64,000 nucleotides of DNA from Natronococcus sp. A-GB1 (GCF_029688845.1 NZ_JARUKW010000001.1:62001-126000); one strand, 5' to 3'. Positions 1 to 64,000 are shown, numbered from the stretch's first letter. Made by a program: numbers and translations. The notes: a model not told the origin generated them from the sequence alone.

Positions 1-637
1 CCGATGTCTCGACGGTGGGAACCTCGTAGGCCGTCCCGGTCAACGTCTCGTACACCTCCTCGATCGCCGCGTCCGGGCCGCGGAGGAAGGCGACGTCGTC
101 GGCCGCGACCGTCGTCGTCGGACCGGGGTTGAGCAGCCACTCCTCGCCGCGCCGGAGCGCGATCACGCGGACGCCGGTTTCGGACTCGAGGTCGATATCC
201 TCGAGCGTTCGATCGGCGTACGCGGAGTTCGCGTCGACGACGCCCCGGACCAACACGCCGGCGGCCTCGGGGAGCGCCGCACGCATCGCCTCGGGCAGTC
301 CCATCTCCTCTAAGACGATCTTCGCGATGTCGCCGGCCGCATCGCTTATCGTCCCCGTCGCGGCGACGATCCCCAGCACCGGCGCCAGCTGTTCGGCGTC
401 CGAGGGGTTCCGCGAGGCCATCAACAGCCCCATTCGGGCGCGCATCTCGAGGACGTCCATCTGACGCTCGAGGCGGAGCACCTCCCGAGCGAGGTCCTCG
501 TTGCGGTGGAGGACGGCGGAGTAGGAGAGATCGATCAACAGTTCCGCGGTATCTTTCATTTCGACGAGTACGTCCTTGACGCTGACGGGCTCGTACTCGA
601 TCGACACCGGCGACGGCTCGTCCTCGAACGGATCCAT
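1..637 (-). CDS. PhoU/TrkA-C domain protein (potassium channel-associated type), 3' end outside window
   Basis: About 212 residues are visible from an ATG at 637; the reading frame is open to base 1, so the C-terminus is missing. Residues ~15-110 are helical and PhoU-like (EMKDTAELLIDLSYSAVLHR, then a second helix set around GTISDAAGDIAKIVLEEMG). Residues ~125-205 look like an RCK_C/TrkA-C domain (GVRVIALRRGEEWLLNPGP, then a DDVAFLRGP strand). This pairing is known in haloarchaea as a regulatory subunit associated with potassium or divalent-cation channels; the transport partner probably lies to the left of the window. It is divergent from serS with 111 bases between start codons. Family assignment is fairly secure; the ion is inferred. 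Confidence 0.75.
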   Translation of the reverse strand, partial: MDPFEDEPSPVSIEYEPVSVKDVLVEMKDTAELLIDLSYSAVLHRNEDLAREVLRLERQMDVLEMRARMGLLMASRNPSDAEQLAPVLGIVAATGTISDAAGDIAKIVLEEMGLPEAMRAALPEAAGVLVRGVVDANSAYADRTLEDIDLESETGVRVIALRRGEEWLLNPGPTTTVAADDVAFLRGPDAAIEEVYETLTGTAYEVPTVETS

Positions 638-748
638 GTCCTAATCCACCAACCCGGGTCAAAAAAACGTTTCCCGCCGCCGAGTCGCGGATTCGCGAAA
701 CGACGCCTTCCGACACGGTTTTGGACCGGCACGGAGAATCCACGACCA

Positions 749-2128
749 ATGATCGACCGGAGCCTCCTGCGTGAGGACCCCGAGGCCGTCCGCGAGGCGC
801 TCGACAACCGCGGTGCCGACGTCGACCTCGACGAGCTGATCGAGATCGACGAGCACTGGCGAGAGCTGAAGGCCCGCGGCGACGAGCTTCGCCATGAGCG
901 AAACCAGGTGACCGAGCGGATCGGCTCGCTGGTCGCAAAGGGCAAACAGGACGAGAAGGACGAGGCCATCGAGGAGTCGAAGGAGCTCAAAGCCGAGATC
1001 GAAGACGTCGAAGCCGAGGCGACCGAACTCGGCGACGAGCTCCGCGAACGGATGCTCGAGGTTCCACAGATTCCCGACGAGAGCGTGCCGCTGGGCCTCG
1101 ACGAGCGACACAACGTCGAGGATCGACGCTGGGGGTTCGACGACCTGCGCGTCGACGCCGACGAGATCACTCCCCACTACGAACTCGGCGAGGAATTGGA
1201 CATCATCGACGAGGAACGCGGCGCCAAAACGACCGGATCGGGCTTTTACTTCCTCAAGGGTGACGGCGCTCGCCTCGAGCACGCGCTGATCCAGTTCATG
1301 ATGGATATCCACCGCGAGCAGGGGTACGTCGACCTCTTCCCGCCGGTTCCCGTCACGAGCAAGTCGATGCGTGGCACCGGTCAGCTGCCGAAGTTCGCCG
1401 ACGACGCCTACCGACTGGGCGGGAGCAACGACGAGGAGTACGAAGACGACGACCTCTGGCTCTGCCCGACCGCCGAGGTCCCGGTCACGAACATGTACGC
1501 CGACGAGATCCTGCTCACGGACGACCTCCCACTCAAACACCAGGCGTACACGCCCAACTTCCGGCGCGAGGCTGGCGAACACGGCACCGAAACCCGTGGC
1601 ATCGTTCGCGTCCACCAGTTCAACAAGGTCGAGCTCGTCAACTTCGTCGAGCCCGAGGACAGCTACGACCGCCTCGAGTCGCTGCTCGACGAGGCCGAGG
1701 AGGTCCTGCGCCAACTCGAGCTCCCCTACCGCATCCTCGAGCTATGTACGGGCGACCTGACCTTCGCTTCGGCGAAAACGTACGACATCGAGGTCTGGGC
1801 GCCCGGCGACGACATGGACGACGGCCCCGAGGAAGGCGGGCGCTGGCTCGAGGTCTCGAGCGCCTCGAACTTCGAGGACTTTCAGGCCCGCCGCGCCGGA
1901 CTTCGCTACCGACCCGAGCGCCACGAGTCGGCCGAGTACCTCCACACGCTCAACGCCTCGGGACTCGCCCTTCCGCGGGTTATGGTGGCGATCCTCGAGT
2001 ACCACCAGAACGAGGACGGCACCGTGACGATCCCCGAGGCGCTGCAGCCGTACATGGGCGGACAGGAGGTCATCGAGGGCCACGAAAAGGTCGGCGAGAG
2101 CGCGCTGGGTGCCGGCGAGCAGGAGTGA
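749..2128 (+). CDS. serS: Seryl-tRNA synthetase (class II)
   Basis: 459 aa, normal for the bacterial/haloarchaeal type SerRS. It charges tRNA-Ser (and tRNA-Sec in organisms that have it) with serine using ATP. Residues ~1-105 form the charged antiparallel coiled-coil arm that grips tRNA-Ser (HERNQVTERIGSLVAKGKQ). The catalytic domain carries the serine-binding TAEVPVTN segment, motif 2 (FRREAGEHG...RVHQF) and motif 3 (GLALPRVMVAILEYHQ). The ATG at 749 is chosen because it begins the canonical MIDRSLLREDPEAVREAL start; the frame is open further upstream but that stretch is low-complexity and overlaps the divergent gene. A T-rich GGTTTTGG element lies 25-30 bases before this ATG. Confidence 0.96.
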   Translation: MIDRSLLREDPEAVREALDNRGADVDLDELIEIDEHWRELKARGDELRHERNQVTERIGSLVAKGKQDEKDEAIEESKELKAEIEDVEAEATELGDELRERMLEVPQIPDESVPLGLDERHNVEDRRWGFDDLRVDADEITPHYELGEELDIIDEERGAKTTGSGFYFLKGDGARLEHALIQFMMDIHREQGYVDLFPPVPVTSKSMRGTGQLPKFADDAYRLGGSNDEEYEDDDLWLCPTAEVPVTNMYADEILLTDDLPLKHQAYTPNFRREAGEHGTETRGIVRVHQFNKVELVNFVEPEDSYDRLESLLDEAEEVLRQLELPYRILELCTGDLTFASAKTYDIEVWAPGDDMDDGPEEGGRWLEVSSASNFEDFQARRAGLRYRPERHESAEYLHTLNASGLALPRVMVAILEYHQNEDGTVTIPEALQPYMGGQEVIEGHEKVGESALGAGEQE

Positions 2129-2388
2129 GTCGCGGCGAGCGGTAGTCGTCGACAGCGGCCCGATACCGCGTTGGGCCGGTTCGACGCTCTCCTCTCGTTT
2201 CCGAGTCGAGTTCTGACCGCTGATTTCGCACCAGTTCCCGAGCCGTCAGCACAGTCACTATCGGCTCGGCGAGTGAAGCGGTGGAAGTTCCCGAACCGTT
2301 CCCGGCGGTTCAGAACACGAGCGGGCGTTGGCTCCGCTACGAAAGCGGACGCGAAAGAAGAAACGAATCGAGAGAGAAGGGCGGCGGT

Positions 2389-4575
2389 TTAGATGTACTG
2401 GATGATCTCGGGCAGTTCGAGCTTCATGCCCTTGCGCTCGCGGATCTCCATGATCTTCTCGCGCTGGAGGGAGTCGGACATGACCTCGAAGCCGGCGTTC
2501 TCCGTGTTCCAGGAGGCGCGGCCCTCGGTCGCGCTACGAATGTCGCTCGCGAAGCCGATCATCTCGCCGACGGGTGCGATCCCCTCGACGACCATCAGGT
2601 CGCCTTCCTGGTACATGTCGTCGACGCGGCCACGTCGACCCTGAATCTCCCCGGAGGCGGCGCCCATGTGGTCGTTGGGGACGTCGATACGAACGTCCTG
2701 CATCGGCTCGAGCATCTTGATGCGGCCGTCGATCAGGGCGTTGTGGAGCGCGTTTCGAGTTGCCGGGATGACCTGTGCCGGACCGCGGTGGATCGTGTCC
2801 TCGTGGAGCCTGGCGTCGTGCAGCCGGATGAGCGTCCCCTGAACCGGCTCGTTTGCGAGGGGGCCGTTGTTGAGGGCGTCCTCGAATCCCTCGATCACGA
2901 GTTCCATCGTCTCGTTCAGGTGCTGGATACCTTTCGTGTCGTCGATGAGGATGTTCGTCCCGTGGATGTGCTCGACCTCCTGAGAGTCGTCCTTCTCCAT
3001 GCCAGCGTTCTGCAGGGCTTCGCGGCGCTCCTGCTCGGGCATATCCATCGACGCCTCGCCGAGCTGGATCGCCTCGACGAGTTCGTCCGACATCGGTTCG
3101 ATGGAGACGTAGAAGCGGTTGTGGCGGTTCGGTGAGATGCCCTCGATCTCGTCGCTGGGTTCCTGGGGCTGCTCGCGGTAGACGACGATCGGTTCACCAG
3201 TGTTGACTGGAATACCCTGATTCTTTTCGATACGCTGGGTGATCACTTCGAGATGAAGTTCTCCCTGTCCGGAGATCAGGTGCTCGCCGGTCTCCTCGTT
3301 GATCTCGATCTGGATCGTCGGATCCTCTTTGGAGACCTGTCGAAGGGTTTCGATCAGCTTTGGCAGGTCGTCCATACTTTTCGCCTCGACGGACTTCGTA
3401 ATGACCGGCTCGGAGATGTGCTCGATCGACTCGAAGGGCGTCATCTCGACGCTCGAGACGGTCGAGCCGGCGATGGCGTCGCGGAGGCCGGTGACGGCCG
3501 CGATGTTACCGGCGGGGACGCGTTCGACTTCCTCGCGCTCGCCACCCATGTAGATGCCGACGGACTGGACGCGGTTCTTACCCGCAGTTCCGGAGACGTA
3601 CAGCTCCTGGCCCTTCTCGAGGGAGCCCGAGAAGACGCGACCGGAGGCGATCTCGCCCGCGTGGGGGTCCATCCCGATGTCGGTGACCATGAAGACGACC
3701 TCGCCGGTCTCGTCGACGAGACGCATCCCTTCCGCGAGCTCGGTCTCGTCGTCACCGCGCCAGATGCGCGGAATACGTCGTGGCTGGGCCTTGACGGGGT
3801 TCGGGAAGTGCTCACAGACCATGTCGAGGACGACGTCCGACAGCGGCGTCCGCTCGTGGAGCTCCTGGCGCTGGTCGTTGCGCTCGAGCTCCATGATGTC
3901 CCCGAAGTCCATACCGGTTGCCTGCATCGACGGCATCGAGACGCCCCACTTGTACAGGGCGGAGCCGAAACCGACGGTGCCGTCCTCGACGGAGACCGTC
4001 CAGTCCTCGATGTCGTCCATGTCCTCGGTCATTCCGCGGATCAGCTCGTTGACGTCGTTGATGACCGAGACGAGTCGACGCTGCATCTCCTCGGGACCCT
4101 CCTGGAGCTCGGAGATCAGGCGGTCGACCTTGTTGATGAACAGGGTCGGCTTGACGCCCTCGCGAAGCGCCTGCCGCAGAACCGTCTCGGTCTGGGGCAT
4201 GGCCCCTTCGACGGCGTCTACGACGACCAGCGCACCGTCGACGGCGCGCATTGCGCGGGTGACGTCGCCGCCGAAGTCGACGTGGCCCGGCGTGTCGATG
4301 AGGTTGATGAGGTGGTTCGTGTCCTCGTACTCGTGGGTCATCGAAACGTTAGCCGCGTCGATGGTGATCCCACGCTCCTGCTCGTCTTCCTCCGTGTCCA
4401 TCGCGAGCTGTTCGCCGGCGGTCTCGTCGGAGATCATGCCGGCTCCCGCGAGGAGGTTGTCCGAAAGGGTCGTTTTCCCGTGATCGACGTGAGCGGCGAT
4501 GGCGATATTCCGGATATGCTCCGGTTCGTCCATCAGCCGTTCACACTCTTGGACGATCTTCTTGCGTCGGCCCAT
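2389..4575 (-). CDS. fusA: Translation elongation factor aEF-2
   Basis: 728 aa, full length for archaeal EF-2, the GTPase that translocates tRNA and mRNA on the ribosome. The G domain shows AHVDHGKT (residues 28-35), the switch segment [10 protein letters not shown]-like at ~66-75, DTPGH (94-98) and NKVD (148-151). The domain IV tip [12 protein letters not shown] is the diphthamide loop, with His596 as the expected diphthamide residue. In most archaea the gene follows rpsL-rpsG; here 5-6 kb of unrelated genes separate them, and aEF-2 begins its own transcription unit at 4575, back to back with the DUF5781 gene. Confidence 0.97.
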
Positions 4576-4766
4576 ATACCCCCCAATACCGGTAGCGGGG
4601 TCAAAAGGGTAGTGTTTCGTCGTCGGCGGGATTCGGCGCGTATCCCGCTCTGGAGCGACGAAAGACTAATTTACGTGAGTGAATGGCACACAGCAATCTC
4701 CCGTTCAGTCGGGAACCGACGACGGGCGTAAGAGCCATACAGTCACGGCCCGTGATACGGCCACAC

Positions 4767-5525
4767 ATGGATATTCGCGTTACCGGCTCGGGTCCGACAG
4801 CCCCTTTTCTCGGTGCCCGAGACCTGTTCGAGACTGAGTACGACCTCTCCCTCCCGGTCGACGTCGAGCTTCGCGACGACCCCGACGTCCGCACCTGGGC
4901 CGGTCACTACGACGACCGACACGTCCTGAACATCTCCCGACAGGCCGCCTCGAGCGCGATGGCTCGTGAGCTCGCCCTCCACGAGTTCGCCCATATGGCC
5001 AGATACGAACAGAGCCATCCCTCCCACACCCAGTCGACCGAGGAGGTGCTGTACCTCGCACTGGCCGGGAAAAGCGTCGAGCGGCGCAAGCTCTCTCATT
5101 GCTACCAGATCGCAAACCACATGAAGGATATCTATGCCGACGACATCACGCTCTCGGTCGGTCCCGGCGAGAAGCTCCTCTCGTTTCTCGAGTCGAGCCT
5201 CGCGGCGGCAGTCGTCGACAGGCCTCAAACCACGCCACGGACCGGCCGAACGAGGCTCTCGGCGAGCGCCGATCCCGAAATTACGGCCGTCAACGCGGCG
5301 TTTGCCCTGGCGCTTGCGGAACGACACGACCTCGTCGAGTCGGATCACCGTCTGTACGACCTCGCCCACGTCGCCGCGGTGGATGCTCCCGACGTGCCGT
5401 TCCACGCGTTCAAGCGTCGGTTTAGGGAACTAACCAGGGACCCAGACTCGAGCAGCTATCGGCAGGTCCTCGTCGACGCGACTCGGGCGTACGTCGGTGA
5501 GGGGGGCTCCTCGACCGAGGCGTGA
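4767..5525 (+). CDS. DUF5781 family protein, zincin-like HExxH motif
   Basis: 252 aa from the ATG at 4767 (MDIRVTGSGPTAPFLGARDL); upstream in-frame ATGs exist but give an unlikely N-terminus. Residues 72-76 read HEFAH inside a helix (ARELALHEFAHMARYEQ), the HExxH zinc site of gluzincin/zincin metallopeptidases, followed by an acidic EEVLYLAL helix that could supply a third ligand. There is no signal peptide or membrane segment, so it is probably cytosolic. The family is, as far as I know, a haloarchaeal/euryarchaeal DUF usually found beside translation genes. Substrate unknown; proteolytic activity is inferred only from the motif. Confidence 0.75.
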   Translation: MDIRVTGSGPTAPFLGARDLFETEYDLSLPVDVELRDDPDVRTWAGHYDDRHVLNISRQAASSAMARELALHEFAHMARYEQSHPSHTQSTEEVLYLALAGKSVERRKLSHCYQIANHMKDIYADDITLSVGPGEKLLSFLESSLAAAVVDRPQTTPRTGRTRLSASADPEITAVNAAFALALAERHDLVESDHRLYDLAHVAAVDAPDVPFHAFKRRFRELTRDPDSSSYRQVLVDATRAYVGEGGSSTEA

Positions 5526-5588
5526 CGTCGTCGTCAGCGACCCGAACGTTTAATGTTTTACACCTCATTAGTATGGAACATACTGGCA

Positions 5589-6290
5589 ATGCTCTCCGAG
5601 ACAGAACCCCGCGGACCGGGCGACGCGTTTATCGAGGAACTATCGCGACTGAAACGCCGCGGAGCGAGCGTCCTCGTCGTCGGGTCGGCCCGGGCGAGCC
5701 AGCAGGCCGAGACCTGCCGCCGGCTACTCGGACACGCCACGGACCGTCCGCGGCGACGCGTTCTGGTTTCGACGACCGGCGAGAGCGCACCGATCGAGTC
5801 GCTCGTCGACGAGACTCCCCTGGACAGCCACCGAATCGTCCGCCACGAGATCGACGTCCGAAGCGCCAGCGCCGCCTCGAGCGCCCACGGACCGGCGCCG
5901 TCGATCGACGTCCCCGTAACGACCACCGAGACGCTCGCCGACCTCGGGATCGAGATCTCGAGCGCGATCGAGTCGTTCGAAACCGCCGCGGACGGGCTCG
6001 AACCCTCCGAGCTACGGATCGGCGTCGACTCGCTGCTCCCGCTGCTCGAGACATACGGCACGGAACGCGTGTTCCGGTTTATCCACCTCACTAACGGACG
6101 GGTAAGAAGAGCCGACGGTATGATTCACTACCGGCTCCCGGTCGATCGGCAGAACGAGGTCGTCCCGGTACTCACGCCCCTTTTCGACGTTGTCGTCGAG
6201 CTTCGGACACACAACGGGGTCTGCCAAGAACGGTGGTCGCTCAAGGACGAATCGCTGTGCTCGGGCTGGATTTCGACGCGACAGCTGTAA
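5589..6290 (+). CDS. DUF7504-type (HTR-like) RecA-fold protein
   Basis: 233 aa from ATG 5589 (MLSETEPRGPGDAFIEELSR). The N-terminal part has a beta-strand/loop pattern like a RecA/KaiC-type core (GASVLVVGSARASQQAETCR) followed by a second strand (RRVLVSTTGES), but there is no intact Walker A lysine, so it resembles the haloarchaeal DUF7504 'HTR-like' family rather than an active ATPase. The C-terminal part (VFRFIHLTNGRVRRADGMIH) matches the layout of that family, which is thought to act in sensing or regulation. It is GC-rich like the core genome and lies 75 bases upstream of the first CHAT gene in the same direction, so co-transcription is likely. Exact function unknown. Confidence 0.65.
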   Translation: MLSETEPRGPGDAFIEELSRLKRRGASVLVVGSARASQQAETCRRLLGHATDRPRRRVLVSTTGESAPIESLVDETPLDSHRIVRHEIDVRSASAASSAHGPAPSIDVPVTTTETLADLGIEISSAIESFETAADGLEPSELRIGVDSLLPLLETYGTERVFRFIHLTNGRVRRADGMIHYRLPVDRQNEVVPVLTPLFDVVVELRTHNGVCQERWSLKDESLCSGWISTRQL

Positions 6291-6365
6291 CGAGAGTATG
6301 TCGGCTGGAGACGCACTGTCCCCGATGGCCGATGCTCGAGGCGAAGTGGCGGGGCAGGTTCTCGG

Positions 6366-8426
6366 ATGAAACCGACGTTCGAGCCGACCGACGACGGACT
6401 CGAGATCATCGATCGGATCGAACGACACCGGTACCGACTGACGACCCACGATCCGGTGTCGATCGACCCCGCCGATACCGACGAGATTCAGTATCCGGTG
6501 GATTCGGCGGTTCGAATCACGACCGATACGCTCACGCTACCGACGACGCACTACGTCTACGTCCGTGACGAGACCGGGGCGATGGTCGCCGAAGTAAAAC
6601 CCGACGAACAGACCTTCCTGCTGAATGGAGAGTATACGCTTGATCTATCTGGACCATTGAAACTCTATGCTTGTGTTAACAGCTCCGTTCAGGTGTACTC
6701 AGACCCTCACCAGACCCACATAGGCTTCAATAGCCGAGTTCCAGTAATTCTTGGTGCTCGTTCGTATCACACCCGCCCAGCAAGAACGATTACAACGACG
6801 GCGGATCCGATCGACATCATGCGAGCCGTTTCGACCTTTGGATCGGCACTCAAAACAACAACACCTGATCGATCGTATCCGACATTACGTGGACATCCAC
6901 CCGCTATTGAGAAAGGGAACGAGCTCGTTATACCTGAAGGATTGGAACAGTGGAAAACCGGTATCGAGATCGAAATACCACCCACACATCGTCACGTCTT
7001 CATCGTTGGACCACTTGCCTACTATCTCGGAGCAGAGGTCGTTCCGGGTTCACAGCCGAGACTTACAACCGGTACTGGTTATTCCTATTCTCTTAGCAGC
7101 CAGAAAGGGTTTGAGTCAACAGTCAAGCGGGTCCTACAGCAAGTTTTCTTTCTCGATTGTGTATCTCGAACAGAAGGGTCCTCACCCCTACCTCTTCATA
7201 ATCGGGATTTGATTGAATCGGCACTTGAATACGATATTCCGACGATATATGAACAATCGATCGGTGAACAGGTGCAAACCTATCTCGAAACTCCGTTTTC
7301 TACTATTGACCCTTATATGCCAGACTGGCAACTCGAAATACGATTAAATCCCAGTCCAGAAACCATTGAGTTTTTGCCCTTCGTATCCAATTATCTTGCG
7401 CCGATACACGTCCAAGACGGCGATCAGCAGGACCCCCCTGGTCTCGGAGACGAAGCGGATGCCATTTCGGATTTTACACGAAGTACTCCTACCCGAAATC
7501 CTGAGATCACCAGAAGCAACGAGCCGACGTCGGATCTCCACGATCGACCTACGTCAGTTGAGCAACGTTGGAAAGGAAAGGACGGTTCAAATATCATGAG
7601 TACGGCACCTCTTTCTGCCTTCAAAAACAACATCGGTCGAAATCCCCGGGATAAACCGATCGAAATTAAAGTAGTTTGTAATGATGTAGATATGAATGAA
7701 GAAGCTAAATCTGTGGATAGGACGTACGGAAACAGAGAAGAACTACCCTTTGATGTTACACTGTATTACAACACTTCTACTCGAGAATTAGAACAAATAC
7801 TGGAAGCCGAGAGTGATTTTCTACATTATATTGGCCATATAGATAAAGAAGGATTTGAATGTTCGGATGGAAGGCTAGACGGGACAACAATCAAATCCTC
7901 CAATGCAAAGGCGTTCCTGTTAAACGCCTGCCAATCTCATGACCAGGGGTTACATTTGATCAAGGCTGGTAGTTTAGGGGGGATTGTTACCTTCGGAAAC
8001 GTCGTGAACAGTGGGGCGGTCAAGATCGGGAGTATAATCGCACAACTGCTGAATCGAGGATTCCCACTCTATGGTGCGTTAGATGTTGCTCAAGAAGAAA
8101 GCATTATGAGTGAACAGTATCGGATGGTTGGTGACGGTCGAACGACTATCGCACAAGCAGAAACGGTCGTTCCAAATGTTTGTTTCATGCAACAGGAAGA
8201 CGACAATACCATTGTCGAAATCAAAATGTACGATTCGGTTCCGGCAGAAAAAGGAGCTGTCTTCACCCCACATTTAGAATCTGTCGATTCCTACTACATA
8301 GTCCCTGGAAGTACAGGGCAGATACGAGTCGATGAGAAGAATCTACGGGATTTCTTGAACGAGGGAAAATTTCCAGTAGTAATCAACGGAACGGTTTACT
8401 GGAGCGACGAACTCGATTCTCCGTGA
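6366..8426 (+). CDS. CHAT-domain (caspase-like) protein, paralog 1
   Basis: 686 aa. The C-terminal third fits a CHAT clan CD cysteine protease: a strand ending in FLHYIGH (His491) and, 31 residues on, a strand FLLNACQS (Cys522), followed by GGIVT and IAQLLNRGFPLYGAL, typical of the C-terminal half of the fold. Residues 1-350 are a conserved but unnamed N-terminal region shared with the second paralog (SALKTTTPDRSYPTLRGHPP, PLAYYLGAE). Residues ~352-400 are a polar, probably disordered linker. No TPR repeats, signal peptide or membrane helix are visible. The first ~235 bases are GC-rich; the rest is markedly AT-rich (for example around 7680-7860). Protease activity is inferred from the dyad; target unknown. 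Confidence 0.8.
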   Translation: MKPTFEPTDDGLEIIDRIERHRYRLTTHDPVSIDPADTDEIQYPVDSAVRITTDTLTLPTTHYVYVRDETGAMVAEVKPDEQTFLLNGEYTLDLSGPLKLYACVNSSVQVYSDPHQTHIGFNSRVPVILGARSYHTRPARTITTTADPIDIMRAVSTFGSALKTTTPDRSYPTLRGHPPAIEKGNELVIPEGLEQWKTGIEIEIPPTHRHVFIVGPLAYYLGAEVVPGSQPRLTTGTGYSYSLSSQKGFESTVKRVLQQVFFLDCVSRTEGSSPLPLHNRDLIESALEYDIPTIYEQSIGEQVQTYLETPFSTIDPYMPDWQLEIRLNPSPETIEFLPFVSNYLAPIHVQDGDQQDPPGLGDEADAISDFTRSTPTRNPEITRSNEPTSDLHDRPTSVEQRWKGKDGSNIMSTAPLSAFKNNIGRNPRDKPIEIKVVCNDVDMNEEAKSVDRTYGNREELPFDVTLYYNTSTRELEQILEAESDFLHYIGHIDKEGFECSDGRLDGTTIKSSNAKAFLLNACQSHDQGLHLIKAGSLGGIVTFGNVVNSGAVKIGSIIAQLLNRGFPLYGALDVAQEESIMSEQYRMVGDGRTTIAQAETVVPNVCFMQQEDDNTIVEIKMYDSVPAEKGAVFTPHLESVDSYYIVPGSTGQIRVDEKNLRDFLNEGKFPVVINGTVYWSDELDSP

Positions 8427-8552
8427 CTATGGCCCTGCGAACGAACCGCCGTTCGCTGCCGCGGTTCCTGCCTGTGAGATGGCCAGTAGCATCGTAAACA
8501 GGACGCCGATCATTCGTGGGTGCTTCTTCAGGTAGTGGGTCAGGTCCGTCAT
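8427..8552 (-). CDS. 41-residue membrane peptide, DUF7503-type
   Basis: A short gene on the minus strand starting at ATG 8552 and ending with TAG at 8427-8429, immediately after the stop codon of CHAT paralog 1 (tail to tail, no spacer). The peptide begins MTDLTHYLKKHPRMIGVLFT, continues with a hydrophobic segment (LLAISQAGTAAA) and ends in NGGSFAGP. One membrane helix or uncleaved signal is predicted, with a basic N-terminus inside. Both its ends match the haloarchaeal DUF7503 small-protein family as I remember it (YLxxHPRMIGVLFT...SQAGT...GP). Too short for most gene callers. Role unknown; the family is often seen near DUF7504 proteins. Confidence 0.72.
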   Translation of the reverse strand: MTDLTHYLKKHPRMIGVLFTMLLAISQAGTAAANGGSFAGP

Positions 8553-8752
8553 GGTACACGTAGACCATTGTGCCGACACGTAATGAATTTATTTTAATAT
8601 AACATACAGGGAAATCATAGATCCATTCTGTATTTTGAAGTTCTAAAAAGTCAAATCAATATAAATAAGAGTCGAGTGCAGGATGTATAATATATAATGC
8701 CGTGTTGGATATACAACAAGGTAACTGCCGAGATCGGCACTCTCTAACTCCA
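8553..8752. promoter_or_regulatory. AT-rich intergenic region with promoter-like boxes before CHAT paralog 2
   Basis: Very AT-rich 200-base spacer between two divergently read genes. TATA-like elements on the plus strand are ATATAAATAAG (about 8659-8669) and TATAATATATAATG (8686-8699), the latter about 55-65 bases before the CHAT2 ATG at 8753. The minus strand carries AATTTATTTTAATATA (reading 8585-8600) upstream of the small membrane peptide gene. So both genes may be served by separate promoters here. Boxes are seen; activity is inferred. Confidence 0.45.
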
Positions 8753-10780
8753 ATGAATCCGATTTTCGAACCTACTGAAGATGGGATAGAAATCATCGAT
8801 ATGACCGAGCGGAGACGGTATCGACTCATCACTGACAACCAAGTCCGAACGAACGAGGTTGAGGTAACACCAACACCATACCCAGTCGACAACGCGGCTG
8901 AGATTATGACTGATTCGATTACACTTCCAACAAAAAGCGCAGTGTATGTTTACGATAGAACGGGATCGATGATCGCGGAGTCGGATCCGCATGGCAAAAC
9001 TGTTCTTCCACAAAACAAATATTCACTCGATATTTCTGGACCGGTGAAATTGTACGCGAACGTCGACAGCAGTGTCGAGATTGGTTTACACTCGAATCAG
9101 ACACATATCGACTTCGGGGATCCTACTGAGGTGGTTCTCGGTGCACGGTCATATCATACCCAGCCAGCAGGGTCGATCACAACAACGGTCGAGCCCGCGG
9201 ACGTAATGCAAGTCGTATCGGCGTTTGGCTCAGCACTCAAAACAACGAAGCCCGAACGCTCCTACCCGACGCTTCGTGGTCATCCCCCAACAATAGAAGT
9301 TGGTCAAAGGTTAGACATCCCTTTCCAGTTCGAGTCGCCGGATACAGGAATCAGCATCGAAGTACCGGCCGATCTCCAGTCGATATTCGTCGTTACGCCG
9401 CTTGCGTACTATCTCGGGGCAAAAGTCAAACATGGGTCCGTTCCGCGCCTGATAATGGATTCAGATCAATCGTTCCCCTTAGCTGGAAGCCGTGAGTTTG
9501 AATCTACTGTCGAACGACTGTTAAAGCAGACTCTCTTTCTGGATTCTCTCGTTAGAGTTGCCGGTCCCTCATCAAATCCTCTTCAGGAACGACACGAACT
9601 TAAGTCGGTGCTACCGTTCAATATGACGGAGGTATACAACCAGTCATCGACCGAGAGACTTCGGACGTATCTTGACGTTCCCTTTGAGATGATCGAATCG
9701 TACCTTCCGGACTGGCGTACATCTGTGCTGCAGCCGACCGAGGACAAGATTCCGTATCTCCCGTTTTTGGCTCAGGACCTGACAGTCGTCAAAACCCAAT
9801 CAGCCCAGTCCAGAGACACCGAAAACAACCCAGTAACAGGGAAGGTTCGAACGAACATGACCACATCTGCCGAAGTTCTGGATCAAAGCATCGAACAGCG
9901 TTGGACCGATGGACGACTCCCACAGATTACGGCCAAGGTACCACTTTCGGCGTTTTACAATGACATCAATAGAACGGTTCGAGCAGATCCAATCGAAATT
10001 CAGGTGGTATGTAACGACCCGGGAATGGGCGATGAACTCGTAGCCCTCTATAGTACATACGGCAGTCGCGAGGATCTTCCGTTCGAAGTCAGGACACATC
10101 GTGAACTTACGGTATCTGAATTAGCAGCACTTTTTGAACAAACAAGTGACTTTGTTCACTACATCGGCCACACGGAGAGAGAGGGGTTTAGATGTACTGA
10201 CGGACACCTAGACGCCTGGTCGCTTGAAACCGCCGGCATGGATGCATTTTTGCTCAATTCCTGCCAATCGTATGACCAGGGTGTAGCACTTCTTGAAAAG
10301 GGAAGCATCGGAGGGATCGTAACACTAGACGATATCGACAATATCGATGCGATACATACTGGAAGCACGATTGCTCAGCTACTGAATCAAGGCTTTCCAC
10401 TCTACGCAGCAGCTAATATCGTGCGTGAGGAGTGTACCGCTGGAGAAAGCTATCAAATCATCGGTAAGGGAGCTACGGCTGTCTCTCAGTCCAGAGCGGG
10501 TCTACCGATACGGTTTTCGATCTCCCGCGATGGAGAGTGTCATCAACTCCGCTTGAAGGTGTACACGAAGGGTACGTTCCAGATTGGTAGTACGTATCAA
10601 CCACATCTCAGTTCAACGGACGCCTACCATCTGATCCCGAAGGAGATCGGGCCTGTCCAAATCGTGAGGGCGGACCTCCCAAAGATCACCGATATGAGCG
10701 AGGCTGCTGTTCTTTTGGAGGATGGTATCAGGATGGGCGACGAGATCAAATTCAAAGAGATAGACCTATTCGATCGATAG
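8753..10780 (+). CDS. CHAT-domain (caspase-like) protein, paralog 2
   Basis: 675 aa from ATG 8753, chosen because MNPIFEPTEDGIEIID aligns with the start of paralog 1; the frame also opens 51 bases earlier. The predicted catalytic pair is His473 in FVHYIGH and Cys504 in FLLNSCQS, again 31 residues apart, followed by GGIVTLDDID and IAQLLNQGFPLYAA. The N-terminal ~340 residues align along their length with paralog 1 (SALKTTKPERSYPTLRGHPP, PLAYYLGAK). Its linker is shorter. Base composition is intermediate and even across the gene, unlike paralog 1. The pair looks like an old duplication that diverged while keeping the dyad, so both are probably active. Substrate unknown. Confidence 0.8.
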   Translation: MNPIFEPTEDGIEIIDMTERRRYRLITDNQVRTNEVEVTPTPYPVDNAAEIMTDSITLPTKSAVYVYDRTGSMIAESDPHGKTVLPQNKYSLDISGPVKLYANVDSSVEIGLHSNQTHIDFGDPTEVVLGARSYHTQPAGSITTTVEPADVMQVVSAFGSALKTTKPERSYPTLRGHPPTIEVGQRLDIPFQFESPDTGISIEVPADLQSIFVVTPLAYYLGAKVKHGSVPRLIMDSDQSFPLAGSREFESTVERLLKQTLFLDSLVRVAGPSSNPLQERHELKSVLPFNMTEVYNQSSTERLRTYLDVPFEMIESYLPDWRTSVLQPTEDKIPYLPFLAQDLTVVKTQSAQSRDTENNPVTGKVRTNMTTSAEVLDQSIEQRWTDGRLPQITAKVPLSAFYNDINRTVRADPIEIQVVCNDPGMGDELVALYSTYGSREDLPFEVRTHRELTVSELAALFEQTSDFVHYIGHTEREGFRCTDGHLDAWSLETAGMDAFLLNSCQSYDQGVALLEKGSIGGIVTLDDIDNIDAIHTGSTIAQLLNQGFPLYAAANIVREECTAGESYQIIGKGATAVSQSRAGLPIRFSISRDGECHQLRLKVYTKGTFQIGSTYQPHLSSTDAYHLIPKEIGPVQIVRADLPKITDMSEAAVLLEDGIRMGDEIKFKEIDLFDR

Positions 10781-10826
10781 TAGCGACTATGCAGATCTGC
10801 CTCGAAGATCGAAAAGTGAAAACGTC

Positions 10827-11435
10827 TTAGCGCGCGGCAGCCGCGACGCGTTCTTTCTCTTCTTTCTGGCTGATCGCGTACGTCTGCACGTCGTAGTTAG
10901 CTGCACCGACGAGCTGGTTCGCGATCGCTTCCGGAACCGACGTAGAGGTCTTGAACGAATCCTTGTAGACGCCCTCGGCGAGCATCATCAGCGCCTGGTC
11001 GACGCGACGCTGCGGTGCGACGTCGACCGCCTTCGGCACCGAGATCCCGCCGTACTTCAGTCGAACCGTCTCCTCGCGAGGCGCGGCGTTCTCGACGGCC
11101 GTCACGAGTACCTGCACCGGGTTCTCCTCGGTGCGCTCGTGGATGAGTTCGAACGCGTCGCGGACGAAGTTCAGGGACTGCTGTTTCTTGCCCGTGTTAT
11201 CCTCGGTCTGCATCAAGCGGTTGATGAAGCGTTCGACGATCGAGATCTGGGACTTCTTGAACTGCTTGCTGGCGTGACGGCCAGCGGTGTGGGCGACCGG
11301 CGTCACCTGAATGTAGCGCTCGGTCGAGGGATCGGCGTACTCGATCTCGCCCATCTCCCACGTTCCGAACAGCTTCGCGGAGACGTCAGCGTCGCCAGCG
11401 GGTGCGTCGGGATCGGGTTGGTCTTCTGCAGCCAT
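10827..11435 (-). CDS. rpsG: 30S ribosomal protein uS7
   Basis: 202 aa with the S7 core starting near residue 20 (KLFGTWEMGEIEYADPSTER), the RNA-binding segment KKSQISIVERFINRLMQ, and VEPRR-like VDVAPQRRVDQALMML in the expected place. The acidic N-terminal extension (DQPDPDAPAGDADV) is typical of halophilic archaea. It starts two bases after the rpsL stop and is surely co-transcribed with it. It nucleates folding of the 3' major domain of 16S rRNA. In most relatives aEF-2 follows; here the CHAT island does. Confidence 0.97.
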   Translation of the reverse strand: MAAEDQPDPDAPAGDADVSAKLFGTWEMGEIEYADPSTERYIQVTPVAHTAGRHASKQFKKSQISIVERFINRLMQTEDNTGKKQQSLNFVRDAFELIHERTEENPVQVLVTAVENAAPREETVRLKYGGISVPKAVDVAPQRRVDQALMMLAEGVYKDSFKTSTSVPEAIANQLVGAANYDVQTYAISQKEEKERVAAAAR

Positions 11436-11437
11436 CG

Positions 11438-11866
11438 TTATCGCACCGGTTTCTCTGCGTTTCCGCGAACCAGTTCGATGAGCGAGACGCCGTTGACCTT
11501 CTCGACCTTGTAGTTGACACCCGAGAGGTCACCCATCGCACGACCCTTCGCCCCGCCGATACCGGCGATGGTCACTTCGTCGTGTTCGTCGATGAACGAA
11601 ATTGCGCCGTCACCGGGACAGAACGCGGTGACCTGCTTGCCGTTCTTGATCAGCTGGACGCGAACACACTTTCGGATCGCCGAGTTGGGCTGTTTCGCTT
11701 CGATGCCGACCTTTTCGAGTACGATACCTCGAGCCTGAGGGGCCCCCTCGAGGGGGTCGGACTTCTCGCGAAGTCCACGGGCGCGGCGCGCGTAGTCCGA
11801 GTCGGACCACCGCTGGTTCTGGCGGTCCTTCTTGAGCTTGCGCGCGGCGTACTTGCCGTTTGCCAT
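11438..11866 (-). CDS. rpsL: 30S ribosomal protein uS12
   Basis: 142 aa from ATG 11866 ([20 protein letters not shown]). The decoding-centre loop [15 protein letters not shown] and the C-terminal signature [18 protein letters not shown] identify uS12. A start 33 bases upstream is possible in the frame but would overlap the promoter box and add residues absent from the family. The gene heads the rpsL-rpsG pair and probably has its own promoter in addition to read-through from the RNA polymerase operon. Confidence 0.97.
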
Positions 11867-11890
11867 GCTCGTCGCTATCGGTCGGAGACA

Positions 11891-11897
11891 CTTAAGC
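11891..11897 (-). promoter_or_regulatory. TATA-like box for rpsL-rpsG
   Basis: GCTTAAG on the minus strand lies 25-31 bases before the rpsL ATG at 11866, the usual distance for a leaderless haloarchaeal transcript. This suggests rpsL-rpsG can be transcribed independently of the rpo genes. Confidence 0.5.
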
Positions 11898-12002
11898 ATC
11901 CCTGTTTGGAGACGCGATTACGCCACGAGAACGCTCGATTGGGGGCAACGAAGGGATCTGAGGACGTTTCACCGGACGAGAAAACCTCTCGAAGAGTGGG
12001 AG

Positions 12003-12434
12003 CTAAAGCAGCTGGACGTCGTCGATGTCGAAGTGTCTGGCGGCGAGACGCCGAGCGGCGTCGATCGTGCGGCCGTCGGCACCGATCGCGACGCCTCGGT
12101 CCTCGTCAGCGACTTCGACGTAGGCGACGGTGTCGTCGTTTTCGCTGATCGTGACGTTGTAGACCACCGCCGGAGCGAGCGTGTTCGCGACGAACGTCTC
12201 GGAGTCGTCGGCGTTTTCGACGAGCCGGGCCGAGCTACCGACTTCCTCCTCGAAGCGACGGATGGTCCGACCACCGGGACCGATCGCATCGCCCATCCGA
12301 CCGCTTTCGACGACGAGGATCAACCGTTCCTCGCCGTCGTGTTCGTCGACGAGGCAGTCCTGGCCGGCGACATCCGTCACGTCCTCGAAACGGGCGAGGT
12401 ACTGGCGAGCGTCGTCGTCGAGGGTTACCGCCAT
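12003..12434 (-). CDS. nusA: Archaeal NusA-like factor (two KH domains)
   Basis: 143 aa, the short archaeal form lacking the bacterial N-terminal and S1 domains. Two KH motifs are visible: GRMGDAIGPGGRTIRRFEEE (GPGG loop) and DRGVAIGADGRTIDAARR (GADG loop). In archaea the gene nearly always follows rpoA2, as here (3-base gap). It is proposed to bind RNA and assist termination or elongation by the polymerase. The gene is separated from rpsL by 136 bases. Confidence 0.93.
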   Translation of the reverse strand: MAVTLDDDARQYLARFEDVTDVAGQDCLVDEHDGEERLILVVESGRMGDAIGPGGRTIRRFEEEVGSSARLVENADDSETFVANTLAPAVVYNVTISENDDTVAYVEVADEDRGVAIGADGRTIDAARRLAARHFDIDDVQLL

Positions 12435-12437
12435 CGA

Positions 12438-13637
12438 TCAGTCCGCCTGGCCACCGCCGCTGGAGGTTGTCGATCCCATTCGCAGATCGACGTCACCGGT
12501 ACCGAGCTTGATCGGCTTGCCGACGATGACGTTCTCCGTGACGCCGTCGAGGTCGTCGACCTCGCCGTGGATCGCGGCGTTGAGCAGGTGGTTGACCGTC
12601 ACCTCGAACGCCGCACGGGCCAATACCGAATCCTTCGAGCCCGAGATCCCGTGGCGACCGATCGATTCTATCTCGCCGCGGTTCGTCATCATGTCCGCGA
12701 CCAGCATCAGGTGTCGAACGTTCACGTCGTCGAGGCCCTGCTCGGCGAGCGTGTTGTTCGTCTCCTCGATGATCGCCTCACGGGCGGCCTCGATCCCGAG
12801 GTTGCGGTGGATCTCGTGGATGTTGTTACACGTCGAGCGGGAGGCGTCGACGCCCTCGATCTCGAGCGCGTCGCCAAAGGCCGACCCCTCGGTGTAGAGG
12901 ACGAACTCCTCGGTGCCGTCGTCGAGTTCCTCCCGCCGAATAACGACTCGAGAGATGTCCTCGATCCCCTTGAACGTAATCTCACGCAGCTCCTCGACGA
13001 GCTGGAGTAGATCACGGTAGGACGGTTCCTCGGGGCCGAACTCGATCTGGGTCCCCTGCTGGATCGCCTCGACGCCGAGGTTGTCCTGGATGATCTCGGC
13101 GACCTCCTCGGGCGTGATCATCCGCTCTTCGAGGGTGTCCTCGTTGAGCGAGATCTGAACCCGCATATCGGCGACGTTCGTCGAAACGTCACCCAGCGCG
13201 AGGATCTTCGTTGCCTCGATCTTCCAGACGACCTCGTGGGCCTTTTCTCGCTCGGTGGCGTACTCGTCCTCGAGATGGATCGTCATCATCGGCGTGTCCG
13301 GGGTCTTCCGGGCGTCGACCAGCTCGATCAGCCGGGGTAGTCCCTGCGTGACGTCGATTTCCGCGACGCCCGCGTAGTGGAACGTGTTCATCGTCAGCTG
13401 CGTTCCGGGTTCGCCGATCGACTGTGCGCTGACGGTGCCAACGGGATCGAGGGGGTCGACGCGCGTATCGAGGTACCGCGCCTCGACCGCTTTCGCGAGC
13501 TCGTCGGCGTCCTCGACGGTGGCGTCGCTCCGATTTTCGAGAGTCACGTAGACCTTGTCCTTGAGTCGTCGGGGAAGGTCGGTGTCCTCGACGACGGCGA
13601 CGGTGTCGTCGTCGACGGCGTAGTCGACCTCAGTCAT
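12438..13637 (-). CDS. rpoA2: DNA-directed RNA polymerase subunit A'' (Rpo1C)
   Basis: 399 aa, C-terminal part of the split largest subunit. It holds the trigger-loop/bridge region at residues ~71-90 ([20 protein letters not shown]), followed by [22 protein letters not shown], and the conserved [20 protein letters not shown] segment near the C-terminus. It overlaps the 3' end of rpoA1 by 8 bases, which points to coupled translation. No intein is present. Confidence 0.97.
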
Positions 13638-16557
13638 CGGAGGTCACCTCCGCTCCCTCGACGAGTCGGTCGTCAGCGTACTCCGAGAGGTTCGTCGGCT
13701 CAGTCTTGATGCCGAGGAAGTCTCGGCGTTCTGCGTCGGACTCGAACTCCGAGTCGAGCACCCGGTCTGCGATTCGCTCGACGTCGATGTCGTTGTCGTC
13801 GCCGGAAGAGACCTTGACCGGCGAGGTACCGTCCTCGCCGAACTCGAACTGGACGATCGTGTCCGAGGTGTCCCGGACAGTGCCGTCGTACTGCGCCTCG
13901 AGCTCGGAGAGGGCGTTGATCAGCCGCCGCTGGAGGTACCCCGACTTCGAGGTACGGACGGCGGTGTCGACCAGCCCCTCGCGACCACCCATTGCGTGGA
14001 AGAAGAACTCCCGCGGGGTGAGCCCGCTGGTGTAGGAGTTCTCGACGAAGCCGTGGGCCTCCGCGGAGAGGTCGTTTGGCTTGTAGTGGCTCAGGGTACG
14101 GTCCTCGTAGCCGCGGTTGATCCGCTCGCCCCGAACCGCCTGTTGACCGACGCAGCCGGCCATCTGGGTCAGGTTGAGCATAGAGCCACGGGCGCCGGAT
14201 TCGGCCATGACGACGGCCGGGTTCTCGTCGGTGAAGTGTTCGTCGGCGATGTTCCCGGCGTTGTCACGCGCACGCGAGAGCGTCTGCATGATCTTCATCT
14301 CGAGCGTTTCGTCGATCGTTCGGCCGGGCAGACTTTCGAGTTCGCCCCGCTCGTAGGCCTCGATGAGCTCCTCGACGCGGTCGTTGGCGTCATCGATCGT
14401 CTCGTCGATCCGGGCCTGGGCCTCCTCCGGGATCGTCTCATCGTCGATCCCGATCGAGAACCCGAAGTGCATGATCGCCCGCATCGCGAGCGTCGAGACC
14501 TCGTTGATGAAGATCCGGGCGCGGGTGTTGCCGTAGACCTTCGTGATCGTGTCGACGATCTCGCCGCCGAACTCGCCGACCTCGTCCTCGGCGATCGTCC
14601 CTTCGATCAGCTGGCCGTTCTCGACGACGACGTCGTCGCCGACAGTACCGGTGAACTCGAGGTCGAGATCGTCGGGTAGAAGCTCCGAAAAGACGTCGTA
14701 CCCGGTCCAGAACGGCTCTTCCTCGTCGTCGATACCGCTGGGTTCGGGCAGTTCGTCGATCCGGGTCGCACGAAGCAGGTCCAGCGCCTGGGTCTCGTTG
14801 AATCGAGGGTTGTCGTGGGTCAGCAGGTACATCCCCGAGATGTGGTCCTGGATCGCGCCGATAATGTTCTCGCCGAATCGGGGCGAGAGGATCTGTTCTT
14901 GAACGCGCATGAGGACGCGCGCCTCCGCGCGGGCCTCCTCGTTTTGTAGCGCGTGCATGTTCATCTCGTCGCCGTCGAAGTCGGCGTTGTACGGGGGACA
15001 GACGACGGTGTTGAGTCTGAAGGTCTTGTACGGCATGACCACGACCTCGTGGGCCATGATCGACATCCGGTGCAGCGACGGCTGGCGGTTGAAGATGACG
15101 ATGTCGCCGTCGACGAGGTGGCGGTTGACCTCCCAGCCGGCGTCGACCTTCTCGGCGAGCTGTTCGCAGTTCTTCTCGGTCACCTTCAGTCGGCGACCGT
15201 CAGGACGCCGAACGTAGTTGGCGCCGGGGTGGGCCTCCGGGCCGTTCGAGACGTATCGACGGGCTTCATCGACGTTGCGATCGGTGACGTTCATCGTCTG
15301 GGTCATCTCGCTTGCGACGCGGTCGGGAACGCCGACCTCGTTCAGTGAGAGGGTCGGGTCCGGCGAGATGACGGTTCGGGCCGAGAAGTTCACACGTTTC
15401 CCGGACAGCGATCCCCGGAACCGACCCTCCTTGCCCTTGAGTCGCTGGGAGAGGGTCTTGAGCGGCCGGCCGGAACGGTGTCGGGCCGGCGGCGTCCCCG
15501 AGATCTCGTTGTCCATGAAGGTGGTGACGTGGTACTGAAGCAGCTCCCAGAGGTCCTCGATGATCAGCTGGGGAGCCCCGGCCTCGCGGTTCTCCATGAA
15601 CCGCTGGTTGATCCGGATGATGTCGACCAGCTTGTGGGTGAGGTCGTCCTCGCTACGCTGGCCGTTATCGAGCGTGATCGACGGCCGCGCGGTTACGGGC
15701 GGTACGGGGAGGACGGTCAGGATCATCCACTCGGGACGTGATCGTTCCGGATTGATGCCGAGCACCTCCATGTCCTCGTCCGGGATGGCCTCGAACCAGT
15801 CCCGGATGTCGCTTGGCATCAGCTTGTTCGTGTCCTCCTCCGTGAGGTCGATGTCCAGGGCCTTCTCGATGGCCTTGCGCTGACTCTCGCGCGGTCGGAA
15901 CGAGCCTGAGAGGATCTCATTGATCCGGCCGATGTCGATCTCGGTCTTTTCGGCGAGTTCGTCCGGCGTCGTTCGCTCGACGCCGGCTTCCTCGTCGCCC
16001 TGCATCGCGCCGGCGATGCGCTGGGAGTACTCGCTCGTGAGCACCTGCTGGACCTCGTAATAGGTTGTGGGCTTCTCGTGGTCGATGTCGTACTGGACCT
16101 CGCCGCAGTGTGGACAGCGATCCTTCTTGCGGGCCTGCCGGATCGCCGCCTTCGTAACGTCGTTCAGGTCGCGGCCGAGCTTTCGTGACTCGTCGATCTG
16201 GTCGTAGAACTCGCCGCGCTCGTCCTCGGTCAGCAGGAGCCGCGAGCATTCCCGGCAGGTCCCACGGAGGAGTCGACGGATGAGCTTCGTGAAACCGACG
16301 TGGATGACGGGTGCGGCCAGTTCGATGTGACCGAAGTGACCGTTACACGATCCCGAGTGTTTGCCACAGGTCTTGCACTCGAGTCCGGGGTCGATGACGC
16401 CGAGTCGGGGATCCATCAGCCCCATGTCGATGGGGAAGCCGTCGTCGTCGTAGGTGTCGGCCGTGATGATCTTCGTCGCGCTCATCTCGCGGTACTCCTC
16501 GGGCTCCATGAGCCCGAAGTTAATCGATCCGATATCTTTTGGTGTGCTGTTTTGCAT
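13630..16557 (-). CDS. rpoA1: DNA-directed RNA polymerase subunit A' (Rpo1N)
   Basis: 975 aa, N-terminal part of the split largest subunit. The clamp zinc site is [14 protein letters not shown] (Cys61, Cys64, Cys71, His74); a second Cys pair set appears at CRECS (101-104) and CPHCG (148-151). The catalytic [12 protein letters not shown] motif has Asp526, Asp528 and Asp530 for Mg2+. The length is typical for haloarchaea, which carry acidic insertions; here one is around residues 620-680. It follows rpoB1 by 6 bases. No intein is seen at the usual site. Confidence 0.98.
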
Positions 16558-16563
16558 GATGGG

Positions 16564-18393
16564 TTAGACGGCGTCCTCCAGTTCCAGTCGCGGCGCGATA
16601 CCCAGGGCCTTCATCTCGTCGAGGAGAAGCTTGAACGCGTAGCTCATCTCGATCTCGTGGATGTCCGTCTCCTCGTCGCAGTTCGGACAGTACACGCGGC
16701 GCTGTTCGACGTTCTCGACCGCGCTCATTCCGCACTGTCCGCAGATGTGGATGAACTCGCGGTCGGACTCGTCGAGCAGTCGCTCCTTCAGCGTCATCGC
16801 GGCGCCGTGGCCGATGAAGACGTCACGCTCCATCTCCCCGATACGAAGTCCACCCTCGCGGGCGCGCCCCTCGGTGGGCTGGCGGGTCAGCACCTGCACG
16901 GGACCGCGCGAGCGGGCGTGGAGCTTGTTCGAGACCATGTGGTAGAGCTTCTGGTAGAAGATGATCCCGACGAAGATCTCGGCTTCGATCTTCTCGCCGG
17001 AGATCCCGGAGTACATCGTCTCCTTGCCGGCGGAGTCGAACCCGTTTTGCTCGAGCCCCTCGCGGAGTTCGTCCTCGTCCTCGCCCAAAAACGGCGTCCC
17101 GTCGACGCGACGCCCCTCCATCGCGCCGAGTTTCCCGCCGATCATCTCGAGGATGTGACCGACCGTCATCCGCGACGGCAGGGCGTGGGGGTTCAGGACG
17201 AGGTCGGGCACGACGCCCTCCTCGGTAAACGGCATGTCTTCCTGCGGCGCGAGGTGGCCGACGACCCCCTTCTGGCCGTGGCGGCTCGCGAACTTGTCCC
17301 CGAGTTCGGGGATCCGCTCGTCGCGGACGGAGACCTTCGAGAGCTTCGAGCCGTCCTCGCCCTCCATCAGCGTGACGGTGTCGACGACGCCCGATTCGCC
17401 CGAGCGCATCGTTACCGACGTTTCGCGGCGCTTCTGTGGCGAGAGCCCGCCCATGTCGTCGGGCTCCTCGAGGAACCGCGGCGGACTCGTTTTCCCCAGT
17501 AGAACGGAGTTCTCGTCGACCTTCGTCTCGGGGTTGACGAGGCCGTCCTCGTCGAGGTGGGTGTAGGCTTCCTCGCCGCGGGCGCCGCGGACGTCCTGGC
17601 TCGGGATCTCGAAGCGGTCCTCCTGGCCGCCAGGGTAGCGTCGTTCCTCACCCTCGTACGTTCGGAAGAAATGCGAGCGGGCGAGTGCGCGCTCGACGCT
17701 CGCTTTGTTCATAACCAGCGCGTCCTCGATGTTGAACCCCTCGTAGCTCATGACGGCGACGACGAAGTTCTGGGCCGCGGGACGCTCGTCGAAGCCGATC
17801 TGCTCGGTCGTCTGGGTCTTGACCATCGAGAGCTGCGGGTAGTGCAGCAGGTGCTGGCGCGTGTCCGGTCGGATCCGGTAGTTCGCGCTCGGGAGTCCGA
17901 GCGACTGCTTGATCATCCCTGCACCCATCGTAATTCGGGGCGAGGCGTTGTGCTCGGGGTAGGGGATCATCCCCGCACCGATCCCGAAGATCAGCTGCGG
18001 GTCGATCTCGAGATGGGTGTGGTCCTCGTTGAGATCGTCCTCGTCGACGGCGACGTAGATGTCCTCTTCCTCCTCGGCGTCGATGAACTCGATGTAGCCG
18101 TGCTCGACGAGATCCTCGAACTCGAGGTCGCCGTCCTGGAGCGCCTCGAGTTCCTGGTCGGAGATTCGGGGCTCGCCGTCCTCGACGACCAACAGCGGTC
18201 GACGCGCGCGGCCGGCGTCGGCGTTGACGATCACTTCTCGGGTGCGATCCTTGACCGAGACGTTGACCATCTCGCTGACGTCGCCGATGCGTCGCGCTTC
18301 GCGGATCTGTTCGGCCAGTTCGTGCGGATCGGGATGGGTCCCCACCAGCGACCCGTTGACGTAGACTTTCGCTTCTCGTTGTTGGCTGCTCAT
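16564..18393 (-). CDS. rpoB1: DNA-directed RNA polymerase subunit B' (Rpo2C)
   Basis: 609 aa, C-terminal half of the split second subunit. Diagnostic segments are GYNIEDA-like [20 protein letters not shown], the nearly invariant [15 protein letters not shown], and the C-terminal zinc ribbon [12 protein letters not shown]...YCPNC. It begins 6 bases after the B'' stop codon, a normal spacing within the rpo operon. It forms the hybrid-binding and wall parts of the enzyme. Confidence 0.97.
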
Positions 18394-18399
18394 GATTGA

Positions 18400-19974
18400 T
18401 CAGTCGTCTGCGGTCGATCGCTCGATACCCTCGAGGCCGGGGATCCCCTCGACCCCCATCGAGGCGAGCTCGCGTTTGAGTTCCTGTTCGTCCTCGACGT
18501 TCTGGGAGAGCTCCATCGCCTGCGCGAAGTTCTTCACCAGCCCACAGTTCGGACCCTCGGGCGTCTCGGAGGGACAGATGCGACCCCACTGGGTCGCGTG
18601 CAGGTCCCGCGCCTCGAAGTGGGGCTGCGAGCGGCTTAGCGGACTGCGAAGCCGGCGCAGGTGGCTGAGAACCCCCATGAAGTCGGTGCGATCGACCAGC
18701 TGGCTCACGCCCGAGCGGCCGCCGACCCAGTTCCCCGTCGCGATCGGGTGCTCGAGGCGTTCGGTTAGCACGTCGGAGCGAACGACGGTGTTCACCGAGA
18801 GGTTTCGGTTACGCATGTTGGCGCGCTCGAGCTGGTACTTCACGTCACGGGCCAGCTTGTTCAGCGCGGTCCGGAACAGGTCTCGCATCAGGTCGCCGCT
18901 GACCTTCAGTCGTTTGTTCGCGTAGTGGTCCTTGTCGTCGGCCTCGCGGCGACCGAGCGCGAGTTCGAAGCAGGCCTCGGCCATCCGACAGAGGTAGTGA
19001 GCTTTGTTGATCCGGACGTCCTCCTCGTCGACACCCTCCTCGTGGAGGTGTGGCAGGAGGTAGCGGTCGATGACGTAGTTGGCCCGCTTGAGCTGGTAGT
19101 TTTTCCCCTGGCCGGAGGCGACGCGTTTCCCGAGCTCTTCGATCGCACCCTCCTCGGTCTGGACCTCCGCTTCCTCTAAGTTCTCGAGCATGTACTTGAC
19201 GACCTCGGGGTCGTTCGAGACCTTGTGGACGATCTCCTCGTCGCTCTCGAGGCCGAGTGCCCGAACAAGCGTGACGAAGTTTATCGATCCCGACACCGAG
19301 GGGAACGAGACCTCGAGCAGCCCGTTCCGGGTCCGTTCACAGAGCACGAGCGCGCGGTAGCCACGGCGCTGTGAGAACGTCTTGGCGACCTGAATTTCGT
19401 CGCCGTACTTGGTGTCGTACTCCGCGAGAATCTTGTTCGGCGCGAGGTCCTCGCTGGTCATCAGCACGCGCTCGGAGCCGTTGACGATGAAGTAACCGCC
19501 GGGGTCGGCGGGATCTTCGCCGATCTCGATCAGTTCCTCGTCGCTGAAGCCGGCGATGTTACATTTGTCGGAGCCGACCATGATCGGCATCCGGCCGATC
19601 TTCGTCTCCGTCGAGTCGACGACCCGCTCGTCGCCCTCTTCGCCCTTGACGATCGACATCTCCATGAAGACGGGCGCGGAGTAGGTGATGTTTCTGAGTC
19701 GAGCCTCCTGGGGGTACAGCAGCTCCTCGGAGCCGTCTGCCTCCCGAACGCGGGGCGTGACGACGCGGACGTCGCCCAGCTCGACGTAGACTGGTTCCTC
19801 GCCCTCCTTGTCGCCGATGTCCGTATCGATCGTCTCCTTCTCGTCGACGACCTCCTGCATCCCCCGGTTGAGGAAGGCGTTGAACGATCGGTAGTGGTGT
19901 TCGGCGAGCCGTTCCTTCGAGAAGTATTCGCGCGAGATGTCCCGTCGTTTCGATCGGTCGAGTTCCATTGCCAT
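18400..19974 (-). CDS. rpoB2: DNA-directed RNA polymerase subunit B'' (Rpo2N)
   Basis: 524 aa, N-terminal half of the split second subunit. It starts with RDISREYFSKERLAEHHYRS, the family's typical N-terminus, and shows FIVNGSERVLM-like YFIVNGSERVLMTSEDLAPN and the C-terminal WGRICPSETPEGPNCGLVKN block that lies next to the active centre. Its ATG touches the stop codon of rpoH. Confidence 0.97.
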   Translation of the reverse strand: MAMELDRSKRRDISREYFSKERLAEHHYRSFNAFLNRGMQEVVDEKETIDTDIGDKEGEEPVYVELGDVRVVTPRVREADGSEELLYPQEARLRNITYSAPVFMEMSIVKGEEGDERVVDSTETKIGRMPIMVGSDKCNIAGFSDEELIEIGEDPADPGGYFIVNGSERVLMTSEDLAPNKILAEYDTKYGDEIQVAKTFSQRRGYRALVLCERTRNGLLEVSFPSVSGSINFVTLVRALGLESDEEIVHKVSNDPEVVKYMLENLEEAEVQTEEGAIEELGKRVASGQGKNYQLKRANYVIDRYLLPHLHEEGVDEEDVRINKAHYLCRMAEACFELALGRREADDKDHYANKRLKVSGDLMRDLFRTALNKLARDVKYQLERANMRNRNLSVNTVVRSDVLTERLEHPIATGNWVGGRSGVSQLVDRTDFMGVLSHLRRLRSPLSRSQPHFEARDLHATQWGRICPSETPEGPNCGLVKNFAQAMELSQNVEDEQELKRELASMGVEGIPGLEGIERSTADD

Positions 19975-20202
19975 TTATTCCACCACAAGTCGGTATACGA
20001 CTGCCTGGTCGGTTGTGCGTGAGTTCCGAACGATCTTGATGACGTCGCCGACGTCCGCCTCGTCCGGGAGAGCGGAGTCGTTGCGCTTGATTTTCGGCAG
20101 GTCTGTGCGGTCGATGTCGTACTCCGAAAGAACCTCCTCGAGGACGTCCTCCTCGAGAACGGTGTGCTCCGGAACGAGTTCGTGTTGGCTTACGTCTACC
20201 AT
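19975..20202 (-). CDS. rpoH: DNA-directed RNA polymerase subunit H (Rpo5)
   Basis: 75 aa from ATG 20202 ([20 protein letters not shown]), the canonical start of archaeal subunit H, homologous to the C-terminal domain of eukaryotic RPB5. The segment [20 protein letters not shown] is strongly conserved. An upstream in-frame ATG would add 18 unlike residues. It heads the rpoH-B''-B'-A'-A''-nusA operon. Confidence 0.96.
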
Positions 20203-20507
20203 GTGTTGGTGCGGGCTATCGGGAGAGAAGCGGCTGTCACGAGATACTACAGGCACGTAACGGTGGGACGCATTTAACGGTTACTAACTTGACCCAGAAG
20301 CACGGCTATCCGGCCTGGCAAACTTGACCGGAACTATCTGTCACGTTCGTACGTAGCCCGTTCTCGGTTATATTCCTTGTGGGGAGTGAAAGTGGACGTC
20401 TTTGGAGCGGACGTGTCCCGGTTCGTCCTACCACACGTTCCACGATTGGAAAGCCTTAATACTCTCACCGGGAAACTGAGAAATGCGTCGCAAGACGCCG
20501 CAAGCAA
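20203..20507. promoter_or_regulatory. Intergenic region: rpoH promoter and tRNA-Asp promoter
   Basis: This 305-base spacer holds no gene. On the minus strand GTTAAAT (20272-20278) is a TATA-like box that would give rpoH a leader of about 45 bases. On the plus strand CCTTAATA (20454-20461) lies 47 bases before the first tRNA-Asp and is its likely box A. The remainder, including GGTTATATTCC near 20370, has no feature I can assign. Confidence 0.45.
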
Positions 20508-20580
20508 GCCCGGATGGTGTAGTGGCCCATCATACAACCCTGTCACGGTTGTGACGCGGGTTCAAATCCCGCTCCGGGCG
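20508..20580 (+). tRNA. tRNA-Asp (anticodon GTC), copy 1
   Basis: 73 bases fold as a cloverleaf: acceptor GCCCGGA/TCCGGGC with discriminator G, anticodon stem CAACC/GGTTG enclosing loop CTGTCAC (anticodon GTC), and T-arm CGGGTTCAAATCCCG. No intron, and no encoded CCA. It is identical to the second copy 18 bases downstream. Confidence 0.97.
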
Positions 20581-20598
20581 CTTTCTTGCGACTTGTCT

Positions 20599-20671
20599 GC
20601 CCGGATGGTGTAGTGGCCCATCATACAACCCTGTCACGGTTGTGACGCGGGTTCAAATCCCGCTCCGGGCG
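20599..20671 (+). tRNA. tRNA-Asp (anticodon GTC), copy 2
   Basis: Same 73-base sequence as the preceding tRNA gene, with the same stems and GTC anticodon. The short spacer between them means they are probably processed from one transcript. Perfect identity suggests recent duplication or ongoing gene conversion. Confidence 0.97.
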
Positions 20672-20854
20672 CTTTCTCAATATCGTGAGTAACCCGTTTC
20701 TCCTCCACGAGCAAAGCTCCTGAAAGAAGCGGTCCAGAACCGAGGAGTGGAGCGAGCGTTCCCTTCTATCCGCAAGCGCACGATACTCTACCGTACCGGC
20801 AGTCGTAGCGTTCTCGGATACCATTAGTAGTATCACCTGTTACTTACAGATACA

Positions 20855-21268
20855 ATGCGGAACTCAAAACAAAGGGGTGACGAAACCGAGATCAAGGTCG
20901 CCTCACGTCTCATAGAAACCGGATACAGCGTTTCAATTCCGTTCGGTGACAACGACAAGTACGATCTCGTAGTCGATGATGGTACGACGTTGTATCGAGT
21001 TCAGTGCAAAACCGCATGGCAGAATAAGTCACAGACGATTCGATTTAATACGCATTCACAGACGACCAAAGACGGAAATTACCACGAACAGACCTATCGG
21101 GACAAAATCGATGCGTTCTGTGTTCGGTATCCGAAAACGGATCAGCTCTACTGGATACCCATTGATGAGGCAACAGCGCAAAAAATGGAGCTACGATTCG
21201 ATGCTGCTATCGACCATCCCTCGATTAACTGGGCGGTCGACTACGAGTTCAGCGAGAACTGTCCCTGA
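20855..21268 (+). CDS. PD-(D/E)XK nuclease-like protein (group I intron-associated endonuclease type)
   Basis: 137 aa. The fold core is recognisable: a helix with Glu10 (RGDETEIKVASRLI), then Asp37 in KYDLVVDD, and QCK (Gln50-x-Lys52) in TTLYRVQCKTAW, the D-(Q/E)-x-K pattern of the PD-(D/E)XK superfamily. It resembles the small endonucleases grouped with group I intron-associated enzymes. The gene is AT-richer than its surroundings and sits 183 bases after a tandem tRNA pair, a common landing zone for mobile DNA. Its target is unknown; it could act in repair, restriction or mobility. Confidence 0.68.
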   Translation: MRNSKQRGDETEIKVASRLIETGYSVSIPFGDNDKYDLVVDDGTTLYRVQCKTAWQNKSQTIRFNTHSQTTKDGNYHEQTYRDKIDAFCVRYPKTDQLYWIPIDEATAQKMELRFDAAIDHPSINWAVDYEFSENCP

Positions 21269-21439
21269 TCGTGCTATTGGCTGTTTCTATTGCGTTCGTC
21301 CAACTCGATTCACTCCTTGTAGGTCAGTTTGAATTCTGTCATTTCCAGCATCTCCAGTATCCACTTCGATCCGTTCTCCGAAGCCCCGCTCGAGAACGTC
21401 GGCGCTCAGCGCTGAGAATCGACACGACGAAAGCCCCGG

Positions 21440-22183
21440 TCAGCGGATCCGATCCTCCCACTCGATCCACTCCTGCTCCCAGCCCGTTCGCGACTCCGCC
21501 CGCTGGCGGGCGTACTCGAGGTCCTCACGGTTCGTCCGATTCCGTTCGACCGCACCGGACTGCTCGCCTTCGAGCAGGAGCGGATCGAACGAGACCGCCT
21601 CGAACAGCTCGCTCGAGCCGTCGGCGTCCACGGCCGCGAGGCGCTGGGGCTGGGTACCCCGAGGGAGGACGAGCCGGCCGTCGTCGGCGAGCTGATCGAG
21701 CAGCGGGCGGGGCGGGTCGACCGCGGCCGCCTCGAGCAGGATCCGATCGAAAGGGGCGTACTCCGGGAGTCCGCTGGCGCCGTCGCGACGGTCGACGAGG
21801 ACGCCCTCGTATCCCGCCCGCTCGAGATTGGCTCGTGCCTCGAAGACGAGCGGCCGCGAGATGTCGACGGCGTGGACGCCGTGCTCGCCGACGATCTCGG
21901 CCGCGACCGCCGCCGTGTAGCCGACACCGGCGCCGACGATTAACACGTCGTCGCCGTCCTCGAGGGCGAGCGCCTCGAACAGCCGGGCGACCGTACTCGG
22001 CGAGAGGACGCGCGTTTCGAGGACCTCGTGCTCGCGGTCGGCGTAAGCCGAGCGATCGTCCTCGAGGAACTCGTGGCGAGGAACGTCCCGCATCGCGATG
22101 GCGACGGTCTCGTCCGTCAGGACCCCCTTGGCGGGGGATTCGAGGCCGTCGACCATGTCCTCTCGGAGTACCGCAGGGTCCAT
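21440..22183 (-). CDS. Divergent protein-L-isoaspartate methyltransferase-like protein
   Basis: 247 aa with a Rossmann methyltransferase core: SAM motif I VLIVGAGVGYTAAV, then VHAVDISR and the LLEAAAVDPP strand. The N-terminus (LTDETVAIAMRDVPRHEFLE) follows the Pcm pattern, but the family's catalytic T-I-S-(A/Q)-P segment is replaced by VLSPSTVARLF. So it may have another substrate. A C-terminal extension rich in Glu/Arg/Trp (about residues 205-247) is unusual. It lies downstream of the canonical pcm gene in the same direction and probably shares its transcript. Confidence 0.75.
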   Translation of the reverse strand: MDPAVLREDMVDGLESPAKGVLTDETVAIAMRDVPRHEFLEDDRSAYADREHEVLETRVLSPSTVARLFEALALEDGDDVLIVGAGVGYTAAVAAEIVGEHGVHAVDISRPLVFEARANLERAGYEGVLVDRRDGASGLPEYAPFDRILLEAAAVDPPRPLLDQLADDGRLVLPRGTQPQRLAAVDADGSSELFEAVSFDPLLLEGEQSGAVERNRTNREDLEYARQRAESRTGWEQEWIEWEDRIR

Positions 22184-22239
22184 ACCCGGGGTAGCGGACG
22201 AGGCGTTATCAACTACGCGCCCGCTCGCGCAACCACGGA

Positions 22240-22908
22240 CTACCTCCCTCGCATTCGAACGAACCGAACGCCGCCGTGTTCGCTTCGCTCGAGGCTTCCG
22301 TCCTCACGCTTTTCGGCCATGACGAGCGTCTGGAACCCGGTCCCGATCGGCGCGAGTAGCCGACCACCGGTCCGGACCTGTTCGACGACGGGGTCGGGCA
22401 GCTCTGGCGTCGCGCAAGTGAAGTACGCCGCGTCGTACGGTGCGTGCTCGGCCCACCCCTCGCGGCCGTCGCCGACGCGAATCGAGACGTCGCCGTACCC
22501 CGTTTCGGCGAGACGGTCCCGCGCCTGTTCGGCGAGTTCCTCGCCGTACTCGACGCTGTAGACGCCTTCGGGACCGACGAGTTCAGCCGTGACGGCGGCA
22601 TGGTAGCCACAGCCGGTACCGATCTCGAGAACGTCCACACCGGGCTCGAGTTCGAGCCGATCGGCCATGATTGCGACCATATGCGGCGCACTGATCGTCT
22701 GGCCGTCCCCGATCGGGAGCGGTCGATCCTGGTAGGCGTCGCCGCGACGATCGGACGGGACGAACTCGTGGCGGGGGACCGTCCGGAGCGCCTCGAGGAC
22801 CCGGTCGTCGTCGACCCGATCCGATAGCGACCGGACCATCCGTTCGCGAGCGGTGTCGTACTCGTTGGTCCGGTCGTCCCCGTCGTCGGAGCTGAACCGA
22901 TCGAACAT
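22240..22908 (-). CDS. pcm: Protein-L-isoaspartate O-methyltransferase
   Basis: 222 aa, standard length. It methylates L-isoaspartyl residues so damaged proteins can be repaired. The active-site segment DGQTISAPHMVAIM is intact, and SAM motif I is VLEIGTGCGYHAAV followed by VYSVEYGEELA. The N-terminal ~20 residues are acidic. It is 56 bases upstream of the divergent paralog. Confidence 0.92.
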   Translation of the reverse strand: MFDRFSSDDGDDRTNEYDTARERMVRSLSDRVDDDRVLEALRTVPRHEFVPSDRRGDAYQDRPLPIGDGQTISAPHMVAIMADRLELEPGVDVLEIGTGCGYHAAVTAELVGPEGVYSVEYGEELAEQARDRLAETGYGDVSIRVGDGREGWAEHAPYDAAYFTCATPELPDPVVEQVRTGGRLLAPIGTGFQTLVMAEKREDGSLERSEHGGVRFVRMRGR

Positions 22909-23019
22909 GGTGGAGTCTACGGACTCGCGAGCAATAGCCTATGGGACGTAACTGCGTGCCAGTTTGTTGGTCCGGGGGAGTCCTCTCTCGGTTGCGTCCC
23001 GAGAAGTGAATCGAGTCGA

Positions 23020-23673
23020 CTACCAGGCCGACCAGGCGCTGGTCTGTTCGTCGTAGGCGTAGACCCGCTTGAGGTCCTTCGCGACGCCCGTATCGCCCTC
23101 CATATCGTAGCGATCGCGGTCGTACTCCGAGGCATCCTTGCGGACGACGAAGGCGTCGATCTCGAACTCGTCGTCGCCGAACTCCTCGATCGAACCGACC
23201 TCGAACTCGTAGTCGCCGGGGACGTAGACGGTGATGCTTCGGCTATCGTCCCGGGAGCCGTCCTGGGGATGCACGGTGACGTTGACCGCCACGTTGTCGA
23301 CCTCGCGGGTCCAGACGGTCTCGACGTCGTCGGCGTCGGCCTCCTCGACGCGGCGGTGGCCGTCGAGCTCGATGCTGGTCACGCGAACCGTCGAGAGCAC
23401 CTCGTCGGTCTCGAGGATGAACTCGTCGCCGACCTCGACGGTCTCGTCCTCGGGCGCGGTGACGTTCGCGGTGAACGACTCGCCCTCCTGGGAGACAACG
23501 ACGTCGAGGGTAACTTCGCGTTCGGGATCGGGCTGTACCTTGTGGACGTGACCGCACTCGCTGCAGCGAACCGTAAGCGCCCCGCCGCCCGCCGTCAGTA
23601 CCTCGTGGACCGTCTCGAGGTCCGGCGAGCACGACGGACAGGGCGTCGGGATCCGGTCTGGAACGTCGTTCAT
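23020..23673 (-). CDS. HVO_0476-family zinc finger protein
   Basis: 217 aa from ATG 23673 (MNDVPDRIPTPCPSC). The N-terminus has a zinc ribbon: CPSC (Cys12, Cys15) and CSEC (in ALTVRCSECGHVHKV). The rest is beta-rich and acidic. This matches the haloarchaeal family named after Haloferax HVO_0476, which has no known function; its neighbours in Haloferax are also the pgk/gap genes, so the locus is conserved. The gene could bind nucleic acid through the ribbon. Confidence 0.82.
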   Translation of the reverse strand: MNDVPDRIPTPCPSCSPDLETVHEVLTAGGGALTVRCSECGHVHKVQPDPEREVTLDVVVSQEGESFTANVTAPEDETVEVGDEFILETDEVLSTVRVTSIELDGHRRVEEADADDVETVWTREVDNVAVNVTVHPQDGSRDDSRSITVYVPGDYEFEVGSIEEFGDDEFEIDAFVVRKDASEYDRDRYDMEGDTGVAKDLKRVYAYDEQTSAWSAW

Positions 23674-23843
23674 AGCACGCCGTAGACGCCACGACCGTAA
23701 AAGCCGATTGGACCGCACACGAGCCCGTCACTGGCTCGCACTGTCGTCGTTCGAGTCGGTTCGAACGCCCGCTCGAGGTCCCGAGCCTACTCGGCGCTCG
23801 ACGGGTCGATTTCGGTACCCGCTCGCGGTTTCACCGCTCGCTT

Positions 23844-23966
23844 GTTGGGAGGTCTACGACCTCCCCGCGTTCGCGGCTGTCGCCGCTCACTCACTACGTG
23901 GAAGTTCCACTTCCACGCCTGCTCACGGCTCGTCGCCGTTCGCCATCGGGAGGTCTACGATCTCCC
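23844..23966 (-). terminator. Cluster of hairpins near the end of the aminopeptidase gene
   Basis: Three stem-loops occur close together: GGGAGGT-ctacg-ACCTCCC (23844-23862), CGTGGAAG-ttcca-CTTCCACG (23897-23917), and a second GGGAGGTCTACG-type copy at 23948-23966 inside the last codons of the aminopeptidase gene. They could form the 3' end of that transcript, but there is no T-run. Confidence 0.3.
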
Positions 23967-24885
23967 CATCCGCCCACACCGTCGGCTCCCGGAGGATCCC
24001 GTCGAGGTGGATTGGCGCATCGACGTCGCCGCCGATTCCCGCGTCGTCGCCGATCGCGATGTGAACCGTCCCGCCCGCTTTCTCGTCGAGCAGGACGGAG
24101 CCGACGAGGTCGGTGACCGCGACGTTCGTGCCGATGCCGAGTTCGGCGAGGTTGTAGGCGGCGTCGCCGACCTCCTCCGCGGCGGTCTCGACCGTCTTGC
24201 GGATCTCGTCGTCCGAAATCTCGGTGACGAGGCCGTCCTCGACCTCGAAGCGCAGCTCCTGACCGTCCTCGAGCAGCCCGTGGGGACGCATCGTGCCGTC
24301 GACGACGAACGTCCCGTCGGCGGTCTCAGGACTGACGAACACCTCACCCGCGGGGAGGTTCGACATCTGGCCGGGCTCGTGGACGATTCCGGTATCGGAG
24401 AGGAACTCCCGGTCCCCGATATCGAACGTGATGTCGGTCCCCGCGGGGGCGGTGACTTGGATCTCCTGGGCGTCGGCGACCTGCTCGAGGACGTCGGCGG
24501 AGTGGTCGGCGATCGTCTCGTAGTCGGCGTCCAGTCCGGTGGTAAAGACCTCCTCGGTGATCCCGGGTAGCGTCGCGACGCGGGCGCCGGCCTCGTTCGC
24601 GTTCCCGCGGGCGCGGGTGTGGCTCAGGCTCTTGGTCGTCGGCGCGAGCACGACGTCGGCGCCGGCCATCGCCGACGCCACCGGCTCGGGGGGTTCGCCG
24701 CCGTGGGTCTCGCCCGGCGGGTAGCGAACGATCACGGCGTCGTCGGTAATCTCGCTCGCGACCTCGTAGATCGCCTCGCCGATCGGTTCGCGCTCGTCGT
24801 CGGTGACGACGGCACAGCTCTCCGAGGACTCGAGGGCGAGACACTGCCGAACGGCCGTCTCGGCGGCCGCGCGAAGGTCTGACAT
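23923..24885 (-). CDS. Aminopeptidase, M29 (thermophilic metalloaminopeptidase) family-like
   Basis: 320 aa, shorter than most M29 enzymes (360-410 aa). Recognisable segments are VVLAPTTKSLSHTRARGNAN, RVATLPGITEEVF, NLPAGEVFVSPE (metal-ligand Glu), and ELGIGTN...LDEKAGGTVHIAIGDD with DAPIHLDGIL near the end (His and Asp ligands). These follow the order of the family's metal-site motifs. No signal peptide, so cytosolic peptide turnover is likely. It is 53 bases downstream of the pgk stop in the same direction. Confidence 0.8.
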   Translation of the reverse strand: MSDLRAAAETAVRQCLALESSESCAVVTDDEREPIGEAIYEVASEITDDAVIVRYPPGETHGGEPPEPVASAMAGADVVLAPTTKSLSHTRARGNANEAGARVATLPGITEEVFTTGLDADYETIADHSADVLEQVADAQEIQVTAPAGTDITFDIGDREFLSDTGIVHEPGQMSNLPAGEVFVSPETADGTFVVDGTMRPHGLLEDGQELRFEVEDGLVTEISDDEIRKTVETAAEEVGDAAYNLAELGIGTNVAVTDLVGSVLLDEKAGGTVHIAIGDDAGIGGDVDAPIHLDGILREPTVWADGEIVDLPMANGDEP

Positions 24886-24938
24886 ACTCGATAGTGGGAT
24901 CAGCGAGCCGAAAGGTCTTGCTATCGGCTATCGAGGAC

Positions 24939-26147
24939 TTACTTGGCGGCGTCCTCGAGGACCTCGACCGCGACCAGGGGTTCGCCGGTGAGCGCGCGGA
25001 CGTAGGCGCCACCGGCGATCGAGACGTGGCCGAAGTCGTCCTCGTCGAGACCGTACATCTCGATGGCACGGGAGGTGTCGCCGCCGCCGACGACCGAGAA
25101 GCAGTCCGTTTCGTCGATCGCCTCGAGCACAGAAACGGTGCCGTCGGCGAAGCGGTCGTCCTCGAAGACCCCCAGCGCGCCCTTGACGAAGACGGCCTCG
25201 GACTCGCGAACGAGATCGGCGTACGTCTCCGCGGTCTCGGAGCCGACGTCGAGGTAGGAGGTCTCTTTCTCGAGGCCCTCGACGTCGACCTCGGCGCGCT
25301 CGCCGTCCTCGCCCTCGTAGGCGAGGTCGTTCGCGAGGTACAGGGAGTCCTCGTACTCCTCGAGGATGCGCTCGATCGTCTCCCGTTGGGCGTCCCACTG
25401 CTCGTCGAAGAAGTCGGTTCCATCGACGTCGTAACCGACGTCGTGGCCCGCGGCTCGCAGGAAGAGTTCGCCGACGATCCCACCCAGACAGAACCGATCG
25501 ACGGTGTCGTCGACGCCCTCGATAACCGGGATCAGATCTTCGGCCTTGGTGCCGCCAAGCGCCATCGTAACGGTGCCGTCGAACTCCCGCTCCTGGATCG
25601 ACGAGTTCGCTGTGTACTCCTGTTCCATCACGCGCCCTGCGTAGGCGTCCATCACACGTGGGAAGCCGACCAGCGAGGCGTGAGAACGATGGGCCGCCGA
25701 GTAAGCATCGTTGACGTAGGCGTCGAACTCCGGGGCGAGCGTTTGGACGAACTCCGTCTCGGCCTTGACCTCGGGCTCCTCCTCGGGAAGCTCCTCGTCG
25801 CACATCCGGGTGTTCTCGAGGACCAGAACCTCGCCGCCCTCGAGGCCGTCGATCGCCGCGAGGGCGTCTTCGCCGAAGGTATCCGCGACGAAGTCGACGT
25901 CCCGATCGAGGTGATCTCCGAGGATCCCGGCGTGTTGTTCGAGCGAGACGAACGTGTCGCGGCCGGGCCGACCCTGGTGGGCCAGCACGGCGACGGCGTG
26001 GCCGTCCTCGAGCAGCTCCCGCAGGGTTTCAGCGTGGCGGGCAAATCGGCGGTTGTCCTGAACCGTGCCGTCCTCGACGGGGGCGTTGAGGTCGAAACGA
26101 ACCAACAGTCGCTGTCCGGGCTCGAGATCGTCGATCGTGTTGAACAT
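24939..26147 (-). CDS. pgk: Phosphoglycerate kinase
   Basis: 402 aa. It interconverts 1,3-bisphosphoglycerate + ADP and 3-phosphoglycerate + ATP. The substrate-binding N-terminus RFDLNAPVEDG and HQGRPG, the hinge-side TMALGGTKAEDLI and the nucleotide loop GGGDTSRAIEMYG are all present. It is downstream of gapA (47-base gap) but also has a probable promoter of its own. Confidence 0.96.
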   Translation of the reverse strand: MFNTIDDLEPGQRLLVRFDLNAPVEDGTVQDNRRFARHAETLRELLEDGHAVAVLAHQGRPGRDTFVSLEQHAGILGDHLDRDVDFVADTFGEDALAAIDGLEGGEVLVLENTRMCDEELPEEEPEVKAETEFVQTLAPEFDAYVNDAYSAAHRSHASLVGFPRVMDAYAGRVMEQEYTANSSIQEREFDGTVTMALGGTKAEDLIPVIEGVDDTVDRFCLGGIVGELFLRAAGHDVGYDVDGTDFFDEQWDAQRETIERILEEYEDSLYLANDLAYEGEDGERAEVDVEGLEKETSYLDVGSETAETYADLVRESEAVFVKGALGVFEDDRFADGTVSVLEAIDETDCFSVVGGGDTSRAIEMYGLDEDDFGHVSIAGGAYVRALTGEPLVAVEVLEDAAK

Positions 26148-26170
26148 ACGGAGTGGGCGTGTCGAACGCG

Positions 26171-26183
26171 CTTAAAATTTAAA
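26171..26183 (-). promoter_or_regulatory. TATA-like box for pgk
   Basis: TTTAAATTTTAAG on the minus strand ends about 24 bases before the pgk start codon at 26147, which fits a leaderless promoter. It stands out as an AT island in a GC-rich spacer. Confidence 0.55.
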
Positions 26184-26194
26184 GTGGAAACTGC

Positions 26195-27271
26195 TCAGCG
26201 GGCGACGGCTTCGTCGGCCTCCTGATCCTCGGCCTCGGCCTCGGCGGCGACGTACGTCGCGAGATCGAGCATCCGGTTCGAGAAGCCGTACTCGTTGTCG
26301 TACCAGGTCAACACCTTGACGAGGCCGTCTTCGAGGGACATCGTCGACTCGAGGTCGACGTACGACGAGAACGGAAGGCCGACGATATCCCGGGAGACGA
26401 TCTCCTCGTCGGTGTAGCCGAGCACGCCGGCGAGCTCGTTGTCGGCCGCGTCGCGGAAGGCGTCGGCGAGCTCTTCCTCGGTGACGTCCTCCTCGAGGTC
26501 GACGGTGAGGTCGGTGATCGAGCCGTTCGGAACGGGGACGCGCATCGCCATCCCGTCGAGCTTCCCCTCGAGCTGGGGCAGCACTTCGGTGGTGGCGATG
26601 GCGGCGCCTGTCGAGGTCGGAATGATGTTCTCGGCGGCAGAACGGCCGCGACGGCGCTTGTCGAGCGGGCCGTCGATCAGGTTCTGGCTCCCGGTGTAGG
26701 CGTGGACCGTGGTCAGCAGTCCGGACTCGATCCCGAACTCCTCGTCTAAGACCTGCACGACCGGCGCGACCGAGTTCGTCGTACAGGAGGCGTTTGAGAG
26801 TACGTCCTCGCCGTCGTACTCGTCGTGGTTGACGCCGTAGACGATCGTCTGAACCTCCTTCTCGCCCTTCGGCGGGGCCGAAATCAGTACTTTCTCGGCG
26901 CCGGCTTCAAGATGTTGGGCGGCCTCGTCGTACGTACGGAAGATCCCCGTCGCCTCGAAGGCGACGTCGACGTCGAGTTCGTCCCACGGCAGCTGGGTCG
27001 GATCGCGCTCGGAGGTCAGCCGGATCTCCTGGCCCTCGACGGTGAGGGTGCCGTCCTCGAGGGAGACGTCATCGAGTCGGCCGTGAACCGAGTCGTACTG
27101 CAGGAGGTAACGCATGTCGTCGTCGTCCATGACGTCGTTGATCGCGACGATCTCGACGTCATCGTACGCAAGCGACGCGCGAAGGACGTTTCGTCCGATC
27201 CGCCCGAACCCGTTGAGTCCGATACGGAGCGTCCCCTCGAACTCGTTCTCCGTGTACGAATGTTCACTCAT
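26195..27271 (-). CDS. gapA: Type I glyceraldehyde-3-phosphate dehydrogenase (bacterial type, glycolytic)
   Basis: 358 aa. The NAD-binding start LRIGLNGFGRIGRNVLRA and catalytic cysteine in SNASCTTNSVAPV mark a bacterial-type GAPDH. The conserved TVHAYTGSQNLIDGP and WYDNEYGFSNRM segments follow. In Haloferax, the homologous GapI serves glycolysis while the archaeal GapII serves gluconeogenesis; both are here, divergently arranged. A glutamate-rich C-terminal tail (AEAEAEDQEADEAVAR) is a halophilic addition. Confidence 0.96.
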   Translation of the reverse strand: MSEHSYTENEFEGTLRIGLNGFGRIGRNVLRASLAYDDVEIVAINDVMDDDDMRYLLQYDSVHGRLDDVSLEDGTLTVEGQEIRLTSERDPTQLPWDELDVDVAFEATGIFRTYDEAAQHLEAGAEKVLISAPPKGEKEVQTIVYGVNHDEYDGEDVLSNASCTTNSVAPVVQVLDEEFGIESGLLTTVHAYTGSQNLIDGPLDKRRRGRSAAENIIPTSTGAAIATTEVLPQLEGKLDGMAMRVPVPNGSITDLTVDLEEDVTEEELADAFRDAADNELAGVLGYTDEEIVSRDIVGLPFSSYVDLESTMSLEDGLVKVLTWYDNEYGFSNRMLDLATYVAAEAEAEDQEADEAVAR

Positions 27272-27279
27272 ATCTGAGT
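27266..27279. promoter_or_regulatory. ACTC-N6-GAGT palindrome over the gapA start codon
   Basis: ACTCatatctGAGT on the plus strand; on the minus strand it reads TACTCAGATATGAGTG and contains the gapA ATG. If the gapA mRNA is leaderless, the site covers the transcription start, where a bound protein would repress. It fits the TACT-N7/8-GAGTA type motif known for the haloarchaeal sugar-metabolism regulator TrmB. Confidence 0.55.
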
Positions 27280-27466
27280 ACTACGCGGGCCACGATTAAA
27301 TCACTTGCCCCTTTCAAAACGTTGATCGACGTTAGGGAAGGATTCCGATCTATCGTTCGACGAGGACACTCGTTGTGGTACCACATATCATAGAAAGGTC
27401 TGCATTTTTTATATTTTGGTGTGTGTACACGTTAGCACGTGTTCTCCGGACGATCTGCGCTGGACA

Positions 27467-27480
27467 ACTCAATTTCGAGT
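27467..27480. promoter_or_regulatory. ACTC-N6-GAGT palindrome upstream of gapII
   Basis: ACTCaatttcGAGT has exactly the same arms and spacing as the site at the gapA start. It lies about 60 bases before the gapII ATG at 27540, upstream of where a TATA box for a leaderless transcript would be (around CAGTTATG, 27506-27513). That is the position expected for activation. Confidence 0.55.
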
Positions 27481-27539
27481 TAACATCTATCAGATTCTTG
27501 CAAAACAGTTATGCCGGTTGGCGGTGGATGTCGATGCGT

Positions 27540-28607
27540 ATGCTCCGGGTCGGAATCAACGGTTATGGAACCATCGGAAAGCGCGTCGCAGACGCCGTTC
27601 GAGCTCAGCCAGATATGGAGGTCGCCGGCGTCGCCAAGGTCAGTCCTGACTACGTCGCACTCGGGGCGGCCGAGGCGGAGTACCCGCTCTACGCGGTTGA
27701 CGAGGACCGCACCGATGGGTTCCACGAGGCCGGCATCGACCTCGCCGGCACCGTCGACGACCTCGTCGCCGACAGCGACATCGTCGTCGACGCGACACCG
27801 TCCGGAATCGGTGCGCAGAATCGCCCGCTGTACGAGCGCCACGACACCCCCGCACTCTTCCAGGGCGGTGAGGACGCGACCATCGCCGAAGTCAGTTTCA
27901 ACGCCCGCGCGAACTACGACGAAGCGACCGACGCCGACTACGTTCGCGTCGTCTCCTGTAACACGACCGGTCTCTCGCGGCTCGTCTCGCCGATTCACGA
28001 GGACTACGGCATCGAGAAGGTCCGGACGACGCTGGTTCGACGCGGCGGCGACCCGGACCAGACCGGTCGCGGCCCGATCAACGACGCCCTGCCGGACCCC
28101 GTCTCCATCCCCTCCCACCACGGTCCGGACGTCCAGACCGTCTTCCCCGAACTCGACATCGACACGATCGGGCTCAAGGTCCCGACAACGATGATGCACG
28201 TCCACGCGGTCAACATCACCCTCGAGGAGGCACCCGACGACGTCGCGGAGATCCGCGATCGCCTCCGGAAGGAGGACCGACTGCTCATGATCCCCGACTA
28301 CGCCGGGATCGACGGCGCCGGTACGCTCAAGGACCTCGCGCTCGACGCCGGCCGCCCCCGCGGCGACATCTGGGAGAACTGTATCTGGGAGGAGTCGATC
28401 ACACTCGAGGGGCGCGACCTCTACTGCATGCAGGCGATCCACCAGGAGTCAGATGTCGTTCCCGAGAACATCGACGCGATCCGCTCGGTAACGGGACTGC
28501 TCGACGGTCCCGAGAGTCGGGCACTGACGAACGAGACGCTGGGGATCGGCCTCAGCCGACTGGACAACGCCGAGGAACGCGCCGTCGATCGACAGACCGC
28601 CGACTGA
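27540..28607 (+). CDS. gapII: Type II (archaeal) glyceraldehyde-3-phosphate dehydrogenase
   Basis: 355 aa from the ATG at 27540 ([20 protein letters not shown]); two further ATGs lie 6 and 12 bases upstream. The archaeal class is shown by the dinucleotide loop [11 protein letters not shown] and catalytic Cys in [13 protein letters not shown], plus [11 protein letters not shown] and MMHVHAVN. In Haloferax this enzyme works in gluconeogenesis. It is divergent from gapA across a 268-base AT-containing control region. Confidence 0.95.
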
Positions 28608-28651
28608 GTCGTCGGGGAAAGCTTTTGGCCGTCCCTTCCTTACCACCAGCT

Positions 28652-29047
28652 ATGCGACGAGACGACCGCGACGAACCCTTCGACGATCTCTTTCGGGAAA
28701 TCGAGCGGATGATGAACGAGATGATGAGCGGTGCCGATGTCGATTTCGACTCCTCGAGTGCCGTCGACAGCGGATTCGGGATGGACACCCACGTCGACAT
28801 CCACGAGACCGACGACGAGATCCGCGTCGTCGCCGACCTTCCGGGCGTCGAGAAGGACAACATCGACCTCGAGTGTGACGGCAAGACGCTCACGATCTCG
28901 GCCCAGAGCGACCACCGTCAGTACGACGAGCGCGTCTCGCTCCCCCAGCGGGTCAACGAACACAGCGCCTCGGCGACGTACAACAACGGCGTCCTCGAGG
29001 TTGTCTTCGAGTCGGCCGAACACTCTTCGGGAATCAGCCTCGAGTAA
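28652..29047 (+). CDS. Hsp20/alpha-crystallin family small heat shock protein
   Basis: 131 aa from ATG 28652. The N-terminal arm is charged (FDDLFREIERMMNEMM). The alpha-crystallin domain starts near VDIHETDDEIRVVADLPGV and ends in YNNGVLEVVFES (the conserved N-G-V-L strand). The usual C-terminal I-x-I anchor is reduced to ISLE. It is an ATP-independent holdase chaperone in the cytosol. AAAGCTTTTGG (28618-28628) about 25 bases upstream is a promoter candidate for a leaderless mRNA, supporting the start. Confidence 0.92.
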   Translation: MRRDDRDEPFDDLFREIERMMNEMMSGADVDFDSSSAVDSGFGMDTHVDIHETDDEIRVVADLPGVEKDNIDLECDGKTLTISAQSDHRQYDERVSLPQRVNEHSASATYNNGVLEVVFESAEHSSGISLE

Positions 29048-29110
29048 GCAGGTCGACTCGCGGTCGACACCGGTTTTCGTTCTCGAGTTTCGTTTCGGAA
29101 TAGCACGTCG

Positions 29111-29995
29111 TTAACCGGTCCCCGAGACGCCGGCACGATCGGCGATTGCTCCCGCCAACCGGTCGTAAAATCCCGGTTCGTACTTCGTCGCCTCGTCGAT
29201 CGTCGGCCGGGCGTTCGTCTCGTTGACCACTACCCGCTCGCCCGTCTCGAGCAAGTCCACCCCGAGAAAGGGAACCTCGAGAACCTCGGCGACTGACTCG
29301 GCCAGTCGACGCCACTCGCTCGGGAGGTCGACCCCCCGTGCCCTCGCGCCGCGATGGACGTTGTGTTTCCACTGGCCCTCGCGGACCGCGTCGTCGGGCA
29401 GTCGGCGCTCGACGGCGCCGACGTACTCCCCATCGAGGATCATCACCCGATAGTCGGTGGCGTCCGGGAGGTACTCCTGGATCAGGAAGGACCGATCCCC
29501 GGTCGCCCGGTAGTCGTGGACCAGCGAGAGGTAGTCACAGATCCCCAGGAAGGAGTCGAGATCGTGGGCCTTCGCGACCCCGACTCCGCGAGTCGTCGAG
29601 TTGGGTTTTACCACGACCGGCGACTCGAGTCGATCGAACGCCTCGATCAGTTCGCTCTCGCCGACCTCGTTCGAGACGTACACCGACCGCGGCACGGGCA
29701 GGTCGGCGCGCTCGAGGCGGGCGAGCACCTCGGCTTTGTTCCGCGAGGTGAGAATCGCCTCGCGGTCGTTGAGCCACGGAACCTCGAGGAGCGCGTCGGC
29801 AACACCGCCCTCCATGGGCCGACCGGGGTAGACGAACCCCACGTCGTACTCGCCGGGCGACCACGGCGCGTCCGTTCCCAGGGGGACGATCCGTTCGCTT
29901 ACGGGAACGTGGTGGGCGCGGATACCGCGCTCGGCCAGGGGCTCGCGCATCCGATCGAACGTCTCCTCGGCGTTCGCGACCGCGAGATCGATCAT
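29111..29995 (-). CDS. RimK-type ATP-grasp ligase
   Basis: 294 aa from ATG 29995 (MIDLAVANAEETFDRMREPL). The ATP-grasp fold is visible: VPRSVYVSNE, the substrate/nucleotide strand SPVVVKPNSTTRGVGVAKA, FLIQEYLPDATDYRVMILD, and the Mg2+-binding FLGVDLLETG...VVNETNARP. RimK-type enzymes join amino acids (often glutamate) to a carboxylate. No LysW-like partner is beside it, so its substrate is open. It is convergent with hsp20. Confidence 0.8.
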   Translation of the reverse strand: MIDLAVANAEETFDRMREPLAERGIRAHHVPVSERIVPLGTDAPWSPGEYDVGFVYPGRPMEGGVADALLEVPWLNDREAILTSRNKAEVLARLERADLPVPRSVYVSNEVGESELIEAFDRLESPVVVKPNSTTRGVGVAKAHDLDSFLGICDYLSLVHDYRATGDRSFLIQEYLPDATDYRVMILDGEYVGAVERRLPDDAVREGQWKHNVHRGARARGVDLPSEWRRLAESVAEVLEVPFLGVDLLETGERVVVNETNARPTIDEATKYEPGFYDRLAGAIADRAGVSGTG

Positions 29996-30304
29996 GCTCG
30001 AGAGTCGGGAGTAGAGGCCCAAAAGTCTGCGTACCCGCACCCGGGGATTCGCCGTCCTCGACTCGCAATCGACGAGGTGGACTCCTCGAGCGTAAACGGT
30101 CGGCTATAGTAGCCACTGAACGTCAGTACACATCCGATCGCACGACGGCTGTGCGATCGGTGTGCAAACCGTTTCAGTTGTTACTAAGACCGGTTCACGA
30201 ACCGGAACCGCGACGAACGGCTCCAGTAACATCCGTGAGAACGGCGTTTGCACCGCGCCGTGTAGGGACAGAACGGGAACGCCGTCGCGGAGTAAAAGGT
30301 GGGG
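29996..30304. other. Intergenic region with palindromic repeat
   Basis: 309 bases without a gene between the ATP-grasp start and the uL16 stop. It holds the 83-bp palindromic repeat (30104-30186) and, right after it, a short inverted repeat CCGGTTC-ac-GAACCGG (30190-30205) that could help end the uL16 transcript. The rest shows nothing assignable. Confidence 0.6.
30104..30187 (+). mobile_element. 83-bp palindromic MITE-like repeat, copy 1
   Basis: The element starts CTATAGTAGCCACTGAA and ends TTCAGTTGTTACTAA, imperfect terminal inverted repeats. Its core is a perfect 10-bp stem, CCGATCGCAC (30134-30143) and GTGCGATCGG (30151-30160), with loop GACGGCT. A second copy lies at 50780-50862 in the opposite orientation, with four mismatches over 83 bases and no gaps. 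It is too short to encode a protein, so if mobile it needs a transposase elsewhere. It interrupts the spacer before the uL16 3' end. Confidence 0.72.
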
Positions 30305-30835
30305 TTACGAGACCAGCTGCTCTTCGCCCTTCTCGACGACGATACGACACGGCGGCGAGATCTTGTTGTACGCGCGGCGGAACGCCTCCTTGGCGTGCTC
30401 GGCGTCGTCCAAGTCACACCAGACCGTGAAGATGCGATCGCCGGCGTCGATTCGCGCGGCGGTGCCGACGATCTTCCCGAACGACTGGCGCATCCCGTCG
30501 GAGACACGGTCCGCACCCGCACCCGTCGCCTGTTTGTTCTCCCGGATGACGTGGTGGGGGAACTTCCGGAGGATCATCTTGTAGTTGTTCTCGCCGGCGT
30601 TTTTCAGCATGTGCCGGTTGGCCGACAGGCGCGAGGCCTCGAGGCTCCCGTGGCGAATCTGGACCTCTTCCTCGGTGATGAGGCTGATCTGAACGGGGTA
30701 GTCCTCGGGGCCGGCGCTGACGTTGCCCATCTTGTGCTGTGCAATCTTCGATCCGGGGATTCCAGTAATGTACTCGCGGCGCGTGTAGGCCGGCTTACTG
30801 ATCTCCCGGTACATTGAGGCGGGTTTGTCCGACAT
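30305..30835 (-). CDS. rpl10e: 50S ribosomal protein uL16 (L10e)
   Basis: 176 aa. The start [20 protein letters not shown] and the segments [20 protein letters not shown] and [22 protein letters not shown] are diagnostic. The protein helps build the A-site region and bind the central protuberance of the 50S subunit. TATA-like CTTTATC (minus strand, 30874-30880) lies ~40 bases before the ATG. Confidence 0.97.
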
Positions 30836-30965
30836 GGTTGTGGTTACTTACGAAAACCGAAGCCTACCGTGGGGATAAAGCCTTCGAACCGTCACGTCCG
30901 CGCCAGCGGCGGCTTCAGACGGAACTGCTCGGCGAGTTAACCGACAGCACGTCAAAAATCGTCGC

Positions 30966-31196
30966 TCAGTTGCAGGTAACGTACTCGGCGCCGTTCTTTT
31001 CGACGAGCTCCTCCTCGGTGAGACAGTTCAGCACCGAGAGGACACCGATCTTCTTCATTGCCAGGACCTCGTTCAGATCCGACGCCGTCGCACCGCCGCT
31101 GGCCTCGAGGTAGAGGTAGACGAGTTTCGCCTGTGGGGAGTCGATTTCGGTCGGGAGCGGCTCGAGTTGCGTGGTGGTGAGTTGCTGTTCCATCAT
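30966..31196 (-). CDS. Small winged-helix protein, TrmB-like
   Basis: 76 aa from ATG 31196 (a second ATG follows directly). Residues ~20-70 form a helix-turn-helix (AKLVYLYLEASGGATASDLN, then KKIGVLSVLNCLTEEELVEK), the pattern of TrmB/MarR-type winged helices without an effector domain. It may bind DNA as a dimer. TATA-like CTTATAT (minus strand, 31223-31229) lies 27-33 bases before the start. It is the gene next to uL16, as in related haloarchaea; its targets are unknown. Confidence 0.7.
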   Translation of the reverse strand: MMEQQLTTTQLEPLPTEIDSPQAKLVYLYLEASGGATASDLNEVLAMKKIGVLSVLNCLTEEELVEKNGAEYVTCN

Positions 31197-31632
31197 CGTA
31201 GTACAACCCACACCGAGGCTCCATATAAGTCTATGGTACACCCGAGCAATATAGTGCAATGGATATAATCGACCTAATACTAATATAGTCAATCCATGCC
31301 AGTAGATAACGCTCATCTAGAGAGGCGTATCGAGCATTTTGGACGCTCTCGGAGAGTCTCCTTCGAGAGGGAGATGAGGGTATCAAATCAGTTACTATCG
31401 GTAAACGAACCCCGATAGCCGCTTTCAGTCGTTGGATAGCTTCAGCTAGTAGTCACCATCCAGCCATCAATGATCGTTACCTATCCCGGCCGGCTCACTG
31501 TATAAGGTATATTATCTCGAACCGATGACGGTGGATGTTCCGAGCTCCGGCCTTGATCGAGCGGATCGGAACTCGTCGCCGCCTCACCACGACGGCGGCG
31601 TGTTTAAGGGTCTGCCTCCGGAAACACCCAGT
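31197..31632. other. Intergenic region with two promoters
   Basis: 436 bases without a convincing gene. It holds the promoter of the winged-helix gene (31223-31229, minus) and, on the plus strand, TTTAAG at 31603-31608, 25-30 bases before the ATG of the M50 protease gene. The AT-rich middle (31240-31300, 31490-31520, including GTATAAGGTATATTAT) may hold further regulatory sites, but I cannot assign them. Confidence 0.5.
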
Positions 31633-32865
31633 ATGCTGAAGAGCTTTCGGATCGGCTCCCTGTTCGGAATCCCGATCAAGCTCGATCTGACGTTCTTGCT
31701 GGTGCTCCCGCTATTTGCGTACCTCATCGGCGTCCAGATCGAACCCGTCACCGTCATTCTCAACGACGTGCTCGGCGCAGGCATCGACGTCGGCGCCGTA
31801 ACCGGCGGCGCGCTGCCGTGGATACTCGGCTTCGCCGCGGCGGTCGGACTGTTCGTCGGCGTCGTGCTCCACGAACTTGGCCACTCGCTGACGGCCCAGC
31901 GGTACGGTTTTCCGATCGACTCGATCACGCTCTGGCTGTTCGGCGGCATCGCCGCGCTCTCGGAGATGCCCGAGGACTGGCGACAGGAGTTCACCATCGC
32001 CATCGCCGGACCGATCGTCTCCGTGCTCGTCGGCGTCGCCTCCTACGTGCTCTTTCTCGTTACTCCCGAGGCGTTCGGCGGCGCGCGGTTCGTCCTCGGC
32101 TACCTCGCCGTACTCAACGTCGCGCTCGCGATCTTCAACATGATCCCCGCGTTCCCGATGGACGGGGGCCGTATCCTTCGGGCACTGCTCGCTCGCGGCC
32201 GCTCGTACGCTCAAGCGACCCAGCAGGCCGCGAGCATCGGCAAGATGTTCGCGATCGCGATGGGGCTGTTCGGACTGTTCGCGGTCAACATTATCCTCAT
32301 CGGCGTCGCCTTCTTCGTCTACATCGCCGCCTCGAGCGAGGCCCAGCAGGTGACGATGAAGGCTGCGTTCCAGGACGTTACCGTCCGGGATATCATGACG
32401 TCGGCGGGCGAACTCCACACCGTCGAGCCGGACGCGTCCGTCGCGGAGCTGATCCAGCGGATGTTCACCGAGCGACACACCGGCTACCCGGTCGTCGAGA
32501 CCGACGGGTTCGGCGGCGAGCGGCTCGTGGGACTGGTGACGCTGTCGGACGCCCGCGACATCAAACCCGTCGAGCGCGACGCGTACACGGTCTCGGACGT
32601 GATGACGACCGATCTGAAGACGATCGATCCGGACTCGGACGCGATGACGGCTATCGAACGGATGCGCGAACACGGCATCGGGCGGCTCCTCGTCGTCGAA
32701 GGCCAAGACGAGTGGGGTTCCGAGGGCGCGTTCGGCGACCCGGCCCCACGGACCGACGGCGACCTGGTCGGTCTGATCTCGCGGTCCGACGTGATGACGG
32801 CGTTCGATATCGTCCAGAAGAGCGGCAGCGTCAACCCCTCGAGCCGGCCTCGAGCCGGCGACTGA
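31633..32865 (+). CDS. Site-2 protease family (M50) membrane protease with CBS domains
   Basis: 410 aa from ATG 31633; an upstream ATG would include the promoter-like TTTAAG. The membrane part has zinc ligands HELGH (residues 80-84) in a transmembrane helix and NMIPAFPMDGGR (Asp177) in a later one. Then come a further membrane hairpin and two CBS modules (~245-400, VRDIMTS...DAYTVSDVMTTDL...VGLISRSDVM) in the cytosol, which usually sense adenosine nucleotides. It cuts membrane proteins within the bilayer; its substrate is not known. It is followed by an ABC exporter. Confidence 0.92.
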   Translation: MLKSFRIGSLFGIPIKLDLTFLLVLPLFAYLIGVQIEPVTVILNDVLGAGIDVGAVTGGALPWILGFAAAVGLFVGVVLHELGHSLTAQRYGFPIDSITLWLFGGIAALSEMPEDWRQEFTIAIAGPIVSVLVGVASYVLFLVTPEAFGGARFVLGYLAVLNVALAIFNMIPAFPMDGGRILRALLARGRSYAQATQQAASIGKMFAIAMGLFGLFAVNIILIGVAFFVYIAASSEAQQVTMKAAFQDVTVRDIMTSAGELHTVEPDASVAELIQRMFTERHTGYPVVETDGFGGERLVGLVTLSDARDIKPVERDAYTVSDVMTTDLKTIDPDSDAMTAIERMREHGIGRLLVVEGQDEWGSEGAFGDPAPRTDGDLVGLISRSDVMTAFDIVQKSGSVNPSSRPRAGD

Positions 32866-32892
32866 GGCCGGCCGGGTACCGGATTCAACATT

Positions 32893-32899
32893 CTTAACC
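32893..32899 (+). promoter_or_regulatory. TATA-like box for the ABC exporter pair
   Basis: CTTAACC lies 25-31 bases before the ATG at 32924, consistent with a leaderless transcript, and helps choose that start over an upstream GTG-type codon. Confidence 0.45.
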
Positions 32900-32923
32900 G
32901 CGGGCGTGGCCGAGGTGTCAGCG

Positions 32924-33934
32924 ATGCCACCGGCCATCGAGACGACGGACCTCGTGAAGGAGTACGGCGACCTGCGCGCGCTACAGGAGCTTTCGCTCAC
33001 CGTCGAGGAGGGCGAGTTCTTCGGGCTGCTCGGTCCTAATGGGGCCGGGAAGACGACGTTCATCAACACGCTGGTCGGACTCGTCCGCAAGACGGGCGGC
33101 GAGGCTCGCGTCTTCGGTCACGACGTCGAGGACGACTACCGGCAGGCCCGGGACGCGATCGGGCTCGCCCCCCAGGAGTTCAACGTCGACCGCTTCTTTC
33201 CCATCCGCGAGGTCCTGATGCACAAGGCCGGCTACCACGGGATCCCCGAGGAGGAAGCCGGGGAGCGGGCCGACGAGGTGCTCAAGCGGGTCGGGATCTA
33301 CGACAAGCGAAACGAGCGTTTCGATTGGCTCTCCGGAGGGATGAAGCGCCGGCTGCTGCTGGCTCGAGCGCTCGTCACCGAGCCGAACCTCCTGATTCTC
33401 GACGAGCCGACCGCCGGCGTCGACGTCCAGCTGCGCCACGATCTCTGGGAGCTGGTGACCGAGCTCAACGAGGAAGGAACGACGGTCCTGCTGACGACCC
33501 ACTACATCGAGGAAGCCGAACGCCTCTGTGACCGCGTGGCGATCATGAACGAGGGCCGGAAGGTGACCGTCGCGACGCCGGACGACCTCAAGACGCGAGG
33601 GACGGACACGATCTCGGTTCGCCTCGAGGACGCCCCGTCGGTCACTCCCTCGGTCGGCGGCTACGCCCACGAGGCGACCCTCGAGGGCGACCGGCTCGAG
33701 GTCCGGGTCGACGACGGCGGCTCGACCGCGCCGCAGCTGTTGAACGACCTCGAGGCGGCGGGCCACGAGATCGCCGACCTCGAGATCACTCGCACGTCGC
33801 TCGAGGAGATCTTCGTCGATCTGACGAGACAGGACGACCGGACGACGACCCGGTCCGACGCGCCGACGAACGAGGAGGCGGCGGGCGACGAAGGGGCGGA
33901 GACGCCAGCGCGCGAGCAGGAGGGACTCGCCTGA
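32924..33934 (+). CDS. ABC exporter ATP-binding protein (DrrA/CcmA-like)
   Basis: 336 aa. The nucleotide-binding domain has Walker A GPNGAGKTT, the signature LSGGM, Walker B LLILDEPTAGVD and H-loop TTHYIEEAE. A C-terminal ~90-residue extension (GTDTISVRLEDAP..., LEEIFVDLTRQDD) resembles the regulatory tail of drug or polysaccharide-type ABC-2 exporters, ending in an acidic halophilic tail. It shares the base A of TGATG with the downstream permease start, so they are translated together. Cargo unknown. Confidence 0.92.
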   Translation: MPPAIETTDLVKEYGDLRALQELSLTVEEGEFFGLLGPNGAGKTTFINTLVGLVRKTGGEARVFGHDVEDDYRQARDAIGLAPQEFNVDRFFPIREVLMHKAGYHGIPEEEAGERADEVLKRVGIYDKRNERFDWLSGGMKRRLLLARALVTEPNLLILDEPTAGVDVQLRHDLWELVTELNEEGTTVLLTTHYIEEAERLCDRVAIMNEGRKVTVATPDDLKTRGTDTISVRLEDAPSVTPSVGGYAHEATLEGDRLEVRVDDGGSTAPQLLNDLEAAGHEIADLEITRTSLEEIFVDLTRQDDRTTTRSDAPTNEEAAGDEGAETPAREQEGLA

Positions 33935-34731
33935 TGCTGTCGGTCGGTTTCCGGGCGCTCTTTCGGCGCGAGCTACTTCGGTTCGTCCGTCGTCCCAAGA
34001 ACACGTTCATGCCGCCGGCGATCACGAACGTCCTCTACTTCGCCGTCTTCGGGATCATCCTGGGCGGACGCATCGACGAACCCGTCGCGGGGATCGGTTA
34101 CATCCTCTTTCTCGTTCCGGGGCTGGTCGTCCTCGGGACGATCTCGAACGCCTTCGAGAACGCCTCCTTCTCGATCTTCCACGGCCGGTGGAACGAGTAC
34201 ATCCACGAGACACTGACCTCGCCGCTTTCCTACGTCGAGATGGTCGTCGCCTACGTCGGCGCCAGCGCGGTTCGCGGGCTGATCGTCGGCGTCATCATCG
34301 CCGTCATCGGCCGGCTGTTCGTCCCGATCTCGATCGAGAACGGCCTCTTTCTGGTAGCGACGATGGTCGTCATCGCCGCGCTCTTCGCCGGCTTCGGGAT
34401 CATCGGCGGGCTCGTGGCGCGGGACTTCGACGACCTCACCGTGATGAACCAGTTCATCCTGCGGCCGTTGGTGTTCTTCGGGGCCGTCTTCTACTCGCTG
34501 ACGATGCTGCCCTCGACCTGGCAGACCGTCTCCCTGCTGAACCCGATGGTCTACATGGTCGACAGCGTCCGATACGGGCTGCTTGGCTACTCCGATATGC
34601 TCGAGATCGCGCCGGCGGCCTACGCCGAGTTCGCGCCGTACGCCTCGCTGGGCGTGCTCACGCTGCTCACGATCGGCGTCATCGCGGTCGACGTCTACCT
34701 GTTCAAGATCGGCTACGGTCTGACCGACTGA
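33934..34731 (+). CDS. ABC-2 type transporter permease
   Basis: 265 aa with about six membrane segments. It matches the ABC-2 layout: basic N-terminus (RELLRFVRRPKNTFMPPAI), then hydrophobic helices (VLYFAVFGIILGG, YILFLVPGLVVLG), and a conserved YSLTMLPSTWQTVSLLNPM before the last helices. It pairs with the preceding ATPase to form an exporter. Substrate unknown. Confidence 0.9.
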   Translation: MLSVGFRALFRRELLRFVRRPKNTFMPPAITNVLYFAVFGIILGGRIDEPVAGIGYILFLVPGLVVLGTISNAFENASFSIFHGRWNEYIHETLTSPLSYVEMVVAYVGASAVRGLIVGVIIAVIGRLFVPISIENGLFLVATMVVIAALFAGFGIIGGLVARDFDDLTVMNQFILRPLVFFGAVFYSLTMLPSTWQTVSLLNPMVYMVDSVRYGLLGYSDMLEIAPAAYAEFAPYASLGVLTLLTIGVIAVDVYLFKIGYGLTD

Positions 34732-34739
34732 CCCTCGGC

Positions 34740-35756
34740 TCAGTCGTTCCGATCGGCGACCTGCACCAGCTGCTTGCCGATGTTCTCACCCTCGAACAGC
34801 CCCATGAACGCGTCGGGCGCGTTCTCGAACCCCTCGACGACGTCCTCGCGGTAGCGAAGTTCGTCGTCGGCGATGAACCTCGAGAGTCGCGACAGGGCCT
34901 CGCCCCAGCGGTTCTCGTAGTCGTAAACGAGCAGTCCCTCCACGCGGGCGCGAGACTCGATAAGTTTGCCGAGCTTTCGGGGTCCGGTCGGAATCTCCGT
35001 CGCGTTGTACAGCGCGATCTGTCCGCAGACGGCAACCCGCGATCGAACGTTGAGCAGCGGCCAGACGGCATCGGTGATCGGTCCGCCGACGTTGTCGAAG
35101 TAGACGTCGACGCCGTTAGGACAGGCCTCGGCTACCGCGCCGGGCAGGTCGTCGGTCGTCTCGTAGTTGATCGCGGCGTCGAACCCGAGCTCGTCGGTGA
35201 GCCACGCCGTCTTCTCGTCGCTGCCGGCCGTTCCGACCACTCGAGCGCCGCTCAGTCGGGCGAGCTGGCCGACGACCGAGCCGACCGCGCCGGCCGCGGC
35301 CGAGACGACGACCGTGTCGCCCGGTTTCGGCTCGGCGACGTCCGTCGTTCCGAAGTACGCCGTCACGCCGGGCATCCCGAGGACGCCCAGCGCGGTCGAG
35401 ATCGGCCCGTGGTCGGGATCGACCCGACGCAGGTCGTTCCCGTCCGCGACTGCGTGTTCGGCCCACAGCAGTTCGCCCGCCACGATATCGCCCGGCTCGA
35501 GCCCATCGTAGTTCGACTCGATGACCTCGCCGACGACTCCCGCTCGCATGGGATCGCCGACGTCCCACGGCTCCGCGTAGGACTCGGCGTCGCGCATCCG
35601 TCCGCGCATGTACGGGTCGACCGACTGGTAGAGGGTTCGGACGAGCACTTCGCCCGACTCGGGTGCGGGTCGGGCGACGGTGACGAGCTCGAAGTTCTCG
35701 CGGGTCGGTTCGCCGACGGGCCGGCTGGCGAGTCGCCACTGCCGTGTCTCTGCCAT
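34740..35756 (-). CDS. NADP-dependent oxidoreductase, MDR superfamily (prostaglandin/leukotriene reductase type)
   Basis: 338 aa. The fold's markers are an N-terminal catalytic part without zinc ligands (YQSVDPYMRGRM, ELLWAEHAV) and a Rossmann motif AAAGAVGSVVGQLARL followed by VVGTAGSDEK. YFDNVGG and NWP-like features agree with the 2-alkenal/prostaglandin reductase branch. It likely reduces double bonds of alpha,beta-unsaturated carbonyls with NADPH. It is divergent from the carbonic anhydrase gene. Confidence 0.88.
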   Translation of the reverse strand: MAETRQWRLASRPVGEPTRENFELVTVARPAPESGEVLVRTLYQSVDPYMRGRMRDAESYAEPWDVGDPMRAGVVGEVIESNYDGLEPGDIVAGELLWAEHAVADGNDLRRVDPDHGPISTALGVLGMPGVTAYFGTTDVAEPKPGDTVVVSAAAGAVGSVVGQLARLSGARVVGTAGSDEKTAWLTDELGFDAAINYETTDDLPGAVAEACPNGVDVYFDNVGGPITDAVWPLLNVRSRVAVCGQIALYNATEIPTGPRKLGKLIESRARVEGLLVYDYENRWGEALSRLSRFIADDELRYREDVVEGFENAPDAFMGLFEGENIGKQLVQVADRND

Positions 35757-35883
35757 ACCGACCCGTGTACGCGCCGAAAAGTGAAGATTCGCTTCGCGGC
35801 AGCCCGCTCGTCCGCAAGACTGCGCTTCGGCTCGGCCGAACGGTCACGGACCGACGCCCACAGTCCTTGAGACCCCATCGAAC

Positions 35884-35889
35884 CTTTTT
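35884..35889 (+). promoter_or_regulatory. T-rich promoter box of the carbonic anhydrase gene
   Basis: CTTTTT lies 25-30 bases before the ATG at 35914 in an otherwise GC-rich spacer, consistent with a leaderless mRNA. Confidence 0.4.
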
Positions 35890-35913
35890 GACCCTGTCTG
35901 TGTGAGTTGTGCT

Positions 35914-36615
35914 ATGGGATCGACTCGAAAGTTTCTCGAGGAACTGCTCGCCGGCAACCAGCGCCACGTCGAGTCGCTCCCGGAGAACTACTTCGCCGAG
36001 GTTCAGACGGACCAGCATCCCGATACTGTCGCGATCTGCTGTTCCGATTCACGGGTGCCACAGGAGCACATGTGGGGGTTCGACCATCCGGGAGTGGTCT
36101 TTACGCCGAGCAACATCGGGAACCAGGTCTGGGATGAAGACGACGGCGATCGGATCGTCGACGGCGGAGTGCTTTATCCGATTCACCACACGGACACCGA
36201 TGTCGCCGTCGTCGTTGGCCACACCGGCTGTGGGGCCATCACCGCCGCGTATCAGGTCGCGACCGGCGGCGACTTTCCCGGGCCGAAAGGCGTCGATAAG
36301 TGGGTCGAGATGCTGGTACCGGTTATCGAGGAGGGTCTCGAGAGCGACCTGATCGACCGCGAGACGAACGAGTCGACGGTGATAAACCAGCTCGTCGAGT
36401 ACAACGTCGACTACCAGGCGGGGTTTCTCCGGGAGTCCGACGACGTTCCCGATGACGTCGGCGTCTACGGCTTCGTCTACGACTTTCAAGGCGTCTACGG
36501 CAACGAATACGGACGGGCGTACCTGGTCAACGTCAACGGCGAGACCGACTCCGGACGGATCACCGAGCTAATCCCCGAGGAGTTCGCGACGTCGACCCAG
36601 AGTTTGCTGTACTGA
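35914..36615 (+). CDS. Beta-type carbonic anhydrase
   Basis: 233 aa from ATG 35914 (MGSTRKFLEELLAGNQRHVE). Zinc site residues are Cys43, Asp45 and Arg47 in CSDSR, and His103 and Cys106 in GHTGCGA. It catalyses CO2 + H2O to HCO3- + H+ . The protein is cytosolic. An acidic C-terminal half (residues 120-230) is typical for halophiles. It lies 359 bases from the dabA stop codon and close to dabAB, which suggests a shared role in inorganic-carbon handling. Confidence 0.94.
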   Translation: MGSTRKFLEELLAGNQRHVESLPENYFAEVQTDQHPDTVAICCSDSRVPQEHMWGFDHPGVVFTPSNIGNQVWDEDDGDRIVDGGVLYPIHHTDTDVAVVVGHTGCGAITAAYQVATGGDFPGPKGVDKWVEMLVPVIEEGLESDLIDRETNESTVINQLVEYNVDYQAGFLRESDDVPDDVGVYGFVYDFQGVYGNEYGRAYLVNVNGETDSGRITELIPEEFATSTQSLLY

Positions 36616-36693
36616 TTCGACGGATCTGTCCGACGACAGCCCACGGCCCCTACGGTCGGTACCGTTTTGTCACTCGTAGTGAAACGATCGGTC

Positions 36694-36912
36694 ATGCGGG
36701 CACATCTCGAGTCCGACATCGGCTTCTACTACACCGTGGGAGCCTTCACGATCGCAGTCTTCGTCGTCGCCCTAGGGGCACTCGCCGTGATCACACCGGC
36801 CGGTATCGGTACCCGGGAACTCGGCGGTCTCGTGGTCGGCTTCGCGCTGTTCATGGTGGTGTACTTCGTCTCCGTGACGGTACACCAGCTCGAGGACCTA
36901 GAAGAGCTGTGA
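36694..36912 (+). CDS. Small two-helix membrane protein
   Basis: 72 aa from ATG 36694 (MRAHLESDIGFYYTVGAFTI). Two hydrophobic segments (~12-34 and ~46-64) flank a short loop, and it ends in an acidic tail (HQLEDLEEL). ACCGTTTTGT about 25 bases before the ATG is a promoter candidate. It is convergent with dabA. I do not recognise a family; membership in the carbon module is only suggested by position. Confidence 0.6.
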   Translation: MRAHLESDIGFYYTVGAFTIAVFVVALGALAVITPAGIGTRELGGLVVGFALFMVVYFVSVTVHQLEDLEEL

Positions 36913-36973
36913 ACTCGCGGGTGGACCGCCGAGACGTTCCGCGCTCCGCTCGATGCGGGCCCGTTTCGGTGGG

Positions 36974-39403
36974 TCAGTCCGAACTTGCGGGTGCGCCAGC
37001 CTGCTGTGGGGTCGGTTCTGGCGCCGGGCGTTCCCACTCGAGGCCGCCCTGGTAGTGGAAGACCCGGTTGTCCTGGGTAGGATCGACGACGGTCAGGTTG
37101 GCGATCCAGCCGTTTGCCACCAGCCGTTCGACGGTCTCGTGTTCGCGGAGAATCTCGGTGACGCGGTCGACTGGCGCGTGGATCACCGCGGTCAGGCGGA
37201 GCGGCTGGTGGTAGGGCTCGTCGTCGGCGGCCTTCAGCGACTGTAGCGGGAGGCCGGTCATCAGATCGCCGCCGTTGCCCTGGACGACACCGACGTTACC
37301 AACCGGGTTTTGCGTGACCTTCGAGCCGCTGCCATAGACGTCGTTGTCGACGGTCGCAAAGTAGTATTGGTTGTTGATCCATTGCGTCACGACAAGCGGT
37401 CCCGCCATGATCAACTCGAGCGCGTCACCGTCGGGGTCGGTCGACCAGTCGTAGGAGTGGAGGAACGCGCGGCCGTCGAGGTCCTCGTCATCGGTCAGTC
37501 CGCGCGGCCCGATGACGAACGAGGCGTTGCCGGCCAGCCCCCACTCGGGTCGGGTTTCGCCCCAGTCGACCGCGCGGCGTGCCGTCTCGCGGATGGGATC
37601 GCTGGGGTCGGCGTTCGTCAGCGATTCGCTGCGCTCGGCGGCTGCAGCGCGACGTGCTTGCTCGAGGTCGTCGCGCAACTTCTCTATCTCCTCGTGGTGG
37701 CTCTCGGGAACGTCGCCGTCGAAGAGGGTGATCTCGTCGGTCGTCGTGTTGTGTTCGGCCCCGACGAACACCGTGTCCTCCGGAATCGAGAAGCCGCGCT
37801 GGCGGAGCTCGGCTTTGACGCTTTCGTCGTTGCAGATCTTCGCGAGTGTACGCGCGTTCGGGCCGCCGGGGTTGCCGGCACAGGCCCCACAGTCGAGACT
37901 CGAGTCGAACGGGTTGTTCGTCGTGTGGCTCGCGTGACCTGCGAAGACCACCAGACGGGAAAACTCCGTCCAGCCCATGAATTCGAAGGCAGTCTGTGCG
38001 TACTCGACCTTCTCGTCGTCGCTCATCCGCGGGTACTCGAGCGTCGGAGAGCAGAACTCGTGGGTGCTCGGGACGCGCTCGTCGACGGCGGTATCGAGTT
38101 TGTAGAGGGCCGACGGGGCGAGCGTCCGTGCCGCCATCACCGACCCGTAGGCGCCGCCGCCGCCTTCGACGAACGGGAAGGCGGCGACGACGTTGGTCTT
38201 GAGACGCTTGAAGTGTTTTCGAGTCGCGCTCACCAGCCCGTGCCACTGGTCGTGGGTCGTCGTCTTCTCACCGTGGTCGGTCTCGGGTTCGTCGGCGATC
38301 AGGTGTTGTGGCTCGACGATCGGCGGGCAGGCATCGGCGACGACCTTCGAATCGTGCTCTTTGTACTGCATCGGGATGCCAAAAAACCCTGCGTAGCCGT
38401 GCGTCTCGTAGCTGCCCTGCGCTTCGATGTGGCGGCGGATGATCTCCGAGCGCGTGTCGATACAGAAGACGAGCTGTGCGTCCGGGCGTTCGTCGCCGCC
38501 GTGGGACGACTCGGTGACGGAGTCGTCGACGTCTTCGAGGAGACGACGACGGTAGCTCTGCTCCCAGGCCGACAGCCAGATCTCCTCGAGGGGGACGTCC
38601 TCGTCGGCGGTCGAAGCGGGATCGTCGCCGCCCGCATCGGCGGGCTCGATCGGGGCATCCAGCAGGTCACAAAGTGCCAGCCGCACGGCCAGGTACTCGG
38701 GCAGCGTGATCGGGTACTCCGACTGCCACGGGTCCGAATCGTCCGCGGTACGTTGCTTGATAAACCCCGTCCAGCCGGACAGCGCGGCGAGGTGGAACTC
38801 GAGAACGTCATCCCAGCGCGGGTCGGGGGTCTCGCCGAGCGCGTCCTCCAGCACCGCCATCGCCGTCTCTGGGAGGTCATCGGGCTCGTCGCAGCCGGGG
38901 ACGTCGCCGTCGTAGGGAGCGAGTTCACGCCAAGCGGCGTAGAATCCCTTCTCGCGGTTGGGCATCGACCAGTTCGCGTGGTCCTGGTCGAGAAATGCAG
39001 CGAGCCACTTTGCGAGCACGCGGTCGACGGTTTCCGTCGCGTCGTCGGTCTCGTTGTCCCGCTCTGTTTCGCGCTCGGCCAACGTCTCGAGGAGCGTCTC
39101 GGGATCGTCGTCGAGTTCGTGGGCAGCAAGTTCCGCGCGCAGTATCTCGGGATTGATCCGACCGTCCTCCCAGGCCCGACGAAAGATTTCGGGACGCGGG
39201 TAGCCGCGGCCGCCGAACAGCCGCTCTCCTTCGGCGACGGCTTCGTGAAACGGCCGGTCTTCGAACCCCGAGAGGGGGTTCGCAGTGACGAAGGAGTGGA
39301 GCGGCCAGACCGATCCGATTCGGTCGGCGACACTGTCGATACGCTCGACGATGCGGTTCTGGGTTGCGGTTCGGGTCTGGGTTTGAGTTTCCTTAGGCGT
39401 CAT
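36974..39403 (-). CDS. dabA: DabA-type inorganic carbon transporter subunit (DUF2309/UPF0753)
   Basis: 809 aa, full length. The carbonic-anhydrase-like zinc site is visible: Cys314 and Asp316 in VFCIDTRSE, His490 in VVFAGHASHTTNN, and Cys505 in LDCGACAG. In bacteria DabA and DabB together take up CO2/bicarbonate using the proton gradient. The coding region carries acidic insertions (e.g. residues 100-130 and 255-305). It follows dabB with an 11-base overlap, so the two are co-translated. The nearby carbonic anhydrase and Lrp-type regulator agree with this role. Confidence 0.9.
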   Translation of the reverse strand: MTPKETQTQTRTATQNRIVERIDSVADRIGSVWPLHSFVTANPLSGFEDRPFHEAVAEGERLFGGRGYPRPEIFRRAWEDGRINPEILRAELAAHELDDDPETLLETLAERETERDNETDDATETVDRVLAKWLAAFLDQDHANWSMPNREKGFYAAWRELAPYDGDVPGCDEPDDLPETAMAVLEDALGETPDPRWDDVLEFHLAALSGWTGFIKQRTADDSDPWQSEYPITLPEYLAVRLALCDLLDAPIEPADAGGDDPASTADEDVPLEEIWLSAWEQSYRRRLLEDVDDSVTESSHGGDERPDAQLVFCIDTRSEIIRRHIEAQGSYETHGYAGFFGIPMQYKEHDSKVVADACPPIVEPQHLIADEPETDHGEKTTTHDQWHGLVSATRKHFKRLKTNVVAAFPFVEGGGGAYGSVMAARTLAPSALYKLDTAVDERVPSTHEFCSPTLEYPRMSDDEKVEYAQTAFEFMGWTEFSRLVVFAGHASHTTNNPFDSSLDCGACAGNPGGPNARTLAKICNDESVKAELRQRGFSIPEDTVFVGAEHNTTTDEITLFDGDVPESHHEEIEKLRDDLEQARRAAAAERSESLTNADPSDPIRETARRAVDWGETRPEWGLAGNASFVIGPRGLTDDEDLDGRAFLHSYDWSTDPDGDALELIMAGPLVVTQWINNQYYFATVDNDVYGSGSKVTQNPVGNVGVVQGNGGDLMTGLPLQSLKAADDEPYHQPLRLTAVIHAPVDRVTEILREHETVERLVANGWIANLTVVDPTQDNRVFHYQGGLEWERPAPEPTPQQAGAPASSD

Positions 39404-40895
39404 CGTAGTCCTCCTTGCTGGTGAGCACGGTCGAGGGGGCCGGTTGCGAGACGTTCAGTAAGGCAACGTAGAGCCGCTCACTGGAGCGGTGCCAGCCGAA
39501 CTCCGTCGCGAGATAGGCGCCGACGAAGCCAGCGACGACGAAGTAGTGAACGACGGTTAGTTCGGTCGGTGCGTAGGTCATCGGGACGTCCGCTGCGAGC
39601 ATCGTCGAGACGGCGTTGAATGTCACCGCATATGCGCTGATGGCGGTCAGCACGACCAGCGGGACGCTAACGAGTCTGATCGACGACGGGAGCGTCGTCC
39701 GGTGGAGGATATCCCGTGCGGCGGTGAGCGTCGTCAACACCACGACGAGGGTTAACACGATGCCGCTGTTGAGGGTCACGCTCAGTCCCGACAGCTTTCC
39801 GGTGAGCAGCATGAAGATCACGCCGCCGCCGACGGCCGTGAGGAGGCTGACCGCGACGCCGGAGAAGCCCAGATGGGTGCGGTCTTCGTCCGCTGGAACC
39901 GTGTGCTCGACGGGAGCCCCGGACGAGAGGAAAAGGTAGGCCTTGTAGCAGCCGTGCAAGATGAGGTGGGCGATCGCAGCCCCGAAGAAACCGAGGCCAC
40001 ACTGCATGATCATAAAGCCCATCTGGGCGATCGTCGAACTGCCAAGTTCGCGTTTCACGTCGGTCTGGACGAGCAGCATGGCCTGTCCCAGAAGGGCGCT
40101 GAACGCACCGACGAGGACGACGACTGACATGACGTACAGGTACTCGCCGACCAGCGGAGCGAACCTGGTCAGCAGGATGCCGCCCGCGTTGACGAACCCG
40201 GCGTGCATCAGCGCGGAGGCCGGCGTTGGCGCGGTCATCGACGATAGCAGCCAGCCGTGAAACGGGAACAGTGCCGACTGGACGATCGCTGCGAGGAAGA
40301 TAGCGGCGACGGCGACGATCGCAACGGTCGGCGAAATCCCGTCGACGTTGGCGACAATTCCCGAAACGGAGGTAGCACCCGTCGTCCAGACGAGAGCGAC
40401 GAGCCCGGTCGAAAGCAGCGCGCTGCTGGCGAGGAAGTACTTGACGGCGAGCACGCCAGCAGCGCGGGCCTGTTTCCAGTCGCGGTCGTGACCGATCAAT
40501 GACGCCATCAACAGACCCATCGCCAGCCACATCGTCGCGAACAGCACAACGTGATCCGCCGCGGTCAGCGTCATGACCACGAGTGTGAAGGCCAGTATCT
40601 GGCCGAAGAATCGGTCAACGCCGCTGTCGCCGGCCATATACCGGCGCGAGTAGCTGTGGACGATCCCACTGAAGAAAGTGACCACGACCCACATGACCGC
40701 GGTCAACCCGTCGACGACGACGAGGTCGGGGAGCCCCCACTCGTACCCACGCAGGGCGGTCAGTACGAGAACGCCAACGCTACACAGAAAGAGCGTCCAG
40801 ACCGCCCAGGTCGACGCTCGCGGAATCGTGGGTGTCCGTTGGGTCGTCGTTTCGGCGAGTGTTCCAGCATCGGATGGTCGCGTGTCCTTAGACAT
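39393..40895 (-). CDS. dabB: DabB-type proton-conducting membrane subunit
   Basis: 500 aa. About 13-14 membrane helices and the NuoL/MrpA-type proton-channel signature (FALVVMTLTAADHVVLFATMW-like region, then FPFHGWLLSSMTAPTPASAL and LHGCYKAYLFLSSG) identify a proton-translocating antiporter-type subunit. Beside DabA it most likely couples proton flow to carbon uptake. Start at ATG 40895; the N-terminal 28 residues are soluble and polar. Confidence 0.9.
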   Translation of the reverse strand: MSKDTRPSDAGTLAETTTQRTPTIPRASTWAVWTLFLCSVGVLVLTALRGYEWGLPDLVVVDGLTAVMWVVVTFFSGIVHSYSRRYMAGDSGVDRFFGQILAFTLVVMTLTAADHVVLFATMWLAMGLLMASLIGHDRDWKQARAAGVLAVKYFLASSALLSTGLVALVWTTGATSVSGIVANVDGISPTVAIVAVAAIFLAAIVQSALFPFHGWLLSSMTAPTPASALMHAGFVNAGGILLTRFAPLVGEYLYVMSVVVLVGAFSALLGQAMLLVQTDVKRELGSSTIAQMGFMIMQCGLGFFGAAIAHLILHGCYKAYLFLSSGAPVEHTVPADEDRTHLGFSGVAVSLLTAVGGGVIFMLLTGKLSGLSVTLNSGIVLTLVVVLTTLTAARDILHRTTLPSSIRLVSVPLVVLTAISAYAVTFNAVSTMLAADVPMTYAPTELTVVHYFVVAGFVGAYLATEFGWHRSSERLYVALLNVSQPAPSTVLTSKEDYDDA

Positions 40896-41318
40896 TCTTC
40901 GATGTATCCTCCGACCAGCTCGGACATCCCGGACACCGCACCACGATCACAGGCAATACTTACCGGGCCGGTCGTATTCAGAGTTGTTTGAACATGGCGG
41001 TTATTATAACCTCTGGTTCGAACAAATCGTTCGTGACAACAGGTTCCACAGACCAGTCCGATCGTCTGGGGAGTCTCGCTTCTGGGGACCGCTCGTCGAG
41101 AACGGTCGAACGGGATCGGCGGCACCGTTCGCACCCGGCTACCGATACGAGTCGACCCTGTATAATTCATCCGATCACGAACGATCTGTCCAGATATGAG
41201 GTGCGAAGCGAACGATTCGCAACAACCGTCCGTACGCTGCCACGGTCGGACGGAAAACGAACACACCGATACCGCTTCGAAGAGTGAGGAACGACCGATG
41301 TTCACGTCACAGAGAACC
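40896..41318. other. Intergenic region between the Lrp regulator and dabB
   Basis: 423 bases without a convincing gene; the open frames that cross it have no family signature and one overlaps dabB. On the minus strand TTATAATA (about 41005-41012) could be the dabB promoter, giving a leader of roughly 85-95 bases. Next to it CGAAC-aaatc-GTTCG is an inverted repeat that might bind the neighbouring regulator. These are inferences. Confidence 0.4.
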
Positions 41319-41783
41319 TCACTCCCCGGAAAACTCGTCGAACGATGTCGATTCGTGACTGCGGACGAGTACCTCGTCCGTGATCGTTAAGCCGATGTCC
41401 GACAGCTCCTGTGCGACCGGCGTGATGTCCTGGTCGGTCTCCCCGACGGCCGTGACGAGGAGGTTCTCCTCGCCGGTGACGAGTTCCTGGACCGAGATGA
41501 CCGCCGGAATGTCGAGTATCTCTTCGATGTACTCTCCGCGATCGGGGATCGGCGCCGTGCAAAACAACAGCATCCGGATCGGGTAGCCGGACTTCGTGTA
41601 GTCGATGTCGGCGCTGTACCCCTTGATTATCCCCTCCGACTCCAGGCGCTGGATGCGCTTTCGGACCGTACTTGAGGAAGCGTCGGTCCGCTCGGCCATC
41701 TCGCTCGAGGAGAGGTTTCGGGCTTCTTTCTGAAGCGCATACAAGATCTCCCGGTCGGTCGCGTCGAGATCGTACTCGGTCAT
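41319..41783 (-). CDS. Lrp/AsnC family transcriptional regulator
   Basis: 154 aa. Residues ~1-55 are the winged helix (LDATDREILYALQKEARNLS, then SSSTVRKRIQRLESEGIIKG). Residues 60-140 form the RAM effector domain (IRMLLFCTAPIPDRGEYIEE ... GEENLLVTAVG). TATA-like TTATATT on the minus strand (41804-41810) is 21-27 bases before the start. The gene lies upstream of dabB on the same strand, so it may control the carbon module; effector unknown. Confidence 0.88.
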   Translation of the reverse strand: MTEYDLDATDREILYALQKEARNLSSSEMAERTDASSSTVRKRIQRLESEGIIKGYSADIDYTKSGYPIRMLLFCTAPIPDRGEYIEEILDIPAVISVQELVTGEENLLVTAVGETDQDITPVAQELSDIGLTITDEVLVRSHESTSFDEFSGE

Positions 41784-41865
41784 ACGTAGGGTTTTCCACG
41801 GGAAATATAAGGGACTTCGCCCCCCAGAACTCCCGAGACACTGATGGAAATGACATAAGGATAGC

Positions 41866-41900
41866 GGAAGCCCACGACTTTAGTCGTAGGGGGAAGTCAC
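41866..41900. mobile_element. Possible solo end of an IS200/IS605-type (TnpB) element
   Basis: GAAGCCCACGACTTTAGTCG followed by TAGGGGGAAGTCAC forms a near-perfect hairpin (CCCACGACT / AGTCGTaGGG). This resembles the right-end hairpins I know from haloarchaeal IS1341/TnpB elements. No tnpA or tnpB gene remnant lies next to it, so it is a relic or a non-autonomous end. Confidence 0.4.
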
Positions 41901-41983
41901 AAAGCGGTAAATCGCCCGGTAGCCGCGTCGCTGTTGTCCGATGAGCGTGTGAACGGAACACACGTCGGGACACGAGTCGCAGG

Positions 41984-41990
41984 CTTTATA
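41984..41990 (+). promoter_or_regulatory. TATA-like box for cold-shock gene 1
   Basis: CTTTATA lies 28-34 bases before the ATG at 42018, the right spacing for a short-leader or leaderless mRNA. Confidence 0.5.
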
Positions 41991-42017
41991 CGTCCCGCAC
42001 GTCTCCGTTCAGAAGCA

Positions 42018-42212
42018 ATGGCGAAAGGAACCGTTGATTTCTTCAACGACACTGGCGGCTACGGATTCATCGAGACTGAGGACGCGGACGACGACGTGTT
42101 CTTCCACATGGAAGACATCGGCGGCCCGGACCTGGAAGAAGGTCAGGAGCTCGAGTTCGACATCGAGCAGGCCCCCAAGGGCCCGCGCGCGACGAACGTC
42201 GAGCGCCTGTAA
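42018..42212 (+). CDS. cspA: Cold-shock domain protein, copy 1
   Basis: 64 aa from ATG 42018 (MAKGTVDFFNDTGGYGFIET). RNP1 GGYGFI (residues 13-18) and RNP2 DVFFHM (26-31) give the single-stranded nucleic acid-binding face of the five-strand barrel. A near-identical paralog lies at 51562. The acidic halophilic variant likely acts as an RNA chaperone. Confidence 0.95.
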   Translation: MAKGTVDFFNDTGGYGFIETEDADDDVFFHMEDIGGPDLEEGQELEFDIEQAPKGPRATNVERL

Positions 42213-42307
42213 GGCAGAATTCGTAACGGTATCGGCTCTTGACTGCAGTATTTTCACACTTTTGAGCGACGGCGCCGTCGACCTCGTCGGTCGAAAACGT
42301 CGACGGT

Positions 42308-43063
42308 TCAGTTCGGTCGTGGCTCGGTCCAGCCGATCTGCCAGTCGCCGAGTAGCCGCACCAGCGCAGAGGATATCGCTCCGAGGAGCCCGATCGTGAT
42401 GACCCCAACGATGATCGTGGGGTACGAGCCGCTCGTGTAGGCCGACCAGGTCAGGAATCCGAGCCCGGTGCCGCCGGCGACCATCTCGGCGGCGATGAGG
42501 TTGACCCACGCGAGTCCCATCCCGACGATCATGCCGGCGTGAATCGCGGGCAACGCGCCGGGAAAGATAACGTGACGGAACGTCTGATAGGAGTTCGCCC
42601 CGAGCGACTGGGCGGCGCGCGGATACTCGACCTCGACGCCGCGTGCCCCCTGGACCGTGTTCAACAGGATCGGGAAGAACGCGCCGAGGAACGTGATGAA
42701 CATGATCGAGAGTTCGGCCGCCGGCAACACGAGGATCGTGAAGGGGATCCACGCGATCGGCGGAATCGGTCGCAGCATCTCGAGCGCGGGGAACGTGAGA
42801 TCGGCGAAGATCGTGTACCGTCCGATCAGCAGCCCCAGCGGGACCGCAACCGCCGCTGCGACGACGAACGAGGCGAGCACGCGGATCGTGCTCTGTATCG
42901 TCGAGATCCAGAAGTCGTCCCGGTACAGCTCGGCCACGTACGCGTCGGCTACCTCGACGGGGGTCGGCAGTCCGGCGATCAGCCCGAACCGGCTGGCGAC
43001 GAACCAGAGCACCGGCACCGCGAGGATCGACCCCAACCGGACGAGTCGGCGACGCGACTCCAT
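42308..43063 (-). CDS. ABC transporter permease (NitT/TauT type), permease 2
   Basis: 251 aa with about six membrane helices. The coupling EAA-loop EMLRPIPPIAWIPFTILVLP and the downstream segment GLAWVNLIAAEMVAGGTGLG are typical of SsuC/TauC/NrtB permeases. It is the last gene of a four-gene set (binding protein, permease, ATPase, permease) and starts on the stop codon of the ATPase gene. Substrate is not determined by sequence alone. Confidence 0.9.
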   Translation of the reverse strand: MESRRRLVRLGSILAVPVLWFVASRFGLIAGLPTPVEVADAYVAELYRDDFWISTIQSTIRVLASFVVAAAVAVPLGLLIGRYTIFADLTFPALEMLRPIPPIAWIPFTILVLPAAELSIMFITFLGAFFPILLNTVQGARGVEVEYPRAAQSLGANSYQTFRHVIFPGALPAIHAGMIVGMGLAWVNLIAAEMVAGGTGLGFLTWSAYTSGSYPTIIVGVITIGLLGAISSALVRLLGDWQIGWTEPRPN

Positions 43064-43911
43064 CAGGCACCGTCCTCCTGTTCGAGCGCGCGCTCGGCTT
43101 CCTCGCGGATGACCGAGAGCGCCCGTTCGCGTAGTTCGGTGAACCGGTCGGTAGTAACGACCTCGGGATCGCGCGGCCGGTCGATATCGACGTCAATAAC
43201 GTCTTTGATCTGGCCCGGACGGGCGGTCATGATCGCGACGCGGTCGGCCAACAGGATCGCTTCCTCGACGTCGTGAGTGATGAACAACACCGTGCGGTTG
43301 TCGCGTTCCCACACCTCGAGGAGCTTCTTCTGCATGATCTCTTTCGTCAGCGCGTCGAGCGCACTGAAGGGCTCGTCCATTAGCATAATCGCAGGGTCGT
43401 TCGCGAGCAGGCGGGCGAGTTCGGCCCGCTGTTGCATTCCACCGGAGAGTTCCGAGGGGTAGGCATCCTCGAAGCCGTCGAGACCCATCTCGTCGAGTAT
43501 CGACTCCGCGCGTCCCTCTTCGACGCCCTCGTGCATCCGCGGGCCGAACTCGACGTTTTCCTTGATCGTCTTCCAGGGGAACAGCCGGTTCTCCTGGAAG
43601 ACCACGCCGCGTTTCGGATCCGGGTCCGTGACTGGCGTGCCGTCGACGACGACCTCGCCCTCGGTGGGCTCGAGGTAGCCGGCGATGCACTCGAGGACGG
43701 TACTCTTTCCGCAGCCGGACGGGCCGAGTAACGCGACGAACTCCTCGGCGGCCACGTCGAGGTCCATATCCTCGACGGCGACGACGTGTTCGCCCTCGGG
43801 ATCGTACGTCTTGTTCAGGTTATCGAGCGCAATTGCGCCGGTCTTGCCCGTCGTATCTGGAGCCGGTTCAGCGGTCGAGGCATCGTCGGTGGGGTCGTCG
43901 TGTTTGCTCAT
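43063..43911 (-). CDS. ABC transporter ATP-binding protein (SsuB/TauB/NrtD type)
   Basis: 282 aa. Walker A GPSGCGKST, signature LSGGMQQRAELA, Walker B IMLMDEPFSALDAL and H-loop FITHDVEEA are complete. The N-terminal ~30 residues are acidic and disordered (DDPTDDASTAEPAPDTTG). It powers the importer with the two flanking permeases. Confidence 0.94.
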   Translation of the reverse strand: MSKHDDPTDDASTAEPAPDTTGKTGAIALDNLNKTYDPEGEHVVAVEDMDLDVAAEEFVALLGPSGCGKSTVLECIAGYLEPTEGEVVVDGTPVTDPDPKRGVVFQENRLFPWKTIKENVEFGPRMHEGVEEGRAESILDEMGLDGFEDAYPSELSGGMQQRAELARLLANDPAIMLMDEPFSALDALTKEIMQKKLLEVWERDNRTVLFITHDVEEAILLADRVAIMTARPGQIKDVIDVDIDRPRDPEVVTTDRFTELRERALSVIREEAERALEQEDGA

Positions 43912-43929
43912 AGTTGGGTGAAACGGTCG

Positions 43930-44760
43930 TCAGTTGGTCTCCTGCCAGCGGGTGAGGTAGTGGCCGGTCCGGTGGACCGCCGCAGCCGAGACGTACCCCA
44001 GAAAGCCGATCGCGATCATGCCGACCGCGATGACCTCGGTCTGGAGCAGCCGGTAGGCCTGGAAGATGATGTAGCCGATGCCGACGCCGCCGGCGATCAT
44101 CTCGGCAGCGACGACCGTGATCCACGCCAGCCCGACGCCCAGCGAGACCCCGGTGACGATCGACGGCAGCGTCGCGGGGACGATCACGTGTCGGAAGATG
44201 TCGCGTGATCCGGCACCCAGGCTCGCTGCCGCCTGGACGTACTCTGCCTCGACGGTCTTGACGCCCTCGATGGTGTTGATGAGGATCGGGAAGAACGCGC
44301 CGACGAACACCACGAATATCACGCCGCTGCGGAACGTCGGCAACAGGAGCAGTGCGATCGGGACCCAGGCGACCGGCGGAACGGGTCGGAACACCTCGAG
44401 CGCCGGGAACAGCGCGTCCTCCCAGCGGCGGCTCGTCCCGATCGTCAGTCCGAGCGGGATGGCGACGAGCACCGCGATGGTAACCGCGACGAGGACGCGA
44501 AACGCCGAGAACGCCGCGTGTTCGTAGATCGTCTCTCCGCCTTCGGTCATCGCCGTGCCCGAAAGTGCCTCGAGCAGTGCCGCGAGCGTCGTCTCCGGGC
44601 CGACGAACGTGTCGAACCCGAGCACGCCGAAGCGGACTAACGCTGACCAGAGGCCGAGAAACAGGACGATCGACAGCAGCTGCCGAACGCGCTTGGTGAG
44701 CATCGGAACCGTTCCCCCCTCGAACCGCCGCTGAATCCGTTCGATGGTGGTCGTGCTCAT
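43930..44760 (-). CDS. ABC transporter permease (NitT/TauT type), permease 1
   Basis: 276 aa, paralogous in layout to permease 2: EVFRPVPPVAWVPIALLLLP coupling loop and AWITVVAAEMIAGGVGIGY. Both probably form a heterodimeric channel, which is less common than a homodimer in this family. Its ATG overlaps the stop of the binding-protein gene by four bases (ATGA). Confidence 0.9.
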   Translation of the reverse strand: MSTTTIERIQRRFEGGTVPMLTKRVRQLLSIVLFLGLWSALVRFGVLGFDTFVGPETTLAALLEALSGTAMTEGGETIYEHAAFSAFRVLVAVTIAVLVAIPLGLTIGTSRRWEDALFPALEVFRPVPPVAWVPIALLLLPTFRSGVIFVVFVGAFFPILINTIEGVKTVEAEYVQAAASLGAGSRDIFRHVIVPATLPSIVTGVSLGVGLAWITVVAAEMIAGGVGIGYIIFQAYRLLQTEVIAVGMIAIGFLGYVSAAAVHRTGHYLTRWQETN

Positions 44761-45914
44761 CGTTCGGCCCCCCGAAGCGGGTCCCAGTCGGCGTCGTCCT
44801 CGAGGTCGTCGACGGCGGTCTGGAGGGGGTCGGTCTGGTACCGTTCCTCCGGCGGCACGTGCGAGATGACCTCCTGGTCCTCGTAGAGAAACTCCGGGGC
44901 CTCCCGCTTCATCAGCTCCTCGGCCTCGTCGACCGCCTCGAAGTCGGTGTAAAACAGCATCCGTTCGACGTCCGGGCTGGCATCCGGCGTCTCGTACAGC
45001 GTCGCGCGCAGCGTCTCGCGCTCGTAATCTCGCAGCTGGCCTTCCTCCTGGATGAGATCCAGTGTCCGCTCGGGATCGTTCGCCATGATGTGTTTCGCCT
45101 CGAGTTCGGCTTTCATCCAGCCGACCGCGGCCTCCGGGTGCTCCGCGACCAGCGAGTCGAGCATCAGGATGCCGGCGGCGTCGTGCATGCCGTAGTCGGC
45201 ACCCGAGAACAGAAACTCCGCCGCGTCGGCCTGTACGACCGAGCGCGACACTGTGGGTTCGAAACCGGCCCCGGCATCGAGGTTCCCTTCCCGGATGTTC
45301 GTCGCGATCGTCTCCATCCCCATGTCGGAAATCTCGATGTCGATCCCCTCTTCCTGAACCGCCTCGAGGAGGAACCGGTGGGTGCAGGTTCCGGTCGTAA
45401 CCCCAACCTCGCGGCCGTCGAGGTCTTGTGCGTCCTCGATACCGCTGTCCTCGGCGACGAAGCCGAGGTTACACTGCTGTCCTTCGGAGAAGCCGGCGAT
45501 TCCGACCATGTCGATCGCCGTCTCCTCGTTCGCGATCGCCGTGATCGTCGGCATGTCGCCCGTGTATCCGATATCGTTCTGTTCCGAGATCATCTTGTTC
45601 CCGATCACGGCGCCCTGCAGGGCGACTTCCCAGCTCGCGACCGAGTACCCCTCGGGCAGGTGTTTCTCGGCGAGGTCGGCGTGACGGATCACGAGCGCCG
45701 ACCAGGATTCGGTGTAAAACGGTTGATAGCCGACGATGAACGACTGATCGTCGAATCCTGCGAGCGCACCGCCGAGGATTTCGCTCTCGGCGCAGCCGGC
45801 GAGTGCGCTCGCGCCGAGTACACTGGAGGTCTGGAGTAACCGCCGTCTGCTCACTCCCCTTTCGTCGTTCGTCTCCCTCGCCCGACCGTGTGTATCTCGA
45901 CGTTTCGAATTCAT
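44757..45914 (-). CDS. ABC substrate-binding lipoprotein (TauA/SsuA-like), Tat-exported
   Basis: 385 aa. The N-terminus has a twin-arginine motif and lipobox: SRRRLLQTSSVLGASALAGC, so it is exported folded and anchored outside the membrane. The mature part has the NMT1/TauA-like fold (VGYQPFYTESWSALVIRHAD ... GREVGVTTGTCTHRFLLEAV). Candidate ligands for this family are taurine or sulfonates, nitrate, or bicarbonate. Start ATG 45914; a possible promoter is CTTTAATG about 75 bases upstream. Confidence 0.88.
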   Translation of the reverse strand: MNSKRRDTHGRARETNDERGVSRRRLLQTSSVLGASALAGCAESEILGGALAGFDDQSFIVGYQPFYTESWSALVIRHADLAEKHLPEGYSVASWEVALQGAVIGNKMISEQNDIGYTGDMPTITAIANEETAIDMVGIAGFSEGQQCNLGFVAEDSGIEDAQDLDGREVGVTTGTCTHRFLLEAVQEEGIDIEISDMGMETIATNIREGNLDAGAGFEPTVSRSVVQADAAEFLFSGADYGMHDAAGILMLDSLVAEHPEAAVGWMKAELEAKHIMANDPERTLDLIQEEGQLRDYERETLRATLYETPDASPDVERMLFYTDFEAVDEAEELMKREAPEFLYEDQEVISHVPPEERYQTDPLQTAVDDLEDDADWDPLRGAER

Positions 45915-46170
45915 GGATCACTCCGATTTTCCGCAGGATATCTCGTTCTGGATTCGACGGATACTGTCACTCCGGTATCAATCATTAAAGGTTATTAGTG
46001 AGAAGCCGCCGGCCTGCACACGCAGCCCTACTAGACCTGTCGAGCGGTGCACGACGTGGCAACACGATTCGATCGCCGCCGTCCCCAACGCCGAGCGAGA
46101 CGGACGTCGGTGCCCGATTCCGACCGTGGAGACCCGGACGATTTTGTACGTGCGACGCCGACCCGTAGAC

Positions 46171-46536
46171 ATGTCCAAACCACTGCTCCGTCGCAGCGAC
46201 GACGTCGAGTACGAGCCAGTCGACGCGGCCGACGGCCTCGAGAAGGGTGTCCTGATCGACGAGAGCCACGGCGCGCCGAACTTCGCGATCCGACGGTTTA
46301 CGCTCGCAGCGGGGGCCGAGGTACCCGAACACACGAACGAAGTCGAACACGAGCAGTACGTCCTCGAAGGACGGTACGTCGTCGGCATCGGAGACGAAGA
46401 GTACGAGGTTGAGGCCGGCGACTCGCTGTTGATCCCCGCCGGCACCGTCCACTGGTACCGCAACGAAGGCGACAAGCCCGGCGCGTTCCTCTGTGCAGTG
46501 CCCAACGGCGACGACGAGATCGAACTGCTCGAGTGA
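46171..46536 (+). CDS. Cupin domain protein
   Basis: 121 aa. A single cupin barrel: the first metal motif PEHTNEVEHEQYVLEGRYVV (His, Glu, His ligands) and the second GDSLLIPAGTVHWYRNEG. The start at ATG 46171 is supported by GATTTTGTACG 25-30 bases upstream. It could be an enzyme or a sensor; its substrate is unknown. It is in the same direction as the downstream fusion gene. Confidence 0.88.
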   Translation: MSKPLLRRSDDVEYEPVDAADGLEKGVLIDESHGAPNFAIRRFTLAAGAEVPEHTNEVEHEQYVLEGRYVVGIGDEEYEVEAGDSLLIPAGTVHWYRNEGDKPGAFLCAVPNGDDEIELLE

Positions 46537-46548
46537 GCGACCGCCCGG

Positions 46549-46555
46549 TTATATA
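46549..46555 (+). promoter_or_regulatory. TATA-like box for the quinone-reductase/UbiA fusion gene
   Basis: TTATATA lies 30-36 bases before the GTG start at 46585, which supports that non-ATG start. Confidence 0.5.
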
Positions 46556-46584
46556 CTTCCGACGGCCGAACCGGCCGAACAGTC

Positions 46585-48102
46585 GTGAACGTCCTTCTCG
46601 TACTGGGTCACCCTCGGACGGATAGCTTCTGTGGCGCACTGGCCGACGCCTACTGCGAGGGTGCCCGCGAGGCCGACGTCGACGTGCGCGAACTCGCCGT
46701 CGCCGATCTCGAGTTCGATCCCGACGTTCGCGTCGAGTCACCGGAGAACCAGTCCCTCGAGCCCGACCTGCAGGCCGCCGAGCGGGACCTCGAGTGGGCC
46801 GACCACCTCGTCTTCGTCTACCCAAACTGGTGGGGGACGATGCCCGCCCGGCTCAAGGGCTTCTTCGACCGCCTCTTTCGGCCCGGCTTCGCCTTCTCCT
46901 TTTATGAGGAGGGCGAGGGCGCAGGTAAGGAGGAGCTGCTCGACGACAAGACCGCCGAGCTGATCGTCACGATGGACGTCCCGCCGCGGATCTACCGTTG
47001 GCTCCTTCGCCAGCCCGGCAACCACGCCCTCAAGCGCGCGACGCTCGGCTACGCGGGCGTTCGGACGACGCGGGTGACCAACCTGGGTCCGATCGAAAGC
47101 TCGGATCTCGAGGAGCGCGAGGGCTGGCTCGAGGACGTACGGGAACTGGGTCGAAGCCTGGAGACGGGGCCGGAGTCGCGGCTGGGGCGGACGAAACGGG
47201 CGGCGACGAGCTGGCTGAAGGCGCTCCGGTTGCAGTTCTACCCGATGGCCTGGATCGCCTACACGATCGGTGCGCTGGCGGCGGTCGGCTCGGGCGCATT
47301 TTCGACCGGGGCGTACTGGCTCGGACTCGGATTTCTGTTCTTCCTCGAGGCCGCGACGGTGTTTTCCAACGAGTACGCCGACTACGAGACCGATCGACGG
47401 AACACCTTCGCCGGGCCGTTCACCGGAGGCTCCCGGGTGCTGGTCGACGGCGAACTGTCGTTCGGGCAGATCCGAGCCGGGATCGCTACTTTCCTGACGG
47501 TGACTGCCGCGTTCGCCGGGGCCACGCTCCTCGCCGGAGCGGGATCGACGGCGGCGACCGCGGGGACGATGGGGGCCCTCGTGGCACTGGCGCTCGGATA
47601 CACGCTCTCGCCGCTGAAACTCGCCTACCGCACGCTGGGCGAACTGGATGTCGCGGTCACCCACAGCGTCGGCGTCCTGGTACTCGGGTTCGTCGTCCTC
47701 GGCGGCGCGTGGCACGATCCGCTGCCGTGGCTGCTGGGACTGCCCTTCCTGCTGTCGGTGCTGCCCTCCATTACCCTCGCGGGCGTGCCCGACGTCGACG
47801 CCGACCGGCTCGCGGGCAAGCGGACGATCGCGGCCCGGTTCGGCGTCGGCGCCGCCGCGGCGGTCGCCGCGACGACGGCCGTCCTCGCCGCCCTGACGGG
47901 CGCGCTCTGGCAGTTGCTGGATCTCGTTCCCGGCTACGGTCCCGCGATCTACCTCGGGCTCGTCCACGCAGCCGCGATCGGCTGGCTGCTTCGGAGCCGA
48001 CTCGAGCCCGACGCGGGCGCCCAGCGTATCGACCTCCTGATGATGGTCTCGCTGAGCTACATCACCTGGTTCGGCGTCGTTCCGCTGGTCGGGCTGCTGT
48101 GA
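46585..48102 (+). CDS. Fusion of NAD(P)H:quinone reductase (flavodoxin fold) and UbiA prenyltransferase
   Basis: 505 aa from a GTG. Residues 1-~195 match the NQO1-like flavodoxin fold (MNVLLVLGHPRTDSFCGALA, VYPNWWGTMPARLKGFFDRL). Residues ~215-505 match a UbiA-family membrane prenyltransferase with the Asp-rich motifs NEYADYETD (262-270) and DVDAD (403-407) and about 8 membrane helices. The UbiA half may add an isoprenoid chain to an aromatic acceptor (menaquinone, tocopherol-like) while the NQO half reduces a quinone. Such a fusion is unusual. It shares a GTGA overlap with the next gene. Confidence 0.85.
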   Translation: MNVLLVLGHPRTDSFCGALADAYCEGAREADVDVRELAVADLEFDPDVRVESPENQSLEPDLQAAERDLEWADHLVFVYPNWWGTMPARLKGFFDRLFRPGFAFSFYEEGEGAGKEELLDDKTAELIVTMDVPPRIYRWLLRQPGNHALKRATLGYAGVRTTRVTNLGPIESSDLEEREGWLEDVRELGRSLETGPESRLGRTKRAATSWLKALRLQFYPMAWIAYTIGALAAVGSGAFSTGAYWLGLGFLFFLEAATVFSNEYADYETDRRNTFAGPFTGGSRVLVDGELSFGQIRAGIATFLTVTAAFAGATLLAGAGSTAATAGTMGALVALALGYTLSPLKLAYRTLGELDVAVTHSVGVLVLGFVVLGGAWHDPLPWLLGLPFLLSVLPSITLAGVPDVDADRLAGKRTIAARFGVGAAAAVAATTAVLAALTGALWQLLDLVPGYGPAIYLGLVHAAAIGWLLRSRLEPDAGAQRIDLLMMVSLSYITWFGVVPLVGLL

Positions 48103-50246
48103 CTCGAGCAAGGATTCGATTACACCGAGACGAGCACGAGTCCGAACCGCTCAAGTACGCCAGCCGACTATACTATCCCGTGTCGCAGCAGGTCCAGGAC
48201 GTCGAAACGATCTTTTGTCACGAGACGGGCGGCGACTACCTCGTCGTCGTCCAGCGGGACGGCAAGCGGCTGTTCCGGGCGAAGCTCGGACTCTCCGAGA
48301 CCTCCGCGGGTCCCCGGCCCGCGAAGTTCCGGTTGAAGGACGGCTCGAGTGAAGAACCCCGACAGCCCGACGAGTTCGTCGAGCTCGCCCGTCGAGCGAA
48401 GCGCATCCGCATCTCCGAGCAGACTCCGTCCGAGAAGCGTCGCGAGCTCACCGAGATGTTCGCCGGCTACCAGCTCGAGGACAAGGTCAAGGCCGTCCGG
48501 ACCTGTCGCTACTGCGCCTCCGCGGGACGGTACTCGCCGGTGACGACCGAGACCGCGGTCAAAGACGACACCGACTGGATCTGCCGGGACTGCGCCCGCC
48601 AGGAGCTCGAGCGTCAGCTCTCCTTTTCCGGCGGCGGGGCGGTCACCGGGGCCGCGAAGGAACGACTCGAGGAGTTGATGCTCGAGGTCCAGGACCTCCA
48701 GCGGATCGTCAACCTGCTGCAGGGACAGCTCGACCCAGACCTCACCCAGTTCGACACCATTTCGGCGACGACCGACGAGGTCGACCCCGTCCGGACCGAC
48801 TCGCTGAGCCTCCATCCCGGGCTGCAAGGACTGCTCGAGGACCGATTCGAGACCCTGCTCCCGGTCCAGAGCCTCTCCGTCGAGAACGGCCTTTTCGATG
48901 GAGAGGACCAGCTCGTCGTCTCCGCGACCGCGACCGGGAAGACGCTCGTCGGCGAGATGGCCGGGCTCAACCGGGTTCTGAACGGCAAGGGGAAGATGCT
49001 GTTTCTCGTCCCCCTCGTCGCGCTCGCCAACCAGAAACACGAGGACTTCGAGGACGAGTACGGCCACCTCGTCGACGTCTCCCTCCGGGTGGGTGCGAGT
49101 CGGGTCACGGATAACGGCAACCGGTTCGACCCCAACGCCGACGTCATCGTCGGCACCTACGAGGGGATCGACCACGCGCTGCGGACGGGCAAGGACCTCG
49201 GCGACATCGGGACCGTCGTCATCGACGAGGTTCACACCCTCAAAGAGGAAGAGCGAGGCCACCGACTCGACGGGCTGATCTCGCGGCTCAAACACACCAC
49301 CGAGCAGCGCGCGGCCCGACGGGACGACTACGGGGGCGCTCAGTGGGTCTACCTCTCGGCAACCGTCGGCAACACCGAACAGCTCGCCGAGGTCCTCGAG
49401 TCGACGCTGATCGAGTTCGAGGAGCGACCCGTGCCGATCGAGCGTCACGTCACCTTCGCCGACGGCCAGGAGAAGGTTCGCATCGAGAACAAACTCGTCA
49501 AGCGGGAGTTCGACACCGAGTCCTCGAAGGGGTACCGCGGCCAGACGATCATCTTCACCAACTCCCGCAGGCGGTGTCACGAGATCTCGCGCAAGCTCGA
49601 GTACTCCGCCGCGCCGTACCACGCCGGGCTCGACTACGGCCGCCGCAAGCAGGTCGAGCGCCAGTTCGGCGAGCAAGAACTGTCCGCCGTGGTGACGACT
49701 GCCGCCCTCGCGGCTGGCGTCGACTTCCCCGCCTCGCAGGTGATCTTCGACTCGCTGGCGATGGGTATCGAGTGGCTCTCGGTCCAGGAGTTCCACCAGA
49801 TGCTCGGGCGAGCCGGTCGTCCCGACTACCACGACGAGGGGAAGGTGTACGTGCTGGTCGAACCCGACTGCTCGTACCACGGCTCGATGGAGATGACCGA
49901 AGACGAGGTCGCGTTCAAGCTCCTCAAGGGGGAGATGGAGTCCGTAATGACCCACTACGACGAAGACGCCGCCGTCGAGGAGACGCTGGCGAACATCGTG
50001 GTCGGCGGCAAGGCCGCCAAGCGCCTCAACGGTCGGATGCTCGGGGAGGTGCCGACCAAACACGCGATCGGAAAGCTCCTCGAGTACGGCTTCATCGACG
50101 GCTTCGAGCCGACACCGCTCGGTCAGGTCGTCACCCAACACTTCCTCTCGCCCGGCGAGGCGTTCTCGCTGGTCGACGGAATTCGGAAGGAGGCCCACCC
50201 GTACGACCTGATCGCCGATATCGAGCTTCGGGACGACGATCTGTAG
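48099..50246 (+). CDS. DEAD/DEAH-type superfamily 2 helicase with N-terminal zinc site
   Basis: 715 aa from GTG 48099, which overlaps the previous stop (GTGA). An N-terminal ~170-residue domain carries a four-cysteine site: CRYC (Cys136, Cys139) and CRDC (Cys162, Cys165). The motor follows: Walker A ATATGKT (276-282), DEVH (376-379), SATVGN, and motif VI QMLGRAGRPDY. The C-terminal region resembles Hel308/Ski2-type ring helicases. Role in repair or RNA metabolism is possible; I cannot decide from sequence. Confidence 0.88.
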   Translation: MTRARIRLHRDEHESEPLKYASRLYYPVSQQVQDVETIFCHETGGDYLVVVQRDGKRLFRAKLGLSETSAGPRPAKFRLKDGSSEEPRQPDEFVELARRAKRIRISEQTPSEKRRELTEMFAGYQLEDKVKAVRTCRYCASAGRYSPVTTETAVKDDTDWICRDCARQELERQLSFSGGGAVTGAAKERLEELMLEVQDLQRIVNLLQGQLDPDLTQFDTISATTDEVDPVRTDSLSLHPGLQGLLEDRFETLLPVQSLSVENGLFDGEDQLVVSATATGKTLVGEMAGLNRVLNGKGKMLFLVPLVALANQKHEDFEDEYGHLVDVSLRVGASRVTDNGNRFDPNADVIVGTYEGIDHALRTGKDLGDIGTVVIDEVHTLKEEERGHRLDGLISRLKHTTEQRAARRDDYGGAQWVYLSATVGNTEQLAEVLESTLIEFEERPVPIERHVTFADGQEKVRIENKLVKREFDTESSKGYRGQTIIFTNSRRRCHEISRKLEYSAAPYHAGLDYGRRKQVERQFGEQELSAVVTTAALAAGVDFPASQVIFDSLAMGIEWLSVQEFHQMLGRAGRPDYHDEGKVYVLVEPDCSYHGSMEMTEDEVAFKLLKGEMESVMTHYDEDAAVEETLANIVVGGKAAKRLNGRMLGEVPTKHAIGKLLEYGFIDGFEPTPLGQVVTQHFLSPGEAFSLVDGIRKEAHPYDLIADIELRDDDL

Positions 50247-50304
50247 GAGTTCGGTGAAGAGACGTGAGAACGGAGACGGTGGACGAAACGGACTACTTCT
50301 CGAG

Positions 50305-50562
50305 TCAGGGGACGAAGGCGACGCCGAACAGCGAGAGCAGCAACACCAACAGCGAACCGGGCAGCCCGCCGATGGCGACGATCAGGAGCGCGATCGGCGT
50401 GATCGCGACCGAGACACCGAAGACGGCCTGCGCCAGAAACAACACGAGCAGGCCGACGACTGCGTTGACGATGAACGGACGGACGGTTTGGATGATCGTC
50501 GTTGCGCCGAGGACGGCAGCGAGAACGAGCACCAGTAGGAGAATCTCGAGTCCTGTGACCAT
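50305..50562 (-). CDS. BofA-like membrane protein
   Basis: 85 aa, almost entirely hydrophobic with about three membrane helices; the pattern VRPFIVNAVVGLLVLFLAQA ... ITPIALLIVAIGGLPGSLLV is that of the pro-sigmaK processing inhibitor BofA family (PF07441). In Bacillus BofA inhibits a site-2 protease; archaea have no sigmaK, so here it may act on another membrane protease. It is convergent with the helicase gene. Confidence 0.75.
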   Translation of the reverse strand: MVTGLEILLLVLVLAAVLGATTIIQTVRPFIVNAVVGLLVLFLAQAVFGVSVAITPIALLIVAIGGLPGSLLVLLLSLFGVAFVP

Positions 50563-50614
50563 ATTCGAGCGTAGCGAGCGAAGCGAGGAAAGGCGTTCGG
50601 TACGGAACGAAACC

Positions 50615-50622
50615 CTTTAAAC
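50615..50622 (+). promoter_or_regulatory. Promoter box of tRNA-Pro
   Basis: CTTTAAAC lies 24-31 bases before the first base of tRNA-Pro, the normal archaeal box A distance. Confidence 0.55.
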
Positions 50623-50645
50623 GATCCACCCGGAAAGGATGATAC

Positions 50646-50718
50646 GGGATCGTGGGTTAGCTTGGTATACTTCGGGCCTTGGGTGCCCGTGACCCCGGTT
50701 CAAATCCGGGCGATCCCA
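50646..50718 (+). tRNA. tRNA-Pro (anticodon TGG)
   Basis: 73 bases: acceptor GGGATCG/CGATCCC with discriminator A, anticodon stem CGGGC/GCCCG with loop CTTGGGT (anticodon TGG), T-arm CCCCGGTTCAAATCCGGG. No intron. The 3' end is repeated downstream (see the repeat entry). Confidence 0.97.
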
Positions 50719-50722
50719 TACT
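50704..50722 (+). repeat. tRNA-Pro 3'-end repeat, copy 1 (within and after the tRNA)
   Basis: The 19 bases ATCCGGGCGATCCCATACT at 50704-50722 recur exactly at 50901-50919, and an imperfect form (GTTCAGATTCGGACGATCCC) lies at 51101-51120. The copies are 197-200 bases apart. A tRNA 3' end duplicated downstream is the classic trace of site-specific integration (attL/attR). No integrase gene lies here. Confidence 0.55.
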
Positions 50723-50777
50723 TCTGCTGCGAGCAACTCCGCGAGTAGCAGCAATCTGACAGAGCGCGGATTTGAAT

Positions 50778-50862
50778 TATAGTAACAACTGAAACTGTTT
50801 GCACACCGATCGCACAGCCGTCGTGCGATCGGATGCGCACTGACTTTCAGTGGCTACTATAG
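50778..50862 (-). mobile_element. 83-bp palindromic MITE-like repeat, copy 2
   Basis: Read on the minus strand it starts CTATAGTAGCCACTGAAA and ends TTTCAGTTGTTACTATA, aligning without gaps to the copy at 30104-30186 with four mismatches. Core stem: CCGATCGCAC (50806-50815) / GTGCGATCGG (50823-50832), loop AGCCGTC. It sits between the two exact tRNA-Pro 3' repeats. Confidence 0.72.
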
Positions 50863-50900
50863 AGAACGGCGAGCATCGCGAGCCGTTCGCGTGGTTCAGA

Positions 50901-50919
50901 ATCCGGGCGATCCCATACT
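50901..50919 (+). repeat. tRNA-Pro 3'-end repeat, copy 2
   Basis: Exact 19-base match to the tRNA-Pro 3' end; the flanks on its right (GCGAACGAGCTTGTGAGTGG... AGAGCGGAGATTCGAAT) also resemble the flank right of the tRNA (GCGAGCAACTCCGCGAGTAG... AGAGCGCGGATTTGAAT), so about 80 bases were duplicated and have since diverged. Confidence 0.55.
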
Positions 50920-51561
50920 CCCGGTGCGAACGAGCTTGTGAGTGGCATGATACGAAGAGCGGAGATTCGAATCAGGGAGCTGCCCTGCTCCGACCGTGGT
51001 TTAAACCCAGCGCCCCCGTTGTCGCGAGCGGCGAGCTCGTGACGAGCGATCGGGGTTGTAGGAGCCGAGGTTCTGCGCGAACGCAGGTTCTCGAGTATAG
51101 TTCAGATTCGGACGATCCCGATTCCGACACACACCAGGAACTCCTCGAGGCATTCCCTTCGACGACACATCTTGGAAAAACGCGCGACCGACGCTATCGG
51201 TCGCCGGCGGCCGAATCGCGTCACTCCTCGACGCCGAACACTTCGGTCTCTCACTCGGACGCGAGCCGGCTGGTCAGCCGGCTCGCGCAGTCTGTGTTCG
51301 TAGACCAGATGATGCTCGAGGGATTCCCCGCGCGAGATCGATACGACACCGTCGGCGTCGGAATCTCGGCGTCCGAAAGCGTGCCCTCGACGAGCGTTCC
51401 GGACAGAGCCGACGGATCAGGCAGCGTCTCCCGACAGAATCGGCGACCTTCGCATAAGTATCTCGATTTCTGCGTTTTCGGTTTACGGTTGTCCTCCGTG
51501 GTAGCTTTCAGAAGTGCGAAAGCCAAGCCTTAACCGTGTGCCGGAATACTGAATACTCGTA

Positions 51562-51756
51562 ATGGCAAACGGTACGGTTGACTTCTTCAACGACACAGGC
51601 GGTTACGGTTTCATCGAGACTGAGGATGCTGACGAGGACGTGTTCTTCCACATGGAAGACGTCGGCGGCGAGGACCTGACTGAGGGAACCGAGATCGAGT
51701 TCGACATCGAACAGGCCCCCAAGGGTCCGCGCGCGACGAACGTCGTTCGCGAGTAA
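51562..51756 (+). CDS. cspA: Cold-shock domain protein, copy 2
   Basis: 64 aa (MANGTVDFFNDTGGYGFIET), differing from copy 1 at about a dozen positions mostly in the central and C-terminal acidic part (EDLTEGTEIEFDIEQ versus PDLEEGQELEFDIEQ). RNP1 GGYGFI and RNP2 DVFFHM are intact. GCCTTAACC about 30 bases upstream is its likely TATA box. Cold-shock proteins of this kind bind RNA. Confidence 0.95.
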   Translation: MANGTVDFFNDTGGYGFIETEDADEDVFFHMEDVGGEDLTEGTEIEFDIEQAPKGPRATNVVRE

Positions 51757-51804
51757 CTAATCCGGTATCCGGTCGCCGAACGGCGACCGAACCGATTTCT
51801 ACAC

Positions 51805-51829
51805 CGATCGAACGATCGCCGTTCGATCG
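51805..51829. terminator. Inverted repeat after cold-shock gene 2
   Basis: CGATCGAAC-gatcgcc-GTTCGATCG forms a 9-bp stem with a 7-base loop, 49 bases after the stop codon. It may end the transcript. Its sequence (ACACCGATCG...GATCG..CGCACT) also resembles the core of the 83-bp repeat, so it may be a decayed copy. Confidence 0.35.
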
Positions 51830-51892
51830 ACGCACTTCACCCGAGTAGTGGCGACGATAGGACGACCCGCTGGCGGCCCCGAAGCCGGTCGC

Positions 51893-52144
51893 TCACAGGG
51901 TGTGTCTGTACCCACACTCCGGGCAGTAAACGACGCCGGATTTCACGAGCGTGAAGCTTCGGCTACAGCGCGTGCACGGACAGCCGACGGAGAGACCAGT
52001 CTCCCGGGCCAGCGCCGCAATCGTTCGCTCGAGCTGGCGCTGTCGGTTCTCGATCGTCTCGAGGCGTTTCGTGGTCGCCTCGAGGCGGTTGATTACCGCC
52101 CGTTGACGGGTAGCTTCCGAACGCGATGCCGATCGGGGGGTCAT
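51893..52144 (-). CDS. Small coiled-coil zinc-ribbon protein
   Basis: 83 aa from ATG 52144. Residues ~15-48 form a helical, probably coiled-coil region (NRLEATTKRLETIENRQRQL). The C-terminus has a zinc ribbon with CTRC (Cys57, Cys60) and CPEC (Cys74, Cys77). Such CPxCG-type small proteins are numerous in haloarchaea and mostly uncharacterised. It is divergent from the DUF502 gene. Confidence 0.7.
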   Translation of the reverse strand: MTPRSASRSEATRQRAVINRLEATTKRLETIENRQRQLERTIAALARETGLSVGCPCTRCSRSFTLVKSGVVYCPECGYRHTL

Positions 52145-52265
52145 ACGGCCGGTACGCGCCCAGCGAACAAAAACACATCTACGGTCGGAGTCAGAGAACG
52201 AACGAAAGTCAGGAGACGACACGTGCAACCCGAACTGTTTCTACCGACCGTCCAAAATTGGCCGT

Positions 52266-52961
52266 ATGGTAGCGGTCTCCGAACGACCGAAGCGCTGGCT
52301 CGTCAACGGCATCATTCTGACGATCCCGCTCGTCGTGACACTGCTCGTGTTGCTCGTCGTTATCGATTTCGTCCTCGGAATCCTCTCGCCGATCGTCGCG
52401 GGCGTACAGTACGTCTGGCCGAACGAGCCGCCCCGGATCGTGATCCAGCTAACGACGCTAGCGTCGCTGGTCGGATTCTTCCTGGTGATCGGGTTCATTG
52501 CCGAACACACCCCGGGGAAACACCTCTCGAGGCGGGTTCACGCGACGGTAGAGACGATTCCCGGTGTGAGCACGCTCTACGAGAGCGTCCGACGAGCGAG
52601 CGACATCCTCGTCGACGACGAGACGGACCAGTTCAAGGAGGTCAAGCTTGTCGAGTTTCCCCACGACGACGCCTACATGTTCGGCTTTTTGACGGCGGAT
52701 ACTCCGACGGAGATCGAAGAAACCGTCGGGGGCGAGGAGATGATGACGATCATGGTTCCGCTGGGACCGAATCCGACGACGAACGGCTACGTAATGCACG
52801 TCTCGGCCGAACACGTCTACGACGTCGACATCACCGTCGAGGAAGCCGTCCGGTCGATCGCGACACTCGGCGTCTCCGTCGACGAACTCGGTACGGAGAC
52901 GGCCGACGACGCGGACGAACGGGCAGCCAACGACAGGCCGTTCGGCTCGAGCCAGAGGTGA
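52266..52961 (+). CDS. DUF502 family membrane protein
   Basis: 231 aa. Two membrane helices (~12-37 and ~58-80) precede a soluble domain with the family's motifs (TVETIPGVSTLYESVRRASD, KEVKLVEFPHDDAYMFGFLT, VPLGPNPTTNGYVMHV). The family is widespread in bacteria, archaea and plants; function is not known. The C-terminal ~25 residues are a disordered acidic tail. Confidence 0.9.
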   Translation: MVAVSERPKRWLVNGIILTIPLVVTLLVLLVVIDFVLGILSPIVAGVQYVWPNEPPRIVIQLTTLASLVGFFLVIGFIAEHTPGKHLSRRVHATVETIPGVSTLYESVRRASDILVDDETDQFKEVKLVEFPHDDAYMFGFLTADTPTEIEETVGGEEMMTIMVPLGPNPTTNGYVMHVSAEHVYDVDITVEEAVRSIATLGVSVDELGTETADDADERAANDRPFGSSQR

Positions 52962-53016
52962 GACCACGGTCGCTCGAGACTTCGACCGCGATCAGTTTCG
53001 CCCCGCTTTGCAACCA

Positions 53017-53022
53017 TTTATA
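53017..53022 (+). promoter_or_regulatory. TATA box of the MCM gene
   Basis: TTTATA lies 27-32 bases before the ATG at 53049, giving a near-leaderless transcript and supporting that start. Confidence 0.55.
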
Positions 53023-53048
53023 CACGATGGCGACCCTACGAGAGTGCA

Positions 53049-55697
53049 ATGGCGCAAGCGGGAAATTCTGAACTCGTCGACTCCTTCGAGCAGTTCTTCC
53101 GCAACTACTACGACAACGAAATCAAGCAGCTTGCGCAGCAGTACCCCAACGAGCAGCGATCGCTCCACGTCGACTGGCAGGATCTCTACCGGTACGATCC
53201 GAACTTGGCTGACGACTTCCTCGCCCAGCCCGAACAGCTCCAGCGCTACGCCGAAGAGGCCCTGCGGCTGTACGACCTGCCGATCGACGTCAGCCTCGGC
53301 CAGGCCCACGTTCGGATCCGGAACCTCCCCGAAACCGAGTCGCCCGAGATCCGGGAGATCCGCGCCCGCGATATGAACTCCCTCGTGCAGGCTCGAGGGA
53401 TCGTCCGAAAGGCGACCGACGTTCGCCCGAAGATCGAGGAGGCCGCCTTCGAGTGCCAGCTCTGTGGGACCCTCACGCGAGTCCCCCAGTCCAGTGGTGA
53501 CTTCCAGGAACCCCACGAGTGCCAGGGCTGTGAACGCCAGGGGCCCTTCCGCGTGAACTTCGACCAGTCGGAGTTCGTCGACTCCCAGAAACTGCGCATT
53601 CAGGAGAGTCCTGAAGGCCTCAGGGGCGGCGAGACACCCCAGTCGCTCGACGTCCACGTCGAGGACGATATCACCGGCGAGGTGACTCCCGGCGATCACG
53701 TCTCCACGACCGGCGTCCTCCGCCTCGAGCAACAGGGCGACGGCCAGGACAAGTCTCCGGTGTTCGACTTCTACATGGAGGGGATGTCCGTCGACATCGA
53801 CGAGGAGCAGTTCGAGGACATGGACATCACCGAGGAGGACAAAGCGGAGATCGTCCGGCTCTCCTCGAGCGACGACATCTACGAGCAGATGGTCGGCTCG
53901 ATCGCCCCCTCGATCTACGGCTACGAACAGGAGAAACTCGCGATGATCCTCCAGCTCTTTTCGGGCGTGACGAAGCAGTTGCCCGACGGCTCGAGGATCC
54001 GCGGCGACCTGCATATGCTACTGATCGGGGATCCGGGTACCGGGAAGTGTTTAAAAGGCGATTCGAAGGTCGCCCTCTCAGATGGACGAACGGTTCCGAT
54101 CCGCGAACTCGTCGAGGCGAACCTCGAGGACCCGAAACCGATCGACGACGGCTGGTACGACGAGATCGATCTCGAAGTGCCGTCGCTGCAGGACGACGGC
54201 TCGATCGCCCCACAGCAGGCGACGAAGGTCTGGAAGCGTGAGGCTCCCGATCGGATGTATCGGATTCGGACCTCGAGCGGGCGCGAACTGGAGGTGACGC
54301 CATCACATCCACTGTTCGTCCCGACTGCCGGCGGCTATCAGGCAGTTCGTGCGGATAACCTGTCGGTCGGGGATTCCGTCGCCGTGACATCGACGGGGAC
54401 GGGATCGGTCAGCCGAGCAGCCGAAGTGGAGAGATCCGTTCTCGCCGATGGCGGAACGGTAACCGCCCACGGAAGTGCCGAGACCGATCGTATCGTTTCG
54501 ATCGATTCCCTCGAACCCGACTACGAATGGGTGTACGACCTCGAGATCGAAGAGACGCACAACTACGTCTCGAACGGAGTCATCTCACATAACTCCCAGA
54601 TGCTGGGCTACATCCAGAACATCGCTCCTCGCTCCGTCTACACCTCGGGCAAGGGTTCGTCCTCGGCGGGTCTCACCGCAGCAGCGGTTCGCGACGACTT
54701 CGGCGACGGCCAGCAGTGGACTCTCGAGGCCGGTGCGCTCGTCCTCGCCGATCAGGGGATCGCGGCAGTCGACGAGCTCGATAAAATGCGCAGCGAGGAC
54801 CGCTCGGCCATGCACGAGGCCTTAGAGCAACAGAAGATCTCGGTCTCGAAGGCCGGCATCAACGCCACGCTCAAGTCCCGCTGTTCGCTGCTGGGCGCCG
54901 CGAACCCCAAGTACGGTCGATTCGACCAGTACGAGCCGATCGGCGAGCAGATCGACCTCGAGCCGGCCCTGATCTCGCGGTTCGACCTCATCTTTACCGT
55001 TACGGACCAGCCCGACGAGGAGAAGGACAAGAACCTCGCCGAGCACATCCTCACGACCAACTACGCGGGGGAGCTGACGACCCAGCGCGAGGAGATGACC
55101 TCCCTCGAGGTCAGCGAAGAGGAGATCGAGGAGATGACCGAGCAGGTCGATCCCGTCATCGACGCCGAGCTCCTCCGAAAGTACATCGCCTACGCGAAAC
55201 AGAACTGCCACCCGCGGATGACCGAGGAGGCCCGAAAGACGATCCGCGATTTCTACGTCGACCTGCGCGCGAAGGGAACCGACGAGGACGCCCCCGTTCC
55301 CGTCACGGCTCGAAAGCTCGAGGCGCTCGTTCGCCTCTCGGAGGCAAGCGCCCGGGTGCGCCTCTCCGATACGGTCGAGCAACGAGACGCCGAGCAGGTC
55401 GTCGAGATCGTGCGCTCGTGTCTGCAGGACATCGGCGTCGATCCCGAAACGGGAGAGTTCGACGCCGACATCGTCGAGGCCGGCACCTCGAAGTCCCAGC
55501 GCGACCGGATCAAGAACATCAAGGGACTGATCAGCGACATCGAGGAGGAGTACGACGAGGGTGCGCCGGTCGACATCGTTCTCGAGCGCGCCGACGAGAT
55601 CGGCCTGGACGAGTCGAAGGCCGAACACGAGATCGACAAGCTCAAACAGAAGGGCGAGGTCTACGAGCCGAGCACTGATACGCTCCGGACGACGTAG
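53049..55697 (+). CDS. mcm: Replicative helicase MCM with mini-intein
   Basis: 882 aa as translated; 700 aa after removal of the 182-residue intein. N-terminal domain with the zinc site Cys136, Cys139, Cys158, Cys161. Walker A GDPGTGK (residues 327-333) is immediately followed by the intein at Cys334. After the splice junction (Ser516) the AAA+ core resumes; Walker B is AAVDELDKM (Asp575-Glu576) and the arginine-finger segment is LISRFDLIF. A winged helix ends the protein. It unwinds DNA ahead of the fork as a hexamer. Splicing is needed because the intein splits the ATP-binding loop. Confidence 0.96.
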   Translation: MAQAGNSELVDSFEQFFRNYYDNEIKQLAQQYPNEQRSLHVDWQDLYRYDPNLADDFLAQPEQLQRYAEEALRLYDLPIDVSLGQAHVRIRNLPETESPEIREIRARDMNSLVQARGIVRKATDVRPKIEEAAFECQLCGTLTRVPQSSGDFQEPHECQGCERQGPFRVNFDQSEFVDSQKLRIQESPEGLRGGETPQSLDVHVEDDITGEVTPGDHVSTTGVLRLEQQGDGQDKSPVFDFYMEGMSVDIDEEQFEDMDITEEDKAEIVRLSSSDDIYEQMVGSIAPSIYGYEQEKLAMILQLFSGVTKQLPDGSRIRGDLHMLLIGDPGTGKCLKGDSKVALSDGRTVPIRELVEANLEDPKPIDDGWYDEIDLEVPSLQDDGSIAPQQATKVWKREAPDRMYRIRTSSGRELEVTPSHPLFVPTAGGYQAVRADNLSVGDSVAVTSTGTGSVSRAAEVERSVLADGGTVTAHGSAETDRIVSIDSLEPDYEWVYDLEIEETHNYVSNGVISHNSQMLGYIQNIAPRSVYTSGKGSSSAGLTAAAVRDDFGDGQQWTLEAGALVLADQGIAAVDELDKMRSEDRSAMHEALEQQKISVSKAGINATLKSRCSLLGAANPKYGRFDQYEPIGEQIDLEPALISRFDLIFTVTDQPDEEKDKNLAEHILTTNYAGELTTQREEMTSLEVSEEEIEEMTEQVDPVIDAELLRKYIAYAKQNCHPRMTEEARKTIRDFYVDLRAKGTDEDAPVPVTARKLEALVRLSEASARVRLSDTVEQRDAEQVVEIVRSCLQDIGVDPETGEFDADIVEAGTSKSQRDRIKNIKGLISDIEEEYDEGAPVDIVLERADEIGLDESKAEHEIDKLKQKGEVYEPSTDTLRTT
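54048..54593 (+). other. Mini-intein in the MCM Walker A motif (residues 334-515)
   Basis: 182 residues starting at Cys (block A CLKGDSKVALSDGRTVPIRE), with block B VTPSHPLFVPTAGG and C-terminal blocks F/G EWVYDLEIEETHNYVSNGV...ISHN, followed by Ser as the +1 residue. There is no LAGLIDADG endonuclease, so it cannot home by itself. The splice site matches the well-known MCM-a position, between GTGK and S. Confidence 0.93.
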
Positions 55698-55709
55698 CGC
55701 CGACGGACG

Positions 55710-56600
55710 CTACCGCCCTTGTTCGTCGATGTCGAGCGCCGTCGACCGGATCGTCGCGGGCGCGACGTCGGCGACGTCGGCCGCGTCGACCTGAGTCACC
55801 GACGGCCACTCCTCGCGCTCGGCGGCGGCTTTGTACAGACAGGCTGCGGCGACGCCGCTAGGGTTTCGACCGCCGACGCTGCCGTTCTCGAGCAGCGTTG
55901 TCGCGTGTTCGCGGGCCCGGTTCTCGACGGTCGTCTCGAGGTCGAGTTTCGTGGCGAACCGCGGCAGGTACTGCGTCGGATCGATCGGCCCCGTTGGAAG
56001 CTCGAGGTCGCGGTTCAACGCGTCGTAGGCGGCCTTGAGTTCGGCCTCGTCGGCGCGGGCGACTGCAACGATCTCGTCGATCGTTCTGGCGAAGGAGTTG
56101 ATTCGACAGGTAGCGTACACTGTGGCCGCAGCGAATCCCTCGATCGACCGACCCTGAAGCAGCCCCTCGGACTGAGCAGACTTGAAGAGCGAACAGGCTT
56201 GCTCTCTGACGGAGTCCGGAAGCGAGAGCAACGCGTTGACCCGTTTGATTTCGGTGAACCCGTACACCTGATTTCGGTCGGCTTTCGTGGAGATGCGAGC
56301 GCGGTTGTGTTCCCGACGAAGTCGGGCGATCTGGCGCCGTTTACGGCCGGTTAGGCGGGAACGAGAACCGGTTCCGTAGCCGATCTCGGTCGAGAGTCCG
56401 CGGTCGTGTCGCGACCGCGTCAACGGTGCACCGGTTCGACGTCGGTCGGGACCGTCGTCGAACGTTCGCCACTCGGGTCCGCGGTCGATAGCGTCCTCTC
56501 CGGAGACGAGACCGCACTCCTCGCAGATACGTTCAGTTTCCGTCGTCCGCAGTCGTCCGCCGCACTCGGAACAGCACCCGTTCGAATCATCTGCAGCCAT
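55710..56600 (-). CDS. tfb: Transcription initiation factor TFB
   Basis: 296 aa. The N-terminal zinc ribbon has CSEC (Cys10, Cys13) and CEEC (Cys26, Cys29). The B-reader region DAIDRGPEWRTFDDG follows. Two cyclin-like repeats occupy about residues 105-295 (VNALLSLPDSVREQACSLFK, then ATTLLENGSVGGRNPSGVAA). TFB bridges TBP-TATA and RNA polymerase. Haloarchaea keep several TFBs; this one is convergent with mcm. Confidence 0.93.
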   Translation of the reverse strand: MAADDSNGCCSECGGRLRTTETERICEECGLVSGEDAIDRGPEWRTFDDGPDRRRTGAPLTRSRHDRGLSTEIGYGTGSRSRLTGRKRRQIARLRREHNRARISTKADRNQVYGFTEIKRVNALLSLPDSVREQACSLFKSAQSEGLLQGRSIEGFAAATVYATCRINSFARTIDEIVAVARADEAELKAAYDALNRDLELPTGPIDPTQYLPRFATKLDLETTVENRAREHATTLLENGSVGGRNPSGVAAACLYKAAAEREEWPSVTQVDAADVADVAPATIRSTALDIDEQGR

Positions 56601-56736
56601 TGGTAATATTCACCAGCTAGGAAAAACTATGGCGCGCCCTGCTACTTAAAATATAAGATTTCCTCTAGAAACCACTGAAATTAAATCTGGGTTTCGTCCG
56701 AACCGGTCGGTTGCCGGTCGATCAAAAGCGGTGGAG

Positions 56737-58014
56737 CTATCGCCCTGGCCGGCTCTCGCCCGTGAGGTGCTCGAGCACGCCCTCAGTCGTCGCCGGAACG
56801 GGTTCGGGGTCGTCGCCAGCGGCAGCCGCCGCGTCGGGGTCTTTGAGCAAGTGACCGGTCGTGAGGCAGGCGACTCGCTCGTCCTCGGTGACGATCCCCT
56901 CCGCGCGGAGTTTCCGCAGGCCGGCGACCGAGGCCGCGGAAGCGGGTTCGACGCCGACGCCTTCGCCGGCGAGGTCGCGCTGGGCCTCGGTGATTTCCTC
57001 GTCGGAGACGGCGATCGCCGTCCCCTCGGTCTCGCGGATCCCGGGCAGCGCCTTTGGGGCGTTAACCGGATTCCCGATCCGAATTGCCGTCGCTCGGGTC
57101 TCGACGTCATCCCAGCGCCGAACCTCGTCCGAACCGTTCTCGACTGCCTCGACCATCGGTGCGGCGCCTGCGGCCTGGACGCCGGTAAGTTTCGGCACGT
57201 CCTCGCGGTCGATCGCGCCCGCCTGGAGGAGTTCGCGGAACGCCTTGTACAGCGCCGCGGTGTTTCCCGCATTGCCGACCGGAAGGACGATTCGGTCGGG
57301 GAACGTGCCGTAGTCGTCGCGGAACGCTTCGAGGATCTCGAGGCCGATCGTCTTCTGGCCCTCGAGCCGGAAGGGGTTCAGCGAGTTCAACAGGTAGGCC
57401 TCGCCCTCGGCCGCGAGCTCCTGGACGATGTCGAGACAGGCGTCGAAGTTGCCGTCGACCTCGAGGATACGCGCGCCATGAAGGCTCGCCTGGGCGACCT
57501 TGCCCGCGGCCACCTTCCCTGCCGGAAGGAGCACGAGCGTCTGCATTCCGCCGCGGGAGCCGTAGGCTGCAAGCGCGGCGCTGGTGTTGCCCGTCGACGC
57601 GCAGGCCAGCCGATCGACGCCGAGTTCCTTCGCGACGGCCACCCCGACGGTCATCCCGCGGTCCTTGAAACTCCCGGTGGGGTTCATCCCCTCGTGTTTG
57701 ATCCGGACGGCCTCGAGCCCAAGGTCGTCCTCGAGTCGCGGGACTTCGTACAGCGGCGTCGCTCCCTCCTGGGTCGTGACTCCCGACTCGAGCGGCAGGG
57801 CGTCGGCGTAGCGCCACACCCCTCGTCCCTCGAAGTCGTCGAACGTCGGGAGGTCGGCGTAGCGGACCTCGAGCAGGCCGTCGCAGGCGTCACAGGTGTA
57901 GCGGACGTCCTCGAAGGGAGCGAACGTCTCGCTGCAGTCGATACATTCGAGCCAGACACCGTCGGTCGCGTCGTTCGGGACGGCGGGTTCGTCCGGGGAG
58001 AGACTGAGACTCAT
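56737..58014 (-). CDS. thrC: Threonine synthase
   Basis: 425 aa from ATG 58014 (MSLSLSPDEP). An N-terminal zinc knuckle (Cys24, Cys27, Cys41, Cys44) is common in the archaeal/plant type. The PLP lysine is Lys117 in NPTGSFKDRG; the phosphate loop is VGNAGNTAAL. It converts O-phosphohomoserine to threonine. The C-terminal ~30 residues are low-complexity and acidic. Confidence 0.95.
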   Translation of the reverse strand: MSLSLSPDEPAVPNDATDGVWLECIDCSETFAPFEDVRYTCDACDGLLEVRYADLPTFDDFEGRGVWRYADALPLESGVTTQEGATPLYEVPRLEDDLGLEAVRIKHEGMNPTGSFKDRGMTVGVAVAKELGVDRLACASTGNTSAALAAYGSRGGMQTLVLLPAGKVAAGKVAQASLHGARILEVDGNFDACLDIVQELAAEGEAYLLNSLNPFRLEGQKTIGLEILEAFRDDYGTFPDRIVLPVGNAGNTAALYKAFRELLQAGAIDREDVPKLTGVQAAGAAPMVEAVENGSDEVRRWDDVETRATAIRIGNPVNAPKALPGIRETEGTAIAVSDEEITEAQRDLAGEGVGVEPASAASVAGLRKLRAEGIVTEDERVACLTTGHLLKDPDAAAAAGDDPEPVPATTEGVLEHLTGESRPGR

Positions 58015-58085
58015 TACCTGAACGTGGGAGGCGACGGAGAAAAGTGGGCTGATTGGCGTGAGCGCTGCCACCGCTCAGGAGACCG

Positions 58086-58463
58086 CTACTCGCCGTCGAA
58101 CTCATCGATCACGTCGTGAACCGTCGCCGTCCACGTATCGAGGGCTCCGTGGAGAATCGCCCTGACTTCCGGGAGTGTGACGGCGGTGTACTGGTAGACG
58201 TATCCCCCGCCCTCGAGGAGGCGGCGATCGCGCCGAACCAGTCCGCGTTCGTACAGCGTCGCCATCGCGCGGTTGATCGTGCTCCGGTCGCGTTCGAGCG
58301 GGCCCTCGAGTTCGTCGATCGTACTCCCGGGCTGATCGACGAGCGCGAGGTAGGTCCGCGTCTCGTGGGGCTCGATCCCGAACACGCAGCTCATCACCGT
58401 CTCGAACGACGGGTTCGACGATTCCATCAGTTCGCCGAGGCGGTGTTCGGGATCGGGCGCCAT
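58086..58463 (-). CDS. TrmB-like winged-helix transcriptional regulator
   Basis: 125 aa. The winged helix lies at ~35-85 (TRTYLALVDQPGSTIDELEG then DRSTINRAMATLYERGLVRR). The N-terminus begins with a charged stretch. There is no effector domain, so it is of the short type. It lies upstream of thrC on the same strand; a regulatory link is possible only. Confidence 0.78.
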   Translation of the reverse strand: MAPDPEHRLGELMESSNPSFETVMSCVFGIEPHETRTYLALVDQPGSTIDELEGPLERDRSTINRAMATLYERGLVRRDRRLLEGGGYVYQYTAVTLPEVRAILHGALDTWTATVHDVIDEFDGE

Positions 58464-58497
58464 ACGCTTCCTACGACCTCGTACGTGAAAGAGTCAC

Positions 58498-58746
58498 TCA
58501 CTCTCCGGACGGCGACGCTCCGTACCCCATGTTTCGGATGCAGGTGCGCATCTCGCGCTCGCTCTGGTGGCGGTGTAATCGCGTCGGCGTATCGCAGTAG
58601 TACACCGAGCCGTCGTATCGAAGCGTGACCTCGTGTTCGTCGCCCAAGGTCGTTATGCTGACGACGACCCGGCGACCACTCTGGATCGCCTCGAGAATCG
58701 CGTCGAACTCGAGGTCACCTGTGGCGATTCGAAGCGGGTCAGTCAT
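58498..58746 (-). CDS. Conserved haloarchaeal small protein
   Basis: 82 aa from ATG 58746 (MTDPLRIATGDLEFDAILEA). A helix precedes a strand-rich part (VVVSITTLGDEHEVTLRYDG, YYCDTPTRLH) and a basic C-terminus with two Cys. It has no signal or membrane segment. I do not recognise a characterised family. Confidence 0.6.
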   Translation of the reverse strand: MTDPLRIATGDLEFDAILEAIQSGRRVVVSITTLGDEHEVTLRYDGSVYYCDTPTRLHRHQSEREMRTCIRNMGYGASPSGE

Positions 58747-58876
58747 CGGTACGAGCTGCGCGAGCGCGGTCAAAGAACCTTCGCGTCCCGACCGTTCTTA
58801 CGGTCGGTTCGACGTTCGTGCATCGCCGGTGCCAGACCGGGATACCGCTACGCACCCTCGAGCCCACTGCTATTAC

Positions 58877-59347
58877 ATGGCATCCAAAGTACGAACTCGG
58901 ACGGACGAACGAACCGGGACCGCATTCGAGTCCTGGCAGGCCGGCGTCGTCGGCGGAATCGCCGGCGCGATCGCCTTCGGCGCGCTGATGGCGGTCCAGA
59001 TGCCCGCGATGCTCGAGATGGGAATTCCCGCGATGTACGGGCTTGAGGGCGGACTCGTCGGCTGGATCGTCCACGTCTCTCACGGCGCGGTGATCGGCGT
59101 CGTCTTCGCCGCCCTGCTTACGATTACCGGCCAGTCGCAGCGCGGCGTCGTTCGAACGACTAGTCTCGGCCTCGCCTACGGGGTCGTCGTCTGGGCGAGC
59201 CTCGCGGTCGTGGTCATGCCAGTCTGGCTCTCGCTCGTCGGTTTCCCGATGGCACCGCCGCTGCCGAACATCGACGTCGGGAGTCTGGTGGGCCACGCCG
59301 TCTACGGCGTCGTCCTCGGTGCGGCGTACGGGTTCCTCGAGCGCTAA
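58877..59347 (+). CDS. Small membrane protein with about four helices
   Basis: 156 aa from ATG 58877 (MASKVRTRTDERTGTAFESW). Hydrophobic segments at about 25-45, 60-82, 95-120 and 130-152; glycine-rich motifs GVVGGIAGAIAFGALMAV and GHAVYGVVLGAAYG at the ends are like an internal repeat. A haloarchaeal family without known function. It is divergent from the 82-residue gene. Confidence 0.7.
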   Translation: MASKVRTRTDERTGTAFESWQAGVVGGIAGAIAFGALMAVQMPAMLEMGIPAMYGLEGGLVGWIVHVSHGAVIGVVFAALLTITGQSQRGVVRTTSLGLAYGVVVWASLAVVVMPVWLSLVGFPMAPPLPNIDVGSLVGHAVYGVVLGAAYGFLER

Positions 59348-59367
59348 CGCGGAAAACGGGCGGCTGG

Positions 59368-60279
59368 CTACTCGAGAAGCCAGCTTAACAGCGCCTTCTG
59401 GGCGTGGAGCCGATTCTCGGCCTGATCGAAGACGACCGAGCGGTCGCTCTCGATGACGGCGTCGGTGATCTCCTCGCCACGGTGGGCGGGCAGACAGTGC
59501 ATCACCGAGGCGTCGTTCGCGCCCTCGAGTAGCTCCGAGTTGACCTGGAACCCTTCGAAGGCGTCCATCCGGACGTCGTACTCGTCCTCTTGGCCCATGC
59601 TGGTCCAGACGTCGGTGTAGACGACGTCCGCATCGGTGACCGCGTCGACGGGGTCGGTCGTCGTCGTCGGGTCGCCGCCGAGTTCGCGAGCGCGCTCGAG
59701 GACGGCGTCGTCGATGCCGTAGCCGTCGGGTGTCGCAATCGTCAGGTCGATGTTGGCCAGCGCTGCGCCGATCACGAACGACTGGGCGACGTTGTTACCG
59801 TCGCCGACCCACGCCGCCGAGACGCCGTCGAATCCGTCCATCTCCTCGCGGATCGTCAGCAGATCGGCGAGCGTCTGACAGGGGTGGGCATCGTCGGTCA
59901 GACCGTTGACGATAGGTACCGAGGAGTATTCCGCGAGTACCTCGACGTTGTCGTGTTTGAACAGTCGAGCCATCACGACGTCGACGTACCGCGAGAGCGT
60001 TCTCGAGGTGTCTTTTAGGGGCTCACCACGGCCGAGCTGGATGTCGTCGGCGCCGAGGAAGACCGCGTGGCCGCCGAGCTGAGTCATTCCCGTTTCGAAG
60101 GAGACCCGGGTTCGCGTGCTCGGCTTCTGGAAGATCATGCCGAGGGTCTGGCCGGAGAGATCGGTGTGATCCTCTCCGTTTTCCTGGGCACGTTTGTACC
60201 GCTCCGCGCGCTCGAGTACCACCTGTAGCTCCTCGCGAGAGAGGTCGTCGATCTCGAGGAAGTGCCGCGGCTCACTCAT
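59368..60279 (-). CDS. argF: Ornithine carbamoyltransferase
   Basis: 303 aa. The carbamoyl-phosphate loop STRTR (54-58), HPCQTLADL and HCLPAHRG motif are present. It makes citrulline from ornithine. Its ATG overlaps the stop of the upstream argE/lysK gene by four bases. It is the last gene of the operon. Confidence 0.96.
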   Translation of the reverse strand: MSEPRHFLEIDDLSREELQVVLERAERYKRAQENGEDHTDLSGQTLGMIFQKPSTRTRVSFETGMTQLGGHAVFLGADDIQLGRGEPLKDTSRTLSRYVDVVMARLFKHDNVEVLAEYSSVPIVNGLTDDAHPCQTLADLLTIREEMDGFDGVSAAWVGDGNNVAQSFVIGAALANIDLTIATPDGYGIDDAVLERARELGGDPTTTTDPVDAVTDADVVYTDVWTSMGQEDEYDVRMDAFEGFQVNSELLEGANDASVMHCLPAHRGEEITDAVIESDRSVVFDQAENRLHAQKALLSWLLE

Positions 60280-61388
60280 TTGCTCTCGCCTCCGCGGAGG
60301 GTCGTCGCGACCCGAGTCAGCACGTCGACCGACCGATCGAACTCCGAAAGCGAGAGGCGCTCGTTAGGCGCGTGATCGAGATCGGAGTTTCCCGGGCCGT
60401 ACGTGACCATCGGACAGCCCCACGCGCCGGCGTAGAGGTTCATGTCGCTGGTTCCGGTCTTTCGAACCAGCCGCGGATCGCAGCCCTCCTTGCGGATCGC
60501 CGCGCGGAACGCGCGAGCGACCTCGGTTCGGGGACTTTCCATCACGGGCGGAATCGGTTCGGCCCAGGAGACGGTGCCGATCTCGAGTTCGGCCTCGGCC
60601 GTTTCGCGGACCGATTCGGCGTCGAGCGACGGAGGGATCCGAAGCTGGGCCTGCAGGGTCGCCTCGACGGAGAGCCCGTCCTCGCTGATCCCGCCGTCGA
60701 TGTCGACCGGTTTTGCCGTCACGCGCTCGAAGACGGGCGTGTACTCGTCCTGTTCGAAGGCGGCCTCGACGTTCGTCCACCACTCGGTGGCGTGCTGGAT
60801 CGCGTTGGGCTCGGGTCGGGAGGTGTGGCCCGACTCGCTGGTCGCGACGTAGGTGCCGGAGAGAAAGCCCCGGTACCCCAGCGTGATCCCGGTCGTGCCG
60901 CTCGGCTCGCCGTTGATGACGGCGTCGGGTTCCTCGCGGTCGACGACCAGGTGGCGAGCCCCCTGGGAGCTCGTTTCCTCGCCGACGACGCCAACGAAGG
61001 AGACGCCCGTTCGGACGGCGGCGACGGCCATCGCGGCCAGCGGGCCGGTGGCGTCGACGCTGCCACGACCCCAGAGGACGTCCTCACCTTCCTCGTCGGC
61101 GACCTCGTCCTCGACGTCTTCTGCGTCCGCGGGGCGGACCTCGACCGGGATCTCGCCCGGAACCGTATCGACGTGAGAGGTCAGGAGAGCCGCGTCGTCC
61201 GCGGGCGCGCGAACGTTGCCGACCTCGTCGATCCAGGCCTCGCGGCCGTTCGCCGAGAAAAATTCGACGAGACGCTCGGCCGCCTTCCGTTCCTCGCCGG
61301 TCGGCGAGGGGATCGCGACGAGATCGACCAGCAGGTTCCGGGCGTCCTGCCGGGAGACGTCGGTCGCACCGGTCGTACTCGCGTTCAT
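60276..61388 (-). CDS. lysK: [LysW]-lysine/ornithine hydrolase (M20 family)
   Basis: 370 aa. M20 metallopeptidase motifs: LLTSHVDTVPGE (metal His and Asp), WGRGSVDATGPLAAMAVAA and VGEETSSQGARHLV (catalytic Glu). In haloarchaea this enzyme frees ornithine from the LysW carrier, replacing ArgE. The four-base overlaps with both neighbours show one operon. Confidence 0.9.
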   Translation of the reverse strand: MNASTTGATDVSRQDARNLLVDLVAIPSPTGEERKAAERLVEFFSANGREAWIDEVGNVRAPADDAALLTSHVDTVPGEIPVEVRPADAEDVEDEVADEEGEDVLWGRGSVDATGPLAAMAVAAVRTGVSFVGVVGEETSSQGARHLVVDREEPDAVINGEPSGTTGITLGYRGFLSGTYVATSESGHTSRPEPNAIQHATEWWTNVEAAFEQDEYTPVFERVTAKPVDIDGGISEDGLSVEATLQAQLRIPPSLDAESVRETAEAELEIGTVSWAEPIPPVMESPRTEVARAFRAAIRKEGCDPRLVRKTGTSDMNLYAGAWGCPMVTYGPGNSDLDHAPNERLSLSEFDRSVDVLTRVATTLRGGESK

Positions 61389-62539
61389 GATTCGGGTGTG
61401 GCTTCGGGCGCGATGGTTTCCGTCAGCGCGTCGACGAGCCGATCCGCGTCGTCCTCGTCGATCACGAGCGGCGGCAGCAGACGCAGGACGGTCCGACCCG
61501 CCGGCAGCGCCAGGATCTGGTGGTTCATCGCCAGATCACGGGCGACGCGGTTCGCACCACGTTTCAGCTCGATCCCGACGAGCAGTCCCTCGCCGCGGAC
61601 CTCGCGGACCGCGTCGCCGAGGGCAGCCTCGAGTTCGTCGACGAGGTAGTCGCCCATCTCGGCGGCGTGGGCGGGCCACTCCTCCTCGACCAGCGTCGAG
61701 ATCGTCGCGTGGACCGCCGCGGAGACGACGGGGCCGCCACTGAACGTGGCGTTGTGCGAGGCCGCGCCGTCGGCGATCCAGTCCTGGACTGCGACGGCGC
61801 CGACGGGCAGGCCGTTGCCGAGGCCCTTCGCCGCGGTGAGCACGTCGGGCGTGACGCCCGCGTTCTGGCAGGCCCACATCGAGCCCGTGCGGCCCATCCC
61901 GGTCTGGACCTCGTCGAAGACGAGCGCCGCGCCGGCCTCCCCGGTCAGCTCGCGGGCGGTCTCGAGGTAGCCCGCAGGTGGGACGTTGATCCCGCCCTCG
62001 CCCTGGATCGGCTCGAGGATGACCGCTGCGGTCTCGTCGTCGACGGCGTTGGCGAGCTCCTCCCCGTCACCGTAGGGGACGAACTCGACGTCGCCGGCCA
62101 GGGGCTCGAACGGCTTCTTGTACTTGTCCTTCCAGGTGGCCGCGAGCGAGCCCATCGTCCGGCCGTGGAACGAACGGGTCGCCGCGATGATCTTCGACTC
62201 GCCGGTCGCAGAGCGGGCGAACTTCAGCGCGGCCTCGTTGGCCTCGGTCCCGGAGTTACAGAACCAGGCCGACTCGAGTTCCTCCGGTGTGGCCGCGACG
62301 AACGCGGCGTAAGCGTCCTCGCGCGACTGGACGGGAAACGAGGAGTCGACGAACGTCAGCTTCTCGACCTGCTCGCAGACCGCGTCGACGACCGCGGAAT
62401 GGCTGTGGCCCAGTGGCGTACAGGCGTAGCTCGCGCCGGCGTCCAGGTACTCCGTGCCGTCGGTACTGTAGAGGTGCGGTCCCTCGCCGCGCTCGATGCC
62501 GATCGGCTTGCTGCCGGAGATGAAGTCGTGATCGCTCAT
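61385..62539 (-). CDS. argD: Acetylornithine/[LysW]-aminoadipate semialdehyde aminotransferase
   Basis: 384 aa. Class III PLP aminotransferase with LVFDEVQTGMGRTG and the PLP lysine in VLTAAKGLGNGLPVGA. It makes the amino group of ornithine from glutamate. Its start overlaps the argB stop by four bases. Confidence 0.93.
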   Translation of the reverse strand: MSDHDFISGSKPIGIERGEGPHLYSTDGTEYLDAGASYACTPLGHSHSAVVDAVCEQVEKLTFVDSSFPVQSREDAYAAFVAATPEELESAWFCNSGTEANEAALKFARSATGESKIIAATRSFHGRTMGSLAATWKDKYKKPFEPLAGDVEFVPYGDGEELANAVDDETAAVILEPIQGEGGINVPPAGYLETARELTGEAGAALVFDEVQTGMGRTGSMWACQNAGVTPDVLTAAKGLGNGLPVGAVAVQDWIADGAASHNATFSGGPVVSAAVHATISTLVEEEWPAHAAEMGDYLVDELEAALGDAVREVRGEGLLVGIELKRGANRVARDLAMNHQILALPAGRTVLRLLPPLVIDEDDADRLVDALTETIAPEATPES

Positions 62540-63411
62540 TTCGTGGCCTCCTGTGTGGCTTCCGCGTCCGTTTCGTCGTCGGCGAGCACGCCGGGTTCGA
62601 GGGTCGTCCCTTCGCCTGCGAGCGCACTCGAGATCGGTGCGTCCGCGTTCGCCGTCGCAACGATGACCGACGAGGCGCCACCATCAAGGGCCTCCTTGGC
62701 GGCCATGACCTTCTTGGTCATGAACCCCTCGGCAGCGTCCGTGACGGCCTCGAACTCCTCCGGGGTCGTGGCCGACTCGATCTTCGTCGACTCGTCGTCG
62801 GGATCCTCGCAGATCCCCGAGACATCGGTGAGAACGACCAGGTCGGCCTCGAGCGCACCCGCGATCGCCGCCGCGGCGCGGTCGGCATCGGCGTTGACGG
62901 CGGTGTACCCGCCGCCTTTTTCGGCTCCGAGCATCGGGACCGAGACGACGGGCGTGTACCCGCCCTCGAGCATCGTCTCGAGCAGATCGGCGTTGACCGA
63001 CTCGATCTTCCCCGAGTGGTCGCCGCGCAGGATCTTCTTCTTGCCGTCCACCTTCGCGCGGACGGCCGATTTTCGCTTGCCCTCGAGCAGTTTGCCGTCC
63101 GTTCCCGAGAGCCCGACGGCGTTGACGCCCTCGTTTTGTAGACTCTCGACGAGATCCGTGTTGAGCTTGCCTGGCATCACCATCTTGAAGACGTCCATGG
63201 TGTCTTCGTCGGTGAAGCGGCCGACGACGCCACCAGGCGTCTCGACGTAGGTAGGCTCCTGGCCGAGGTCCTCGAGAGTCTCGTCGACGGCCGTCGAGCC
63301 GCCGTGCGTGAGGACGACATCCTCGCCGTCCTCGACGAGGGAGGCGACGTCGGCGAGCGCACCTTCAGGATCGACGGCGCGAGCGCCGCCGATCTTCACT
63401 ACCACGGTCAT
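62536..63411 (-). CDS. argB: Acetylglutamate/[LysW]-glutamate kinase
   Basis: 291 aa. Amino acid kinase fold: VVVKIGGARAV, LTHGGSTAV, AVGLSGTDGKLLEGKRK and NADADRAAAAIAGALEADLV. It phosphorylates the carboxylate of carrier-bound glutamate. It has a C-terminal acidic tail. One base separates it from argC. Confidence 0.93.
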   Translation of the reverse strand: MTVVVKIGGARAVDPEGALADVASLVEDGEDVVLTHGGSTAVDETLEDLGQEPTYVETPGGVVGRFTDEDTMDVFKMVMPGKLNTDLVESLQNEGVNAVGLSGTDGKLLEGKRKSAVRAKVDGKKKILRGDHSGKIESVNADLLETMLEGGYTPVVSVPMLGAEKGGGYTAVNADADRAAAAIAGALEADLVVLTDVSGICEDPDDESTKIESATTPEEFEAVTDAAEGFMTKKVMAAKEALDGGASSVIVATANADAPISSALAGEGTTLEPGVLADDETDAEATQEATK

Positions 63412-63412
63412 C

Positions 63413-64000
63413 TCAGGGTGCCCCCACGGGGTGGAGCCCCGTAAACTCGAGTCCGGCCGTCTCCTCGAAGCCGAGCGCGATGTTCGCTGCGTGGACCGCC
63501 TGTCCCGCAGAGCCCTTCATCATGTTGTCGATCGCCGAGAAGACGACGATCCGCTTGTTCGATGGGTCGAGTTCGAAGCCGACCTCGGCGAGGTTCGTCC
63601 CTGCCACGGATTTCGGTTCCGGATAACGGTAGACGCCGGAGCCGCCCGCGGCCATGCGGACGAACGGCTCGTCCTCGTAGCATCCTCTGTACGCCTTCCA
63701 GAGGTCGCCCTTCGAGACCGGCCCGGACGGGAAGACGTGGCCCGTCGCGCTGGCGCCGCGGATCATGTCCACGGCGTGGCAGGTAAACGCCACGGAGGTG
63801 TCCAGAAACTGTTCGATCTCGGCCTCGTGACGATGTCCCGTCGGCGCGTAGGGGCGAACGACGCCCGAGCGCTCCGGATGGCTCGAGGCCTCGCCGCCGC
63901 CGGCACCACCCTCCGAAGAGCCGACCTTCACGTCGACGACGACCTGCTCGCCGCCCTCGAGAATTCCGTGCTCGAACAACGGGTACAGTCCGAGAATGGT
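63413..64000 (-). CDS. argC: N-acetyl/[LysW]-glutamyl-phosphate reductase, N-terminus outside window
   Basis: The last ~195 residues are visible; the reading frame is open to base 64000. The segments PYAPTGHRHEAEIEQFLD, VAFTCHAVDMIRGASATGHV and VFSAIDNMMKGSAGQAVHAA belong to the dimerisation and catalytic half of ArgC/LysY. The catalytic cysteine and NADP fold lie beyond the edge. It reduces the acyl-phosphate to the semialdehyde. The genes for ArgX and LysW are expected just outside. Confidence 0.92.
   Translation of the reverse strand, partial: TILGLYPLFEHGILEGGEQVVVDVKVGSSEGGAGGGEASSHPERSGVVRPYAPTGHRHEAEIEQFLDTSVAFTCHAVDMIRGASATGHVFPSGPVSKGDLWKAYRGCYEDEPFVRMAAGGSGVYRYPEPKSVAGTNLAEVGFELDPSNKRIVVFSAIDNMMKGSAGQAVHAANIALGFEETAGLEFTGLHPVGAP

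Follow-up and report, generated by a model that had tools for sequence, protein, structure and literature searches.

Proteins with the CHAT fold link caspases, separase and prokaryotic immunity, and to our knowledge their inputs have been established only in a few bacterial systems. The known CHAT proteases (PF12770, clan CD) combine a characteristic fold with an invariant catalytic dyad, in which the His and then the Cys follow their strands; they carry SAVED domains, as in CalpL, or TPR domains, as in Csx29/TPR-CHAT, and their partner is a CRISPR complex. We know of no peptide signal-and-receptor communication in archaea, and according to a 2023 paper, signalling between haloarchaeal cells is a largely unexplored field (PMC10223598). 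Among the bacterial peptide systems, the closest in layout are the SHP/Rgg pairs of group III, in which the peptide gene lies downstream of the receptor gene and convergent to it, and the mature SHP is made up of the C-terminal residues of the precursor (PMC3679016). A second useful comparison is provided by ComQXPA of Bacillus, where the nucleotide identity of comQ between pherotype clusters is only 65-70% (PMC4408185).

Here we describe a locus from Natronococcus, located in a stretch of 64,000 nucleotides that we refer to as the window, in which a pair of CHAT-type proteins is accompanied by a tiny peptide gene. As in the known CHAT proteases, the fold, the order of His and Cys after their strands and the invariance of the dyad are all found in the window proteins. 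However, the latter replace the SAVED or TPR domains with a haloarchaea-specific N-terminal part of about 390 residues, their apparent partner is a tiny variable peptide instead of a CRISPR complex, and their sequences are so divergent that, unlike the known CHAT proteases, they score below every Pfam model. The resemblance to SHP/Rgg and other RRNPP pairs of Firmicutes lies in a tiny precursor gene that sits beside a receptor gene, with many copies per genome. On the other hand, the SHP/Rgg receptor is a cytoplasmic TPR transcription regulator and not an archaeal CHAT protease, the fixed C-terminal GP that marks the tail of the archaeal peptide has no counterpart there, and export and import are only predicted for the archaeal pair. 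By analogy, the CHAT/peptide pair may work like SHP/Rgg, but it is not a member of that group, as it has a CHAT protein for a partner and the Pfam scans gave no TPR. With ComQXPA it shares a divergent block in otherwise close strains (52-70% identity in the body of the CHAT protein). It is nevertheless not a ComQXPA member: the proteins are unrelated, the isoprenylated ComX is perceived by a kinase in the membrane, and the ComQXPA genes all lie on one strand (PMC4008528). No description of the CHAT/peptide pair was found in the literature searched. What is new here is a pair of protease and peptide that occurs across this archaeal class, at a locus of pherotype-like character, with a further gene, DUF7504, as an optional member.

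The four-gene locus and the predicted fold of its CHAT proteins

The locus is flanked by DUF5781/EF-2 on one side and by the ribosomal protein S7 on the other, and contains all four genes named by the sequence-only reading, i.e. an earlier inspection of this DNA. They encode, in order, the DUF7504 protein (5589-6290, plus strand, 233 aa; PF24336, E 2.4e-55), the cysteine protease paralog CHAT1, which we regard as the partner of the peptide (6366-8426, plus strand, 686 aa), the DUF7503 precursor peptide of 41 aa (8427-8552, minus strand; PF24335, E 1.4e-20), and the second paralog CHAT2, a tandem copy without its own peptide (8753-10780, plus strand, 675 aa). The stop codon of the DUF7503 gene abuts that of CHAT1, and no GP-ending ORF is present downstream of CHAT2 in the window. 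The precursor reads MTDLTHYLKKHPRMIGVLFTMLLAISQAGTAAA followed by NGGSFAGP; it consists of a conserved signal-like part of 33 aa with an A-x-A-type end according to the -3/-1 rule (8454-8552, minus strand) and a variable C-terminal tail of 8 aa, NGGSFAGP, predicted from the tail entropy and the GP end to be the active peptide (8430-8453, minus strand). By E-value, the peptide is assigned to DUF7503, the optional gene upstream to DUF7504 and the flanking gene to DUF5781; Pfam gives none of these families a function, and no mention of them was found in the literature searched. The Rfam scan of 4500-11500 gave no match; the promoter and terminator scan employed bacterial models, which are uninformative for archaea.

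CHAT1 and CHAT2 are homologous from end to end (43% identity across 683 residues), with only the linker near residues 350-400 differing, so that the conservation extends well beyond the N-terminal ~340-350 residues to which it had been ascribed. Neither protein matched the CHAT models of Pfam and NCBIfam, the PF12770 search of the window's whole genome found no member, and the search of solved-structure sequences with a CHAT profile gave nothing meaningful. Among 47 relatives, 16 match PF12770 (best E 1.7e-4) and 2 match the caspase-like family C25; the Pfam scans of the window proteins and of the same 47 relatives revealed no TPR domain. The fold was assessed on a model of CHAT2 residues 390-641, with the CHAT1 domain included in the alignment, whose confidence is modest (pTM 0.62, pLDDT 55.6). 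With this domain model Foldseek retrieved SAVED-CHAT first (E 1.2e-8), followed by caspases, DdvA, Csx29, gingipain and separase, and VIA-align yielded a Z of 12.2 over 171 residues for 8tl0, 10.8 for Csx29 and about 10.5 for separase. A full-length AlphaFold model of four sequences (pLDDT 46.7, pTM 0.28) was set aside for claims about the fold.

The predicted catalytic residues occupy invariant alignment columns; their codons lie on the plus strand at 7836-7838 (His491) and 7929-7931 (Cys522) in CHAT1, and at 10169-10171 (His473) and 10262-10264 (Cys504) in CHAT2. Of 114 homologs, 111 retain both residues (H473 and C504 in CHAT2 numbering); the only genuine exception, L133, no longer has a catalytic domain at all. 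Both the CHAT fold and the dyad proposed earlier from the sequence are therefore borne out, the former by the matches of the predicted domain to solved CHAT proteases. We consider it settled, at the level of the modelled domain, that the predicted catalytic domain of CHAT1 and CHAT2 has the CHAT (caspase/separase-like) fold, from which protease activity is predicted. The window proteins are divergent CHAT relatives by fold and dyad, below the cut-off of the Pfam model.

Distribution, pairing and exchange of the variable block

Searches with CHAT2 as the query identified CHAT homologs in 365 of 391 genomes and 78 of 86 genera of the class Halobacteria. All 125 genomes of the family possess them, in 1 to about 10 copies each, and 121 of the 125 also possess DUF7503; in the phylum-wide sample, every genome with DUF7503 among the matches listed belongs to the same order. 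Haloferax volcanii has both DUF7503 and DUF7504. The window's genome carries a second full triad of identical order and orientation (C6:25214-28048), while the tandem CHAT2 is missing from the S7 locus in several other genera. The CHAT family is thus nearly universal in Halobacteria and represents a core family rather than a rare one; at the present locus, which had been described as an island, it has a fixed place between DUF5781/EF-2 and S7. The neighborhood proved conserved across relatives and not random, the latter being the outcome that the sequence-only reading had considered incompatible with a shared system. Its suggestion of a defence module fared less well: PADLOC found no match to known defence models, the phages and viral contigs searched contained no homologs, and the distribution is not patchy, hence we find no support for a role in defence against viruses.

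At least 109 of 143 DUF7503 genes are faced by a convergent CHAT gene, at a median gap of 79 nt measured from hit to hit, and so are 11 of 13 further cases that were examined, in three of which the facing CHAT gene is broken into several frames. Seen from the other side, a GP-ending antisense ORF adjoins 76 of 128 CHAT genes, compared to 2 of 128 in the sense-strand control. The pairing is found at several sites (the S7/EF-2 locus, the AglB locus and plasmids) and across families; CHAT2 copies and most of the divergent members of the CHAT family have no GP peptide. The convergence of CHAT and DUF7503 is far beyond chance, and the recurrent unit consists of a CHAT gene and a convergent peptide gene, which lends support to the earlier idea that the peptide is a partner of the protease.

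Comparison of Natronococcus genomes revealed an unusual pattern of divergence in this unit. Residues 1-85 of CHAT1 (6366-6620, plus strand, GC 60%) are 88-95% identical to those of the three nearest relatives, whereas the hypervariable, exchanged block of residues 86-686 (6621-8423, plus strand, GC 46%) shows only 52-68% identity to the same three; on the other side of the block, nucleotides 8466-8552 of the peptide signal part are again 93-94% identical with the three nearest relatives. Within the set formed by the window and the genomes G087, G091 and G092, the anchors (DUF5781, DUF7504, CHAT1 residues 1-85, the peptide signal part and S7) are 87-99% identical, whereas CHAT1 residues 86-686 are 52-70% and the tail stretch 50-72% identical, with the exception of the pair G087-G092 (83-86% in the body and 89% in the tail). 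Among Natronococcus genomes, the first 85 residues are the only part of CHAT1 to act as a conserved anchor, and the body of CHAT1 together with the tail makes up a single block of high divergence that is bounded by such anchors. G087 and G091 have CHAT2 in common at about 90%, but neither CHAT1 nor the tail, which indicates that the tail follows CHAT1 and not CHAT2. An artefact of one event in a single recombinant genome was considered and rejected, as several Natronococcus pairs show the pattern.

The phylogenetic trees point in the same direction. In the tree of the flanks the window groups with G087, G091 and G092 (100/100), in the tree of the CHAT1 body it groups with G089 (100/100), and the AU test rejects the flank clade for the CHAT1 body (p-AU 4.6e-7). 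The body of the window's CHAT1 has therefore been exchanged. Over 84 pairs, a partial Mantel test that allowed for the signal part and for CHAT1 residues 1-85 gave a correlation between the tail and the CHAT body (r 0.16-0.33, p 0.001), while in the control the signal part correlated with the CHAT body weakly or not at all (r up to 0.08). The coefficient peaks for the part of CHAT1 closest to the tail, so that linkage explains some or all of the correlation; because the tail adjoins the 3' end of CHAT1, their co-inheritance can be a matter of plain physical linkage.

The tail of the peptide

The anatomy of the peptide was analyzed in 95 distinct DUF7503 genes. Their N-terminal part (..YL..HPRM.GVLFT..LLSQAG) is strongly conserved, with the hydrophobic segment as the best conserved portion, in which HP, G, L and F are invariant or nearly so, and in 93 of the 95 the positions HP+20 and HP+22 obey the signal peptidase -3/-1 rule. 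The hydrophobic part thus looks like a cleavable Sec-type signal, and cleavage is predicted. Beyond the predicted site there remain 7-9 residues, which differ between species. Counted from the end, positions -8 to -3 have entropies of 2.6-3.3 bits; 79 of the 95 tails end with GP and 16 have another ending. When 194 close pairs were compared, nonsynonymous sites differed by 0.063 in the signal part and by 0.41 in the tail, where pN/pS equals 0.55 with pS saturated. Because of this saturation dN/dS above 1 cannot be claimed, and the difference is one of hypervariability, from which positive selection is not inferable.

The genus g60 includes two genomes with the ordinary form of the peptide (..AAGNSGAISGP) and six others in which, at the same locus, the hydrophobic core has disappeared and the tail occurs in 4, 5, 7, 7, 10 and 13 copies. 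The repeat unit comprises 13 residues, such as YTADGNGGGISGP, with a GP end and a regular TAD-GN or NAD-GN junction. Where DUF7503 is lacking, its position is taken by different tiny ORFs that likewise terminate in GP, e.g. ..STYSGP at the third CHAT locus of the window's genome and ..AKRVSIYGGP, ..AKRVSSYGGP or ..AKRVSTYGGP elsewhere. Neither the repeat forms nor the non-DUF7503 forms have an evident signal. GP as a by-product of overlap with CHAT codons was rejected, since it persists when the stop codon of the peptide lies 50-150 nt from that of CHAT. Since the tail is amplified where the membrane segment has been lost, the functional product would be the tail rather than the membrane span. 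The designation "membrane peptide" as such is not supported, given that the hydrophobic part is signal-like and that certain genomes have dispensed with it but retain, and even multiply, the tail.

Possible roles of the pair

We propose that the CHAT protein and the peptide may be a polymorphic pair of ligand and receptor, with the tail, once processed, controlling the cognate protease; the probability of this reading is, in our estimate, roughly 0.45. According to this scenario, the precursor would be made, removal of the signal at the predicted site would leave a peptide of 7-9 residues, and the released tail would meet its cognate CHAT protein and set its protease activity, either on or off, as suggested by the strict pairing, the hypervariability and the exchange. 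The tail-to-tail layout puts the variable ends of the receptor and peptide genes side by side, so that both could be swapped jointly by one short recombination tract, with CHAT1 residues 1-85 and the signal part of the peptide serving as the anchors. The CHAT proteins have no evident signal and are expected to be cytoplasmic, while the tail is predicted to be exported, therefore the ligand model would need a step of re-import. In a broader and somewhat more tentative version, the system could serve class-wide peptide communication or self-recognition in archaea, with a lineage-specific GP peptide, a cognate CHAT reader, and the pair swapped between strains in a pherotype-like manner. If the peptide is indeed the input, then nearly every haloarchaeon would possess a peptide-gated caspase-like protease, and peptide signalling would extend to the archaea. 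The pair is small and occurs in genetically tractable haloarchaea, and the model predicts a peptide of 8-9 residues that can be synthesized.

The strict pairing would also fit a peptide that is a substrate, i.e. if CHAT cut the peptide or the repeat precursor and the tail were the product, waste or a freed effector. CHAT relatives do act on co-encoded proteins, as in the case of Csx29/Csx30 (PMC10028731; 8eey) from type III CRISPR systems, where the CHAT protease cleaves a partner of its own, and the TAD-GN or NAD-GN junctions would suit cutting between the copies. However, signal peptidase would already be a suitable enzyme for the conserved A-x-A site, and variability is highest in the residues closest to the C-terminus, GP excepted, whereas a substrate site would be expected to be conserved. 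We consider this explanation unlikely, though less so than those that follow. It is less likely still that the pair is a module of conflict, allorecognition or the toxin-antitoxin type, with CHAT as a killing or dormancy effector restrained by the cell's own peptide and harm befalling cells with another allele. Such a role would agree with the exchange of alleles and the extreme divergence between close relatives, with the tandem extra copies of CHAT and those on 25 plasmid records, and with the CHAT fold, which is common in conflict systems, yet it is at odds with a family that is nearly universal and fixed in place, and with the negative PADLOC and virus searches described above.

The strong conservation of the hydrophobic segment could mean that DUF7503 is a single-span protein that anchors or inhibits CHAT in the membrane, with the tail as a spacer; we regard this as improbable, because the segment is absent from the six g60 genomes, in which the tail has multiplied, and from the tiny ORFs at other CHAT loci. 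Least probable of all, in our opinion, is the lack of any functional tie, whereby CHAT would be a fast-evolving, exchanged family with a small neighbor gene hitchhiking, and GP might act in translation termination. This could account for the linkage gradient in the Mantel test and for the AT-rich CHAT bodies, found in all Natronococcus genomes, but not readily for a pairing that persists at several genomic sites and across families, nor for different tiny ORFs that converged on the same C-terminus and the same place.

If the tail acts as a ligand of CHAT, the DUF7504 protein might, where present, modulate CHAT as a further regulator. It is always upstream of CHAT at the S7 loci examined, but directly upstream in only 50 of 135 CHAT loci, which makes it an optional partner of the CHAT/peptide unit; the sensor of the sequence-only reading is not supported as a required component. 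Of the four families whose co-occurrence that reading proposed to check, the pairing of CHAT with DUF7503 stood, and DUF7504 as a constant member did not. The Walker A motif GxxxxGK[ST] is absent in all 56 of 56 DUF7504 members, hhalign comparison of DUF7504 with three KaiC domains was not significant, and the comparison with solved structures gave weak KaiC matches (E 0.6-0.7) along with chance matches to S3a. One bridging protein from the window's genome (L036) matches both PF24336 (5.3e-34) and KaiC PF06745 (4.7e-6), and through this single link DUF7504 could perhaps be a degenerate relative of the KaiC/RecA-type ATPases. In the window, an alternative in-frame ATG of the DUF7504 gene is possible at position 5553.

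Base composition of the CHAT genes

The hypervariable body of CHAT1 and the whole of its paralog CHAT2 (6621-10777 in the window) are AT-rich, with 46-50% GC versus 60-66% in their surroundings, and the same is observed in all eight Natronococcus relatives compared.

DUF7504 and the KaiC family

One protein encoded elsewhere in the Natronococcus sp. A-GB1 genome (G000:C57:184623-185135) matches both the DUF7504 and the KaiC families, and this double match would tie DUF7504 to RecA-type ATPases.

The AglB site and variant loci

The CHAT-DUF7503 pair occupies a second conserved site in other Natrialbaceae-like genomes (loci L058, L064, L075 and, partly, L069), where, according to Pfam matches, it adjoins a gene for an undecaprenyl-phosphate translocase-like protein (PF04018) and the gene for the N-glycosylation protein AglB (STT3). 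At this site, QVGP is the ending of many DUF7503 tails. Adjacent pairs of DUF7503 genes are found at G124:C19:2670-2931 and G134:C1:486534-486796.

At G030:C1:873000-886000, three CHAT homologs lie in tandem; the ORFs of this locus include no GP-ending peptides, and two antisense ORFs end in TDAHAAG. Another genome, G217, contains 17 CHAT matches, and tiny ORFs adjoining CHAT genes at two of its loci (L142, L143) end in ..SGPTNP and ..KGPSNP, which are variations on the GP end. The CHAT homolog near G132:C2:1472583 retains the N-terminal part and has lost the catalytic domain; judged from its sequence, it is a natural pseudo-enzyme.
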